Source of the DNA: Ulva prolifera
Taxonomy: Eukaryota; Chlorophyta; Ulvophyceae; Ulvales; Ulvaceae
Assembly: GCA_023078555.1 (NCBI GenBank)
Contig: CM041201.1
Coordinates: forward strand, 6,269,172 to 6,333,171
Direction: 5' to 3'
Length of the DNA: 64,000 bases
Shown piece after piece: positions 1 through 64,000 of this stretch. The notes under the pieces were generated by a model, which saw only the letters and a list, made by a program, of their open reading frames with translations, ran no database searches and had not been told where the DNA came from. The translations under genes were made by a program, and so were the position numbers. The stretch's first letter is position 1. The number at the start of each line of letters is the position of its first letter.

Positions 1-48
1 GGCCAGAGTTGTCTAATCAATATGATATTAGCGCATGCTGCCAGACCC

Positions 49-1853
49 ATGCCGCGAGATCCCAAAGATGGATCGGCAACGAGAGGATTTGATGGCGTCG
101 CGTTCCCGAAGCTCGTGCGTATTGACTTTCCAAATTTCGCTACTCGAATGTATTGCCACATGAACGTTATAGTCGATGTTCTTCCTGTGAACACAGATCC
201 GAAATCTCCAGCATGCCAGCCTGGAAGTTCGCATCAAAGCCCTCCAAGTAGCGGAGGAGCTTCTGGCCGAACCCAAATCTCTCACACAATGCATTCAAGC
301 GGGTATATGCCCGGTACTCGCGGGATTGTTGCAGGTGCTGTTTTCGTCCTGTTTCTTTCCATCTGCTGCTGCTGCCATACAGCATGCAGCACTGAATCGC
401 CCGAACCTTGTATCAGGTCAAGGAAGACAATTGTCGCGCATTGACGGCAGATCGGTTGCGATTCGTCATGCGTACACCTAGTGGCGCAGCTTCTGCAGCC
501 GCCTGTGGCGTACTGCCTCTGCTGCTCGACGGCATCATGGACAACAATGCTGTGGTCCGATTTTCATATTACAGGACACTGCTGGACAGCGTTCAGCATG
601 AGCAGCAGAGACAGGAAGTCGCAGATATTACAGTGACTTGTAGCAAACCGGCATTTCAACAGCTGCTCCTAAATGCACATCCCGCACGACGATTCGAGAT
701 GGAAGCAGGCAGTGACCTTCCTGCAGTTGCCTACATCTTGGCATGTGCTATCGCTGAGACAAATACCTATCGCGAGAAACCTGACCTTCATGAGCCTGGC
801 TGCTGTGTGGCGCTACCACTGCAGCTGTTGGAGAAGATTGCCCAGGTGTTGATTGCTACCTCTGGGGCAGTGTTGGAGTTGTTTCAGGTGTTATTGCATA
901 TGCACCAAGAATAACAATATCGTTTCAGAGAATTGCATGGACAGCTGCGTATTCAGGGCCAGTTGACTGCAGAAGAGAGGGAACCAGGTTGTGCTGGAGA
1001 CTATAATGGAGTCGGCAGATACAGTTCCGTACTTGGCATCGTTGCTGACTGCACCATTCCCTCGGCAGGTCCAGCTGGCTGCCATCAAGCTGCTTTCCGC
1101 ACTCTGCTCCACTGACAACGGCAAGGCAGCCGCAGTGTGTGAACTCCCGTGTGGTTATTGCATCTAGCACATGCATAGCAACATTCTCCATCGTTGACAT
1201 GAGTGCTTTCGCAAAAAAAAAATTGATTTGCATGTTTGAATCGTTTTGCAAATTCTGGATGTCTTGGAACTGCTCAGACCGTGCATATGACCAACGGCAT
1301 CACTTGGGTTGAGATGGGGACGGTCAATTCAGGTTGAAGCAGGCTGCGTGATTCAGCTGATAGGTCTCACAACCACTGGCCACATGGAGCTCACTATTGC
1401 TGCAACAGGCGCTCTCGCTATGATCACCACAGCTTCTACAGGAAAAGAGGCATTGCTTCAAACTGGAGAAGTCCTTCTCTTTTTGGAGCTGCTTGACTGG
1501 AGTAACTTGTCTTTGGAGCGTAACATACTCAGTATTATCACAAACGCTGCAGAAAATCCACAGATGCGGGCTATGCTGAATGTGGGTACAAGCATGCACC
1601 ATAGTTTGGCTGCTATTATTTCTGAATTCTATGCAAGCCGGCGCCATAAATTGAAAAATGCAGGACCACGGAATAATGGAATACCTCACAAGCACACAGT
1701 TCTCAGGCAGCAGTACTATTAGAAAGGCGCGAAAGGGTGCTGTGCAGCAAGTTACATTCAAGCATCGTCCGCTCCCTGCTCTGCCACGCACTTGAGACTT
1801 TCCATTATGGACCGGAACGTAAGCCACTCAGCTTGGGATACCAGATATCATGA
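49..1853 (+). CDS. RSPH14: RSPH14-like radial spoke armadillo-repeat protein
   Basis: Predicted axonemal protein of the radial spoke head (RSPH14/RTDR1 family), built of armadillo repeats. Exons I can phase are 49-114, 197-334, 417 onward (to about 620), 988-1138, 1343-1581 and 1707-1853 (stop TGA); one or more exons between 620 and 988 are unresolved. The first exons read GVAFPKL then IRNLQHASLEVRIKALQ, which align with the family N-terminus (ALPKLNEELQSRDLLTRQKAL in the human protein, from memory). Later exons carry clear armadillo units: ACGVLPLLLDGIMDNN, QVQLAAIKLLSALCSTDNG and ATGALAMITTASTGKEAL, the last matching the family's GAL-x-TEGK region. The start ATG at 49 is chosen because the exon joins in frame; an in-frame ATG at 22 is an alternative. 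Armadillo identity is sure; the RSPH14 assignment is likely but not proven. Confidence 0.72.
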
Positions 1854-2113
1854 TATTATGACACATGCAAGGCAGCAGTACAACATCTTCGTGACCAGCA
1901 ATTTGATATCTAATGAAGATGTAAATGCGTTGTGATACATTCACCAAGCGCGAGATGTGCACATGCGATGGCTAACTTCATTTGCAGACATGGGCTGATT
2001 AAACACAATTCTGACGCAATCTTGAACATACATGCTCAGTCCTAGACATACCCAGTGCGTGTGAAAACAAATTACATGATGGCATCTGTGTCAAATAGTC
2101 CATGTTGCCCCAC

Positions 2114-5000
2114 TCAGAAGGACTGATACACAAAGCTATGAATGACAAGTGCAGTGCAATATAATATGGCAGCACATATTGTCATCAGTGTCGCATTCCT
2201 TGCCAACAACCTGTTGTTGTCATGCGGCACAAATGACAACTTAAGAATGTTTGTCAGTGTAAAAAGGCGACGGGACACTCCGACATAAAGTATTGATGCC
2301 AACAAGAAGTTCAGAAGTGGATAACCTGGAACCTGCAGACAGATTCTGTTCAAAGCAAATATCGGTGTCAGCTGTGTGGGCCGATGACTTGCACCACTCA
2401 AGACAGGTGACCTGAATGTGCCCCAGAAAGGCGTATACGTATTCAGGTGAGCGCACCAGCTCCAGGAGGTATTTCGGCTGACCGTTGGGGATGTTTGAGC
2501 GAAGCCAGATGTGGAACTGGCTGACGTAAGTTTCCAAAGTTATGCATCCTAGCCAGCTGAGCAACGCCAGGGCTCGCTGACGCAGTTGTGGTGTCACGTT
2601 GCGGACTATTACCCACAAAGAGATTGGCACCCAGCTGGTGTAAGGGTGTAAAAGGTTGTATTCGAGTTTCTCCAGCGTGTACACATACGTATACCATATA
2701 AAGAGAAGTACTAAACAGCACAGCAGTATGGCCATGCGGCACAGGTTGCTCGCGGAAGATCCAAGGCTATCGATCTTGGCCCAAGAAGATTCTATCTGTG
2801 GATGAATCCACGCAGCTACCATCCCCATGATCCATATGTACCTGTCGAGAGATGACCGAAAGAACCATTCTGCAGGCACATAAGGAAAACTGAAGGCGCG
2901 TGTACCTGAGTGCACAATTATGCACCCTGCTATTCAAGCTTGTAAGCTGGATCTAGGCTGTAGGGTTGCAGCACACTGACTGCCACGAGGCCACACCGAT
3001 GACTGCAGCAGCTTGAGTATGACTTGCGATCGGAAGCATGTCTCAAATCAGACTGCTCACACCACAGCATCTCGAAAAGTTTTGGTGTTCTGATGCAATG
3101 TGCCATTGGTCGTCGCAACTGATAGATGACCATCTGAAGCTATCAAGACCAAGGTGTAGATAGGAACTTCCAACATTGGTACAGATGCAGACACCCTAGG
3201 GTGTGCTTGATTTCCACATGGCGCTATCCTGGAACGCACCATGAAGGTTGTCTGGATTGGGATTGCGAGGGTCAGAATACTTCACAAAGAAGGTGAAAGG
3301 CCTCCATACGGCATAAAACACAGCTGGAATGTCCCAAACAACCATCACCACCACCACACAGGCCATCAGCTTGATCATCATTCCCACACGCGAGCTGTTG
3401 AGATGGCTGGCAATACCTAGTGCCGCATATACAAAAACTGTGAAGACAGTGTGCATTGGGCAGATGTAGTAAAGCATATAGTCATTGCGCAGGACAATGC
3501 AACACACAAAAACAAGAAAATTGAGCCTCCACATCATCTGAGCAAAACGGCCTATACAAAAGTCGCTTGTTCTGCAGCAACACTAATCCTTACTTTACAA
3601 ATCCAAATTTGTGCGTACATCACATATGTTTGCGCAGCTGTGGGCCATGCGCATGCCGCCGAACCCGCGCGCTGCATGTTCAAACTGCCAGGGTCCATCC
3701 CAATATCAGTTTCCACACCGTTTCTCAGTCAAAATAAAGTTTTTCACACCTATAGTAGTAATGGAAGTTTCCATATCCAGTCATCCACACATAAGCTGCA
3801 ATGAGCACACGGATGGCGTTGTACGCCTCTCGTGCCTGAAAGTAATGATACAGCAAGAACATGACCTGCATAACACCAGATTATCGCATACCACAGAGAA
3901 GAGTAAGAGCATCGATTATTATTATCAAGAACAAAGAAATACATGCTGCAGGGGAAAGTGCAAGAGCATCAAAAATTATGTGCACACTTGCATCCAGCCC
4001 TTCCATTCCTCAGTTTGGTGACGGCTAAGTGTCATCGCGCGCTTCTCTTCTCTGAAGCTACCAAAACTTACAGCAATTACAGCTGCAAATGCTGTCAGAA
4101 ACACATCGCGAGAGTAGCTCTTCTCCCCTGAGCGTAGGATCTGAGTTCGATCCGAGATTAGAAACAAAATCATCCACATTGAGAACTCTGCCATGGCATC
4201 GATCGTCTGCTGCTGCTGGACCAGAGCTACATGGTTCAAGCACACGATGCTGCACACACAATGGTATTAACAGGACAGAGTGGGTGGCACCAACATGATG
4301 CCTGACGGCATTCCAGGTCCAGATCCAGCAATATGCGGCTTTGTGCGCACTCTGTCAACGGTGATGATAGCAGTGACACAACGAATGGACTGCTGAGCGA
4401 GCGATCCTTCATGTCTGGGACGGTTGTAAGCGGATCCGACAACGCAGTTTTGACAGGTGATGTGACGGAGACAACGCTGTCCACCAAAGCTGTGCGTCCA
4501 TCATCATTACTTTGTTCACTTACATTGTCACTTTTTCTTGGTGTATCTTTACTGTATCTACAAGCAGAGTGACATCGTGTTTCAACCAAATCCAGAATGG
4601 AGGAATCCTGGCTGATCCTGCGAACTAGTCCCTAAAGCAAAACCATGGCTCATCATGCCGTACCCACGAGGGCACCGCACCCTGGGGTGCAGACAGGAGA
4701 ACGAGCAAGCGCATCGATGAGGCCCACTGTGAGCATTGATCTTGCGGGCTCAACGGAACATGCAAGCACTGTCTGATTGCCAGGAATAATGTCTGCTTTG
4801 ACCGTCAAAATGCATGATCTGCCAATTTGCACACCATATATGCGTTGCCACACAGTGATATACAGCGACCCGTGTGCATGACAATGATGCAGCCATCATA
4901 TTGCATTCTCTGCTGCCAGGTATTGGACGTACCGCCAGCGCAGGGCAGCTGAGTATGCGTAAACAAGGAATATGCTGAAGAAAGCCAAGAAGGCTGCAAT
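2114..5000 (-). CDS. RWA: RWA/Cas1p-type glycan O-acetyltransferase, multi-pass membrane protein
   Basis: Member of the Cas1p/CASD1/RWA family (10-TM acyltransferase domain), Golgi membrane proteins that feed acetyl groups to polysaccharide or glycan O-acetylation. Exons read clearly on the minus strand: 4206-3988 ([17 protein letters not shown] ... [12 protein letters not shown]), 3865-3750 ([17 protein letters not shown] ... GYGNFHYYY), 3537-3240 (MMWRLNF ... [14 protein letters not shown]), 2869-2457 ([14 protein letters not shown] ... [15 protein letters not shown]) and 2332-2114 ([17 protein letters not shown]). These match plant RWA proteins nearly segment by segment. A small exon between 3750 and 3537 is unresolved. 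Upstream, 4580-4290 encodes a Ser/Thr-rich soluble loop and about 5000-4932 a hydrophobic exon ([16 protein letters not shown]) that fits the first membrane helix. The true start is not located. The catalytic PC-esterase-like half found in animal CASD1 was not seen, so the RWA type is favoured. Confidence 0.88.
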
Positions 5001-5009
5001 CTGCGCAAT

Positions 5010-6533
5010 TGCATATACACGTTATTCATGCGTCAGTGCCAGAATTATAGCCCGAAAGTGCGATCGGGATTTGTACATCGCAAGCATCCCGTCAGCAGGC
5101 TCCCAGCACGCATCCACTAGCAAAAGTCTGATGCACGCATCCACTAGCAGGATCTTCATACCTGAGAAATTGAAACCATACCTGAGCCACCGAAAAGTCT
5201 GATGGGAGCGATTCGGCATCCCTCCGGGTATGCGGCACGTCAGTCGAGTTTGCCATGAACATAGAGTGCAACCGCTCTCACTACCGAATACCGCCGATGT
5301 ATATCACCTCGGCCAGCGCATATGCATAAGTGCTGATTACGATTTCCAAGCACAAGATGCACAGTGTGTAACAACCACACTGCCCCGCAATTCTTGCAAG
5401 CCTAGGCGTAGAGCTGCCTTTGGAATGCTACACTCGATGCACTGCAGCACCAGCGCGAGCAAACTCATTGATCCGGTTATGTGAAACTGTTAGTAGCCGC
5501 AACGTGGACGAGGGCTGCGAGAGCTACAAAGTTGGCATGTTCGTCAGCAAGCTGCAGTACCGGCGGGCGCTTTGAGGATCTGGGTGGCTATGAGAGGTGT
5601 ACATAGACATACTCCAACAAATACAGCATCCCGGGAAAATGAGCACGTAGCTCGAGATCATTCGTCTTGAAAGTGCCGACAGTCCTTGATACCGTGCTGT
5701 TGGTGTATCATGGGGTGCCATTGCGTGATTCTGCTACACAGTGGCAAAGGGGCGTTCATGAGGGAATTTCCCAACTGAAATCGCATCATACATCCAAGAC
5801 ACACACAAGGGATATTGGCGTCGGCACCACATGGGGCTGACGATTAATACATCGCTGTGCCAGGTGCTCATGCCAGTATTCTGAACAATCAGGTCAAATC
5901 GGCTGTCCCTGTGCTCATTTATGCCGCATCTTTCATCCGGAACTTCCCTTACACAGACATTGCAAGCTGGCGATCATTACGTCCCCATGCTTTCCAATCC
6001 TCCAAAGCCCCGGGGGGGGGGCCCCCACCGTGCTTCAGCCGATGTACGTGCCCAGTTGGCCCAAATGCAATACCTATCTCATTGATCATGACCTACAACA
6101 GGGATCACCTGCTGCATCTGCTCCAGCAGCGTAAGTTTGGCCTGCAAACACAACTCAACCACTGAAGCACGCGAGGTTCAGGGCAGCACATATCCTTCCA
6201 AGCAGTGTGCACATATTCAGAAGGGTCAACACTGTTGAATAGTGTGAAAGGACTACAGATTACGTGCACAAATGCACTAAAGAGGTTGCTCATTGCGCAC
6301 TAATTGCCAGACATATGTGCTTTTGGAACATACATCTTGCAGCTAATACTGTGAACTGTGACAAGGAGCATGTTGCCGATACACATAGGCTGATCTTTTT
6401 TAAATCTCAGTGAATGCGGATGGTTGTGACAAGTACAGATGCCCGCAAGAATCTCTGCGATAGCGGCCATGTGAGAGTGACCCCTCCTGCTGTCTTGCTG
6501 TTGTATGCAAGAAGGGGCTGCGCACTTCCGGCT
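5010..6533. other. no confident gene
   Basis: Apart from the short repeats at its left end and a run of ten G followed by five C near 6011-6025, I see no convincing coding segment. Minus-strand stretches around 5330-5480 and 5550-5720 are hydrophobic in places (for example SSYVLIFPGCCICW) and could be unrecognised 5' exons of the RWA gene or of another membrane protein, but no splice pattern or family match supports this. Confidence 0.4.
5106..5204. repeat. short direct repeats
   Basis: The 17-mer GCACGCATCCACTAGCA occurs at 5106-5122 and again at 5133-5149. The 12-mer AAAAGTCTGATG occurs at 5122-5133 and 5193-5204. CATACCTGAG is also duplicated near 5158 and 5178. The block looks like a local tandem duplication that has partly decayed, and lies in or just upstream of the RWA 5' region. 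Confidence 0.7.
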
Positions 6534-9500
6534 TTAGCTAAGCTTGACCCTTTTATCAATTAGTTGGAATCCCACCTCAGCATCACCTGTCGGATCAAGC
6601 TCTCTATTCCTTGTAGCAGCATTCAAGCGTACTTTGTATGGAATATCCTCCTTGAGCTGTGACGCAATAGTTGTGCAGGCAGTTCTGTGAGGAGCAAGGT
6701 TCCTGACAAAATCTCCTGCTTGGAACGCAACAAATGGAGCATTTTCATGCACTGATGCCAGCTTTTGTTTAGTTAGGCCTGCACCTGGAGCTGGTGAAGT
6801 GAAGGACAATGAGAACTGACGCAACGTCAGAGCCCAATATTTCATCAGTGCTAACAACCTTCAACACCACAACATCCAAAAGCTTTGAATATAGTTCACA
6901 TAAGTGTACTTCTCCAGTCATATTGCAGCCTCAGTTTCAAGTCTGGATTGACACACCGGGAACTGATCCTGTGACAATCTGCTGGCGCATGCCATTGATG
7001 GCCAGTGCTTGAGCGTGCGCTGCATTGACTGCAGCTGCTGTGGAAGAATACAATGGCTGTGATGGACATGTAATTGTCTTTGCTTTGAATTTAGGGACGT
7101 TGTGTTTGCTCTTGCATGCGCCAGCCTGCTCACCCACAGCCGTACCAGCTTCCATAGCCAGCTGTTCCTTCGCATTACAATCGACGCTAATCAAGGGTGC
7201 CTTGTCTGTATTCACGCCATGCATCTCATCTTGGGGTCCGCTCTTGAGCATTGAACACGATAGCGGTGTATCTAGGCTCTGTTTGCTTCCTGTAGGATGT
7301 GAGAATGCTTCATCGAGCATCTGGCCAGGTTGCGTGGCAGTACCGTGCGATGTGCACGCCCCTGTCCATTCCACCGGACACTCATGGACAGAGGCTACAC
7401 TGGGCCTCGGGCTGGCAATCATCCATCTGGGCTGTCCTGAGAGAGGTCGGGGGTCGTTGCCACACTCTCGCATTGCTGCAGCACGTCTGCCTTGCTGTGC
7501 AGGTGTGTCCCCTGTGCCACCACAGTTCTGCATATCGGCTCTGTTGTCTGGCTGGCAAAAGCCTACATCGTGGTGCAACAGCGGCGTAACTGAGCTTCTT
7601 TCGTTCAGCACATGACACACATGTGCTGCCCGTCTGGACAGCTTGAGTGGGAGGGTCCGTCGGAGTGTCTTTTTGCACTGTAGCCTACCCAGGCTGTGTG
7701 GATCACCAGTCACGTGCACCGCCGTGTCATCAGTCCAATACATTCTTGGGGTCTTTTTAGTGGGTTTTCCGGTTGAGGAGCCAGCCGCACTAGATTGCCC
7801 TCCGCAGACATCCCTCGCTTCAGCGTTCTTCTTTGTTGACATGTGCTTTGTGCATTCAGTTGTGCTCCTTGTCTGCACGTCCTGTATGCAAAGCATTGTG
7901 TCCCGCCAGATACTATACAGTCGTTTTCAGCTGCAGCCATCAACTTCACGCGGAATTGTATACCTCAGTATGAAGGTCAGAAGCATATGTAGATGTGAGA
8001 TGGGATTCAAGCACTGCTTGTAGCCGGAAACCTAGCCGCCTGGCTGCCACAAAATCTGCTTTGCCCCACCGTTTGTTCATTGCCGCCCGAGAGCCGGGTA
8101 ACAGCAAAACACTGCCCACCACACCAGCTGCCTTTGGCTCCTGTGAAGCCATGCAGGTGGGTGCCGCGTCCGCATCTGCGGCGTTGTAAGCGGGAGGTGC
8201 ATCAGTACCAGCATTGCCGTGCCTTACATCGTAACAGGATGTGGGTGAGGCAAGCCCTGTCCATGCACATGGAGCGGATCTGGATCGGGCACGAGGGACG
8301 GGATGATCTAGTGTGGATGCCATGGGAAATATCACGCTGCTTGACTTGTGTGGCCGTGGAGGCAATGACCATGCCCTTGAGTTGTTAGGTGTGCATGTTG
8401 CAGGAGATGCAACAAGTGTCTCGGGGAGTATCCATCGTGTCCCAGGAGGTTCGCATCCATGATCAGACGGCTGGCACGTTGACGGCTTCAGCTTTGGTAC
8501 TTCGCTGGTGATTTTTGTCGGAGGGGCTGGCAGAGGGGCTGTTGTCATCGTCATACTTGTCGCAGCACCCTGTGCCCGACCAGCGGATCGCGTCTTTCTC
8601 ATTATACGCTCTCGACGTGGCGTATGCACACTGCGAGCGACGCAGCGTTGCTTTTCGCTCCCCGACGGTCTCCAAGGAGGTGTGTCTGTCCGACGGGTGC
8701 TCTTGGCATGTCGCAGTATCTGCTTACAAGGCAACATGTTGAGACTGCTGATGATGCCTCCGCGCCGAGTATGTGGATAAGTTTCGTCAGGCTGGACGGC
8801 GAATGGTGGCCCTGGTGGCTGCGCAGCCCCACAGCTGTATGTGTATCCAGTTGTCTGAGCACGGCCTGCCGAAATTGCGTGCAAGTCAATTGAAAAATTT
8901 CCCCCGGCTTGTTTTTTAGCTTCTTCTGGAACATCTATTGATTTTCGCGACAAACTTGCGACATCGGATGGTGATGCCATCTCTGCATGTTCATGCTCCC
9001 CTTGGCCCCCCTGCGACGGTTCACGTTCAATTCGGCGCCCCTGCGGAGAGTTGTAAACTGTTGGAGTTTGCTCCAACTTGTGTGCTTTTGGAGAGGATGG
9101 CAGTTGTTGAGGTTTTTGAATGTCGTCAGGTTGCAAGTCCAGATTGGGTGTCCACACTCCATCGCTAGGTCGTCCGGATCTTTCCTTCTGACACTGGCCA
9201 ACGAAACATACTCTTGCATCTGATGTTGGCTCTGTGTCAACATCGTCCATTGAGGCATCATGCACCGTTGCGTGTTCCGTTTTACTCACCTGAACGACTC
9301 GATTGGCTGGCTGCACATGTTGAGAGTGCCGTCATTGCACATCAGTTGCTGCTGCCTGACTGCGGGTGAGTATCGCGACCGAAGTACCTGTGAATCTTCC
9401 AGCATGTGTGGCACTGTGCAGCTGCTGCAGTTTCCCACTGCGGCGCCATCATCGTGAAATTTGGCGGCAAATACTTCAGAATGGCAACTTTGCTCCATGC

Positions 9501-12246
9501 ATAGCTTCGAAGCCGATTTTGCAACAATCCTTCTCCTCCACATCAACCATGCACCCACAAGCAAGACTCTCAGTCCTGCAGCCACACTTCCCTGTTGACC
9601 ACCACAGGAGCTCACCAATTCGGGGGTTGGCCCTTCGTACACATTTGTAAAAGCATATTAGGTCAGAGCACACGCAATTGTCTTTCAGCTGCGCTCACTG
9701 CATCCAAGTCTGAGATGGTGCCTGACTCAGCTCGCAAAGACACCATAGCCACACGCCAGCAACAAAAGCACAGCCTCATGAGCTTTGACGACTGTGCACA
9801 CTTGACAACAGTGGTTTCTGTGAGCAGCCTGATATGACTGTAAAGAGCTCTGCGACATGCCACGGTCATGGACGGGTACCGCCTCATGTCGTGCACTGTG
9901 ACCACGGCTGCTTGCCACAGCAAACCCCAGCGCGAGCGCGCCGCTTTCTGCACAGAGAAACTGTGCATCGACGAGTCAACATGTCTGTGATTGGTAACGT
10001 GACTCATAAGTCTGGCTTGGATCAGGCTTAGCTGCGCAGCACTGAGACTTTTCGCACCTGCATCCTACAGGTACACTTCCAGACCAGCAGCAGCCACTGC
10101 ATCTGCATGCGTTGCTTCACTTCCGAGTTATGTTGCAGTAAGGCGGATATGCGATTGCGATTCGATTCTCTGGCTTGTGTCACCCAGTCTTCAAGCTCTT
10201 GAGCGCGATGTGCACATGCTGCTAATGCTTGCCGTTCCGCAATGCCCCGCCACATCGTGAACGCCACTCGCATAAACCGGGATTGATCATCTAGACGACA
10301 GAAGACGCGCTCCAGGACAGAGCATGCAGCAGCGCGTGCTCTAGATGCTGCCGCACAAGAATGCTGTATCCGCAAAGCATGGCGTTCAATCTGATCAATG
10401 ACGTGCTGTCGCTCTTGAGATCCGATGCGATCCTTAAGCTCCACTCGTGTTGTAAACGACACCAGCTTCTCTTGTAGTCCCTCTAAATCAGCAATTAGTG
10501 CACTGGACAGTCCCTTTAAAGCATCAACAGTAGCATGTGCAGTCACCCAAGACGCATTCTGCTTTGCATGATCCTCGACCTGTTTTAAAGAAGGCATACT
10601 TTGCTGGCCCTCAAGCACCTTGAGAAGCCAATGCACAAAACCAATGTCCTCAAGAATGTGCAGACAAGAGTGCCGACCACTGACATCAAAGGGGTGCAAG
10701 AGCAACATTGGCACACCTGTTGAAAAGCACAAGAGAGTTCCGCGGATAGCATCTGTAATTGCGATGCTGCACCTCCGAGAACACACATGAGGTCAGCACA
10801 TTGCACAGACAGTCCTGACACCTGGCTGATGGCCTGCATGACACATAGCCCTAATTCTGCATTTGTATTAGCTCCCTGCGATGGCCATGGCACACAGATG
10901 TACCTTCGCAGCGGATTCTTCTATTGACCGTGCGACTTGCAGTTTGGAGTTGATGAGGAATAGCTCCCGCTGAGAGCGCTGAAGCTCAGCTGCTGTCGTC
11001 ATTGCTTCTTTGAGGGCGTTGTCACGTTGCTTTGCAACCTCGCAAATATCGACTCCAGTCCAGTGAAACACTTGACGATTATCAAGATCAGATTGACCAC
11101 CCAAATTCCTTATGACATCTTGGTTTAATCTTTCATGATCATTCATCCCTGCCTGCTTTGTCGTGACACTGTGATGTAAGTTTTTGGCATGGAACGCCCC
11201 AGACAATTTAACGAAATTGTGAGAAGCAAAAAGATCGGTCAGCGATGCTGCCTGCTGAAGATGCTCCACTGTCTCCCTTAACGCCGCGTTGTCACCCTCC
11301 AGATGCACCAAACGTGCCCATGTGTCATTCCTGCATCAGCAGAATCGAGTGAATCGACGCCGAGCAGAAGGTACACCACGCTGGCTGATGAGGTTCCATA
11401 CTTGCATCGACGTATAGATTTGTTCTCTAATCTGGCTGCATTGAGTTGTGCATAAAGATGCTCCAGGGTACTGCGTGCATCCAAACCACAGAAGGGTGCG
11501 CCATCAGCCATACTAACAATGGTCACTGGATCGTCCCTTGCAGTCGGGAATTCCCCAGCACTGACAGGCGAGCAGGCCCTGCTCACCGTACTCACGCATT
11601 TGTGCCCGGCATTCAAATCGTTCACCTGCTGAAGTTCTTCTGTTGCGGCGGTCAAGCGCTTGTGCAGAGCTTTGATGGTGTCTTCTTGCTGTATACTTAC
11701 AGCTGTTTGTGATGAAGATGCTTGCATGCTTGCTGCCAGCTGCATAGCACTTGGGTTTCGACACGCCCATCACCAGATTGCACATGGGCGCAGACGTTAC
11801 ACCCTCGATAGCGCACCTGCTCGTCCTTCTCAACAAGTTGGTCCAGAAGCTCTTGCTGCTGAGTCACGGCACTGGCCAGCTCGCATCTTAATGCTGTGAC
11901 GGTGTCTGAGTGCACATTGTTCTCATTCTGTCGGTCATGGTCCGCTGCAGAAATCGCTGCGCGCAGAAGCCGAGTTTGTGCTTCTTCTGCTTCCAGTTTC
12001 CGCGTTGCATTTTCCAATTGGTCTGTGAGAGTGACCTGTATTTCCACCATGCGCCCTAGCTCCTTCATTGCATGCTGCTCTGCAGCCCGTGCAACATCAG
12101 CCGTCGTATGTGCCTCCTGTTCGGCTTCATGAGCTTCTGCCAACGCTTTCTTCAACATTGCTGTTTGGTCTTCCTCCCTCTGCAAGTCCGTTACCATGCA
12201 CGCCAGAGCGTTGCGGAGAGCTTCGTTGCCAACGTCCCGACAGCCC
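6534..12246 (-). CDS. large coiled-coil protein with disordered C-terminal half, unknown function
   Basis: I do not recognise this gene. An exon at 12246-11817 is almost pure coiled coil rich in Ala, Glu and Gln (MLKKALAEAHEAEQEAHTT, LASAVTQQQELLDQL). About 11689-11596 continues it (DTIKALHKRLTAATEEL) and ends at a gtgagt donor; 11550-11390 and 11310-10910 carry further helices. At 10600-10030 a helical region contains Trp-centred segments (FTMWRGIAERQAL, QWLLLVWKCTCRMQ) like those of centrosomal or Sfi1-type proteins. From about 9316 to 6937 the protein becomes Ser/Pro/Gln-rich and probably disordered. The last exon (about 6810-6534) encodes GLTKQKLASVHENAPFVAF and ends KRVKLS. Splicing at about 7962/7880 and 6958/6810 keeps frame. 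The first exon is not found. Whether everything is one gene is inferred from strand, phase and lack of intervening genes. Confidence 0.5.
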
Positions 12247-13089
12247 TACAGTATACAACGTAAGATCCGTTGTGTGACAACATTTCGAAAGAAACTATAC
12301 CCAGCCACAACAGAGTGCCGTCCCTCAAAGCTTTCAGATGCGGTGTGCAAAGGCTGCGTGTGAGTTGGCGCCACAATTCCGTGTCCGGCAGTGTACGGCA
12401 ACCAGACACCCGTCCGTGTTGGTACATGATGTTGCCTTGTCGAACGCAAGTTGAAGGGCGCAGACAAACGCAGACAAGCTGCTCGGTGGCATTCAAGCAG
12501 GTGAAGCATTGGAGAGCCTGTTAACGAAGAGGGTGGCACACCTGCACATGTGCACCCGCCATGTTAAAATTCGGCTGTCAAGCAGCGGATCGAGGTCGGT
12601 GGTGTATGTTCCGAAATATGAGGCTTCGGGAGGCCTAGCCGAGCAGGGCACAGTTGATCTACAGTAGTGCAGAGCGGGTCGGTCACAATGTGCACGAGAG
12701 CTAGACGTGAATGTCCGCGTAGGGGTAGCCGAGGAGACGGTACGTGACAGGTTTCGTTGACTGAAAAACTGCGTGCTGACTACTCATGACTAAACCCGAT
12801 TTTCGGCGCGCAGTTCCCGTTATCGCAGCGATGCATCGTGGTCACATGCAGCAAATCGAAGGGCAATATGGAGGAGCATGAAGGTTGTCCTGGCTTGCGT
12901 GTTTCTGCAGCCATGTCTGTCCAGAGAAAACAGAGGCAAGGCTCTTTGGCTGCTTCGTTCATGCTGCCCAACCTGGCACATGCGCTCGAACGCGCGAGTG
13001 ATCGTGACGAATGCTTCGCCAATAGTCCGCGCAGAGGAGCCCCACATGCAGTCTGTACAGCTTAGTCTGTTCAGTGCACGGTCGCCTTG
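12247..13089. promoter_or_regulatory. divergent intergenic region between coiled-coil and ChAPs genes
   Basis: This interval of about 0.84 kb separates two divergently transcribed genes and must hold the 5' end of the minus-strand coiled-coil gene and the promoter of the plus-strand ChAPs gene. I see no conserved coding segment. The ORFs present are low-complexity and lack splice support. No TATA box or other defined element could be assigned. Confidence 0.35.
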
Positions 13090-16000
13090 ATGGACACGAT
13101 TCGAGCGCGTCCCGAGTGCCAGGAGCAGCACGCGTCCAGTGCTCTGTCGCACCGGGAGCGGGTATTGCAGCATTTCAGCACCGCGCCTGGTCTTGGACCT
13201 ATAGATCTAGTTCTTTGTATCAAAGAAACGAAGGGTGGATTTGGGGATCAGAAGACGGCGTCTTTCTTCCATCAAGTTGTGGGCTATGATGTGTGTAGCA
13301 CGGCGTCTTTAGCGGCATATTTTTCTGACTTGTGCAGTGACGTAGAAGAGGTGCGACGCTAGGTTTTATGCATCGAGGGGTCGCATTCTCTGCGCACGGG
13401 CAAATAGCAGCAGGCAGCTTGGACAGCTGCGGCAGGTGCCAACTTTTGAACAGATCACGTAGAATTGAAGCATTAATGCGTGTACAGAAGATTTATGGTT
13501 GTCACAGGTAGGCTTTTTCTCAGGCCTCTTTACCTCAGTGCAATGGAACATCACGCAATGCGTGTACTGTGCGTACGACGCATTCTCCCGCCTGGACGTG
13601 CGATGCCACATGGCCGTCCCTGGCGGTGTTATCGCGTACGCGGTTGATTGTAAAGGACAAAGGTACGGATCACTCACGACTGGACTGTTGGTACCGCATA
13701 TGACGTCTGCCTGCTGCCACATGCATGGTGCCGCACTGCAACCTCCACCAAAGTGAAGGGATGCCTTGCTTGTGTTGGATGTTGGAGTGGAAGTTGCAGG
13801 TACGAAATGACAGCTTCTCACTGGAAGCAAGTCTCCATCTCCGCCTTCCTGCGGTATGAGTACTACAACCCGTCTATCTTTCGTGGTTTGCCGGCTGTGG
13901 TGCAGCAACAAGCTATGAGCACTCCAGATGCCGAGGAGACAATTCTTGATAGCATATTGGATCTTTACTATGATCACGTGCCACAGCAGGTGCTAGCCAT
14001 ATCACTATCCCCTTCTCTCCTTATGCAAGGTCTCGGGAACAACAGCATACTGGATGCAGGTGATAGAGATGTTACGCCCGGGAGGACAGCGAGGCGGTGC
14101 TCATCCAGAAGACAATGATCCACTGCTGGCAGCTGTGCTCCACCACTTCAAGCGTCGGCGAGTTATGGAAGGCGCCGTAGAATTCTTTACCCAAGTAGCA
14201 TCGCTGCATGCGCCAGCAGTTGTGCAACTCTGTGCCGCGCTCGTTGCTCTTGGCCGCAATGAAGATGCCTTGCAGGTGTGTGTAGTTTGCAAGAGTAGCT
14301 GGCTGCATGAGGGGTGTACCTGCTATCGCCGCTCGTGCTCCGTCAAGTCAATGTGGCAGAGTTTGTTTCTGCTGTCTGTTAGTGACTGTTGCTTGCCATG
14401 GAATACCTGTGACCAAATTCCTGCTCGAACTTGTCATTGCGATCACTGTGCAGGTTCTGCGCAGCAATGCGTTGCGTCTACCTCATGACACCAACGTCAT
14501 CTGTGCACTTGCCGCAGCTGAGGCTGCAGGTGGTCGTGGCCAGGATGCACTGGCACTTGCCCGCCATGCTCTCTTACTCGCACCCAAGTCAACTACTGCG
14601 CTGCTGTGCATGTCCCGTGTTCAGGCCTCTTGTGGTGCTCCTGCTCTGGCTGTACTTGCCATGCACCTTGTTGTACCTCCATCAGACCGGCAGGTTTTGT
14701 TCAAGCGCATCTTCCCATGTGGACTGCCGCCATTCGCTCGCATAACGACACCATCATGCATGCCGTGGTCAGCTGACAACGAGATCCAGGCTGTACTTGA
14801 AGAAGAGGCTTGCATGCCTTGCACAGCGCATGCTGTTGCAGACTGGCAACCGTTCGTTCAGCAGCTGTGTGGCATACAAGATGGAGGAAGCTGCGAAGGT
14901 GTGCACACCAATCATGATCAACTGGACATCATTATTTGCAACCAAGGTGACTTCTACATGATGTATGTGTCTGCATGTATCTGCATTGTTTGTTGTGATC
15001 TCGTTTGAGATGGCAAAGTGTTGGTGCAGGTCGACGTGAAATGCTGCCCCCGGAGCTGTTTTCAGACCTGTCGAGCATGAGGACGTCCTTAGTCTACTTG
15101 CAACCGCATATCTCCGCGGCAAAGTATAGCATTGTTTGTTCTTGCATCCATGCCATGGGTGTTGAGAACTTTGCACTGACCCTGCAAGCGTTGGCCCGAA
15201 ACGCTGCTGACAACGGGGCACTTGCACGAGGACGACGCCGTGCAAGCAAGCGCGGATCTGTGTCAGGCCGGTCACAGCCCTCTTCTGTGATACTGGACCC
15301 TGTACCAGAACAGGATTCAAGCGTCGATGCATCTCAAGAAGTTAGCGCCGACTTGACCCCGGGCAGTACAGATGGACCCATGCACACCGCTGATGCATCC
15401 GGAACGTTGACTGGGACCCCCATGTCTGGTATTCCCAATCGCAGTAGTGACATACATGCTGCAATCCCAGGTCATGTTAAACCTGGGGAGGACAGCAACG
15501 GCCACGCATCCACAACGGCACCAGATGAAGCTGCAAGAAGACCGCCTGCAGACTTGTCACATGTTCCCACAGATCTGACGCCAAAGGAACATGGGAAGAG
15601 ACATCAAGGCAGCTCGGATGGGCATCCTGTGGGCGAGGGCTTAGACTGTGTGCGAAATTGTGTTGTTGCAGCTTTGCAGCCAAGCAAGAGCACAGCAGAA
15701 GCTGACATGAATGACGATATGCCTGCTTGCTCTTCACATGCTGGCATCACGCAAACTCATAGCTTGTTTTTTCCAGCCTGTGCGGTATGTGAAGGAGTGA
15801 AGCGTTCGGGCAGCTCACATATGCAACTGCTCCGGGGAGGTGATTCTGGCATAGTTCTCAAAGGTGATGGCACTGGATCCGTCCATGAGGATGAAGCGCC
15901 AGACTCTGTCTCCCACCTCTCATGGGATGATCCTTCGCAGCCGCCAGAAGCTCACTCCCTGCTCAAAGATGCACCTCGGTTTGCCGGCGCAAGCGCAGCT

Positions 16001-17376
16001 GCCACTACACATTCTGCAAAGAATCACTCAGGCCATGCGGAGGGTTTGAATGGTGCGGATTCGCCAGTGGGCGTGTTGCGAGAGGCTCTGCAAAAGTATG
16101 AGGATGGCTCAGTTGATGTTACAGTCGAAGGACTAGCCCGGCTTCAGTTGCGTGCGCAGGAGTATGCAACGCGAGCTGGCCCAACACCCAATGGGCGCAT
16201 GAAACGGCGCCGCAAGCTGCAAACTATGCTGGCAACCCATGGTTGTAAATCGGCCGATATCGGTAAGGGGCCCGCTACTGCTCCCGGCAAAGGTGCTGAC
16301 ACTGACCCTGTTGCTGCATCAATTGTGGATGATGCGCACGTGAGCGCTACTGCACTTCAATTATATCAGGAAAGCTCGCTCAAGAAGAGTTTGCGACAGT
16401 GCGAAGCCCAGAGAATCATGGTGCGTAGTGCATCGCCTTGGTGTGTCAGTGCTATTGCAAGGTACTGCACTGTTTGTGTGGGGTGCCACACCGGCCAGAG
16501 ACTGGGAGACCGGCATCTGTGCTGGACACCCAGGCTCACGATGCCCTCCTCGAGGTGGTTTTGTGTATGCAGGCGGCATTGTTGGACTCCACATCTGCCC
16601 CTCCAGGGGCGGTGCATCACCTGTCGCATCATTCTGCTGAAGTTATTGCTTCCTTATTTGGAGATTTGGATGCAGTTGCAATTGTAAACACCGCTGCAAT
16701 CGAGAACCCTCAAAATGGTGTGGCGCACAGTTACACAACTGCGGCAGAGGCCGTGAAAAAGGATGAATCTCAGTTCCTGAAGTTCCGCCACCGCCCACTC
16801 CACACAGCTGTGTCCAGTCGTGCTATGATAGCAAATGCTTCTTTTGGTACGTGTTCTTGATCCTCCTGGATGTGATCAGCAGGCATGGACCGTACTACAG
16901 TAGACATGGAAATCTTTGTGTATTATCATGCTCACTTTGCTGTTGCAGGGGACTGGCTGGTTTGGGGAGCTTCCTGTGAGCGCGTCGGATGCCTCAAACA
17001 TGCTGAATATGCGTACATGCGTGCATTGAGTCTGGTACACCCTCACCGCTGCCTTACAGGGCATATGGCACTTGTGCGCCTGCGGTCCGCAGACGCAGAT
17101 ATTCACACTGTCTTTGACCATTTGACAGAAGTTCTACTGCATCTGGACTATCGTAGAAGCCAGCGAGAAGCCCATATAACTTCAGACTCCTCCAGTGCTG
17201 CGAAGGAAGGCAGTGTTCCCGCGACAGTAGTTCATATGTTGGTCGTGGTCACTGCTTCATGGGGAATGACGGCAATTCAGAGCCGATTGGAGAAGGGTGC
17301 TGGACAGTATCACCCAAGCATAGAGGCTGTTGTCGAGCAGGCATTTGAATGGGGAACAGATGGTTGCGACATGTAG
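13090..17376 (+). CDS. ChAPs family protein (Bch1/Bud7-like), exomer-type cargo adaptor
   Basis: Homologue of the fungal ChAPs (Chs5p-Arf1p-binding proteins Bch1, Bud7, Chs6), TPR-containing factors that help export selected membrane cargo from the trans-Golgi. Exons in phase: 13090-13350, 13508-13662, 13800-13989, 14060-14275, 14454-14898, 15030-16420, 16462-16846 and 16949-17376, giving about 1156 residues. Exon 1 holds the family signature: PGLGPIDLVLCIKETKG then VVGYDVCSTASLAAYFSDL (compare GPPDL...YHYV-G-D-SS-TSI-AYL). Exon 2 has YDAFSRLDVRC and VPGGVIAYAVDCKG, exon 3 FLRYEYYNPSIFRGLP. Exons 4-5 are TPR-like (ALVALGRNEDALQ, GGRGQDALALARHALLLAP). The last exon has DWLVWGASCERVGCLKHAEYA. 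The 15030-16420 exon is mostly Ser/Asp/Gly-rich and probably disordered, an insertion relative to the fungal proteins. Family assignment is firm; a role in exomer-like traffic in an alga is inference. Confidence 0.82.
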
Positions 17377-17465
17377 CCACAATGTTGACTCTGCTTTCAG
17401 CATGATGCCTTGTGTGCACGATGCCTTGTGCGCCATATGTAAGTGCCTGCTTGATGCACGTGGTG

Positions 17466-17921
17466 TCCACCCGTTACGGTGAATTCTTTCTTGACTATTC
17501 ATGGTTTGACAGCTGCATTCTGTACGTCGACGCGCAGCACACTCACTTGGACACCCCAGCCATTCGTCGAGAAGCATTGTCAATTCTATCGGCATTGATC
17601 ACTTTGCCGTCGACAGTACGATACCTTCGGGATGCAGTTGCGCTGAAGTACCTCCCTGATTGTCTCTTGCTTGACGTGACCATGTTGGTTGGCTTACTCG
17701 GAATCTGCAGCAGACGATTCTGTGTGAGCTTGAAAACGACAGCTGCTCCTATGTTCTGCTCTCATGGAATATCTAAAAGGCTAAAGAAATCCAGCAAAAT
17801 CTTGAGTGAACTTTGTATTGGGGTGTATTTATTCATACATGAGTGTGAGAACTACACGTGTTGTCCTATAATCATGTCATTTTCAGGGACCAGCCAACTC
17901 TTTGCCCGGCTGGTCTCTTGA
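17466..17921 (+). CDS. possible armadillo-like exon fragment
   Basis: A helical stretch on the plus strand (AIRREALSILSALITLPST, YLRDAVALKYLPDCLLLDV) resembles an armadillo or HEAT unit and lies between the ChAPs stop and the 3' end of the minus-strand TIR gene. It could be a downstream ChAPs exon, a separate small gene or a chance ORF. No start, splice partner or homologue was identified. Confidence 0.2.
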   Translation, partial: STRYGEFFLDYSWFDSCILYVDAQHTHLDTPAIRREALSILSALITLPSTVRYLRDAVALKYLPDCLLLDVTMLVGLLGICSRRFCVSLKTTAAPMFCSHGISKRLKKSSKILSELCIGVYLFIHECENYTCCPIIMSFSGTSQLFARLVS

Positions 17922-17953
17922 GTTCGCTCTTGCATGCGTACAGGCTGTCTGCA

Positions 17954-20900
17954 TTAGATTTGATTGGACAACACAATTGATGCCAACATTGTCTGGCTCA
18001 GGGCACTGTGGAATACCTCGCCTGGTCTTTCCCAGAGTGACAGATTCCTTTGCATGTTCCTGGCACCCACTTTGTCTTGAAATGCATTGCTATTGGTCAT
18101 GGAGGATGGCTTGACCCTGTGCGTATTCGACAGTCTATCAGCCATTGAAAGCTGCTGTCGCAGCGTCAGCTGTCGTGCAAAGTCAGACGAGCAGTTGTGT
18201 CGATCCAAGACTCCTGTTTTGGTGAAACGTGAAGTCCTCGATGAGTTTCCACGTTGCCTTACGTCAATGATGTGAGATGAGTTGAGATTGATGCTGAAAT
18301 GTGATGTGGGCCTTAGCTCGGCACATCCTGAATAGCCCATGCCTTGATCATCATGACCAGCTTGCTTGACCGCATGTGGCCCAGCAGTATGAGGCCTCAT
18401 ATTGAAGTCTTGTCGTTCAATACACGTCAATTTCATTTTGGATCCTCCTGTGATAACAGCAGGTGCACTTGGCGGCCTGACGATCAGCGCTTCCATGCTT
18501 GTGGGGGACGTGGCTTGGAAGCCGACGCTCGAACTGTGTCCAGCCAAGTACGTGTGTTGTGCATTCAGTCGATGGATTGCAGCCCGCATCTTGTCAGCAG
18601 GAATGTGCCTGCCATTATATGTTCTGAATGTCTGCCGGGGTGAGATTCGTGGGCCTGCCATCAGAACCTGTGAGGAACGCCCAAGTATCACCCAAGCAGT
18701 CTCCGCGGCTTTCCAGCTTGCAGGCAGGGATAATTGGCGTGTCATCATTGCAAATAGGAGTTCCACGTGCCTGTATGGCTTCACTGGCAATTGCCGAAAC
18801 ATGTGGGTAGTTTTTATCCACGATGGCTTTCAGTTTGTCAGGTCCTCCACACCGCCAGGTCTTCAGACGGTTTGCATCGTGCTGTACCAACTGGTGGATT
18901 GCCCCAACAGCCATGGCTGATACAGATGCAGATGGGCTTGAGAGGAGGGTCACCAGCCGGGGAATTGCCCTCATGCATGCTGGGGCGCGTTTGTTCGAGT
19001 CCAGGACCACCAAGTTTGATAAAGCTGCCAAGGCCGCGACTTTCAGTCCTCTGCATGCATCCTCACTGACCGCGGGTAAAACGCAGGGACCAGTTTATTT
19101 GCACGATCAACACGATGCTTTCGCCTCCCCCCTGAATGGATGCCGCCGTGCTTTCCCCACAATTGTTTGTATTGGCATTGCATATCGATGAAAGCCTGCC
19201 ACATACCGATGCTTCATATATAAGCACGCTACCAGCCTGTTGAGGGCATTAGTTTCAGATAGTTGTCTAACATTCTGCTTGTCAGCTGTTGTTGCCACCT
19301 GCGCATGAATAATTTGTCAGGACCTTGGTCAGTGAGGATGATTCAGCTTGGTCATGATTGTATACCTGCAGCACAGCTGCGGCCGCGTGGTGTACAGCAG
19401 GAGGCTGGTGGTTGTCTTCTAACATTGTCACGCACAGCGACATGACAACAGCCATGGTAGAGACGCGTGTTCTGTACAGCTCGACAACTGCAAAGTTGCG
19501 AAGGGTCCAAAGCGCTGCTACCTGCATCAACAAGACTGAACAGATCTGATGATCACATGATCAGGCCTTCGCAATTTCATCAGCTTGAGCACCTTCTCTG
19601 CAGGCAATCCTTCATCGACCAATTTTATGAGGGACTCCAGACCGGCAATATTCCGAATTTCCTCTAACCCAGCTGGACTAAGGCTTTTCCGCCGAATCAA
19701 CTCAGCGGCATGTGCTCTTACTTTGCAAGGCACGTGTGGTGTCCATAATGTTGCCACTAAGTTCTTCACAGACTGCAGTATCACGTTTCATCAGCATGTT
19801 TTGTTTGTGTAGTTGCTCTGCCATACAATGGGCCGATATGTGTAAATTGACACACGTTTCATCAGCATGAGGATGCCAGCATTGCATTGCATGTAGGGGC
19901 TGCGACATGCTGAAGCAAGGTGTTGACATGGCATACCTGCTCCTGTACTACACCATAGTCCATGCCAATGGCCTTATTGCGATCTTCGTTTGACAGCTTT
20001 GAAAGCTGTCTGCTAACTGATATCACTTCCTGCGCTAGAGCATGTTCTCCTTTACAAATCTCAACGATGGCAGAGCCTGACAGACTGAAAAGGTAGTTAA
20101 ATGACAACCCCTCGCTGGGGCTGCGAGTTGCTGTGCCAGCACACGCAGCAGCTGTCTCTTTCAAATGGCGAGCTTGAAGTCGCCGCCATATGCATCCCAC
20201 GCCACGAGCTTCCAGAAGCAGATACAGAATTTCTTGCTCCACGGCGGCATAGAACCGGCTAATCTGCAACTTCTGCTCTCACGCTCACGATACCGAATCG
20301 GCACAGAGAAGGTATGTAATGCAATGTGTAATATATAGTGTGTCATTCAGATAGCATTCATCATGCAGACAGTGTAAAATATAGTGTAGCCTAGGATAGC
20401 TGTATACATCATACCTGGGGCTGGTCCATGCCAATCATGCCCAGACAGCGTTCTGTCAAGAGCACCAATTCAATTATACTTTCACAACCGTACGTGACAT
20501 ACAATGGTCGTACAAAACTGCCCAGTCCTGCAGCTTCCAGCAGCCCACCCATGGGCAGCTGCATCAAATCCGCGTCATGCTCTATTCCCAAAAAACGAGC
20601 CATGCATGTTTCGAAGACTTCCATGTGACCAAGGTTGTTGTAGAAAACCTGCAGTCAAGTCAACCTAAGAAACCGTGCAGAACCATCTCGACGTCTGTCT
20701 TCATTCCAGGGCTGCAATCATCAAGGCAATCAACAAGTGAACGTTTTCACATACCAGTGGCTTGGAAACAAATGCTTTCCTCAGCTCTAGAGGGTAAAGT
20801 TGCTGAATTCTTTGCGGGGTCGGCGGATTGCTTTGACCCGGGCAGACACAAACGATCCGCTGACTTGGGATTATACCAGCTGCTGCCTTCATCTCCAAAA

Positions 20901-21571
20901 ACGACCTGCCATGTTGTTCTTCAAGACTTTGAAAGTACGAGTCTGTCAAGCAGGCAATGAAGTGTGTGCAGTCCTATACACATCAGTCAGGCTCATGCAT
21001 ATGTTCTCACAAGTGATGTCTGCGATGAGGTCTTGCTTACCTTCATTCTGTTATCAAAATCAACATAGTTCAGCTTTCCATCCTCAGGTTCAAGCATGAC
21101 ACCTGTGACACCATACTCATCGATGAGCTGAGATTTGATGTAACCTGCAATCTGATGACTGGTCTTGTCTCCAGGAACGTAGCTGAGGTATGCTCGTGCT
21201 TGTCTGACTACCATGGATCGCCTGGCAGTTGCACGTGCATCCCCTGCATGCAGCTGTATGCTTGAACAGTCTCCACGGTGCCGTGCCTGCTGATTACCAC
21301 AGAGGGCATCAGAGGCGGACTTGCGTATGAAGGCAGAAATTATGGTAAGAACTGACATACCTACATGTTCCCTGTTCTCGAAGTCCTTGCGGGCTTCACC
21401 CTCCCGCATTTCCTCGGCCACATACTGTGGAAGCACAACGGTGTAGTGGGCGCACTCTTGTACATATGCCTCAAGCCTCGGCACTTGAAACACCAACTCA
21501 TACGGTCCAGATTCAGGTCCGCGGCCATAGTGCCCGTCAGGCCCAGGCGGAAGAGACATAACACGGTACAT
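17954..21571 (-). CDS. TIR-SAM-armadillo protein (SARM1 domain set in reverse order)
   Basis: Predicted protein of about 925 residues. Exons on the minus strand: 21571-21041, 20973-20755, 20648-20415, 20272-19937, 19772-19557, 19521-19366, 19298-19207, 19050-about 18771, and 18667-17954. Residues about 125-250 form a TIR domain: the first strand motif RAYLSYVPGDKTSHQIAGYI, then across the first intron DCTHFIACLTDSYFQS and FLEMKAAAGI...RIVCVCP. The Glu of FLEMKAA sits where SARM1-type TIR domains carry their NADase glutamate. The next exon encodes a SAM-like fold (LLEAAGLGSFVRPLYV ... LTERCLGMIGMDQPQ), followed by a helical linker. Armadillo repeats then run from about residue 440 (VKNLVATLWTPHVPCKVRA, AALWTLRNFAVVEL, VAALAALSNLVVLDSNKRA). 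The C-terminal 240 residues look disordered. Phases agree at nearly every junction; the 18771 donor would be GC. NAD cleavage is inferred from the domain, not shown. The start ATG at 21571 is the first in the open frame. Confidence 0.68.
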
Positions 21572-23229
21572 AACGCTTGAACGAGAACTCTCTGGCGAAT
21601 CCAGGTGTCGACTAGGACGTCAATGTTCTCCAGAGCACACGTACAAGAACAGCATCGACTGAAGCCTGTGGCACTAACAAGGTGAGATTCGGGGGTATCG
21701 GGCGAGCCTGGATGTGATCGTGGCCATCGAGGATGGGAGCAGCACCACCTGACTTCCAGGGTGACGTGCCCTGCTATGTTGTGAAAAGTTCCTCCACCTT
21801 GAATCATGATATCTGTCCAGCCATGCATGGCAATGACATTGAACGTTCGTCGCCCTTCACAATGCGCCATGGCCATGCGCCACAGCATGATCCTAAGGGA
21901 GCCTGATTCACATTCGCTCTCCTCGCGTCAGCACCATGCATCGTGCCGCACGCCAAAATTGAACCGAATCGCATTCGACGCAATTACATTCCGTAAGACG
22001 CAAAATTCAATTACAGCCGAGCTTGCGGACACGACCGTTGTTCTTAGTTATACTGCAGGTGCATCGGGAACTTGGAGCGCAAAATGTGGCCGAGGCGACA
22101 CATGCGCAATCGATGATGATTGAATCCTAGACATTAAGGTGTCTGAGAGGCGATACAAATGCGGATTGAGAGATGTAAAACAAATATGCTGGTGATTTTG
22201 GCAGAGGGTACACATAGCAGCACCGACATTGCTGCAATCCCACAACGTAGTCTCACAAAGTATTTATATCCCATAAATGTACAATCGGTGCATCAGTGGC
22301 GATTTTGGGTGTTATACAGGAGCTTGCTGAGATCATGAAAGGATTCGGGCCATTGCATGGTATAGCAACAGAGCAGACTACTAGCCATCACAATTGTTAG
22401 GTTTGAGAACATCAGTCCGCTCATTCAGCGCACTTCAGACACTATCTCAGAGCAAGTCGCTTGCCGAGGCTGAAAATGCAATTTTGGATGTCAATATTGG
22501 CACGAATAGCCATAACATGCCTCAACTCCATGGCACCAGCCCTTCCCGGTTGCAAAGCAATCGCATTGGCTGCACATGTTAAGTGCCAGGTGTCCATGTA
22601 ATGCAGAGCATATGTTCGAACTCCCTTGAAGCCGTCCGAGAGCTAACGTCAATCATACAGAGTCGAGAAGGCCACGCGTTGGCCATGTGCTGCGCCCTGC
22701 CACACAGGGCGCAATAGGTTGGCCCGGCTGACAGAAAATGTACTGTAGTGCGCTGACAGTACCGCGTGTTGACCACCTGCCGGTACTCTGCGTTAGCGCT
22801 GAGACGTTTTGCACATCAGAACGTTGCACACTTCACCTTGTCCCGCCATCATATCGAGCAAGTGACCCACCAACCTCCGCGATTTGGTCGCCCACAGACC
22901 AGAAGAATCGGGCTGTCCAGACCACGCAAATTCTTTCGCAACAAGTGGTGGCCCCGCGCTGCACGGCCTGACACCGTTATGCCATGCCCAGTCGACTCCA
23001 ACGGGTTAGCACAGCGCCTTGAACTTTTGCAATGATACCTAGCTATATCATATCGAAGCGTCTTTGTGATACAGTGGACAATCGCATATTATATGTTATT
23101 GGCAGCACGTGTGGACGTGGACTTGAACAGCTGGCAACGGGCACCAGCTGCATCCATCTTGGAAATGATTGGTGCTTTCAGCACGAAAAGCTGACCCTAG
23201 CACATTCGACACTTGGGCAGCATTCATTG
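21572..23229. other. upstream of TIR gene; no confident gene
   Basis: This presumably includes the promoter of the minus-strand TIR gene. Isolated plus-strand pieces such as QSKSLAEAENAILDVN (near 22440-22490) look exon-like, but I could not connect them to a gene or a family. The rest shows only short ORFs without conserved motifs. Confidence 0.3.
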
Positions 23230-24045
23230 CAACGCCTGCGAGGCGATGTCAGAGCCGATTGCCCTCGATCCTCGGAACGCAAGCCAGACTGCTCGGTTAG
23301 ATGAAATCACACTTATTGAGATCGAAGATATGCAGTTACCATTCGCGAGGCAAAATGTGGAACCGTGAGAGAACAGCTTCAACTTGCAGAGCCAGTCACC
23401 CAAGATACGTGGGACGTGTTACAACAGTTGTCTGTGCTACTCCATATGTTCACAGTTTTCAGGAGCGTATCTGGAGCCGTTTTGAGTTAGGTGTATTGCT
23501 ATGCGCAAAACTTGACATATTCTTTGACTGATGTTAGTCTGGCTCACGTTTCCTCGGCTAGCCGGATTTCCAACCACGACTCCCTGCACATAACGTATCT
23601 CGGCAGAAATCCTGTTGCTTCAAAAGCCCTCGTGCCCTCATGCGAGTGGTGGATAGGTACTCGTGGCGAACGTGTGGCTCACGGCGTGCCGTGCAAGTCC
23701 GCCGGGCTGCACTATGCTGTGTTGCTCGCACGCCTTGGAGCAAGAGAGATCCGCAGGCAGTCTCCAGCCCTCCTGGAGACTGGTGTCGTTGGTGCGCTCC
23801 TTGGTGTTTTTGAACTGTGTTCAAAGCATGTGCTGCCACTTTGCTGTAAGGTGCTGTATGACTGGTGTTACGCAATGGCATCGTCAAACCGCTGCGTGGA
23901 GATAGGAGCAGCAAAACACCAGTTATTCAACATTGCACTACACCTCCCTGCTATCGTGTTCATTTTCTACTGTTCCATCCCATATGCGAACACACATAGC
24001 AGGGCGGCTGAGTACAGTCCTGCACGCCCTCATGGCACGGTGTGA
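23230..24045 (+). CDS. possible armadillo/HEAT-like gene fragment, plus strand
   Basis: Not assigned to a family. Three plus-strand pieces look coding: about 23250-23345 (EPIALDPRNASQTARLDE, ITLIEIEDMQLPF), about 23355-23460 (REQLQLAEPVTQDTWDVLQQ followed by LSVLLHMF) and about 23690-23940 (LLARLGAREIRRQSPALLE, VGALLGVFELCSKHVLPLC). The last resembles armadillo or HEAT helices. Splice sites linking them were not established, and neither start nor end is known. A minus-strand gene occupies the adjacent interval, so the two would be convergent. Confidence 0.33.
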
Positions 24046-24131
24046 TTTAGTGCATGGTGTTCAGGATAGTGCACAGTGCAGCTGTACCCGGCGCCACACT
24101 GTTTGGATTCATGTATGCCCGGCAGGACATT

Positions 24132-25165
24132 TCAGCATGATTGCACACTCGTAGGTGCATGTTTGGTGGCCCCATGGCATCCCTTCTCAGCATGTATTTT
24201 CGACCCCCACAGCCCTATGCAGGAAGCAGTTGCGGCTGGCTGTGTGCTGGTCGATAGTGATCTGTTTGTCCTTCGGGGATGCCAAGCCAAACACGCACTT
24301 GAATTGTTTGATGCCTGATTCTGGTGTTTGCAGTGTGGGAACATGTGGGTGAACAGGTGGTATTCGCGGATAGTCATCTCTACCCGCCCATGTTGCAAGT
24401 ACCTTCAGTTCGCTCTCCAGATGGGCTCTCAGACGTCCTCCGAAATGCAGTGCCATGTTTCTGCAGTTCTCCCTGCGTACATTCAGATACCTGTGTGTGA
24501 TGGATCAGCAATGATTTGTTGAGCTTGTCGATGCTGCTATCCCTTGCTCCTCTTGGTGATATGTACATGAGGATTTCAGCATTCGTACGGTAAGCAACAG
24601 CACGTCGAATAACGCATATGGTAAAAAATGTCAGCAATCGCAACCACATGATTATCTGTTCCGGCTGACAGCATGAACACTGGTGCTTCCTGTGAATCGC
24701 CTTCCATTGTGGATGTTGGGCAGTTGCGAAGCCAACTCGAGCCATTTCACCTCCAGCTCATGCACGTTTACACAAACAGTTGGAGTTTGCATCAGCCCAA
24801 CCTCTTATCACTTGCTTGTCAGCATCTCTATATCCTGCAGTGGGCAGGTAGATTCATAGCCATAATTGCATATGTTGCTTTTATCAGCATTAGTCTTAGC
24901 GGTGCTGGTCTAAGTTCAAGCGCTTCATCGTTTGTGCGCCTGATGATGACCCAGCTCAATGAGTCAACGACTCCGCAGCCAATTGCTTTTTCAAGCAGGG
25001 TGTAATTGCGTTCCTGAGTTTTGAGGCGAAGCACGCCAATTGGATTTGCTGCTGTTGTATTTTTCAATGCTTGGAAGCGGCGCTCCTCGCCACAGTGCTT
25101 GTCGCAGCATCAAGCTTTTCTGCACTATCTGTGATCCTCCCGCAATCCTGGACATCTTGATCAAA
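24132..25165 (-). CDS. possible armadillo/HEAT-like gene fragment, minus strand
   Basis: Not assigned to a family. Minus-strand segments look coding: about 25165-25075 (DQDVQDCGRITDSAEKLDAA), about 25067-24840 (IGVLRLKTQERNYTLLEKA, VVDSLSWVIIRRTNDEALE), about 24742-24580 (QEAPVFMLSAGTDNHVVAIA) and about 24456-24187 (LRAHLESELKVLATWAGRDD). The second segment is amphipathic helix of armadillo type. The gene starts just inside or next to the first exon of the divergent carotenoid oxygenase, so the two could share a promoter. Exon borders are not established. Confidence 0.35.
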
Positions 25166-25181
25166 CTCGTGCAGGGATTGG

Positions 25182-27561
25182 ATGGAACCCTACCGTCGCG
25201 ATGTCCCCGAACTGAGCCAACCAATCGATCTGGTCGTAGAGGGCGCGATTCCAGCATCAGTGCGAGGTTGGTACTTCCGAAATGGCCCAGGAAAGTTCAG
25301 TGTTGGCGGTACCAGGGTTGCACATCCATTTGATGGTGATGGCGCGATTTGCAAGATTCACTTGACTGCACCCAAAAGTGCAACGTTCATGAATCAGTAT
25401 GTCAAGACAGAAGAGTATGCACCTGCCCGTGAATTCCACAATTTAGCAAGGTCATTGTTCTTGTGGGATTTCCAAACCACCGCACCTGAACGGCATTTCG
25501 GTGCTCCAGGCTTATTGCTGAAACAGCTGCCTCTCGTCAGATGGCGCGTGGATCATTTGGCACCAACATCGAAGGCGGTATTCTCGCAAATGTATTGGAT
25601 GTGCTGCCGAAGAATGCGGCGAACATATCCGTTTTGTGGCTGTCTGGGCGCTTATTTGCTCTCTTTGAGGGTGGTCAGCCATATGAGCTTGATCCGCACA
25701 CATTGCAGACTATGAACTATTCAACCCTGGATGGGGTGCTTAAGATTGGCGCACCTTTTTCTGTGAGCGGGCCGATCAGGGGTTTGGCAGAGCGAGCTTT
25801 AAGCAGTCTTCGGTTTTTGCGACAAAGACAGCCATGCAGTGTGCGGCTGGGAGGAGATGCTTTTGCTTCACATTATAAACGTGATTCAGCAAGACAGCGT
25901 GTCATTTGTATGTCCTACCAGGTTGCAGTATGCTTTCCTTCTTACCTGTGTGTGTACTTGAGCTGAATGTATTAGTTTTGCCTGGTCAGGCGGGGCTGTT
26001 GTTTATGCAGCAATGTGTGCGTAGGTAGAAACTTCTGTGGCTTGTGTTGGAGGCCTTCACACTGATATGCAATTCTACGAGTTCGACGACACCAGCAGGT
26101 TGATGAAGCTACTCACAGTGAAGAACGTCCGGTTCCCTGGTTATGCTTTTGTCCATGACTTTGCCATCACTGAAGATTATATTGTGGTCATGCTCAATCC
26201 ACTCAAATTACATCTCGGGAACTATGTGCTTGGCAAGCTCAGTCCCATCCACAGCTTGGAGTATGATGCAACGAAGAGGATGCAGGTATGGGGCAGTTTG
26301 CTACTTTCTTTCCCACTGCGAAAATGCACTCTGCATGAGAATTGGCAGCAGCATGACAGTCTTCAGTCCAATAGTGTACACTGCCAGGTATACGTCATTC
26401 CCCGACGATTGGAGGCTACAGTAGACAGTGCAGCTCATATTGCTGAAGCTATATTTGGTTGGCCTTGTGAAGCGGAGCAGCCAGGCAGTATGTGTCATCT
26501 CGTTATCCTGAGAATTCCTGGTTCCTTCTTCAGTCTTGTAATTACCAGCTTTTCCCACCAGTTTCCTCTATGCTGCAGGTGTTGTTCCTAACACTGGAGT
26601 ACAGGTTTTTTCGCTGCGCCCGCATTTTGCACAGCATATCGCTAATGCATGGACTACAGACTGCACAGACGGCAAAACCCTACATATCCAATATGCTGGT
26701 TATCCTGAGATGCCAGACTTCATGTCTTGGTCTGGGCCTGGACAGCGCTTTGAAAACATTGATCCAGACAACCAGCCTCCTTCACGACTGATGCATGCTG
26801 TTTTCCTTCTGACAGAACATCAGCTATGTGGACAGGCAGCACACAAGCCAAGACATGCTGGATCTAGCTGGACCACGTCTTTGGCATTCAACATGCGAGA
26901 GACGATGAATGTGAAACAAGGAGTTTGCGACATGGGCATGCAGCTGCAAAGCAAAACTGAAACACTGAATGACCTCGCAAGACTAGATATCGATCCAGGA
27001 ACACTCAACGAGCTGCCTCCCAGTTTCTTGTTTTCACATGCCGGAATGACTCGGGCAGTTTGCAGCCGTGTGCTAGAATTTCCTCAAGTAAATCCACTGT
27101 TTTGTGGCAAAGAATCTCGGTATATTTTTGGTGCATCGTCATTGCATACATTCAAGAATCGTCCGCAACAGGCCATTGGTGTCTATGATTGCTTGACTGG
27201 CCGGTGCAATGTCTGGACACGTGGCTGGAAGTACTATGTGGGTGAGCCCGAGATGGTGCCTTCGCGTCCGCAAGATCGACGAGATAGCACACCATTGGAA
27301 TTGGATGGTGCGTACATATGTGTTGACTGTGTTTCTGGTTCTTTCTTGTAGGGGACAATGCCAATCGTGAGTTTGTATGCACATGCAGGTTGGATCCTAA
27401 GCATCTGTTATGACGCAGAGCGCCATGTCAGTGAACTAATCATTCTTGATGCAGCAAATATCACCCAAGGACCTGTCGCTACGATTACGTTGCCCTTTGT
27501 GATACCGCATGGGCTGCATGGTACCTTTGTTCATGAACAGCAAATTCGCATGCATGTGTAA
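25182..27561 (+). CDS. carotenoid cleavage oxygenase (RPE65/CCD family)
   Basis: Non-haem iron dioxygenase that splits carotenoid or apocarotenoid double bonds; a seven-bladed propeller with four His ligands. Exons 25182-25450, 25510-25921 and 26025-26285 join in phase; 26388-26457 and later exons (about 26600-26780, 26960-27310, 27390-27561) are less exact. Family landmarks in order: GAIPASVRGWYFRNGPGKF and HPFDGDGA near the N-terminus, GSFGTNIEGGILANVLD, GDAFASHYKRD, FPGYAFVHDFAITEDYIVV (His ligand), HFAQHIANAWTTD (His ligand), YIFGASSLHTF and finally PFVIPHGLHGTFVHEQ (His ligand). The substrate class (beta-carotene, apocarotenoid, strigolactone-type CCD7/8) cannot be told from the sequence. 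No plastid transit peptide is obvious before GAIPASVRG; the start ATG at 25182 leaves only about 20 residues, so either the enzyme is cytosolic or an upstream exon is missing. Confidence 0.9.
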
Positions 27562-27575
27562 TGGTTCCGTGTATG

Positions 27576-28560
27576 TTATCTGCTTGATGTGATTTTTTTC
27601 AACACTTCACCCCACAGAAGAGCGACCAGATAGTATAGAGAACTCCACAGGTCCGGTGGTACACTGATAGCTTCGCAATTAGCGTTGAACTGGTTGCTAT
27701 TCTTTAATGCAGTGCAACTGTTGCACCGCTCTGCAAAGAATTGGGGAATGCATCTCGGCTTCACAATGCGTTGTGGACGGCGTTCTTTGCCATATCACCT
27801 GCAGTCAGGATTTTGATGAGGATGAAAAGGTGCGAGTCCTGGGGGCATCGACCGCAATCCCGATGCCTCTCACGGGTTCAAAATTCTCTCAGATGAAGGC
27901 AGGGCAACTTTTTGGGGAGCTTTCGACATATTTTCAATGGGGGTGCACGTACAAAGCCCAACACAGGTGGAGGTTTGAACTGTTGTGCCGATTTGTCCAT
28001 GGCACATCCGAGATATTGGCTTACCCAGTCGGTACCAAATGGACCAAAGAACTCCCCAATTTGTGTATACTTAACATACGTCTGTCTCCCATAGATCTCC
28101 TATAGTAATGTTAGCAGGCATACCTGGCCTTAGATGCAAAACAAAATTCAACAACACTTCGACCCTTACACCGACAGCTGCGAGGACAGCTGCAATCATG
28201 AACAAGTCCATCGCAGTCAGGCGCCCCATCGTCCAGCTAAACTGGGAATCCTGAGTCGGGTGACTGAGGTCTGCGCGTACACTTGCATAATATGGTGGCC
28301 ATATCATGTGCTGTATTACATATTCTTGAGCATGCCGCACATATCAATGATGTTGAGGAATTAAACCTCACTCTGTCCCATAGCCGTAGTGTGAAAACGG
28401 GCTTGACGGACTTGTCGTGTCCCTGTGACATGATGATGCATCTGACATGTGTTTCTGGGGCCAGCAATCTTGCAACACAATTGACATTGCCTCCAGAGCC
28501 GTACAGCCTCAAGAACACCAGTTCTGCTGTGGTCTCTCATGTGGTGTGTTGAATTTGAGA
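27576..28560 (-). CDS. possible 3' part of a membrane protein, unknown
   Basis: Not recognised. On the minus strand about 28510-28360 reads RLYGSGGNVNCVARLLAPET and VFTLRLWDRVRFN. About 28250-28080 carries a probable membrane helix (LTAMDLFMIAAVLAAVGVRV) and ends at a gtatgt donor after TIGDLWETD. About 28075-27890 stays open (GEFFGPFGTDWVSQYLG). Near 27680-27576 is a terminal segment (VPPDLWSSLYYLVALLWGEV) with a second hydrophobic stretch. The pieces look like one C-terminal gene end convergent with the carotenoid oxygenase, but the exon chain is not proven and could be chance. Confidence 0.28.
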
Positions 28561-29239
28561 CACTTGGGCCATCACAGCTGCCTTGCTACCAGCGGAGCCT
28601 CACAGATCAGGCCTCACACAACACCCAAGGGCATTGGCCTCTGCACCCGCGGGGGCGGACGGGGCACAGCCTCAATTAAACTGACCGGTGTACACCCAAG
28701 CACCGCAGCAAATGCGCAGGGCGCAGAGATTGCACCAGGTGTTGTCTGCAGCAGTGGGACCACACAGCTGGCATGACCAGCAAAAGACTTCGCACAACCT
28801 GCAGGCACTGGCATTGTGAAAACCACCTAAATGGCAGCAGAACAGTTCACATCTCCACCCGGACACTGCTCTCCATGCCGGACAGTGGAGCGTCACCTGC
28901 AAAACTTCTGTTGCAACAGGGCCACATCGAGCCAGGGGATGGGACAATTGCACCTGGATGTGCACATTAGGTCAATATATTTGAGAACATCGATGTGTAC
29001 ATGACGTCCACATCTTGAAATGGTTGTGACTGGGACATATGTGAGTGGAGCTTACAAGCCGTGTTCAGTCCAGCCGCTCCAGGTTTTGGGGGAACTGTGA
29101 CTGCCGGCATTGGTAACGCATGATGGGAAGCCTCTGGGTTGCTCCTCACATAGCGTAACAGGTGTTCCACGTGCATGTGGCTCTGTACATATTGTATGGC
29201 AGTGGATTATGTTACAAGGGCAAAGCTAGAGAGGCAGTA
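28561..29239. other. no confident gene
   Basis: Only short ORFs rich in Cys and Trp occur on the minus strand (about 28970-28670). They might be 5' exons of the putative membrane protein but lack motifs. Confidence 0.3.
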
Positions 29240-29560
29240 GCATCACAGGGCACGAACACACCCACACAACCACCAGCACGCAATGCAACCACCAGCACGC
29301 AACACAAACCAGCACACCGAAAGCTCCGCACACGCCAGCACCCACCCCCGCTAATAGCCATGCACACACAGGCGCCAACACCCACAACAATCCACGCACC
29401 CCCGCCCCACGGCTCAACACCATCGCCCCCGAGGCACATGCAGCCCAAGTCGCAGAACCAACCACACACAGCCTCCCCCGGCGCAAGCCACCCCGACCCG
29501 TACCAGGCCCCCACACCCACACCCCCCACCCCCCTTACCCGTATACCCTGACCCGCAACT
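29240..29560. repeat. C/A-rich low-complexity tract
   Basis: The plus strand is almost free of runs of G and T and is built of CACACC, ACCAGCACGCA and CCCCC-type words (for example AACCACCAGCACGCAA twice around 29269-29310). Strand asymmetry is very strong. Similar C/A-rich blocks appear near 31190-31380, 47440-47560 and 60470-60600, which suggests a dispersed family or decayed microsatellite rather than coding sequence. Confidence 0.6.
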
Positions 29561-29799
29561 CCACACCTCCCTCCCCGCACTCCCCAGGCGCACCCTCGCG
29601 ACGGGATACAAGCCTACAGATTGCCAGGTCGGCGCCCACGCCGATGGATGCCGAGCGCGAGGCCGGCCGACCCAGCGATTGGCGACGTAAACGCCGACAA
29701 GCAGACGGGGTCGCGTGGGCGAGCAGCGACCATCGCACAACCGGCAGCCAGGGCGGGGTGGCCCGCCGCTCGTACCGGATGGCCCGCTAGTGGTGTGAG

Positions 29800-30130
29800 G
29801 TCATCGGACGAGGCGGGTAGCCCCGTCAAAACTGCCTTGCTCGCATGAAGTGCCACTAGCGGGCCAGTGCACCTGCCGAGCCACCCCGCGGCAGAGCGAC
29901 TTGGATAGGTCGCGCATCGCATTATCCAAAAAGGAGCAGACGCCATGAGGCTGCGCCCGAACCTGCTGCAACGTCAGCAAGCGGGGGGAGAAAGGCAAAC
30001 GGGATGGGCCAATCCGGATTTTCTCATGCGGCGTATGGCCCGCCGCTCATACTGGATTCCATACGTCGCATGAGAACACGGAACCAATGTGAATGCCCCA
30101 ATGCCGGCTCCACCGTACTTGTCGCGCTTG
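29800..30130 (-). mobile_element. decayed LINE-like retroelement C-terminal domain, copy 1
   Basis: In broken minus-strand frames this stretch repeats the signature seen in the better copy at 45.8-46.4 kb. GAFTLVPCSHATYG (about 30100-30060) aligns with DAYSFVPLSHETHG, and LDNAMRDLSKSLCRG (about 29930-29880) aligns with VTNALRRLSVALCKG. The intervening sequence is scrambled by stops and indels. It is GC-rich compared with neighbouring single-copy DNA. I read it as a dead fragment of the same retroelement family. Confidence 0.5.
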
Positions 30131-31149
30131 CGCCGGTCGGTAGCCTTCGTGGTGGCGCCATTACAGGCCGCCGTGTTGCGGACGTTCGAGCCGGCAAGTG
30201 GGTGAGAGACGCATTCGTTGCCGATCACCGGCGCGTCCGGGAAAAACGCGAGAGTGTCACCGCGTTGAGTGCCTCTGCGCGACCGGGGGAGGGGAGCCGG
30301 AAGGTCGCTCCGGACGGGGGCCGATCGCTGCGATCATTTCCCAGCAGCGCGAGGCTGCCGAGGGTCTGAGGGCGCCCGCGGGGGTCCCGCCTCCTCCACT
30401 AGCGTCGCGGCGGCGCGTCTAGTTGAGGCAGGCTTGGGGCCGGCCTTGGAGGCAAGTGTGTCCGGGGGGGCGCACTCTGAGGGAGAGACAACAGTGGATT
30501 GTGACACACGGAGTTTTACAAGGATGCAAGACTGTGGTCAGTGTTGTCTTGAATTGAGGCAGAGGTGAGAACGGTGTTTACAAGGGATGCGACATCCCCG
30601 CCAGTACTCCTCCGTAACCTGGATGCAGTGTCCGCTAGGGAAATGTTCTTGCTGTCACACGACAACAGAGAATCCACTCGGCGGCTTGCAGGCGGCAGAT
30701 TATTTGCAGAGGCCGCAAACTGGGCCGCATGCTGGGCCACATGCTGCATCCTTACACAAGAACAATGGCAGCAGCGAATGCACACGGTTGCACTGGGCAA
30801 GCTGTGTGGTCCAGTATCTCTTTGCGGAGGGTGTGGACAGACAGCGGTTTTTATGGGCTGATTCAGGCCCAGCTTGGGGAACAAAGTACTGTACAGGCTC
30901 TAGAGTGGAGTGTTAAAAAGGGGTGCCACGCGTGGGGGTCATCCAGCATGCAAATGGGAGGGAACGGACGCGCTTTTGCACATTGACATTGACACTTCAG
31001 ATTCCATCAACCTACTTTTCTGGACAGCCTGTGCCTCTGACTTGACCTGCAGTGCTAACGCAGCGCTGTTACCCAGGCAATACATCTTGTCCGTGTCCCT
31101 CAGCTCAACATCTCATGCGGGGGTGTCACAACGACAAAGCCGGATCTCG
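30131..31149. other. GC-rich, no confident gene
   Basis: The left half is GC-rich and may be further retroelement debris. The right half has overlapping plus-strand ORFs (for example about 30565-30860, with AANWAACWATCCIL) that show no conserved motif or splice pattern. Confidence 0.3.
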
Positions 31150-31400
31150 GGATGCAGGTAGCAATGCAGGATCCACACGTACCACAACAACAGTTCCACT
31201 GCACATGCAAGCCGACGCCACAAAGACGAAAATCCAAACAACATAATTTCCAGGAACTGCAGCATGCCAACACCACCCGTGCACACCAGCACTGCCACAC
31301 GGCCACTCCTGCAAACACGCAACACCACCCTCACACGCATACACCCACCCCACACTGCAACACACTCTCAGACATCCCCTCCCCGCGCGCGCACGGATGA
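31150..31400. repeat. second C/A-rich low-complexity tract
   Basis: The plus strand is rich in ACACGC, CACACC and CCAACACC words and poor in G and T, like the tract at 29.24-29.56 kb. It ends in CCCTCCCCGCGCGCGCACGG. No coding signal seen. Confidence 0.5.
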
Positions 31401-34378
31401 GGCGGCCAAAGACCAACACATCACACTACCCGGCCACCGCCTGGCACGGAAGGTGCAGGGTCCCCAGCCGCCAAAAGCGGTAAAATGCTACCCCTCCTTC
31501 CGGACATTATGGGTTCAATTCTGCATGCGCTCTGGGAACGAAGCGGCCATGCATGACCACCTCGCTTGGCATAGGAGGAGGCCCTGTGAATTGCGGTTGT
31601 CTGAAGGGGGTTTCCGGCGGTTCACCCCTTTGGCATGTGCACGTGTTCCTGATTCTCCGGAGCTGTCACGAAGGATGCGGCTAAGTAAATCCTGCTTTAC
31701 TTTAATTGACAGCCAAAGACCCTTCCTCCCCAAAGCCCGCCGAAAGGTAGTGCTTCGAAAGAGCTAATGCGCTATGTGACACGGCAAGTTATGTACCGTT
31801 CTTGCACTCTGGACCTGCAAGCAGCGGTCTGTGGGCGGGAGGCAATGCATGTGTGTTACAAATAATAAAGGTGGCGAGGCGGGCAGCACCGCGAGAGCGG
31901 CAAGCTAGTCAACACCCAGCAACCCGGCCCAATGCATTGCACCCGTACCTGTATGTGTGCGTCTAGATGTGGGCATAGTGTCTGTGAGGACATCTTGCAA
32001 CTGTCGCAGGTAGTCTGCACTCGTGGAGCCTGAAGTTGGCAATCGTTGGCGTGCGGGCACTTGCGCTGCCGCTTGCTTGTAGTTGTGCCTTATCCAGACA
32101 TGGCTCTGTGCACTGTGCATAGTCCAGTGTCTCGCTGTTAGGGGATCTCCTGGGATTCTCGGGAGGTACCCAACCGACAGCACACCGCATGCACAATTCA
32201 TGGAGGTGTTGTGGGTTTTGCGTGCGTTGCGTGGGTGTGACGGGAGGGTGCGATGGACCGGGTTGCTGTGTGCTCTTGATCTGCTTGCTGCTTTTGCGGT
32301 GCTGCCCGCCTCGCCACCTTTGTTTTTGTAACACAACGCATGCACAGTTCATGCAGCCCGGTCCGGCAAGCCGGACCTGATGGTTTGGACCGGCGACCAC
32401 AATCAACACCGCTGCCAAATACAGAGCGTCTGCACCACATCACATGCCGATGCCATGAAGTCATGTCAGTGCCTGATTTGGTGCTGGAAGCTGCATCAAT
32501 GCAGCGTTGCAAGCATCCGTGCATGTAGGCAATTTGAAATGCACCGCGTGAAGCCACTACTGTAGCTAGAACTGGCGTCTGTATGGATGGACATACTGTA
32601 GCTTTTCGTGGATCTCATATCATTGTCGGGGTATGCGCATTAGCTCCGCTGAAACTTCGCTGGGTCACGCGATCGCAGCCCAGGCAGTGAAAAACAGAGC
32701 AATGCGAATAGGAGATATGTGACAGTTGAGGAAGCGACTGTAGCGTTTGAGCAAGGCATGATTGCCATGAATCGCTAGATAGATGTTACGACCCACTCTT
32801 GAGGACCGGGGTGGAAGATCCACTGGAGATGGGTCTGCTTGGCATCGGCACAGGAGGTGTCTCGTGTGGAACGTGCTGCTGAAAATAGACGGGCAGGGTC
32901 CTTGACTCGCACATGTGGTAAGTGAAGCGTATGTATCTTGACTACAGAGCGCGTTTAGTTGCCGGATTGCTTGCGACTAGACGATTGGCTCCGTGAAATG
33001 GGTCACGTCCTCCGCATCATCACCGCCGACATGAAAACCCGAAGGCCTGCATCTACACACTAACTACTAGATTGTATCGGTCAATGGCATCTCACTCGCC
33101 CGGAGTCACTGGGCGCTAGAAGATCCTATGCATACATCTGTACGAGCAGGAAATAGGCAGGCACCGCGCAAGCAGAGAGCCGCCACGCTGCACAGTTCTA
33201 CTTAGCACAACTAACATGCTCGAAAAATTGGATATAACTGCGCTTCTGTTTGTAGCGACGTGCCGGACATGCCAAAATCACCTGCTCAGGCTGTTTCGGG
33301 CCGGACCGTATTCTCTGTACAGCGGTGTCGGCTGGGTACCCGGAATAGTTGTGAATTACAAGGACAACCCTTGGACAGCTGTGTTACAATGAATCAAGTC
33401 GGAGCGGCTGGTAGCAACGCCGGAACCGCACAGGCGCACATCACAACCAGGCCACACCGCAATAAGTCACCCAACGCAGACCCCTCCGAAAATCGAGCTG
33501 TCTATGTGGCCCACATCCCGGGGTGCTGAGTCCATTGACCTTGCGAGTATGTTCACATGCCGGAATGGCAATTCTCTCATAGAACCCGGGCGATCCATCG
33601 CGCGCGATCGCGTATGCTCGAATATGCAGCTTGGAACGGAGCATGCATGAGTCGCCCCCCTGCAAGTATTGCTTTGGCACACCGTATGACTCATACGGCA
33701 TACGGGTCCTTATGGAACATTACATAGGACTTGCACTTTGGTCCATTCGAGGCAACGATATGCAATGAGACGCACAGTTCCAACTGGCGACAACTGCGGA
33801 ACAAAATGAAACGACCCGTTGCCACCTGTTGCAGTGATCGAAGATGGGAAGCACCAAAAGGATTCACAGGGCGAGACATGCCTCTTCATGGAGCGTCTTG
33901 TCAATGAACATAGAGCAACTGCTTATGTGTGATTCCGATGCGCTTCCACGTCCATGCCCCCCGCGACCGCACTGAGCACAGGCAGCCGACCTAAATCTGC
34001 AAGGTCAAACCGCTCAGGCCTTGGTTGCTGAAGACCACTCCGGCCTTACTAAACAAAACTCACACCTGCACCGAGCCTGATAATGAATTCGCGCCAGCAA
34101 TTGAATGGCTTCCGTTCCACCCCCAAATTGAAGCCTTTGTCTTCTGCGCAGCAGTTAGAAAACTTCAACATAGACTTGTCCGCTTACCCCGCAGAGGCAT
34201 GCCCACTTCATGAGTCTCGAGTCTTGGGCAAGGCTTTCTGAGCATGTGGGAACTTGTGACTCTAGATTGTTTGCAGGTCACATTAACCAATAAACAGCAG
34301 AATAACATTGCAGATCTCTGTGCAGTGCGTTGCTGACACGGAGCATACTATCACAACCTACTCTTGATCGCCTGTTAA
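31401..34378. other. gene-poor interval upstream of CEP290
   Basis: Except for the 25-bp repeat above, I see no conserved coding sequence. Around 34085-34240 a plus-strand ORF (ATG at 34085, ending in GKAF, with EACPLHESRVLG) is followed by a splice-like context and might be a 5' exon of CEP290; the evidence is weak. An ORF at 33260-33529 lacks any recognisable motif. Confidence 0.35.
32181..32355. repeat. imperfect 25-bp direct repeat
   Basis: CGCATGCACAATTCATGGAG (within 32181-32205) recurs as CGCATGCACAGTTCATGCAG (within 32331-32355). The unit spacing is about 150 bp, and the intervening DNA is GT/GC-rich with no gene seen. Confidence 0.5.
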
Positions 34379-37300
34379 ATGATTTCGACATTACAGGAGA
34401 CTCTGATATCACTCGATATCACACAACCAGCCGATATGAGTGCTGGCGCGTACGGAAAGCTGGCATTTCGTGTAGTTGTGTTGATGCAGCTAGCGTACGA
34501 AGCACAGTTGCTTGAAGTAGAAGACATGGAGATACAGATTGACCGGGCCAGAAACGTGGAAAAGGTAAATGTCTTCTGCCAGTTTTGACCAGTCACAAAA
34601 ATGCCGAAGCACCAACAAAAGCCTCACACCCCCCGCCCCACCGCCCAAATGATCATGGCATACCCACATTTGCTTGTTGTATCACAGAACTACCATGTGG
34701 CACTGGAACAGTTAGAGAAGTTGCAGCAGGAGAGAAGCCTTCACATGGAGACACCAGCAGGAGAGTTGCGGGAGCAAGTCAACAGTCTATCCAACACTGT
34801 CGAGCTTCTGACATCACTCAACAAAGTTCTAGAAGAGAAATCAGCTGATGCTAGTCAGACAATAAAGCAGCTTGAAGGAGACAAAACGAAGTTGAAGTAT
34901 GCATACAAATGGCGTCTCTGTGCATGTACCTCGGTCTGTGCGGCTAGGCAATCTGTGCTGTGTTGCAGAACTAAGCTACAAGAGCAAGATACAACCATAC
35001 AGGATCACACTCAGGAGATGTTCATGCTTCAGAAGCAACTGTCCGACCTGCGAACTGAATTGTCTCGACTGCAGGCTGTACAACCAGCTGCAAGCGTCGG
35101 TGCCGACAAAGCTGTTTCACAGCAAGGCTTTCTGTCTCAAATGGACGATCTCGAAAGTGCATATCAAAAACAACTGGCAGATCTCGAGTCACAGCTGGAC
35201 GGTGTCAAGGCAGAGAACCTCATTTTGTGCATGGAACTGCAAGATGTAGGCAAAGAAGCTCAAAAGGAATCCCAGATGGTATACTCTGACACTGCATTTG
35301 CACACTCTAGCACAACCTTGAAAGACTGCAAGCTGCGCAGCTGCTGTGAGTTTTGATGCTCCATGCACCACGCTGACTGCATCGTCCCATGGCTGATGCT
35401 AATTGCATCACATAATTCATTGACACAGCAAATCGTGGAGTTGCTTGCAGAAGTCACAGCTCCAGGATGACCTTTATTTAGCAGAACAGACGGCGGCTCA
35501 CCTCAAAGCCGAAGAAGCCAGCCTTCGGGATGAGCTCAGTGCTCAGATGATGCTGCTCAACGAATTTGAACAGCGCTTCGAAAAACAAGTGGAAGAATCC
35601 CAGAAGCAAGTGGACGCCTTGCGATTGCAGTTGGCACAGTCACGGACAGGGAATGGGCTTTTGGTCGGCAGCAACAGCGTTGACAACGACAACAGCATTG
35701 ATGAACAGCTTGCTGAGGCTGATAAAACAGTGAAAATTTTGGCAGCTGAAAAAATACAGCTGCTGGAGGCATACGAGGCGCTGGAGTTGGATACTGGACG
35801 GCTCATTGATGATGCTGTCAAGGATCATAGAGATCAAGTAAATGCTTTGAAACAGCAAATCCAGGTGTGGCAACGAGATCCGTAACTGGCAAGTTTGAGA
35901 ATCACAGTAAGTACTAGATTCAAGCACATCGTATGATTGTGAATCGTCGCGCATACATACAGTTCATGAACATATGGCATGTGTTGCATGGTCGCAAAAT
36001 TTGTCACATTTCAGCTTTCCCTTTGCAAGTTAAACAAAGAATGAGTCTCAGCTTTTTGGACTCTCAGTGAGCAGGCGTGTATATGTACCAGCAATGATTT
36101 CAGGCAATGATGTAGCTGTACTGCATGCCATCTTGAAATGGATCGGTCAGATGCACCTTTTACAGGCCAAAGATGATGAGTCGGCTATAATGACCAAGGA
36201 ACATGAAGACATGAAAATGTGCATATGTGACCTTGAGGCAGAATTTTCGTCTGCACAAAAAGACTTGAAAGAGGTAGTCAGCGGGGACCTGCAGCTCGCC
36301 AACGCTTTGGCTGAAATTCGTCATCTGCGCGCCCGGCTGAAATCCGTGCAGGCAGAAAAGCTACAAGTATCGGCAGAGGTATTTCATGCGTGTGTCAAAA
36401 ATTTGCATGTTCAACACATCAGCGGCATGTCAACTACGTGCACATTGTAAGCAATGCCAATTTTGTGATGAAACTCTGTCATGCAGAGGAATGAATTGGC
36501 TGACACGGCTGAATTTTATTGTGAAGAGATCAAGCAGCTCAGAAGCAAGTACGACCCCGGAAGCATAACACAATTCACCGATTGGCATCAACAGCGAAAA
36601 TCCAAGCTGGCACAGCTTGAGGCACTCAACGCAGAGCTCGAGCGCATGGTGGCAAATTTGGAAGAAGATCGCAGGCGTACAGCATACAAGCTGCAGTCCA
36701 CAGATGCCAGCAGGTGTGCGAAAAAGGACACATGCAGGTATGTAAGTACCCCTGGATGTCATTGGGTACTCAACCGACCTAACGCTGAGGGAGACATATT
36801 GCAGGGCTCTCAGCAGTGGAGAAGTACGGCAGCAGGCTGGTTCAACTGGATTTCAAGTAGAAGACAGTGGGAAGCCGACATCTATAAGCGATTTGGTTGT
36901 ACATCACACTGCACAGGGTGTGTCTCTTGCGATGCATTTCAGCCTCTTGATTCAGATTACTCTTGCCTTGCCCTGCAATGACGCTGTGAACAGCTGTGCT
37001 GACCTTGTTGGTCTTCGACTGTCATCGCAACCCGGGTACTCCAGTGAAAGGGCTTTTGTATTAATTTGACGAGCGCCGGGTGTGCAGCAACCCTGCGACC
37101 TGCATCAGTTGCGGCAGACACACAGTCACAGAAGCAGCTGAAAGAGTCAGTGCAACATGTTGGAAAATTCTTCTCGGCAGGTTTTCAGCAAGCTGCAAAT
37201 GATCACAAAACTTCAACCAAATCTGTGCGTCATAATTCATGTATTTGAAGCCGCACGGTTATTCATGACGTGGCTCTGCACACAGTACCCAAACGATCCC

Positions 37301-40300
37301 AGTATAACCAAATTTGAGATGTACAGGTCGTTCAGGTAGGAGATGTTTGCAGCGCAATTCATGCATGCAAGGTATCCCCTGATTGTGCTCTAGAAGAAGA
37401 TGCAGATGTTTGCAGCGCACCATACAGGAACCGATCTGCATTGTTGGAGCCATCTCCTTCCCCAACGGCGATTGCGCTGTTGCACAGGCCGAATGCTAGT
37501 AAGAAACGTAGACCTGAGGAGAAGACTTTTGTGTGCAACGATGATGAGCATCTAGAAAGAGCTGGGCAAGTGATAGTATCCTTGCAGGTAACAATCATTC
37601 CACATGCCATAGTACAATGTGAAGAATTTGACAGGTTTTTGTGTTATGCTGTGCATCGCCCCTGATGTCGTGATTGGATATCATCATTCGGTTCCAGGAA
37701 TCCGTGATGCACAAATTTTGACGACCAAATGCAGGCCGCTCTATGCGCCAGAGATCGTGAGATACTAAGATTGCAAGCAGCAGCCGCTGGTGAAGCACAG
37801 AATGACACAGGGTCCAATAAACTGCTTTCACGAAGTCCACTAGATGCTGAAGCGAGAGCACCGTTTGCTCAACAGACATCAGTCTTGGCTTCAATCGAGG
37901 ACGACGCTGTGACTAGGAATATGTCTTGGCCAGCAACGACGAGCTTTGCACATTGTCTACAAGCCCTGGCTCAGTCGATAGAAGAGAGAAACCTGTTGAG
38001 GCAAGGACTTCAAAATATGACCTCGGTCTGCCATGGCTATCACATGCACCTTCAAACGGTCATCGATCAGCGAAATGTGCTCTACCGTGACTACGCAGGC
38101 ATCGCTGCTCAAATACGAGCCAGATGTCTGGTGCAGCAAGACCAAAATGATGCTCTCGTGAATGAGTTGGCAGCTGCCAATGGCCATTTGGCAGTGTTGG
38201 AAGCAAAACTTTACAGCTCCGGGAACTATCCAGAACAAACCGACTCGACCTCTGTGAACGACGTCGTCCTTCGATGTAAGCTAGATCGGGTAAGACCTTC
38301 CTGCGAGGCCTCTCTGATGTTGGGCACGTGATCCCCCTGCCAAATGTTGTTCTGCATTTGGTGGATAGATGCAGGCTATTCAGGACTTGGAATCAGCTCA
38401 TGAAGCGCGTGAGCGTGCACAGAGGCAAGTGAAAGCCTTGTCATGGGAACTCAGGGAGCTGCATGTTGCAAACTGCACACGTGGCAGGATTTTGGACACT
38501 ATCACTACAAGTTTGGAAACTCGGCTAATGCAGACAAATCAACAGCTTCAACGAGCGGTGCCAGCGACTACATACTTTCAGCTACTTGATCGGCACATGT
38601 CCGTGGTGCAGGACAGACGTACACACATGTCTCTTTCGAATCTCAACAAGCAAGCGTATCGAAAGCACTGTGTTCAAACGGCTGAAATGTGCGTTTTACA
38701 TCAACACTATCTCGATGTGTGCAAGACAGCAGCCGACAGAGAGGAAGAATGCCGTCAAGCTAAGCTGATGCTGGCCAGTGAAGCTCCTCAGGTCGACCAG
38801 GAGCTAGCAACGGAGCTGAGGCAGCGGTCTATGGAGGCAAGAGCTGCAGAAGCCACAGCACAGCTAGCCACTGAAAAAAGTGATAGGCTGGCAGATGAAG
38901 TGAATCATGCAAGGGCCTTGAATACTGAGCTCCGGCAGCAGCTGTCATCTGAAGCTCAAAGTACCCTTCGTTTTCTTCTATCGGACTGGCATGGGCATTA
39001 CCACACATTTGTTGCCGTGTTAAATCCTCTGATGGAGGAAACCGTGATGTCTGTGTTGCATCAACATAGTCCATCAAAGATTTCTACTTCAAGACCGTGC
39101 GTTCTGTTACAGAGCTACAAATTGCTCAGCGGGATGCGATGGAAGCTCGGCAAAAGATGCATGGTGGAATGAACGCTTCTGGAGTAGCGGCTTTACACCA
39201 GCAGATTGAGAGATTGCAAGCAGACTTGGCAGTGTCCCAGGAGGAACTGGAGAAGCATCGTGCCGCAAGGTGGCTGTGCAGTGAATCAGAGCAGATGCAG
39301 AGGCAAGCAAAGAATGAAGTCCTTGCGCAGTTGAGCGAGCTAAGACAAGAGCGCGACGAGTTGAAGGCTGTAGTTCGGAGAATTCAGACAGAAGTAAGCC
39401 ACAGTGATCCTGATACCCTACAGGCAATATTTGCAGAAAAGGACTCACAAATCAACCATTTAAGTCAGGCGCTGACTCGCACAAAGGCTGATATGTCAAT
39501 TGTTGCGCAAGGGCTCGAGCGCAAGAAGGCATGATCCCAGACCCGGACGTCACTAGTGACATTGATATTAAAATTGTTCCCCATCAAAGCTATGAGCAAG
39601 ATCGCGCAATTACTAAGCGACTGGCGCAGATGGAGTGTACTGCACTGCAAGCACTGACTGCTGGCACTTCCAAGTCGGGGCAATCGAACAATTCCAATCA
39701 CGTCCTGGCCATGGCAGATGCACTGCTGCTCGCAAATTCCAGAGTTTTTGGGCTCGTGGAGCAGCTTGGAGAGGCACTAGCTGATCGGTGCATCTCTCTG
39801 TCTTGCATTCAAACTTTCACACTGTAAACGAAGCCAAAGCCGCAGAATTTGATGCTGAAGTATGTGTGCAGAGTCCCAGTCTGGGAAATGTCTTTGTTAT
39901 TGAGTAAGCTTGCTGTTAGTACCTCTGTAAACCAAGCCTTGGAAGAGATCAACGAAAAATTGTCCAAACATATTTTGGCAGGCCAAGCAAACGATGGACA
40001 CAGCAACAGCCGCCAAGAGGCTGTCAGCAACCTTGAAACAAATGCGGTTTCTTTGTTGAGGTGAGATGACACATGCTCGTGATATGGTGGTATTGATTCG
40101 GTCATGGCATGTATAATCCCTCAGCGTTCGTAAGGTGCATCGACCCTTGCAGTTTCAGCTGCAATGCACGAGCCAATAACAGAGATCTGGAGCTCAAGTA
40201 CCACCTGAGCAAGCGCGAAAATCTGCTTCTGGCACAAGAAGCGGACTTATTTTCTCAGTGCCGACTCGATCTGCAGACACGGATGGAGGTGCTAGAAAAA

Positions 40301-43300
40301 TGTGCTGTTCACATGGAACAAGAATATGCAATTCAGGTGCGCTCTGCAGCTTGGAACATTCTCTTCACGTCAATGGACACAGTGACTGAAGTGACGGCGA
40401 GCCATGCAGAGGGCGACTCAGACGACACAGATAAACCAGTTCAAGACAGAACTGGACAAACTACACGCTAGAATGTGCATGTTTGATGAAAATTCCGATG
40501 AAATCCTCAGACATGGCAAAGAGGTGGCGGTTGGGCGAATTACATCTGGTTCTGCATCTATTTCTGCATGTGTTTCAGCCAGCATTGCCTGTACGCCTAT
40601 GCCGCATCAGTCATCACCAGTGATATGTCAGGACGCATCACTTGCTTTGAGGTATATAGACAGCATCAAAGAATTGCGAGATGAAGTGACTGACAGAGAG
40701 AGAGAATGCGCGGAGGCCACACGAGTAAACAAGCAGCTACAAGTGGGTTCCTTCATGGTACTTTATGATCATGCTCTGTAGAGCGATGATGCACAAAATT
40801 GATTGTCGGACAGCGAACTGGAGGCACAGCTAGATGTAGGTGCAATACCATTTGCTATCAGTCGCAAATGGAGAGTTGCTCCAGCGCATGAAAGCTTTTG
40901 TGCACCCAAGCATCTCTGGAGTCCACAGTGATGCGCAAGGAGATTTGCACCAATTGCAAGTCACTGCAGCGCAAACAGTCATGCGAGATCAAGAAAACAC
41001 ATTGAGGTGTCAAGAGCAGAAATTAGCCGCTGTGAATTCGGTATGCATGGGGACTGTAGGGTTTCTGAGTGTTTACAACATGGGCTATTTGCAACTCACT
41101 AGAGGTAGATTTCATTGCAGGAGCTATCATCTCTCCGCAGTATGCACACTGCCAGAGAGCAGGAGCTGCTGTCCCGCATAGCTACGTTGGAGGAACGATT
41201 GGCAAAGCAGCTGTCAGCTTGCAGCAAACTCACCGATCCGCAAATGCCTGAAATACCTTTGTCCGACGATGACATGAAAGCTACAATCGCTGCACTCAAG
41301 GTCGGTGCTCACAATGCATCGCCAGTCATGCCCTGTCAATACACGTAGCCACGTTATGATGTCAGCTTAGTGTCTAGATTAAGGTACGTCACCAAGGCTA
41401 TTCTAGCGAAATCGATTTCTGATGAGTTTCGTCTGAACAGATGGAGCTGGAAGCGAGTCATGACGCCATGAGGAAAAGGGCACAGTTGTGGGCAGATGAG
41501 CGGCAGCATCTGACCCAGACCTGCCCATTCAGAGCTTCTGATCCCAAGGTCAGTGGGGAAGCATCTACGCAACCTGATCTGCTTGGTGCATCAGCCACTG
41601 AAATCAGGCTTCGGGACACACTTGCCAAGAAGGATAAATTGGTCATGGCTTTGAGAGATGCTATCAAGCAACTTGGTGTGCCGCATGGACTGTTCATCAT
41701 CAGGTCAGATGGTGTGCTCGTATTGTGCACAAGCTTTTCATCTTGCAGAATCAAAGTTGATTCAAAGTGAGAAGAAGCATGCTGACAATGTCATACAGAC
41801 AAGTTCGAGCAAAGACGTAGAAAAACTTTCCAATATGGTGGCTAGTCTGAAGAAAAACAAAGTATCACTTGAAGCAGCATTACAAGCTGAGCGTTGTGAC
41901 TACAGCACACTCAAACGCCAGCTGGCTGATAGTTTGAAGGAGACCAGTGACATGAAAAACACGGTGGGGCCTCGAAGTTCATCGCAGTATGCGGTATGAA
42001 GCTAGAAGCATTTGATCACAGTGGCACATCATTGCAGTTGGTCAAGGCCAATGAGCAAACGAAAGGCGTTTTGGAAGAGCTAGCTACAGCACAGACTTAC
42101 ATTGGACGGCTCCAAAAATCATCAGAAATAAGGATATCTGTAGATGCCGGCATCATTAGCTCAAAGTCTCACAAAACAATTTCCACTCTCACCAACAGGC
42201 TGCATGTCCTCGAAGCGCAGAATGCAAAACTCAAGTCAGCCGCAAAGCGGGAGATCACCATCGGCACCATGCAGCTGAGGACCAGCGGATTCCCAGTAGC
42301 TTCCACAGCTACTGTTCCTGGATCATCACAAACCAATGCGCCGGATCTCAATGTTACAGGTCTGATTGCAGTTTCATTATCATGGACACACGATGTAATG
42401 TGTAACCCCCAAAAACAAATGCAAAAGTAGTTGTGCAGTGTATCCACCAGCAATAGATTCTTTGCAGCAATGTGACGTCGACGTGATCACAGAGCAAGCC
42501 AAAACCGCACCAGATACCCAGGCTTCTACCCAGCGCCTAGAAGAACAGGTAGCGGCTCCTGCTGCCAAGGCTACAGCTGTTGACACCCACCCCCCGCAAA
42601 GCACGCTACCTCATGCCTTGTCAAGGCAAGTAGCTAGTCTTCGAAAACAGTTGAGCAAGAAGGAAGCGGAGAGCATGGCCGCAACACAGCAGGGGAGGCT
42701 GAAGGATCAGAGGCTTGTTCCCGATCCCACGCCAGAATGCATGCATACAATACAGTGAATATGGGTGCATATGGAGTCAGACGTTTAGACACACTGATTT
42801 GAAGCATTTGAAACAAAGCCATGTGCCATCGTTGTTTTCCTTGTCACTCTTATGGAGCGACGCAGTGTGCATATGACGGCATTCAGTGAAATATTTTGAA
42901 CGAACAGATGGGCAAGGGCACCTCAGTCTGAAAGAATCTTACATTACAGGATCATGATAGCCGAAAAGAAAATTCAGAGCTTGGAGACGCTTCTTGACAG
43001 GCGAAGTATTGAACTCAAATCCCTGAAGGCCACATTGCGTGACGTCTCACAATCATCTGTGAGTAGAGAACAAGTACAGCATGCTATTGCACAATTCAAG
43101 CAAGGCAGCGAGCGATGGGATGTGGAGGTGAAAAGGAACGAAAAGGTCATTGTTCTATGTCATCTGCGAGAGGTCCATCCCATTTGGACACATGATATAC
43201 AGAGCCAAGCTCCCTGAGATCTGTAAGCTATAACGCATATCCACATGCACACAATTGCAGGATCCGCACGAAGTATGGACGAAGTGCTACCACTGGATGA

Positions 43301-44163
43301 TCGAGCGGCTGCAGGACACGCTGGCTGCAGGAGTAGACATCACCTCTCAACAATATGCTCCAACAGTACTTGAGAAGTCGAACATCAACCAAGAGCATGC
43401 ATTCATCGCCAAACTTCAGCGTGATGTGGATAGGCAGCAAAATGAAATGAAGAATATGGTGCCATCATCTAAGTACATGCAGGCATGGTTAGAACGCTGT
43501 GCCCCAAGAGCTGTGGGGAGCCTACAATACCTTGAAGAGCAACAATGCTCTGAGTATGTGCAGGAGGTGACTGCTCACAAAGCAACCAAGAAGGAACTCG
43601 CACAGATTAGATGTATCAGTAGTAGTGCCGAGGCATTGAAAGCTGAAGTGCATAAGCGCGAACAGCAACTAGTGCGATGGAGAACTGAAAATGCCTCGTT
43701 GAAGCGGAAGATATCTTCTCTGGAAGCAACCGTGAACAAACCACATCAAAATGCTGCCAAGGTAGGTCACCTGCTTGTTACGGTGCATACAAGTAAATAA
43801 TCACTTCCGAAGTGGTGGCGGTGGTGTCATCCAGGGACTCAGCGAGCAACAGCCTGAAAAAACCAATACTCACTTAAGAGACCAGACGGTGTGATATCCG
43901 ACCAGACAGGAGAAGCAGGTGAACCTTAACAACAAATGTCAGACGTGTGTAAAATGCAGATTTCGAAGGAGGAGTTCACGAATGTGTGCGCAGAAAACGT
44001 GGCATTGCGGAAGGAATTGGATGCTTTTGACCCAGAGTTTTTCGATGAGATTGAGGACCTGAAATTTGAACGGCAAAAGCTCACACGACAGGTCGGACGG
44101 TACAAAGAAAAAATTCTACTTTTTTCATCCGAGCTGGGAATCGCAGCAGACTTATCATATTGA
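34379..44163 (+). CDS. CEP290: CEP290-like centrosomal/ciliary transition-zone coiled-coil protein
   Basis: Giant coiled-coil protein of the ciliary transition zone that bridges microtubules and membrane and gates protein entry into the cilium. The plus strand carries a long chain of coiled-coil exons over 9.8 kb, for example at 34379-34563, 34680-34895, 35450-35865, 36160-36375, 36485-36720, 37730-38285, 38370-38940, 39100-39530, 40175-40340, 41440-41680, 42000-42350, 42950-43140, 43260-43760 and 43960-44163. The decisive evidence is the C-terminus: ELDAFDPEFFDEIEDLKF followed by a basic helix and SSELGIA, which matches the ENFDPSFFEEIEDLKY...SEQLGVE end of animal CEP290 (from memory). The N-terminal exon (ETLISLD ... 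LMQLAYEAQLLEVEDMEI) matches the family start (LLISL...LMKMKAQEVELALEEVE). The exact start and several small exons are uncertain: the first exon could begin at a splice acceptor near 34397 with a start further upstream. It ends convergent with prefoldin 6. Confidence 0.85.
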
Positions 44164-44532
44164 GGGAAATGGACTGCTACTCTAGCTTTGTTGTGTTCAA
44201 AATCATGGTTACATGGATTTCCTGTGACACCGCCAAAATTTGAATCATGGCGCTCATTGGACTCCTCAGGATTCCAGCTGTCCAGCTGCCTGCAACTCCT
44301 GCATTCAGATCAGAATTTCGAGAGCCCCTCGACAAGTCGCATGTCTCTCACAATGACTCGATCCCCACAAATTAACTATGATCGATTGTGAAGAGCATAG
44401 TGTACAGTACAACACTTCTTGGATGCACACCAAAACCATTTACCATGACACTGCCACACAATCATATGAAGTGATCGCCTTCTACAGATCCCTGATGAAG
44501 CAACAAACTAGATCATGCATCCTCCAACGGAC
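44164..44532. other. 3' intergenic region between convergent genes
   Basis: This contains the CEP290 and prefoldin 6 3' ends. A Ser-rich ORF at about 44188-44391 is not supported by any motif. Confidence 0.4.
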
Positions 44533-44934
44533 TCATTGAGCGTTGTGCCATACCTGCATAATTCGCTGAACTTGCACCTGGATCTTTTGCAGCTGCTGGC
44601 TTATGTCTTTGTGCTCCTTATCATAAACCAATTTCTGTTTTTCAAGCCTTCCGAGCTCTTCCGTGATGTAGTCTATTCTCTTTTGAACATTGCTAGTGGC
44701 CTCAAACATGTCTTGCCTTATCAAACAAGGCCCAATTTTCTTGTAGACAGTGCTGTCCTCAGACAGCAGGTGAAGCTCCTTGAGCACCATATCGTTCTCT
44801 AATTTCTGCCGTGAGTACTCTTGAATACTGTGGCCCACCTTGTCTAGCTTCGCGGACGTCGCTTGCAGAACATGCCGCTTCTTCTCATGCTCCTGTTGGA
44901 GTTGTGCCATGGCATGACCTCCCACATCCCCCAT
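44533..44934 (-). CDS. PFDN6: prefoldin subunit 6 (beta-type)
   Basis: Beta-type subunit of the hexameric prefoldin (GimC) chaperone, which delivers nascent actin and tubulin to the cytosolic chaperonin CCT. One uninterrupted frame of 133 codons. It has the standard architecture of N-terminal coiled coil (QQEHEKKRHVLQATSAKLDK), a beta-hairpin core and a C-terminal coiled coil. Core motifs fit the family: ENDMVLKELHLLSEDSTVYK, KIGPCLIRQDMFEATSNVQK and RIDYITEELGRLEKQ, corresponding to NNIVKEELALL, FKLLGPVLVKQEL and VGKRLDYI in the human protein (from memory). The start is the first ATG after a TATA-like box; MAQLQQ eight codons in is an alternative. The end is either the stop at 44533 or a gtatgg splice donor just before it. 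The gene is unusual here for having no clear intron. Confidence 0.88.
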   Translation of the reverse strand: MGDVGGHAMAQLQQEHEKKRHVLQATSAKLDKVGHSIQEYSRQKLENDMVLKELHLLSEDSTVYKKIGPCLIRQDMFEATSNVQKRIDYITEELGRLEKQKLVYDKEHKDISQQLQKIQVQVQRIMQVWHNAQ

Positions 44935-44968
44935 ATGAGAGCCACTCCCTGTGCTTGCAGAACACAGA

Positions 44969-44976
44969 CTTTTATA
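44969..44976 (-). promoter_or_regulatory. TATA-box-like element of the prefoldin 6 gene
   Basis: The minus strand reads GAGTATAAAAGTC, a consensus TATA box 35-42 bases before the prefoldin ATG. Transcription initiation about 30 bases downstream would leave a 5' leader of only a few to about 15 nucleotides. This is the only convincing core promoter element I found. Confidence 0.5.
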
Positions 44977-45239
44977 CTCAAAGTTTTTAAAGTCAATTCG
45001 GAATTTCCAGCACCTCCAGCGCACGACGCGTGAGAGAAAACCACAGAGTCTAGGAGAGTCCGAGCAGAACTGGTTGGTTCCTTTGATGTCATTCCATCGT
45101 TGAACAGTGTTTCAGCCATTCGGACGAAGCTGTGCGCTGCCGTGTTCGTGCTTGTTTGCCATACATGTCGTGATCAGCGCGGTGCATGCAGCGTCCCATC
45201 GACACGCATGCATTGACCGCCCGGACGTGCGAGCCGAAG

Positions 45240-45661
45240 GGACGGCAGTGCCAGGGCTCTACATCCCGATCGGTTTCCGGGGTTTTTTTTGGAAAAGAGC
45301 AAAAAAACCGACGGCGAGGGCACCGAGCCGTCGGTTTTCCCGACAAGCCAGGGGAGTGCCGTCGGGCGTGCCCGACGGCCGCCAATGGTGCTTTTCGGGA
45401 CCCCCGACAAACGCCGATCGGTCGACAGGTCGTCGGGATCCTGAAATCCTGTCGGCCCTGGTCCACTGCATGAGCACGTACTAATGCTAGTCACCCGAAA
45501 TTTATTTGTGACACCCCCGTCGGAACCTGAAGGGGTTGTCGGGAACCCCGACAACCAGCAGGCTGCATATCGGGCCAGCCCGACAACAAAATGGGCAGGG
45601 CTTAAGAATTAATTCGGTTTTCCCGACAGGAAAACCCCGGCCTGTAGAGCCCTGGACGGCA
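45240..45661. mobile_element. hairpin-rich inverted-repeat element (non-autonomous, MITE-like)
   Basis: The block is bounded by a perfect 13-bp inverted repeat, CCAGGGCTCTACA at 45251-45263 and its complement at 45643-45655. Inside it the repeats continue imperfectly: CGGTTTCCGGGGTTTT left, and on the complement of the right end GGCCGGGGTTTTCC. The 8-mer GGACGGCA flanks the block at 45240-45247 and 45654-45661, as a target-site duplication would, though it overlaps the right repeat by two bases. The interior is dominated by CCCGACA/TGTCGGG words forming perfect hairpins, for example CCGTCGGGC-GT-GCCCGACGG at 45359-45378 and GGTTGTCGGG-AAC-CCCGACAACC at 45534-45556. There is no transposase. 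The ORFs through it arise from the palindromes. The family (hAT-like ends begin CAGGG) is inference. Confidence 0.65.
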
Positions 45662-45844
45662 CTCTCAAGAGGGGCGACCGTGAGTCCACTTTGTCACCTG
45701 GATATCCGCGAAATGGCGATAGCTTTAACAACTTACAGACCGCTTCAGAATTGAAGATTTCCTTAAGCTCTACGTACGAAGCTAGAATCATGATTCTGCT
45801 GGTGCGCCTGGCCGCTATATATATATGCCGGACACAGCGCCCAC

Positions 45845-46435
45845 ATGGGGCGCCACGCGCCAGACGCGGCGCAGGCTGCGGCCCTGGCGGCGGCAGCGGC
45901 GCCAGGTGGCCAGGGTCCGGCGGGGCCTGGGGAGCAGGCCGCTGCCGCGCAGGCAACGGCGCTGGCGCAGGTGTTGAGGGCAGTGGCCCAGGAGAAACTG
46001 GGGGACATCATGTTTATGCCGCCGGGTGACCCTTTGTGCATAGGGGATGTGTCGGTTGTGAACCCCTGTGCTGGTTCCTATTGCGGCCGTGCGGCCCGCG
46101 AGGACGGGGGTGCTGCGGAGACGCGGGACGTGCAGAAACGCACTGCTTATCGGTTGTACGACCCTGATGCGTATAGTTTCGTGCCGTTATCGCATGAGAC
46201 GCATGGTCGCTTGGGACGGCCTGCCATGAATCACTTGAATCGGCTGGCGGAGGTTGCGTCTCGGTGTGGTAAGGTGAACCGTGCTTTGTTTGTGACGAAT
46301 GCTCTGCGCCGGTTGAGTGTGGCGTTGTGCAAGGGGAATGCTCTTGTGCTCCGTGCGGGGCTTCAATCTTTGGCTGGCATCACCGGCCGAGCTGTGGTAC
46401 GTGCTCGTGCCCGGCCTAGTGCCATGACTGCGTGA
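45845..46435 (+). mobile_element. 3' end of a LINE-like retroelement ORF (C-terminal domain after the reverse transcriptase)
   Basis: An open frame of 196 codons starts in an Ala/Gly/Pro-rich segment, then reads GDVSVVNPCAGSYCGRAARE, followed by DAYSFVPLSHETHGRLGRPA and FVTNALRRLSVALCKGNALV. This combination is what I know from the C-terminal region of reverse-transcriptase polyproteins of algal and streptophyte non-LTR elements. The reverse transcriptase itself is not present upstream, so the copy is 5'-truncated, as LINE insertions commonly are. About 60 bp after the stop the sequence runs into a long (TA)n tract, a plausible retroelement tail. Two other decayed copies are in the window (about 29.8-30.1 and 48.67-48.86 kb, both minus strand). 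It is GC-rich relative to its neighbours. Confidence 0.65.
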
Positions 46436-46490
46436 GTGGATTTGCGTGTGTATTCCTGGCAACGGCTCGCTGCCCGGCCTCTGTCCTTTG

Positions 46491-46494
<4 letters not shown>

Positions 46495-46573
<79 letters not shown>
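46495..46573. repeat. (TA)n microsatellite
   Basis: An uninterrupted TA dinucleotide run of 79 bases directly follows the retroelement 3' terminus (GCCCGGCCTCTGTCCTTTGT at 46472-46491, then AAC). It is continued to 46613 by degenerate TATTTATA words. Confidence 0.95.
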
Positions 46574-46577
<4 letters not shown>

Positions 46578-46608
46578 ATACATTTATATATTTATATACT
46601 TATATATT

Positions 46609-46614
<6 letters not shown>

Positions 46615-46660
<46 letters not shown>
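46615..46660. repeat. (TC)n microsatellite
   Basis: A perfect TC dinucleotide run of 46 bases ends in GCGCGCAC. ORFs reading through it encode Ser-Leu or Glu-Arg repeats and are not genes. Confidence 0.95.
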
Positions 46661-46662
<2 letters not shown>

Positions 46663-46906
46663 GCGCACAGCTTCTCGCACGTGGCCATACACCAGTGCAG
46701 TACGCCGCAGGGTTGTACTGCCCCCCCTTTTCCCCTTCGGAAATTCCCGTGACAGTATGCACCCTTCACCGGGACCTCCCTGTTGACTGTTGCAACCGTA
46801 GTGGGATCGATCTCGGTTGTGTGCTGAATGTCTACGGGGGATCAGAAATTTTGGTTGCGCCATACGCGTCATGGCCATGCACTGTACATGATACATATAT
46901 CATCCG

Positions 46907-46926
46907 GCCCGGCCTCTGTCCTTTGT
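46907..46926 (+). repeat. second copy of the retroelement 3' terminal 20-mer
   Basis: The 20 bases at 46472-46491, just before the (TA)n tract, recur exactly here and are followed by GACTACATACATG, a degenerate version of the AACTATATATA that follows the first copy. This suggests a second, truncated insertion of the same element or a duplication of its 3' end. Confidence 0.6.
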
Positions 46927-48666
46927 GACTACATACATGATGTCATATTGACAGGCTGCTGTGTCTGGGTTCTGTGTCGACTGGCGGTGGCATGGTTGTT
47001 CCTGTTCTTGTGGCGCATGGTCTTGTGGTACTACCTGCCTCCCCGAAGTTTTCCTCGTAACACACACCACAAGAAATGTGAGCCTCTGCTGGGCGGCGAT
47101 GCTGATGTCTGCTTTCGCTTGCAGCCGAGGCTTCGGTCCTGGCATGGCCCTGACGTGATGCGGTGTTGGCGTTGTCTTGGACATGCTGCGCAGTGGTAGC
47201 TTTGCTTGGTCTGCAAGCGGCGCAGGGGTAGGTCTGCTTTGTGGAGAGTTCGTGGGGGGGTCCAGCTAATTTAAATACCACGAGGGATTTGGATGTGGGG
47301 GCCGAGGCCTCCTGTATCGTCAAGCGCCCCGCCAGGCAGTGCCGTGTTGGGCCGCCCAGGTCACTGGTAGCTCCGCAGGAACTGCACACACCACAATACT
47401 AGTCTAGACTAGCTAGGCTCACAGCATATCCGAGCGTCCGCCGTCAGTACCAGCAGAACAACACCCAGACACTGCAGCACGCACCAACGTGTCCACACCC
47501 TTCCATACACGCATGCCACCACGCCCCATGGCTGCACACTCTCAGAGATCCCAAACTCATGCGCGGCTGGGGTGGTCCAACACAAAACCGCTCAGCCAGC
47601 CCCATGCTACAAAAAGAGCAGGGGTACCAGCCCCCACACCCGACCCCTTCCCCATATGCACGCCACAAAGCTGAGCTGTCCCTGCTCGGCACACAGACAC
47701 AGTAACGCCCCCATGCTCTGCATGTCCAAGCCAACACCGCGGCACCTTAGGTCCATTCCATGAAATGAACGTGAGTCTACAGGTGAAGCAGGCATCGGCA
47801 GTGCTAATGCTTGAAAGTGCTGCCGGGCTGACAGGAGAAAGACTGTTGGCAGGCTGTGTAATGGGGCGAATACAGGCAATTCGCCCCTGAGGCCACATGG
47901 CCAGTGAGCGGCGTCATTGTGAAGCCACACGGCGCGGACGCTCAAGACAGCCAGCGTGTGAGTAACACACACGGCAACGGTCGCCGGAAAGAATGGATGC
48001 ATGTCGCCGCGCTTTGCGCCTCCGTGGGACCGGGAAGAACCCCCCGCGGGAAGAACCCCAGTGGAGCCTGCTCAAGTGCAATTGCACTGCCGAAACAACG
48101 TGACTGCGCCACGTCTCCGCGAGCATGCTGTGGGGGGCGTCGAGGATGCCCCGCAGCACCTTGCCGACCATGGATCCGATTCGAGTGGGTGCTTGACATA
48201 CCACTACGTCGCCAGAGGTAATCGCCATCATTGCTGGGGCAGGGCAGGCTGGTTTCGCTGGTTCGCGACTGGGCGCACACGGCAAGGTCCATGTGAGACA
48301 TACCCATTGCAGGGCCTAGGAATGCCGTGAGCCATGCTGATGCGATGTTGCCCGTGCTCAGAGCCGCGATGCCGCACAGGACAACCTCACCGATTGCCCT
48401 CACGGCGGTCGCTCCCCCCAGCAGGCATCAGTGACTCCCCATGGAGACGCACGCCACCCCAGCCGAGGCAGGCACCGTCGTTCCGGACATATAGCGCGCC
48501 GAGACCCATGGGTACACCGAGAGTCATACATGCGGGAGGCAGAGGACAGCCGCATCGTCGGCGACGCCCTCCTCCAATATGATGTGGTGCCAAGAGAAAC
48601 GGCCTGCCGCTCAGACGAGACGGCCAGCAAGCGGCGAGATGTTGTTGAGCAGAACCGCGAGTCCCG
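46927..48666. other. repeat-like DNA, no gene
   Basis: Contents: a GT-rich stretch (46.95-47.25 kb), a C/A-rich tract (about 47.44-47.56 kb) like those at 29.2 and 31.2 kb, and overlapping GC-rich ORFs on both strands. A minus-strand stretch at about 48400-48270 (GEVVLCGIAALSTGNIASAW, LTAFLGPAMGMSHMDL) faintly resembles the start of a reverse-transcriptase domain of the same LINE family, broken by frameshifts. No intact gene. Confidence 0.4.
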
Positions 48667-48865
48667 TCAAACTGCCTTGCCATGTGGCATGTGAAAAGCC
48701 GGGTTGCAGATTGAACTTCCGAGGAACGGCTGTCTGGAGATGGCGCCAGAGCCTGCAGCCACGTCAGCAAGCCTGATGCGGAACGCAAACATGGCCGAGC
48801 CGACCCATCCGTATATCTCATGCAACAGTGGAACCAGGGTGAAGGCATCTGTACCGGCACAGCCA
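48667..48865 (-). mobile_element. decayed LINE-like C-terminal domain, copy 2
   Basis: The minus strand reads TDAFTLVPLLHEIYGWVGSA followed by RLADVAAGSGAISRQPF. These align with DAYSFVPLSHETHGRLGRPA and RLAEVASRCGKVNRALF of the better copy at 45.8 kb; after that the frame breaks. The DNA GCCGACCCATCCGTATATCTCATG parallels the homologous region near 30.0 kb. It lies in minus orientation, opposite to the copy only 2.2 kb away. Confidence 0.6.
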
Positions 48866-51800
48866 TATGTATCGTTCTTGCACCGGTCAGCCGAATTGAC
48901 GGGACACCTGCCGTTGGGGTGGCTCGCAAGGGGACTGAATGCTGCAGCTGCCGCCGCTGCGCGCTGACGCAGGGGGGTGGAGGGAGGGGCTTCAGGGCGG
49001 CTATAGGCGTTCTTCAACTGCTCTTGTATCCCGCACGCATCCATGCAGCGGCCGTGTATGTTGAGTCGGCCGGCGGACACGTCAGGGCTGCCTGTGGCCG
49101 CCTCTCCAAGCCCATGCGAGATCGTGCGCGTGGCCGCTGCAGGTGGCCATGCACATGCGTTCTGGCACGCACCGTGCGCCTCAAGTGCTGCAGCGCACAG
49201 GCATCAGGGGGGGGTGTTGCGGGGCAGGGCTGGGACTGCGCTGCGCAAAAATTTTGCATGCGTGAAGAGCAGAGGCAGGCAGCAGCACGCATTGGTCAGG
49301 GAGTCGGCACACCATGAGCCTCGATGGCCTGGTCTACAGCTCAGTGATTCTTGAATACGCGCTTGGAGGTGCCTGGGAGGAGCAGGGGCCCACTCTTGTG
49401 GTGGAGGGAGCGGCGGGGGAGGCCTGAGGAGCCAGTGCGTCGAACGCTGCGGTACCACCGGGGCGGGAGCAGCTGATGGGGTGGCAAAGGGGGAAGCCTG
49501 GGCGCCGTGCGGGGGAGCGGGCGTGTGAGACGCCAGGATGGCCGAGGCTGTAGTTGCAGGTGTTGGAAATGCTGCTGCTGTGTGATCCAGGGGACTGCAG
49601 CTGAGCTCGCAAGGAGACGTCTGTACTGCTCACATGTGATTCCGCAGTAGACACGATGGCGCAGCGCCATGTTCCCGTAAGCAGAGTGAGAGGGGTGACG
49701 GCGCTCCGACCGCGTGGATATGGATTTGTGTTGAGGTTTGCATCCCTTGGTTTTTGTATGCATTGGTGTAGATGTGCTAGGTTCTGCGTGCATGGTGCGT
49801 GGGCTGCTTTGCATGATTGTTGTGTTGGGCGGGTGCCCAGTCCCCAGCAATGGGCTCTCGCTGCAGCCGGGCCCTCTTACGAGTTCCAGTCCCCCCACAC
49901 TCCCAATTGTCAACATGTTAACCTTACCTGCCTCCGCGGTGTGGCGCTCCCAGCCTGTAAGCCGCAGTTGCCCGGGATTCCAGATGCCCGCCTGGCCGCC
50001 ACACGATGTATAGTTTGGGGAGCTGGAGGTCAGTCCTTGGCACAGTGTGGAGCCGTGCGCCGTTTCATGAGCGTTGCCTGTGGTCAAAGCCTCCGGCTAT
50101 GGGAGGTGGTGCGACACCGAGCGCCTGAGCATGCTGTGTGGGGGCATCTGTGTTTGTGTATGGTTCAGTGCATATGAGCGCCACCCGTCGTTGCGATCGT
50201 CGCGCCGGTGCAGGCGTCTGGGTGTGCTGCTTTGTTTTGGGCCCAAGGGTGTGTGTGCATGCATGTGCCTGTCTGTGTGCGGCCTGTCGCGCCGGATCGG
50301 CTCCGGGAATGAGGTTGCATGTCGGCATGGTGAACAGGCAGGGCTACCGGCTGTGTCAGCTGACTCCAAGTAGCATACCCGCCCAGACACTTCATCCGGA
50401 GAGTGTGCAGAGAGAATCAACACACACCATATCATCCAGCCCGATCACCGCCCGCTATGAGCAAGTCACACATCATGCCAACAGGAACAGGGCACACTCT
50501 CTACACCAGCTGGGGTGCCCGGAAACGTGCGACGCGCAGCGTGCCCCACAGCTACCGGCCTTGCAGCCCATACACACTCCGCAGCGCACGGCCCCGTGGG
50601 AAAGGCACCACCGCGCAAGCCATGGCCAGAATTTGTTTTAACATGCCGCTAGCGGCGGTGCATCTTACTGTCCGGCCCGGGTTCCTTCCAACGACGCTTC
50701 ACCTCGTCCCCACAATGCCCACAACAGTGCAAGTGTTGCTGCCCCACAGCTGCATTTGTGGTCTCCCGGGAGGTGCAACACACGGAGCGACATGTCCGCC
50801 ATAGACACCGCGATGATGTACCACCTGTGCAGAACGCACAGAAGGCGTGGTGGGCACGACGCCACTGCTAACCATCTGCAGCACGGGTACCTCCGTACCC
50901 CCCTGCAATTCTCACTCATGCAAGGGACTCTGCCCTCGTCCAAACATCATTCGCGCCTGATAATGCCAATCCGTGCAGTACCGCCACACCTCAGGCGATG
51001 CGGCCTCCGCGAGCATGCCAGGCGGTCGCCTCCGACCGCGCAGCCGCTCCCCTGCTGTCTGATGGCCAGCTGCCACTGGTATCGGGCTCATCCACCCCGC
51101 ATAAATCTTTCTCGCACAGGCCACATTTTCTCAGAGCGTGCAGGCCGTACACCTACCATGCCCAAGTTGACATGTATACATGGCATCCACCAGGTCAAGA
51201 GCATTGAGGATTTATGTCTAGTCACTATGTCTCCAGGACGAAAGCCGGGGCCCCTGAGTGCAGCACACCAATGCAGCAACCCGAGCGGCCATCACCAGGA
51301 CCTTGTCAAGGCAAGTGCGCCAGCTGCGTGGATGCCACATCGCAATGCCAAACCGGATGCATGGGGTGATACATGTGTAGGGACCAAGCAATTTTGTGTG
51401 GCTTGGCACCCAGGGCTACTGAGCATCAGCGCATACATGCCCCCGTCCCCCCACCCCCGGCCCCCAGGGCCTTGTAATCTGTTTTGGTGCTCTGCCATGC
51501 AACGCCCCGAGTTCATGTAAATCTGTCAACATTCCAACGTCCCTGCCACTCCGACCTCCCCATCGTATCCTGATCTGACAATGTCGAGGCACGCCGGTCG
51601 CCCAGCGCTAAGTCGACATCACGAAAGGAACGGCCGTCGGGTTGCGAGGTGGCAGTAACTCCGGCGACCCGCGTGCAGCCCCGCTTGGATCCATTACCGG
51701 CCGTTTCATTGAAGCGCTGTTGGCGGGGGTTCCCTGTGCATGCAGTCCCACCTGTGTACAAGGACGTGAAGCATAGCTTGAACCATGTACACGTCTAGCG

Positions 51801-52170
51801 GGATCTCAATTGATCATTCCACCATCGCGTTAATGTAATCGCCAACTTCTGAAGTGTAGACGCATCATCGCAAAGAGAGTCCACACCGTAAGGGCACACG
51901 AACGGACCTGAAGTACGTGCTTCTGTACCTGCCTGACGGCTAGCTCATCCCCTCTGACTGGCTGCCGTCTGACTTTTTGGTCGGACCCGAATAGTATTCG
52001 TGTTGCTGAGCAAAGTGTGGCTCAGCACTCAGGAATCGTCGATGTTCAGGTGCATGGCTCAGCACCCGTGTACGGTCGCTGCGTAGATCAATGGAGGAAA
52101 ACAAATACCTCGACATGATGCTTCGAACCAAATCACCGCACCAAAAGTAATCTCCACCACACCTCACGCA
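48866..52170. other. GC-rich accessory DNA, no confident gene
   Basis: Long overlapping ORFs on both strands (for example 49341-50087 minus and 50756-51520 plus) are Pro/Ser/His-rich, have no recognisable domain and are best explained by GC-rich, stop-poor sequence. The minus-strand fragment around 51030-50960 (PGMLAEAASPEVWRY) may be one more scrap of the retroelement. From about 51.5 kb composition returns to that of the single-copy DNA. Immediately before the XRRA1-like gene, an ATG at 52088 begins a short frame (MEENKYLDMMLRTKSPHQK, then a stop). Confidence 0.4.
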
Positions 52171-53764
52171 ATGGATCGTCAAAGTGACGATAGCCTGGGC
52201 CCGATGAGTACCACCAGGTACCATCAGGATGAAAGGTACAGTCCGTGTCCCCTCTCTTCCTAATCATACGATAACGCAGGTGCCAAGCAAATACTCTTCA
52301 TCTCAAGCATGTTCGTAGTATACCAGGAGATCTATTGGGGCAGTTGGGCTGCTTGGCTGAATCAGATGGATCTATTCCAGCATCATGGGACGTGGGTACC
52401 TCGAGGCTCGACAACAGCTGTCAACGATCTTTGAGCAAGTATGGCACGTCGGTAAATGCACCACCATGGAGTAAGTGTTCAGACAGCACTCTGCGGCATT
52501 GCAACTTTGCAATCTCATGCTCTGAAACAGTCACTGGTACCGAACGCACTCAGACACATGAAGATCTGTACATTGGTTCACCGCCATCGCATACGAATCG
52601 AGATCGCAAGTCACAGATTTCGGTTCATGGATGTAAACTTGAGCTAGGTGGAAAGTGTTTGCTTGAAAAGCCCCCTACACACCGGCCATCCACACAGCCT
52701 CCACAAGCTTCCTCGAAAGTCGCCCAACCACTGCCTACCCGCAGTTCCAGCCAGGTTTACATCCCTCAAGATGGAACTGCAGACGCTGGTCGCACTCGCA
52801 GAGATCAAGCAGCTCTCCTGGCACGTAGTGGTCCACCTCGAACAAGACATGTCCTTCGGCCAATATCTGCGACACCAACGCCATGTATGTTGACCAAAGA
52901 AATGATTCTTGATGTTTGCGGCGTGGATTGCCCAGAGGAAGTACAGGTGTTGTCTGAGAATAATTGACAGGTGTTGTCTGAGGACAACTAACCAAGAAAC
53001 CACTTGTGTCCAGTTCAACAAGTAGAAATGTTGCAGGAGATTAAGTTAATAGACAGAGGTCTGATCTCAGTCAATCATAGTGATCTCAAGTTGCTGAAGA
53101 GCCTTAAATCGCTTATTTTGGAAAACAATGGCCTTGAAGACATCTCCCCATTTGGTCACTTGGAAACTTTGCAAAGCTTGAATGTTGCATGTAACAAATT
53201 ACGAAACATGCCAACCCTATCATCTGGGCTCTTCTACAAGCTGCAAGCACTAGATGTCAGCTATAACTCAATCCCCGTTTCGGACATTCTTTCCTGCGAC
53301 TGTGACTGGGCACGCTTGCCGAGCTTGAGGAAACTGGACTTGTCTGGAAATCAGCTCAAGTGCCTTCCAGAAGTTGTGGGAAGTTTCCCAGCACTGGTGC
53401 AGCTGTGTCTGGAGTTCAATCAGCTGACTGGACAATGTCTACGTCCGCTGGCAAGATTGCCTGTATTGGAGTCCCTGAGTCTGGCAGAAAACCACATATC
53501 AGACATCCCAATGAACGCATTCGAGCCATCAGCATATCAGTGTTTGAGAACCCTTGATCTCAGCAGAAATCGGATACGGTGCTGCTCTACTGTTGAATTT
53601 GTATAAAATGCAGAGATGACACCGCATTCAATTGACGGCCAGGTCCTAACAATGAGCAGTAGTGTCAAGTGAATGCCCTGTTTTGAAGTTGCCAATATGG
53701 ATTGCAAGGCACACTCCAGTCTGGATTCCTCGCATTAAGCTGTGACATGCTCAGCATCCCTGCA

Positions 53765-53795
<31 letters not shown>

Positions 53796-55393
53796 CAGCG
53801 AGATACGATACAGAATTGTGATGGACTTGACCATAAAGTGGACTGACAGTTACTCTTGTGTTCAGAAAGCCTGCAGCTTTGGCAGCTCTCAAGCAGATAT
53901 GGAATGGCACTACTGTGTATGTTGGTGATAACCCTATTGCAAGAAAGATGCGTTTGCATCTACTACGGCCATCTGCCATTCCAGGAGCACGACCAGGAAC
54001 AGTACAGCTACCTGCAGATGTGCACGAATGCACCAGCACGACACTCTTGGCGCAAGGCGTGAGCAGAGGCTCCAACGATGAAGGTCCACATAGTGATCCA
54101 TCACCATCAGCTTTCCCACTGCCGGCACAGCAAGACAAGCAGCACATATCAAATGTCATTGTGAAAATCACACGGAACTTGCAAAGCAGGCCAAGTTTAG
54201 CAAATGCGATGATGGAAAGCATCACGTGTGTCAAGCGAAACACAGCTGATTTGCAGCCTACTGTGTGGGAGACTGAGGGTGATGCATCTGAAAAAATACA
54301 ACAAATGTTTGATGAGATTCAACGTGACATGGAGACTTGGAAGCAACTTGAATCTGTCGTGGAGGAGACTCCAAGCGCTCTTGGGGAGAATACACGTGAG
54401 CAAGCAGTATCCGCAACCGAGGTCGAGGCAGGCAGTTTCAGGACAGCGCAGGCTCCCGGAGACGTTGCGGTATGTCCTACGAACACAAGGTGGTACTAGC
54501 TACAACTATATACATGGCTGTACATTGTCCTCCTGATACACAATCTGCTTATGTTGTTCTCGACCTGGACTGTGGTGGGCAGGATATCGCGCATGAGAGT
54601 GAGCAGATTCCAGAGGGGAGTCCTCGTCTCACAGGTGAAGAGGGGTTTTTAGATCCGACCGAGCGCCTTGCAGCGGAACTGGGGCTTGATTGGCGTCTCT
54701 TGTCACATAAAACTGGACTGTTGGGTACAGACGCGAATGGTGCAACTTCACGGCTGCGGTTTATGCTGGCGCACCTTCCCCAGCCGAACTGCTATTCTCA
54801 TTCACCCCGACACCGATCTCAAACCAAATCTTCAGCTCTCAAACAGCAGAGGCCTAAACGTGCTCATGTGGCCTTGATCAAGCCTCCAGAACCTGCTTCC
54901 CCACTCGAACAGCAGGTATGATGAGGTTCCAGTCAGGATCAACCCTGATGCAGCCTAGAATCAGTCCTGGTCGAGACGGTTTATGCATCTCCGAAGTTTG
55001 CGGGTGCAGGTTGATGTAATACAGGAGGTTCTTTACAGCATGCAGACCAAGCTATCCAAAGCGCAGGATGACGTTACCAGCCATTTACAGCACTACCGCC
55101 ACTTGCTCAAGCAGCCGCACGATCACTGTTTCGCCGAGGAAGGGACCCAGATCAAATACGGCGACATGAGTTCTGTGCATAGTGTTGTCGAAGCCCCAGG
55201 TGCACCACAACAGGTGAGTGACGCAGGAGGGGGACCATCTTACCCAGAAACTGCTGCAGACGGTGCTGCAGTCTGTTTTTCATCGCAGAGGGCTATGCAA
55301 AGCACAATCAGTGAGCTTCAGATCTCAGAGAGGCAATCACTGGAATTTTTCCATTCGGGTGCTCAGACTCAGCTTGGTTACGTTACAAAGTAA
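52171..55393 (+). CDS. XRRA1-like leucine-rich-repeat and coiled-coil protein
   Basis: LRR protein related to XRRA1 (X-ray radiation resistance associated 1), a poorly understood protein of ciliated eukaryotes. A possible first exon is 52171-about 52235 (MDRQSDDSLGPM), followed by about 52331-52945, which ends LTKEMILDVCGVDCPEEVQ and matches the GKFLLKYCGVDDPADL segment that precedes the LRRs in human XRRA1 (from memory). The exon at about 53012-53580 holds the LRRs: LKLLKSLKSLILENNGLEDI, LETLQSLNVACNKLRNMP, LRKLDLSGNQLKCLPEVV, LESLSLAENHISDIP and LRTLDLSRNRIR. Next, about 53868-54470 begins PAALAALKQIWNGTTVYVG (LRR cap). Later exons (about 54600-54915, 55012-55212, 55290-55393) are charged and helical (VLYSMQTKLSKAQDDVTSHL). 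LRR identity is sure; orthology is likely. The intron between 53580 and 53868 contains a 30-base poly-C run. Confidence 0.65.
52943..52982 (+). repeat. duplicated splice-donor segment
   Basis: ACAGGTGTTGTCTGAG occurs at 52943-52958 and again at 52967-52982. Each copy contains an ACAG|GTGTTG exon-intron junction, so the XRRA1-like gene has two identical candidate donors 24 bases apart. Use of the second would add eight codons but runs into an in-frame TGA at 52965-52967. Confidence 0.6.
53767..53796. repeat. poly-C tract, 30 bases
   Basis: Thirty consecutive C on the plus strand inside an intron of the XRRA1-like gene. On the opposite strand this is a 30-base G run. It could be genuine (i-motif/G-quadruplex forming) or a sequencing or assembly homopolymer; the exact length should not be trusted. 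Confidence 0.9.
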
Positions 55394-55640
55394 ACTATCC
55401 TCGGCTCAATGTGGGTACAACACATAGTGTGCTTGGCCTACCCACCCCTGGCTTCTCATGCCATGCATCCACTCCGGGCATTGCGTCGGAGTTTGATAAG
55501 ACGCAGTGCCAGCAGCGCCAGGCATCTACATTCGTGGAGGATATTGGCTCATGGTGTACATGCCAACGCAGACCACTGCAAGATGGGCAAGTGTGACAAA
55601 AACGTAGCAGTCACCGGGTCCGAAACGCAGCTGCACTGCT

Positions 55641-55820
55641 CTACTTCTGCGTGCCTCCTGTCAGGGCAAAGTTTTGACTTTCTGCATCCGCTTGTTGGCC
55701 ATCTCGATCCATGCAGATGATGAGAGGTACAACCAGTACAACAAAGGTCGTAGAAATCGTCCATGCCGCTTTCTTTGATGACTTGAACCACTGTCTTGCG
55801 AATTCCTCGGCAGAGGCCAT
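55641..55820 (-). CDS. TOM22/TOM9-type mitochondrial outer-membrane import receptor subunit
   Basis: Small tail-anchored-like subunit of the TOM complex that organises the protein-import pore. A 59-codon frame encodes a basic amphipathic start (EEFARQWFKSSKKAAW), one membrane helix (TISTTFVVLVVPLIICM) and a short polar tail (DRDGQQADAESQNFALTGG). Plant TOM9 proteins have the same signature, KAAW-AGTTFLVLVVPLI-EMDRE, with a short tail after the helix (from memory). Short TOM22 forms lacking the long acidic cytosolic domain are typical of plants and green algae. Upstream the frame stays open (RDLRSVKNYI) to a possible splice acceptor at about 55850, so a 5' exon may add N-terminal residues; the ATG at 55820 gives the minimum protein. 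The gene is convergent with the XRRA1-like gene. Confidence 0.72.
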   Translation of the reverse strand: MASAEEFARQWFKSSKKAAWTISTTFVVLVVPLIICMDRDGQQADAESQNFALTGGTQK

Positions 55821-56275
55821 AATGTAATTCTTGACAGAACGCAGGTCCCGCTAGACGCAAAATAACAAGTCCACTTACACAAAGCAACGATAGTCAGCAC
55901 ACGCGCACAACAAACGTGCTGTGCTGCCCATCAGCATCAGAATGTTGCTGATGACGGACAGGGACCCGTCGCATGCGGACAAATGGCCACTAGGGGCAAG
56001 CCGCATTCTACCGATCTCGCGAGCTTTTGTGCAGCCCGGTGCAGCCGACTCTGTCATTCGCCACGTGTACGGCGGCGTCATCAGATATTCGTTCTGTGCG
56101 TTTATAGATGATCTTCCGTCAGAAAAAAGTTGTGTCCGCGCTCTGCATACGTCAGTCACACCTCCTGCGTGCCAAGATGCGATCCATGAGGCCGCGATAC
56201 AGTGTATCTAAAGGTTCAAGGTCAATCTTTCTATGCCGCCATATTGAGAACACTGCGCGCAAGGGTCCGACTGCT

Positions 56276-57081
56276 ATGGCAAGCTCTGGAGCCCAAGAAC
56301 ATCTGACAATGCATGAGGTCCAGGCAGTTCCAATAACGTCACACAACTTCGCCTTGTTTGGTCAGGTGAAGGCACCCCTGATTGTCCTGGTCAATAAATC
56401 ATGTCTTGTGGGAGAGCATTGGCACCATCTGTGCAACCAGGGTGCTGTCCGCCTGGGCACACAACATACAAATTTATGGGGTGTATGTCGTAGTTTGTTG
56501 AACCAATTGACGATATGAAGCCCTATGATCAAGATGATGCCCAGCTGCAGCTAAACAAGGGAATGCCGCGCTTCTACATCATGCGATTGCCACAGAAGCC
56601 TGCAGGGCTCACATTCACACAAATAACTCACCACAAAGAAGTCACACAATGTTTGGGATCGTTAACTCCAGAACCTTGGTGTGTGCTAGAGCATCGAATT
56701 CCTGGATTACGCAGCGCTAAAAGTCATGAATTGTGTTGAAGCTGGTGTAATAGTTCAGGTACATGGCAGTCGCTCCACCAGGAATCAAGGATTTGAAGCC
56801 CGAGAATATTTCAGCATTCAAGGAACGAGCTTTGTATACCAACTGCTATCCTTATGTGCTCCCCTGATCACGTACCCTGTCTGATGCTTTGTTCTGCACA
56901 GGTCCCCTTTGGCACTTTCATCAAGATGAATCCAGGTACATGGCATGCTGGTCCACTCTTTGATACAGCTGCGTACATGGACTTCTACAACCTTGAGCTT
57001 GCGGACACAAATCAGGCAGATCATAACAACTTTTACTTTGATGGCGAACTGCAAGCTGCAATTCAGATCATGCCATGCTGA
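56276..57081 (+). CDS. ureidoglycolate lyase (AllA) family protein, plant type
   Basis: Cupin-fold protein of the ureidoglycolate lyase/hydrolase family. Bacterial AllA members release urea and glyoxylate from ureidoglycolate in purine breakdown; the role of the plant-type branch is less certain. Exons: 56276-56365 (MASSGAQEHLTMHEVQAVPI), 56494-56678 (GMPRFYIMRLPQKP, ITHHKEVTQCLGSLTPEPW), 56759-56822 or 56855 (YMAVAPPGIKDLKPENISAF) and 56902-57081 (VPFGTFIKMNPGTWHAGPLF, DFYNLELADTNQADHN). About 172 residues, the usual family length. The THH and GTWHAGP segments include the conserved histidines of the cupin core. Exon 3 has no GT after ISAFK: either a GA-AG intron is used or a GT donor 33 bases on adds eleven residues. 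No mitochondrial or peroxisomal signal seen. Expected to serve nitrogen recycling from purines. Confidence 0.82.
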
Positions 57082-57418
57082 TTATTTCATATCTGGTGTT
57101 TGAACTACGAGGGTCCCATGCCGGCAACACTTGTCAGTGATCGAGCTTTAACAGATCTTTCACACATCTGGCACATCACACATGCTCTTCATGCACAGGA
57201 ATCGCATGAGCTGTGGAATTCATTGTTAACGTATATGTGCATGTATGTCCCTGTTATCAATACGGAGTGTTTTTGTCAGCCTCTGGCTGTGCATAAACCA
57301 GAGAGTTCAATGCCTGACAACACATCCTATTGGATGTGGGAGGCCATTTGCTGAACATCACACACAAACGTAGTTTGACCGGCATCACGTGCCTATTTCA
57401 CAGGCTGTCCTAGACTCT

Positions 57419-59447
57419 CTAAGCTAAAGGGCGACGAACAAACTTGACTCGGCAAGCTTTTGGCCCCACAACAAGACAACTATAGTCCGGACTTGGGACC
57501 GGATCTAGAAGCTGGAACTCAAAGTTCCTGATCAGGTAGCTCCACACCTGCACATCCAACACCACTGCTGTCAGGATATCTGAAATACAGTCGGAATTCT
57601 TCACTCAGTGCCCCTTTGGACCAGTCTAGAGTCAACACTAGATTGCAGGGAATTGCCCCGGCCATGGGCAGTGCTGTGACAGATTCACGCGTTGCACACC
57701 GATTTGATCTGCAGATATGCAAAGTTTGTCCCCATGCAGCCATGCCGGCCGCCTCCGAAACCAATGAAAGTGAACTTTGCGATCTTGTCTTCAGAACGTG
57801 GTGGTAAAAATCGTGTATGGTCATATTCCTCGGGATTTTCAAAGAGGTTTGACACACGATGCTGCACGCTTGGCGATGTGACACAGATGTCACCTTTGGG
57901 AATGTAAAATTCTTTCCCCTTTGAGTCTGCACCACACATCTCCATATGCACGACCATGCAAGCAGATTCAAAGAGTCCAGAGCAAACCATCATCTCAACA
58001 CGTGTCAATGTGAATTGCGAGATACAGCTTGCTCGGCTGATGTGCCACCATCAACCAATGCTTATTGGTTGATGCAGACGCACCTTTCACAGTAAATGGC
58101 TGCTTGGCATACCGTAGCATCATGATCAAGGGTGGGTACATCCGAAGAGCCTCTGTAATGCATGCATGCAGGACCTCCATTTTGCCGAGAACCTCGACCG
58201 ACATATCATCCCCATGCTCTTCCATGATTTGGCGCTGTTCATTAACACACGCGTCCCATGATTTCCGGTGAGACGACAAAAATAGACCAGTCCAAGCAGA
58301 AGTTATGGTTGACGTGTGCATTCCAGCAAATAGCGCCGCGATGAGCAGGCCAGTAATCTCGCTCTCAGTCAACTGGCGTCCACCATAGGCCCGCTCATAA
58401 CGCCCATCGATAAATGTTTGAAGGATGTCATTTCCTTTTACGCCAGAGGCACGGCGCTTATTGATGATGTGTCTAAAAATTTCGCCAATCTTTTGGCGTG
58501 CCGCATCGCGCTTGCGATGAAGAGAAGTCGGCAGGTACGGGGCAATCACTGAGATAGGCTGCATGCCTGCATAAGCAGGGACAGAATCTCAGCAGCCATC
58601 GGATTCAACCCAGAGGAGTCAACACGGGAAGGACACCTTCACATCAGCATGGACAAATTCCAAGATGCATGCGTGCCTTCAGAGCTGATGGAAAATGCCT
58701 ACCCTGGTCCAGCTGGTCATAAAGATGCGTGACTTCCGCAAACACATTTTCCCGCACTTCCTTCCCCATGATTGTGGCGCTCGCTGTGTACAAGATTAAT
58801 GTGTTGAAGGTCTCCTTGAAGTCCATAACTCCAGTACTGCCCCATTCGCCAAAAAAAGTCCTTGCCTCCTTGACAAATGTGGGTACATATGAGGCCATTT
58901 TGCTTGACTTCAGAGCATTGGCCAGCATCTGAAACTGCTCTGCACGGACTTTATCGTCCACTGCAAAAACTACATCATTCCCGAACGTTGGAACGGAATA
59001 CCCGTACACCTCTTGTTGGCTCATCAGTTCGTCGCGAGCATTGTAGAAGTGTGTACTCACTGAAGGTCCAACAAAGAAAGTCATTCGAAGGTGCAAGAGA
59101 GGTACTGTAAACACCTACAGGCTAATGATGCATTATAGCTGGCGGATCCCGGCAAGACTGCGAACACAAACCGTCGTAGATCAACGCCTGGACACTGCGC
59201 GCACCTCCCCCACAGCTTGGTGGCCACGTTTGCCGAGTTCGATTGGACTCTTTATGAAGCCCAACAGACCACCAATGAACGGAATCTCCTCGAATATTGG
59301 AGGATGTTTTCCAGGGAACCTGTTTGTGATCGCGCGGGCGAGAGTGATGACCGCAAAGGCCAACGCCACCAAGCTGCAGTACACGTACCACGGTTTGTCA
59401 AACATCATGCAGATGCAGAGGATAATGGCCTCACTGAAGATCAACAC
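57419..59447 (-). CDS. CYP51: sterol 14-alpha-demethylase, cytochrome P450 CYP51
   Basis: Haem monooxygenase that removes the 14-alpha methyl of sterol precursors (obtusifoliol or lanosterol type) in the endoplasmic reticulum. Five exons in phase: 59447-59205, 59114-58703, 58566-58084, 57926-57700 and 57547-57419, total 497 residues, normal for CYP51. Exon 1 has a membrane anchor (YVYCSLVALAFAVITLARAI) and the proline-rich hinge FPGKHPPIFEEIPFIGG. Exon 2 holds the CYP51 substrate-recognition region (FFVGPSVSTHFYNARDE, QQEVYGYSVPTFGNDVVF). Exon 3 contains the I helix (LLIAALFAGMHTSTITSAW) and ExxR (EALR). Exon 4 has the haem-binding loop FIGFGGGRHGCMG with the Cys ligand, followed by TNFAYLQIKS. 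The C-terminus is NFEFQLLDPVPSPDYSCLVV. Subfamily signatures are strong enough to separate it from other P450s. Confidence 0.93.
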
Positions 59448-62400
59448 CGGTCATGCGACCATGAAACTTTCGCAATGGGCTATAGTCAGAAGCTCCGCTC
59501 TTAGCAAAGACTCAGCGAATGCAGTCTGAGCAGTACCGCATTGTATCATCACATCAGTTTTCTAAGTGGGCTGCTTGGTACATCTGGCGCTGTCTAGCCC
59601 GCAACGACATCGCGACAGTCGCTTGTTGCGGGTATGCCCTTTGGGATTTCGCTTGCCAATGCATGCCATGTTGACGAGCAAATGCAGCCTAGCAGAACGA
59701 GCGTTATCGGTAAAGCGGCCATTTTGTGCCTCAGCAGCTTCAAAGCTAGGCCTCGTGCACACGCTTGGATACGCAGCGTTGCGAGATAGCTCTGCCGTTC
59801 ACAGGCCAGTTCAAGCCAAATTTATGCGTGGCCGGTACGGTCTGCCGCCCACAACTCTCCTGTCCTTTGTGACAGATTCAGCCATGCTATCTTTCCGCTC
59901 CTTTGCAAGGTCGTGGAGATGGCCGCGGGATCAGGCGCCTTTCCAAAGCGATCGTACCTGGATATGCCATGCGCCATGCGTGCACGTCACTTCCCAGACT
60001 CCGTGTCGTGCCCACACTGGATGCTTGGGTCGCTTCCGCACCTCTTGAGGCGATACCGGTCCGGCAGGCTATATCCCGTGAGCCTCCCGACCGAAGAGCT
60101 CCCGCCAATTGCAAATTTTGGACAGGCTATTCCCACGTCCCAGCAGCCGCGAGGCCGTCAGTGCGCCGTCGTGGCAAGCGTGCATCGCATTCAAGGCTCT
60201 CACCGGCTTTGGCTGCAAGCCCAGCCGCTGCTAGATCCTTGGCAAGGCCAGACCACCCGGTGGTTCTGAGGCTAAATGTGTGTTGGTCAGGTGGTATGTG
60301 ATGTGGTGCTGCGCGGAGCAGCATTCGTGGGTGGTGTGCCCATTTCAAACCTTTGGAAATGTTACTGGCATGCCTGTGTGGGCTACGCGGACAAAACCGG
60401 AGAGGCCGAAAGCACCTCCAGGGCAACGCGCAAGCGCACCAAAGTCACCGATCACAATGGAAGCCGACTCACGCCAAACCCGACCACGGCCGCCCAGCAC
60501 AGCAAGATAGCCCCACACCCATGCCAGCCGCGCATCTGCACACGCACCCGCACTCACCCGCTCACCGACCCGTGCCTGTGTGGGTGCCTGCAGCTGTGCA
60601 CCATAGGGCTGCTATATTTAGTGCAAAGGTGGTGGTGTAATCGGCCGGGCAAGCTATATCCGTGCGCCACAGGTACACCACGTCCACGTGGACATCTGCC
60701 TCTGCAACTCAAAAGCAGGATAGTGGCTGTTGCAGGTTGAACTCCCAGAGCTGATGTGTGCACAGGGATGCCGTAATGCGCTTCAAAAGTGAGATGCTTG
60801 GGCCAGACTAAGATGCGGAGCGTCAGTTGCGACGCATGGAACATCTAGCTGCCGCTTGTTACGATGCCTTGGAATTCTGCCTCGATGTGCGTGGAGATGC
60901 TTCGTACAGACGTTAATCAGCTGCAGATGAGGCGGATGCAGTGCAGGCGATCAGATCGGCTGCACTCACAATCAAAGAAGGCCGCCTGCCTTACTGTGCT
61001 GACCTGATCAAGCTGTGCACGTCACGACTTCGTGAAGTGTGATGGGAGAGGGGCCAAACATTGGAGGCCCATGTCCACAACTGGACATGGCTAGCAGCTC
61101 ATCGCCGCATGCATCTGAAGTCTGTGCGACGAACAACTTGATGAAATCAAATGATCGATCACTTCTCTGTCGCAATGCCGGACACAGCGACACTGTCCAC
61201 CAGCCATGCAGGGCTGCCCCAGGGGAAGTAGCTGCTGGCGCTCGACAGCTTGAACACGCTGATGTGGATCTGTGTTGATGTACGCACTCTGCATCACGCG
61301 TATGGAGACCGGCATGACCAGGATGGGACACATGGTGATCGGCTGCGGCAGCCAAGGGAAACAGAGTTACACATGCCGCTGGCGCCGCCGAGAAGCAATG
61401 CTTCAGTGCATCCACTATTGCCCTGGAGCCGAGTCCTGACCGGCCTCATGCCATGCTGTGGTGCACATGCAAACGCTGCTCAATGGACCTTCCCAGAAAA
61501 TGATCGCTGGCAGGGAGTTAATGGGGCTCCTCCAGCTGTAGTCTATGTACTTGACTAGCGATAGCCTATAGGTACTACGACACATGACGTCCGTACGATA
61601 CAGTGATGGCCATTGTGATGTTGACATTGCATACATGGCCCCGTGGCATAGCGACCAGCAACACGCCATCTAGCACCGCCTTAAACAAGTGCCTCCATTT
61701 GTGTTGCACCGAACTGTGTTGCAGCTGGGTTTGTGCAGTTCACTCTCAATCATTTCATAGGAAACATTTCGGTCGCGTGACAGAGAAACATAACTGCTTT
61801 ATACTCAGTTCCACTGTCTCCGAAACAAAATGACGACATGCGCAGAAAATCTCGAGATGGTGATGTCTAGAGGCTGACACGATTCATGTCACAGGACATA
61901 CATCGTGACAAGGGACCACTAAAAAGAGTACCCCAATCCCGCATCACATGCTAGCAGGTTCAAGGTCTGGACTTCAGGGAACTGAGGCCGATGCGATCAT
62001 GGGTATGGCTTGATATACAATTGGGGGCGGGGTGGTTTTCGATGCTGCATTTTTGTGCATCTACGTACCATGAAGGCACAGGTCCGATCTGGGAGACACA
62101 TCTGCAACCCATGCAAAGGACGAATGGCACACTGGCACCCGGAATTTGCCATTTCTCGTACCACAGATACAGGTGATCGCAGGCCAGATGTTCTGAGTGA
62201 GACTGTGCACTCGTGAGATTATTGTGGGATGCACAGACACACCGTGCCTCCACCAGCTACCCCATGCCATAATCACATACAGGTGAAAATCTCGCCGACG
62301 TCAAGCAAGGGATGGGACGGGTTGCTGCAAACGGTGATGTACTCGTGTGCATAGAGCTGCACCCACGCCACGCGTCGTCAACCAGCGGAAACACGACCTA

Positions 62401-63239
62401 TATATGCAGCCGCTTTCTGCTCGAACTGTCTTGCGTACTGCTACAATGATACTGCTGCCGAACGATATGCTTACGGCCAAAATCACAAGCATGGACGTGT
62501 CCGAGTCAAGCCGTATCTCGAGATACGCGTGCACGTGCCGCGTCTCATCAAACCAGACGAACGGATTGACATGGAGCTTGTACAGAATTTACTGGCGCAA
62601 TACACATGCTCGTCTCGATGCATAGCGCGACAAAGCCGACCGTGCTGTCGCACCTGCGCGTTCATGCCTGAACATGAGCAGCGGGAATGGTCCATGCCAT
62701 GGCATGCCAGATATCAAATCATGGAACACATACACGTGTAGCCGCAGATGCTGTTGCCATTGTTGCCATAGCGTGCTATGAAGACAGTTTGTGTGTACAC
62801 GTGCCTCTCCGGAACGTTTGGATCCGCATTAACACATTGATTTGAACATTGATTGCTTGTGCGTGCGTTGGGGGACAAACCGAAGTGCGAACAAAAGTAG
62901 TATTTTCTGACTGATGTGCTCTGGTAAGAAAGTTTTTGCACTGGACGTGTCAGTTGCAGAGACCTAGAGTGGGACGAGATGGATACTCTCGATATATCCT
63001 CCAGATATTTCAGCGCATCAGGCACTGCACAAGTATCCGCACCGGCTACACGAATTATGTGGAGTTACGTTGCATCTGGTGGGCCATCCACATTTATTAT
63101 ATTTTCGCTCAACATAGAGGATATCATTTTAACACAACTTCATTCAGCAAGACATTTTACTTCCTGACGTGTGAATGTCCTACAATCACAGATTTGGCCG
63201 ATACGCAGCAGTGTGGTCTTTATAACGCGCATCCTGGTT
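59448..63239. other. no confident gene
   Basis: The first few hundred bases should contain the CYP51 promoter. About 59.85-60.25 kb is GC-rich with overlapping ORFs. About 60.47-60.60 kb is C/A-rich like the tracts at 29.2 and 47.4 kb. TGTCCTTTGTGAC at about 59861 matches part of the retroelement 3' end (46.48 and 46.92 kb), but the match is short. Other ORFs (61.25-61.56, 62.35-62.63, 62.53-62.74 kb) have no motif or splice context. Nothing here can be supported as a gene. Confidence 0.4.
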
Positions 63240-63956
63240 ATGGCATTTCAGAACTATATAAACGCCTCTAGTATGCCTGAAGTTAGTGGTGGTCCCAATC
63301 AGCAACAGCAGTCACAGCCGCATCAGAACCAGGGCCAGCAGGCGGCACCGAGCATCGTCCCTCTGTCGCTTGAACTGGTTCCGCCAGTCCTCTGCCAATC
63401 TTTCGGAGTACCGATGCACGATCAGTTTGTTCAGAGGATCGGTTACGGAGTACCTAACGCGATGCGACAGCAGAATGAGATGTTTCGTTTCGGGCATGCT
63501 GAGAACTACCAGCATCAGCACTTTCTGGCGGACCAGACCCAGATGCCATACCAGCACAGCCTTGCCTCACTGGGGCAAATCGGACCAGTTGTGTATGGGC
63601 TGGGGAACGGGGCAGTTGGGTTTGCCCAGCAGGCCAACGCCAACCGCGTCATGCAGTACAACACCGCCCTGGCGCAACAGCAAAGTCGTCATCATCAGCA
63701 GAATGGGCAACAAGGGCATCAGCAGCAGGGACAGCCGCAAGCAGATGGTCCCGCTGCACAGGCAATGCAGCACCCACAACTCCCGGCGTGCCAGACTTTT
63801 TATCGATCCCCGGGAATAGCTCTGCCTGGACACGGATACATCGATGCTAATTTGCTCCGGCAATCGATGATGCAAGGCAGCGATGGGCGTTCAGGTACGA
63901 ATATTGGATATCCTGTAGATATGGATGGTCGAGTTTGGCGCCAGGCTGATTCGTGA
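63240..63956 (+). CDS. Gln/His-rich low-complexity protein, unknown
   Basis: I do not recognise this protein. An open frame of 238 codons from ATG at 63240 (MAFQNYINASSMPEVSGG) to TGA at 63954 is unusually long for an intron-rich gene. It is rich in Gln, with runs NQQQQSQPHQNQGQQ and RHHQQNGQQGHQQQGQPQ flanking a more ordinary middle (FGVPMHDQFVQRIGYGVP, GLGNGAVGFAQQANANRVMQ). Such composition suits transcription-factor activation regions or RNA-granule proteins; that is inference. The open frame extends upstream to 63171. No folded domain is visible, and the gene may continue or splice beyond the window edge. Confidence 0.45.
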   Translation: MAFQNYINASSMPEVSGGPNQQQQSQPHQNQGQQAAPSIVPLSLELVPPVLCQSFGVPMHDQFVQRIGYGVPNAMRQQNEMFRFGHAENYQHQHFLADQTQMPYQHSLASLGQIGPVVYGLGNGAVGFAQQANANRVMQYNTALAQQQSRHHQQNGQQGHQQQGQPQADGPAAQAMQHPQLPACQTFYRSPGIALPGHGYIDANLLRQSMMQGSDGRSGTNIGYPVDMDGRVWRQADS

Positions 63957-64000
63957 CGTGTGCATTTCTGGGCTCTGCGTGAAGAAATGCAATCATCAGC

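Follow-up and report, generated by a model that had tools for sequence, protein, structure and literature searches.

A single-copy Ulva gene with predicted TIR, tandem SAM and ARM domains in the reverse of the SARM1 order

Gene structure and conservation

The window analyzed here is a 64,000-nucleotide stretch of Ulva prolifera contig CM041201.1. On its minus strand lies a gene that we modeled as 11 exons running from 21571 to 17543 and encoding an 891-residue protein, which gains 12 residues if, as the acceptor list allows, the second exon starts at 21243 instead of 21207. The exons are given below from the N-terminus to the C-terminus, together with their correspondence to P0001 (jgi/Ulvmu1/5939), a protein of Ulva mutabilis.

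21361..21571, minus strand: putative first exon with its ATG at 21571; open frame and GT donor (gtatgt)
21041..21205, minus strand: first half of the probable TIR domain (RQARAYLSYVPGDK...NRMK); raises the TIR profile score when joined; start uncertain, e.g. 21207 or 21243
20755..20973, minus strand: second half of the probable TIR domain, with FLEMKAAA; 79% identical in U. mutabilis
20415..20648, minus strand: helix presumed to close the TIR domain (about 20648-20580), then SAM1 (from about 20558); 76% identity with U. mutabilis; SAM_TNK match on the U. mutabilis piece
19937..20272, minus strand: last SAM1 helix and probable second SAM (model residues 9-94, about 20248-19991)
19593..19772, minus strand: first of four ARM exons; 87% identity with U. 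mutabilis; ARM_ARMC5 match beginning at residue 481 of the 727-residue model
19366..19521, minus strand: second of four ARM exons; 88% identity with U. mutabilis
19207..19298, minus strand: third of four ARM exons; junctions as in P0001; Pfam Arm
18771..19050, minus strand: last of four ARM exons, followed by the GC-AG donor; 87% identity with U. mutabilis
18017..18667, minus strand: C-terminal tail without an assigned domain; colinear with that of P0001
17543..17692, minus strand: last coding exon with the stop codon; start may shift by a few codons; matches the P0001 end

A first-pass annotation of this DNA had read TIR, SAM and armadillo (ARM) segments from consecutive in-frame exons of the minus strand. 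All the segments that it quoted do lie on that strand, in order and with introns that keep the frame, and the exon model and P0001 confirmed this reading with corrections. One correction concerns the end of the gene, which had been placed at 17954. Nine of the ten introns are GT-AG, but the remaining one, after EAIQ, is a GC-AG intron (18770-18668, minus strand) through which the gene continues into a 291-codon frame and on to 17543. The intron is backed by P0001, which also matches both the 291-codon frame and the last exon. Pfam assigned no domain to the P0001 tail.

P0001 is the closest protein among the matches listed; its alignment spans 82% of the query at 75% identity. It is one gene model that holds the second half of the TIR together with SAM, ARM and tail, and our spliced protein tracks it from the start of the second TIR exon through to the stop codon. 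The differences in length are small: at the SAM1/SAM2 exon boundary P0001 has three residues fewer, and at the last junction four more. All of the gene that begins with the second TIR exon is thus conserved in a second Ulva species, and for this part the U. mutabilis model upholds the earlier claim of one gene rather than two. The two exons further upstream (21205-21041, the first TIR half, and 21571-21361) are absent from the U. mutabilis gene model and draw their support from the U. prolifera genome alone. Since P0001 starts with MQDCTHF, at the beginning of the second TIR exon, it neither confirms nor denies the exon for the first TIR half. Its 'MQ' could be the end of an exon or of an intron read as coding, and its start may be an annotation cut.

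The putative first exon adds an N-terminal extension without a recognized domain. A faint resemblance of VQECAHYTVVLPQYV (21463-21356, minus strand) to MKDCTHFIACLTDSYF of the TIR domain was considered and rejected: 77 of 2000 shuffles equaled it, and the TIR profile described below, against which the first exon has an hhalign score of only 11.0, says that it is not TIR.

We searched the genome (88.9 Mb, 44 contigs) with the protein for further copies. All eight matches were the gene's own exons, and in this genome the TIR-SAM-SAM-ARM gene is single-copy. Searched against 5.8 billion proteins, the sequence had just two proteins among the matches listed: P0001 and P0002, the latter of the ARM type. 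P0002 is annotated with Arm and MYND domains, and its match, which covers 15-20% of the query, is taken to be ARM. ARM aside, there were no relatives outside Ulva among the matches listed in these protein searches, which rely on shared five-letter words and can therefore miss distant relatives; the viral contigs searched held no relatives either. That the matches listed comprise only P0001 and P0002 is consistent with the independent assembly of the protein that the first-pass annotation had proposed.

ARM and SAM regions

The ARM repeats are clear. Pfam Arm (PF00514) matched the 727-residue protein with 34.3 bits (E 2.3e-8; cut-off 20.6) and P0001 with 34 bits (E 2.7e-8). The best PDB match for the region was Vac8 (E 6.3e-12), and the best 60 of 65 PDB sequence matches further included designed ARM proteins, ODAD2, catenins and others, with no SARM1 chain among them. 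Of the profile matches expected from the first-pass reading, the Arm match is the one above its cut-off; those for SAM_TNK and TIR_2 fall below theirs.

The identity of the first SAM is well supported. The isolated U. mutabilis piece matched SAM_TNK with 24.1 bits (E 3.8e-5), against a cut-off of 25, and the SAM match in whole P0001 had an E-value of 0.0019; the window's own SAM1 piece gave no SAM profile match in Pfam. For the segment that follows SAM1, no SAM match was obtained by sequence. Its predicted fold (pLDDT 80) was compared with 54 realigned chains, and the best seven were all SAM domains, including that of SARM1 (6o0s_A). On the strength of this predicted fold, the segment is probably a second SAM. 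Thus, the SAM segment reported in the first pass stands but is probably not the only one, and this apparent tandem arrangement brings the protein closer to SARM1 than had been thought.

Identity of the N-terminal domain

The isolated N-terminal domain matched Pfam TIR_2 with 17.1 bits (E 0.008), below the 28-bit cut-off, over profile positions 3-109 of 122. TIR_2 was the sole Pfam family reported for this domain at E up to 10. Its E-value was 0.13 in the 727-residue protein, also below the cut-off, and 0.0044 for a hybrid domain carrying the U. mutabilis second TIR half. Control constructs revealed that such E-values can occur by chance, and therefore we built a separate profile from 29 TIRs, namely that of SARM1 and 28 from six bacterial genomes picked for SARM1-like matches.

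In a profile-profile comparison (hhalign), the joined domain scored 30.5 (probability 57.7%) over 106 columns and in the expected register. The highest score among 1000 column-permuted controls, in which composition is kept and order lost, was 23.3. Among 286 control pieces from bacteria it was 26.4; these were single sequences, cut on both strands of loci L010-L045 out of frames open for 200 codons or more, so that some of them are not real genes. Four control pieces exceeded 24: three belong to a TIR-like protein of L045, and the one from L044 looks amidase-like. Taken singly, the two halves scored 17.2 (first) and 18.0 (second), and the window sequence without U. mutabilis reached 29.6 over 65 columns. 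A plain hmmsearch with the 29-member profile gave a weak match at rank 9 of 20,001, and PDB sequence searches with the domain returned no TIR. Based on these sequence comparisons, we consider the N-terminal domain a probable, though not proven, TIR.

The catalytic position

The Glu of FLEMKAA had been put forward as the catalytic residue. The column of the catalytic residue (E642) holds Glu in all 29 reference TIRs, which come from six selected bacterial genomes plus SARM1 and so are not representative of every TIR. In the Ulva domain, this column is occupied by Lys in 10 of the 12 rows of our joint MAFFT alignments and likewise with hhalign, hmmsearch and MAFFT addition. The same alignments place the Phe of FLEMK opposite the aromatic residue of WxxxE. 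Glu falls in the catalytic column in the other two rows, both produced by one fast MAFFT mode. The Glu of FLEMKAA, identical along with the rest of FLEMKAAA in both Ulva species, more likely sits two residues off the catalytic site, contrary to the original proposal. Moreover, the two arginines that follow FISY in SARM1 correspond to Val and Pro in the Ulva domain. With Lys found mostly in the aligned catalytic column, NAD cleavage by the Ulva TIR appears doubtful. The domain is probably devoid of the usual catalytic residue and may act as a clustering switch, not as an NAD-cutting enzyme.

Comparison with known TIR and ARM proteins

The animal NAD+ hydrolase SARM1/TIR-1 (ARM-SAM-SAM-TIR) resembles the Ulva protein in having TIR, SAM and ARM in one chain, and its tandem SAM probably has a counterpart in Ulva. 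The predicted Ulva order, TIR-SAM-SAM-ARM, is the reverse, with TIR at the N-terminus and ARM at the C-terminus, which supports the reversed arrangement noticed in the first pass. The Ulva protein also differs from SARM1 in its long extra tail, in the Lys that most alignments place in the catalytic Glu column, and in that no SARM1 chain occurs among its listed PDB sequence matches. In view of its domain order, which sets it outside SARM1, we would class the protein as a new form within the TIR-SAM-ARM proteins. Its ARM region matches in sequence those of Vac8, ODAD2 (ARMC4) and beta-catenin. These ARM proteins are not known to carry TIR or SAM domains.

SARM1-like TIRs have been reported in protists, with green algae named among the holders (PMC13142454), and choanoflagellate TIR proteins occur with Arm or Ank (PMC6040629). 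As far as the accessible text of these two reports goes, such proteins share with the Ulva protein the presence of TIR and repeat domains outside animals, and neither report describes a TIR-SAM-SAM-ARM order or Ulva. Seven green-algal TIRs fall in a mixed group, according to PMC7075850. In plants and algae, TIR-only and TIR-NBS-LRR proteins (PMC7282519, PMC9806590) have an N-terminal TIR like the Ulva protein; in contrast to TIR-NBS-LRR proteins, the latter has ARM and SAM instead of a nucleotide-binding switch and LRR. In the accessible part of the open PMC literature, we found no paper on a TIR-SAM-ARM order and, by title and the opening of the abstract, none on an Ulva TIR. The papers listed there that pair TIR with ARM or SAM deal mostly, to judge by their titles, with SARM1 or NAD.

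Possible mode of action

The reading that we favor, with a probability of about one half, is that the product of this single-copy Ulva gene is a long-tailed TIR-SAM-SAM-ARM protein, working as an ARM-restrained TIR scaffold rather than as an NADase. In SARM1, the TIRs are crowded by SAM rings and kept docked at a distance from one another by ARM, and they become free once ARM is lost (PMC7688312). By analogy, the Ulva protein could be an oligomer in which C-terminal ARMs restrain N-terminal TIRs. The tandem SAMs would gather several copies into a ring or filament, and the ARM repeats would either keep the TIRs apart or bind an upstream signal or partner. Upon release from ARM, the TIRs would cluster. 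Clustered TIRs would then be more likely to recruit other proteins, signaling as a scaffold, than to cleave NAD, a ranking that we base on the alignments of both Ulva species, where Lys mostly takes the catalytic column. The assembly logic would be like that of SARM1, yet the protein would not be a SARM1 family member.

The same parts could also make a working TIR NADase gated by ARM, if the Glu of FLEMKAA were catalytic after a two-residue slip; the SAMs would cluster the TIRs, and an ARM ligand would trigger NAD cutting in cell death or immunity. The component set is that of SARM1, probably down to the tandem SAMs, FLEMKAAA is unchanged between the two Ulva species, and setting Glu on Glu by eye, an arrangement that two of the 12 MAFFT rows reproduce, brings the hydrophobic residue at +1 and the Ala at +4 into agreement. 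We nevertheless regard this reading as possible at best and rather doubtful, given the Lys in ten of the 12 rows and with MAFFT addition, hhalign and hmmsearch, the Val and Pro in place of the SARM1 arginines, and the ARM region with no SARM1 chain among the best 60 of its 65 PDB matches. Doubtful, too, is a bolder version, a seaweed-built mirror image of SARM1 that would have arisen independently. In it, a sensor formed by the C-terminal ARM would hold apart the N-terminal TIRs of a ring built by the tandem SAMs until a metabolite or a stress signal set them free, and the TIRs would then cut NAD or make a nucleotide signal through an altered active site, having Lys in the Glu column and Glu two residues earlier.

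The N-terminal part itself can be read differently. Translation from the second TIR exon, where P0001 begins with MQDCTHF, would yield a SAM-SAM-ARM protein with half a TIR and no complete TIR fold, that is, an ARM adaptor of the Vac8/ODAD2 type; ARM is indeed the best recognized part, and both proteins are among its PDB matches. However, the upstream exon is open, splices in frame and lifts the TIR profile score from 18.0 to 30.5, and the P0001 start may reflect an annotation cut, so we consider this reading unlikely. Least probable in our view is that the domain has some other Rossmann-like or flavodoxin-like fold and resembles TIR by chance. The Pfam score below the cut-off, the PDB sequence searches without a TIR and the weak hmmsearch with our own profile would fit such a fold, but TIR_2 is the sole Pfam family at E up to 10, and none of the 1000 permuted or 286 open-frame controls reaches the score of the 106-column profile alignment.

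If the order is confirmed, the logic of SARM1 (effector TIR, SAM oligomerizer and ARM regulator) can be built in reverse, and the Ulva protein offers a test of whether autoinhibition by ARM depends on the order of the domains along the chain. A catalytic column with Lys would point to a TIR assembly that is naturally non-enzymatic or else to another kind of active site, and either would be informative. Ulva is multicellular and U. mutabilis is transformable, which makes the idea testable.

Genomic neighborhood

Downstream of the TIR gene and on the opposite strand, a 562-codon open frame (14999-16687, plus strand) lacks Pfam matches with E-values of 0.01 or lower and is possibly a neighboring gene running toward the TIR gene. 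The window also contains a Cas1p-type acyltransferase with 10 transmembrane segments (2241-2933, minus strand; E 8e-25), perhaps a polysaccharide O-acetyltransferase, and a frame at 34589-35356 (plus strand) with a coiled-coil match below the cut-off (E 0.006) to CCDC113/CCDC96, a ciliary family. Upstream of the TIR gene, on the opposite strand, lie exons of a carotenoid cleavage oxygenase of the RPE65 family (25490-27348, plus strand; E 8.7e-16 and 3.2e-15).
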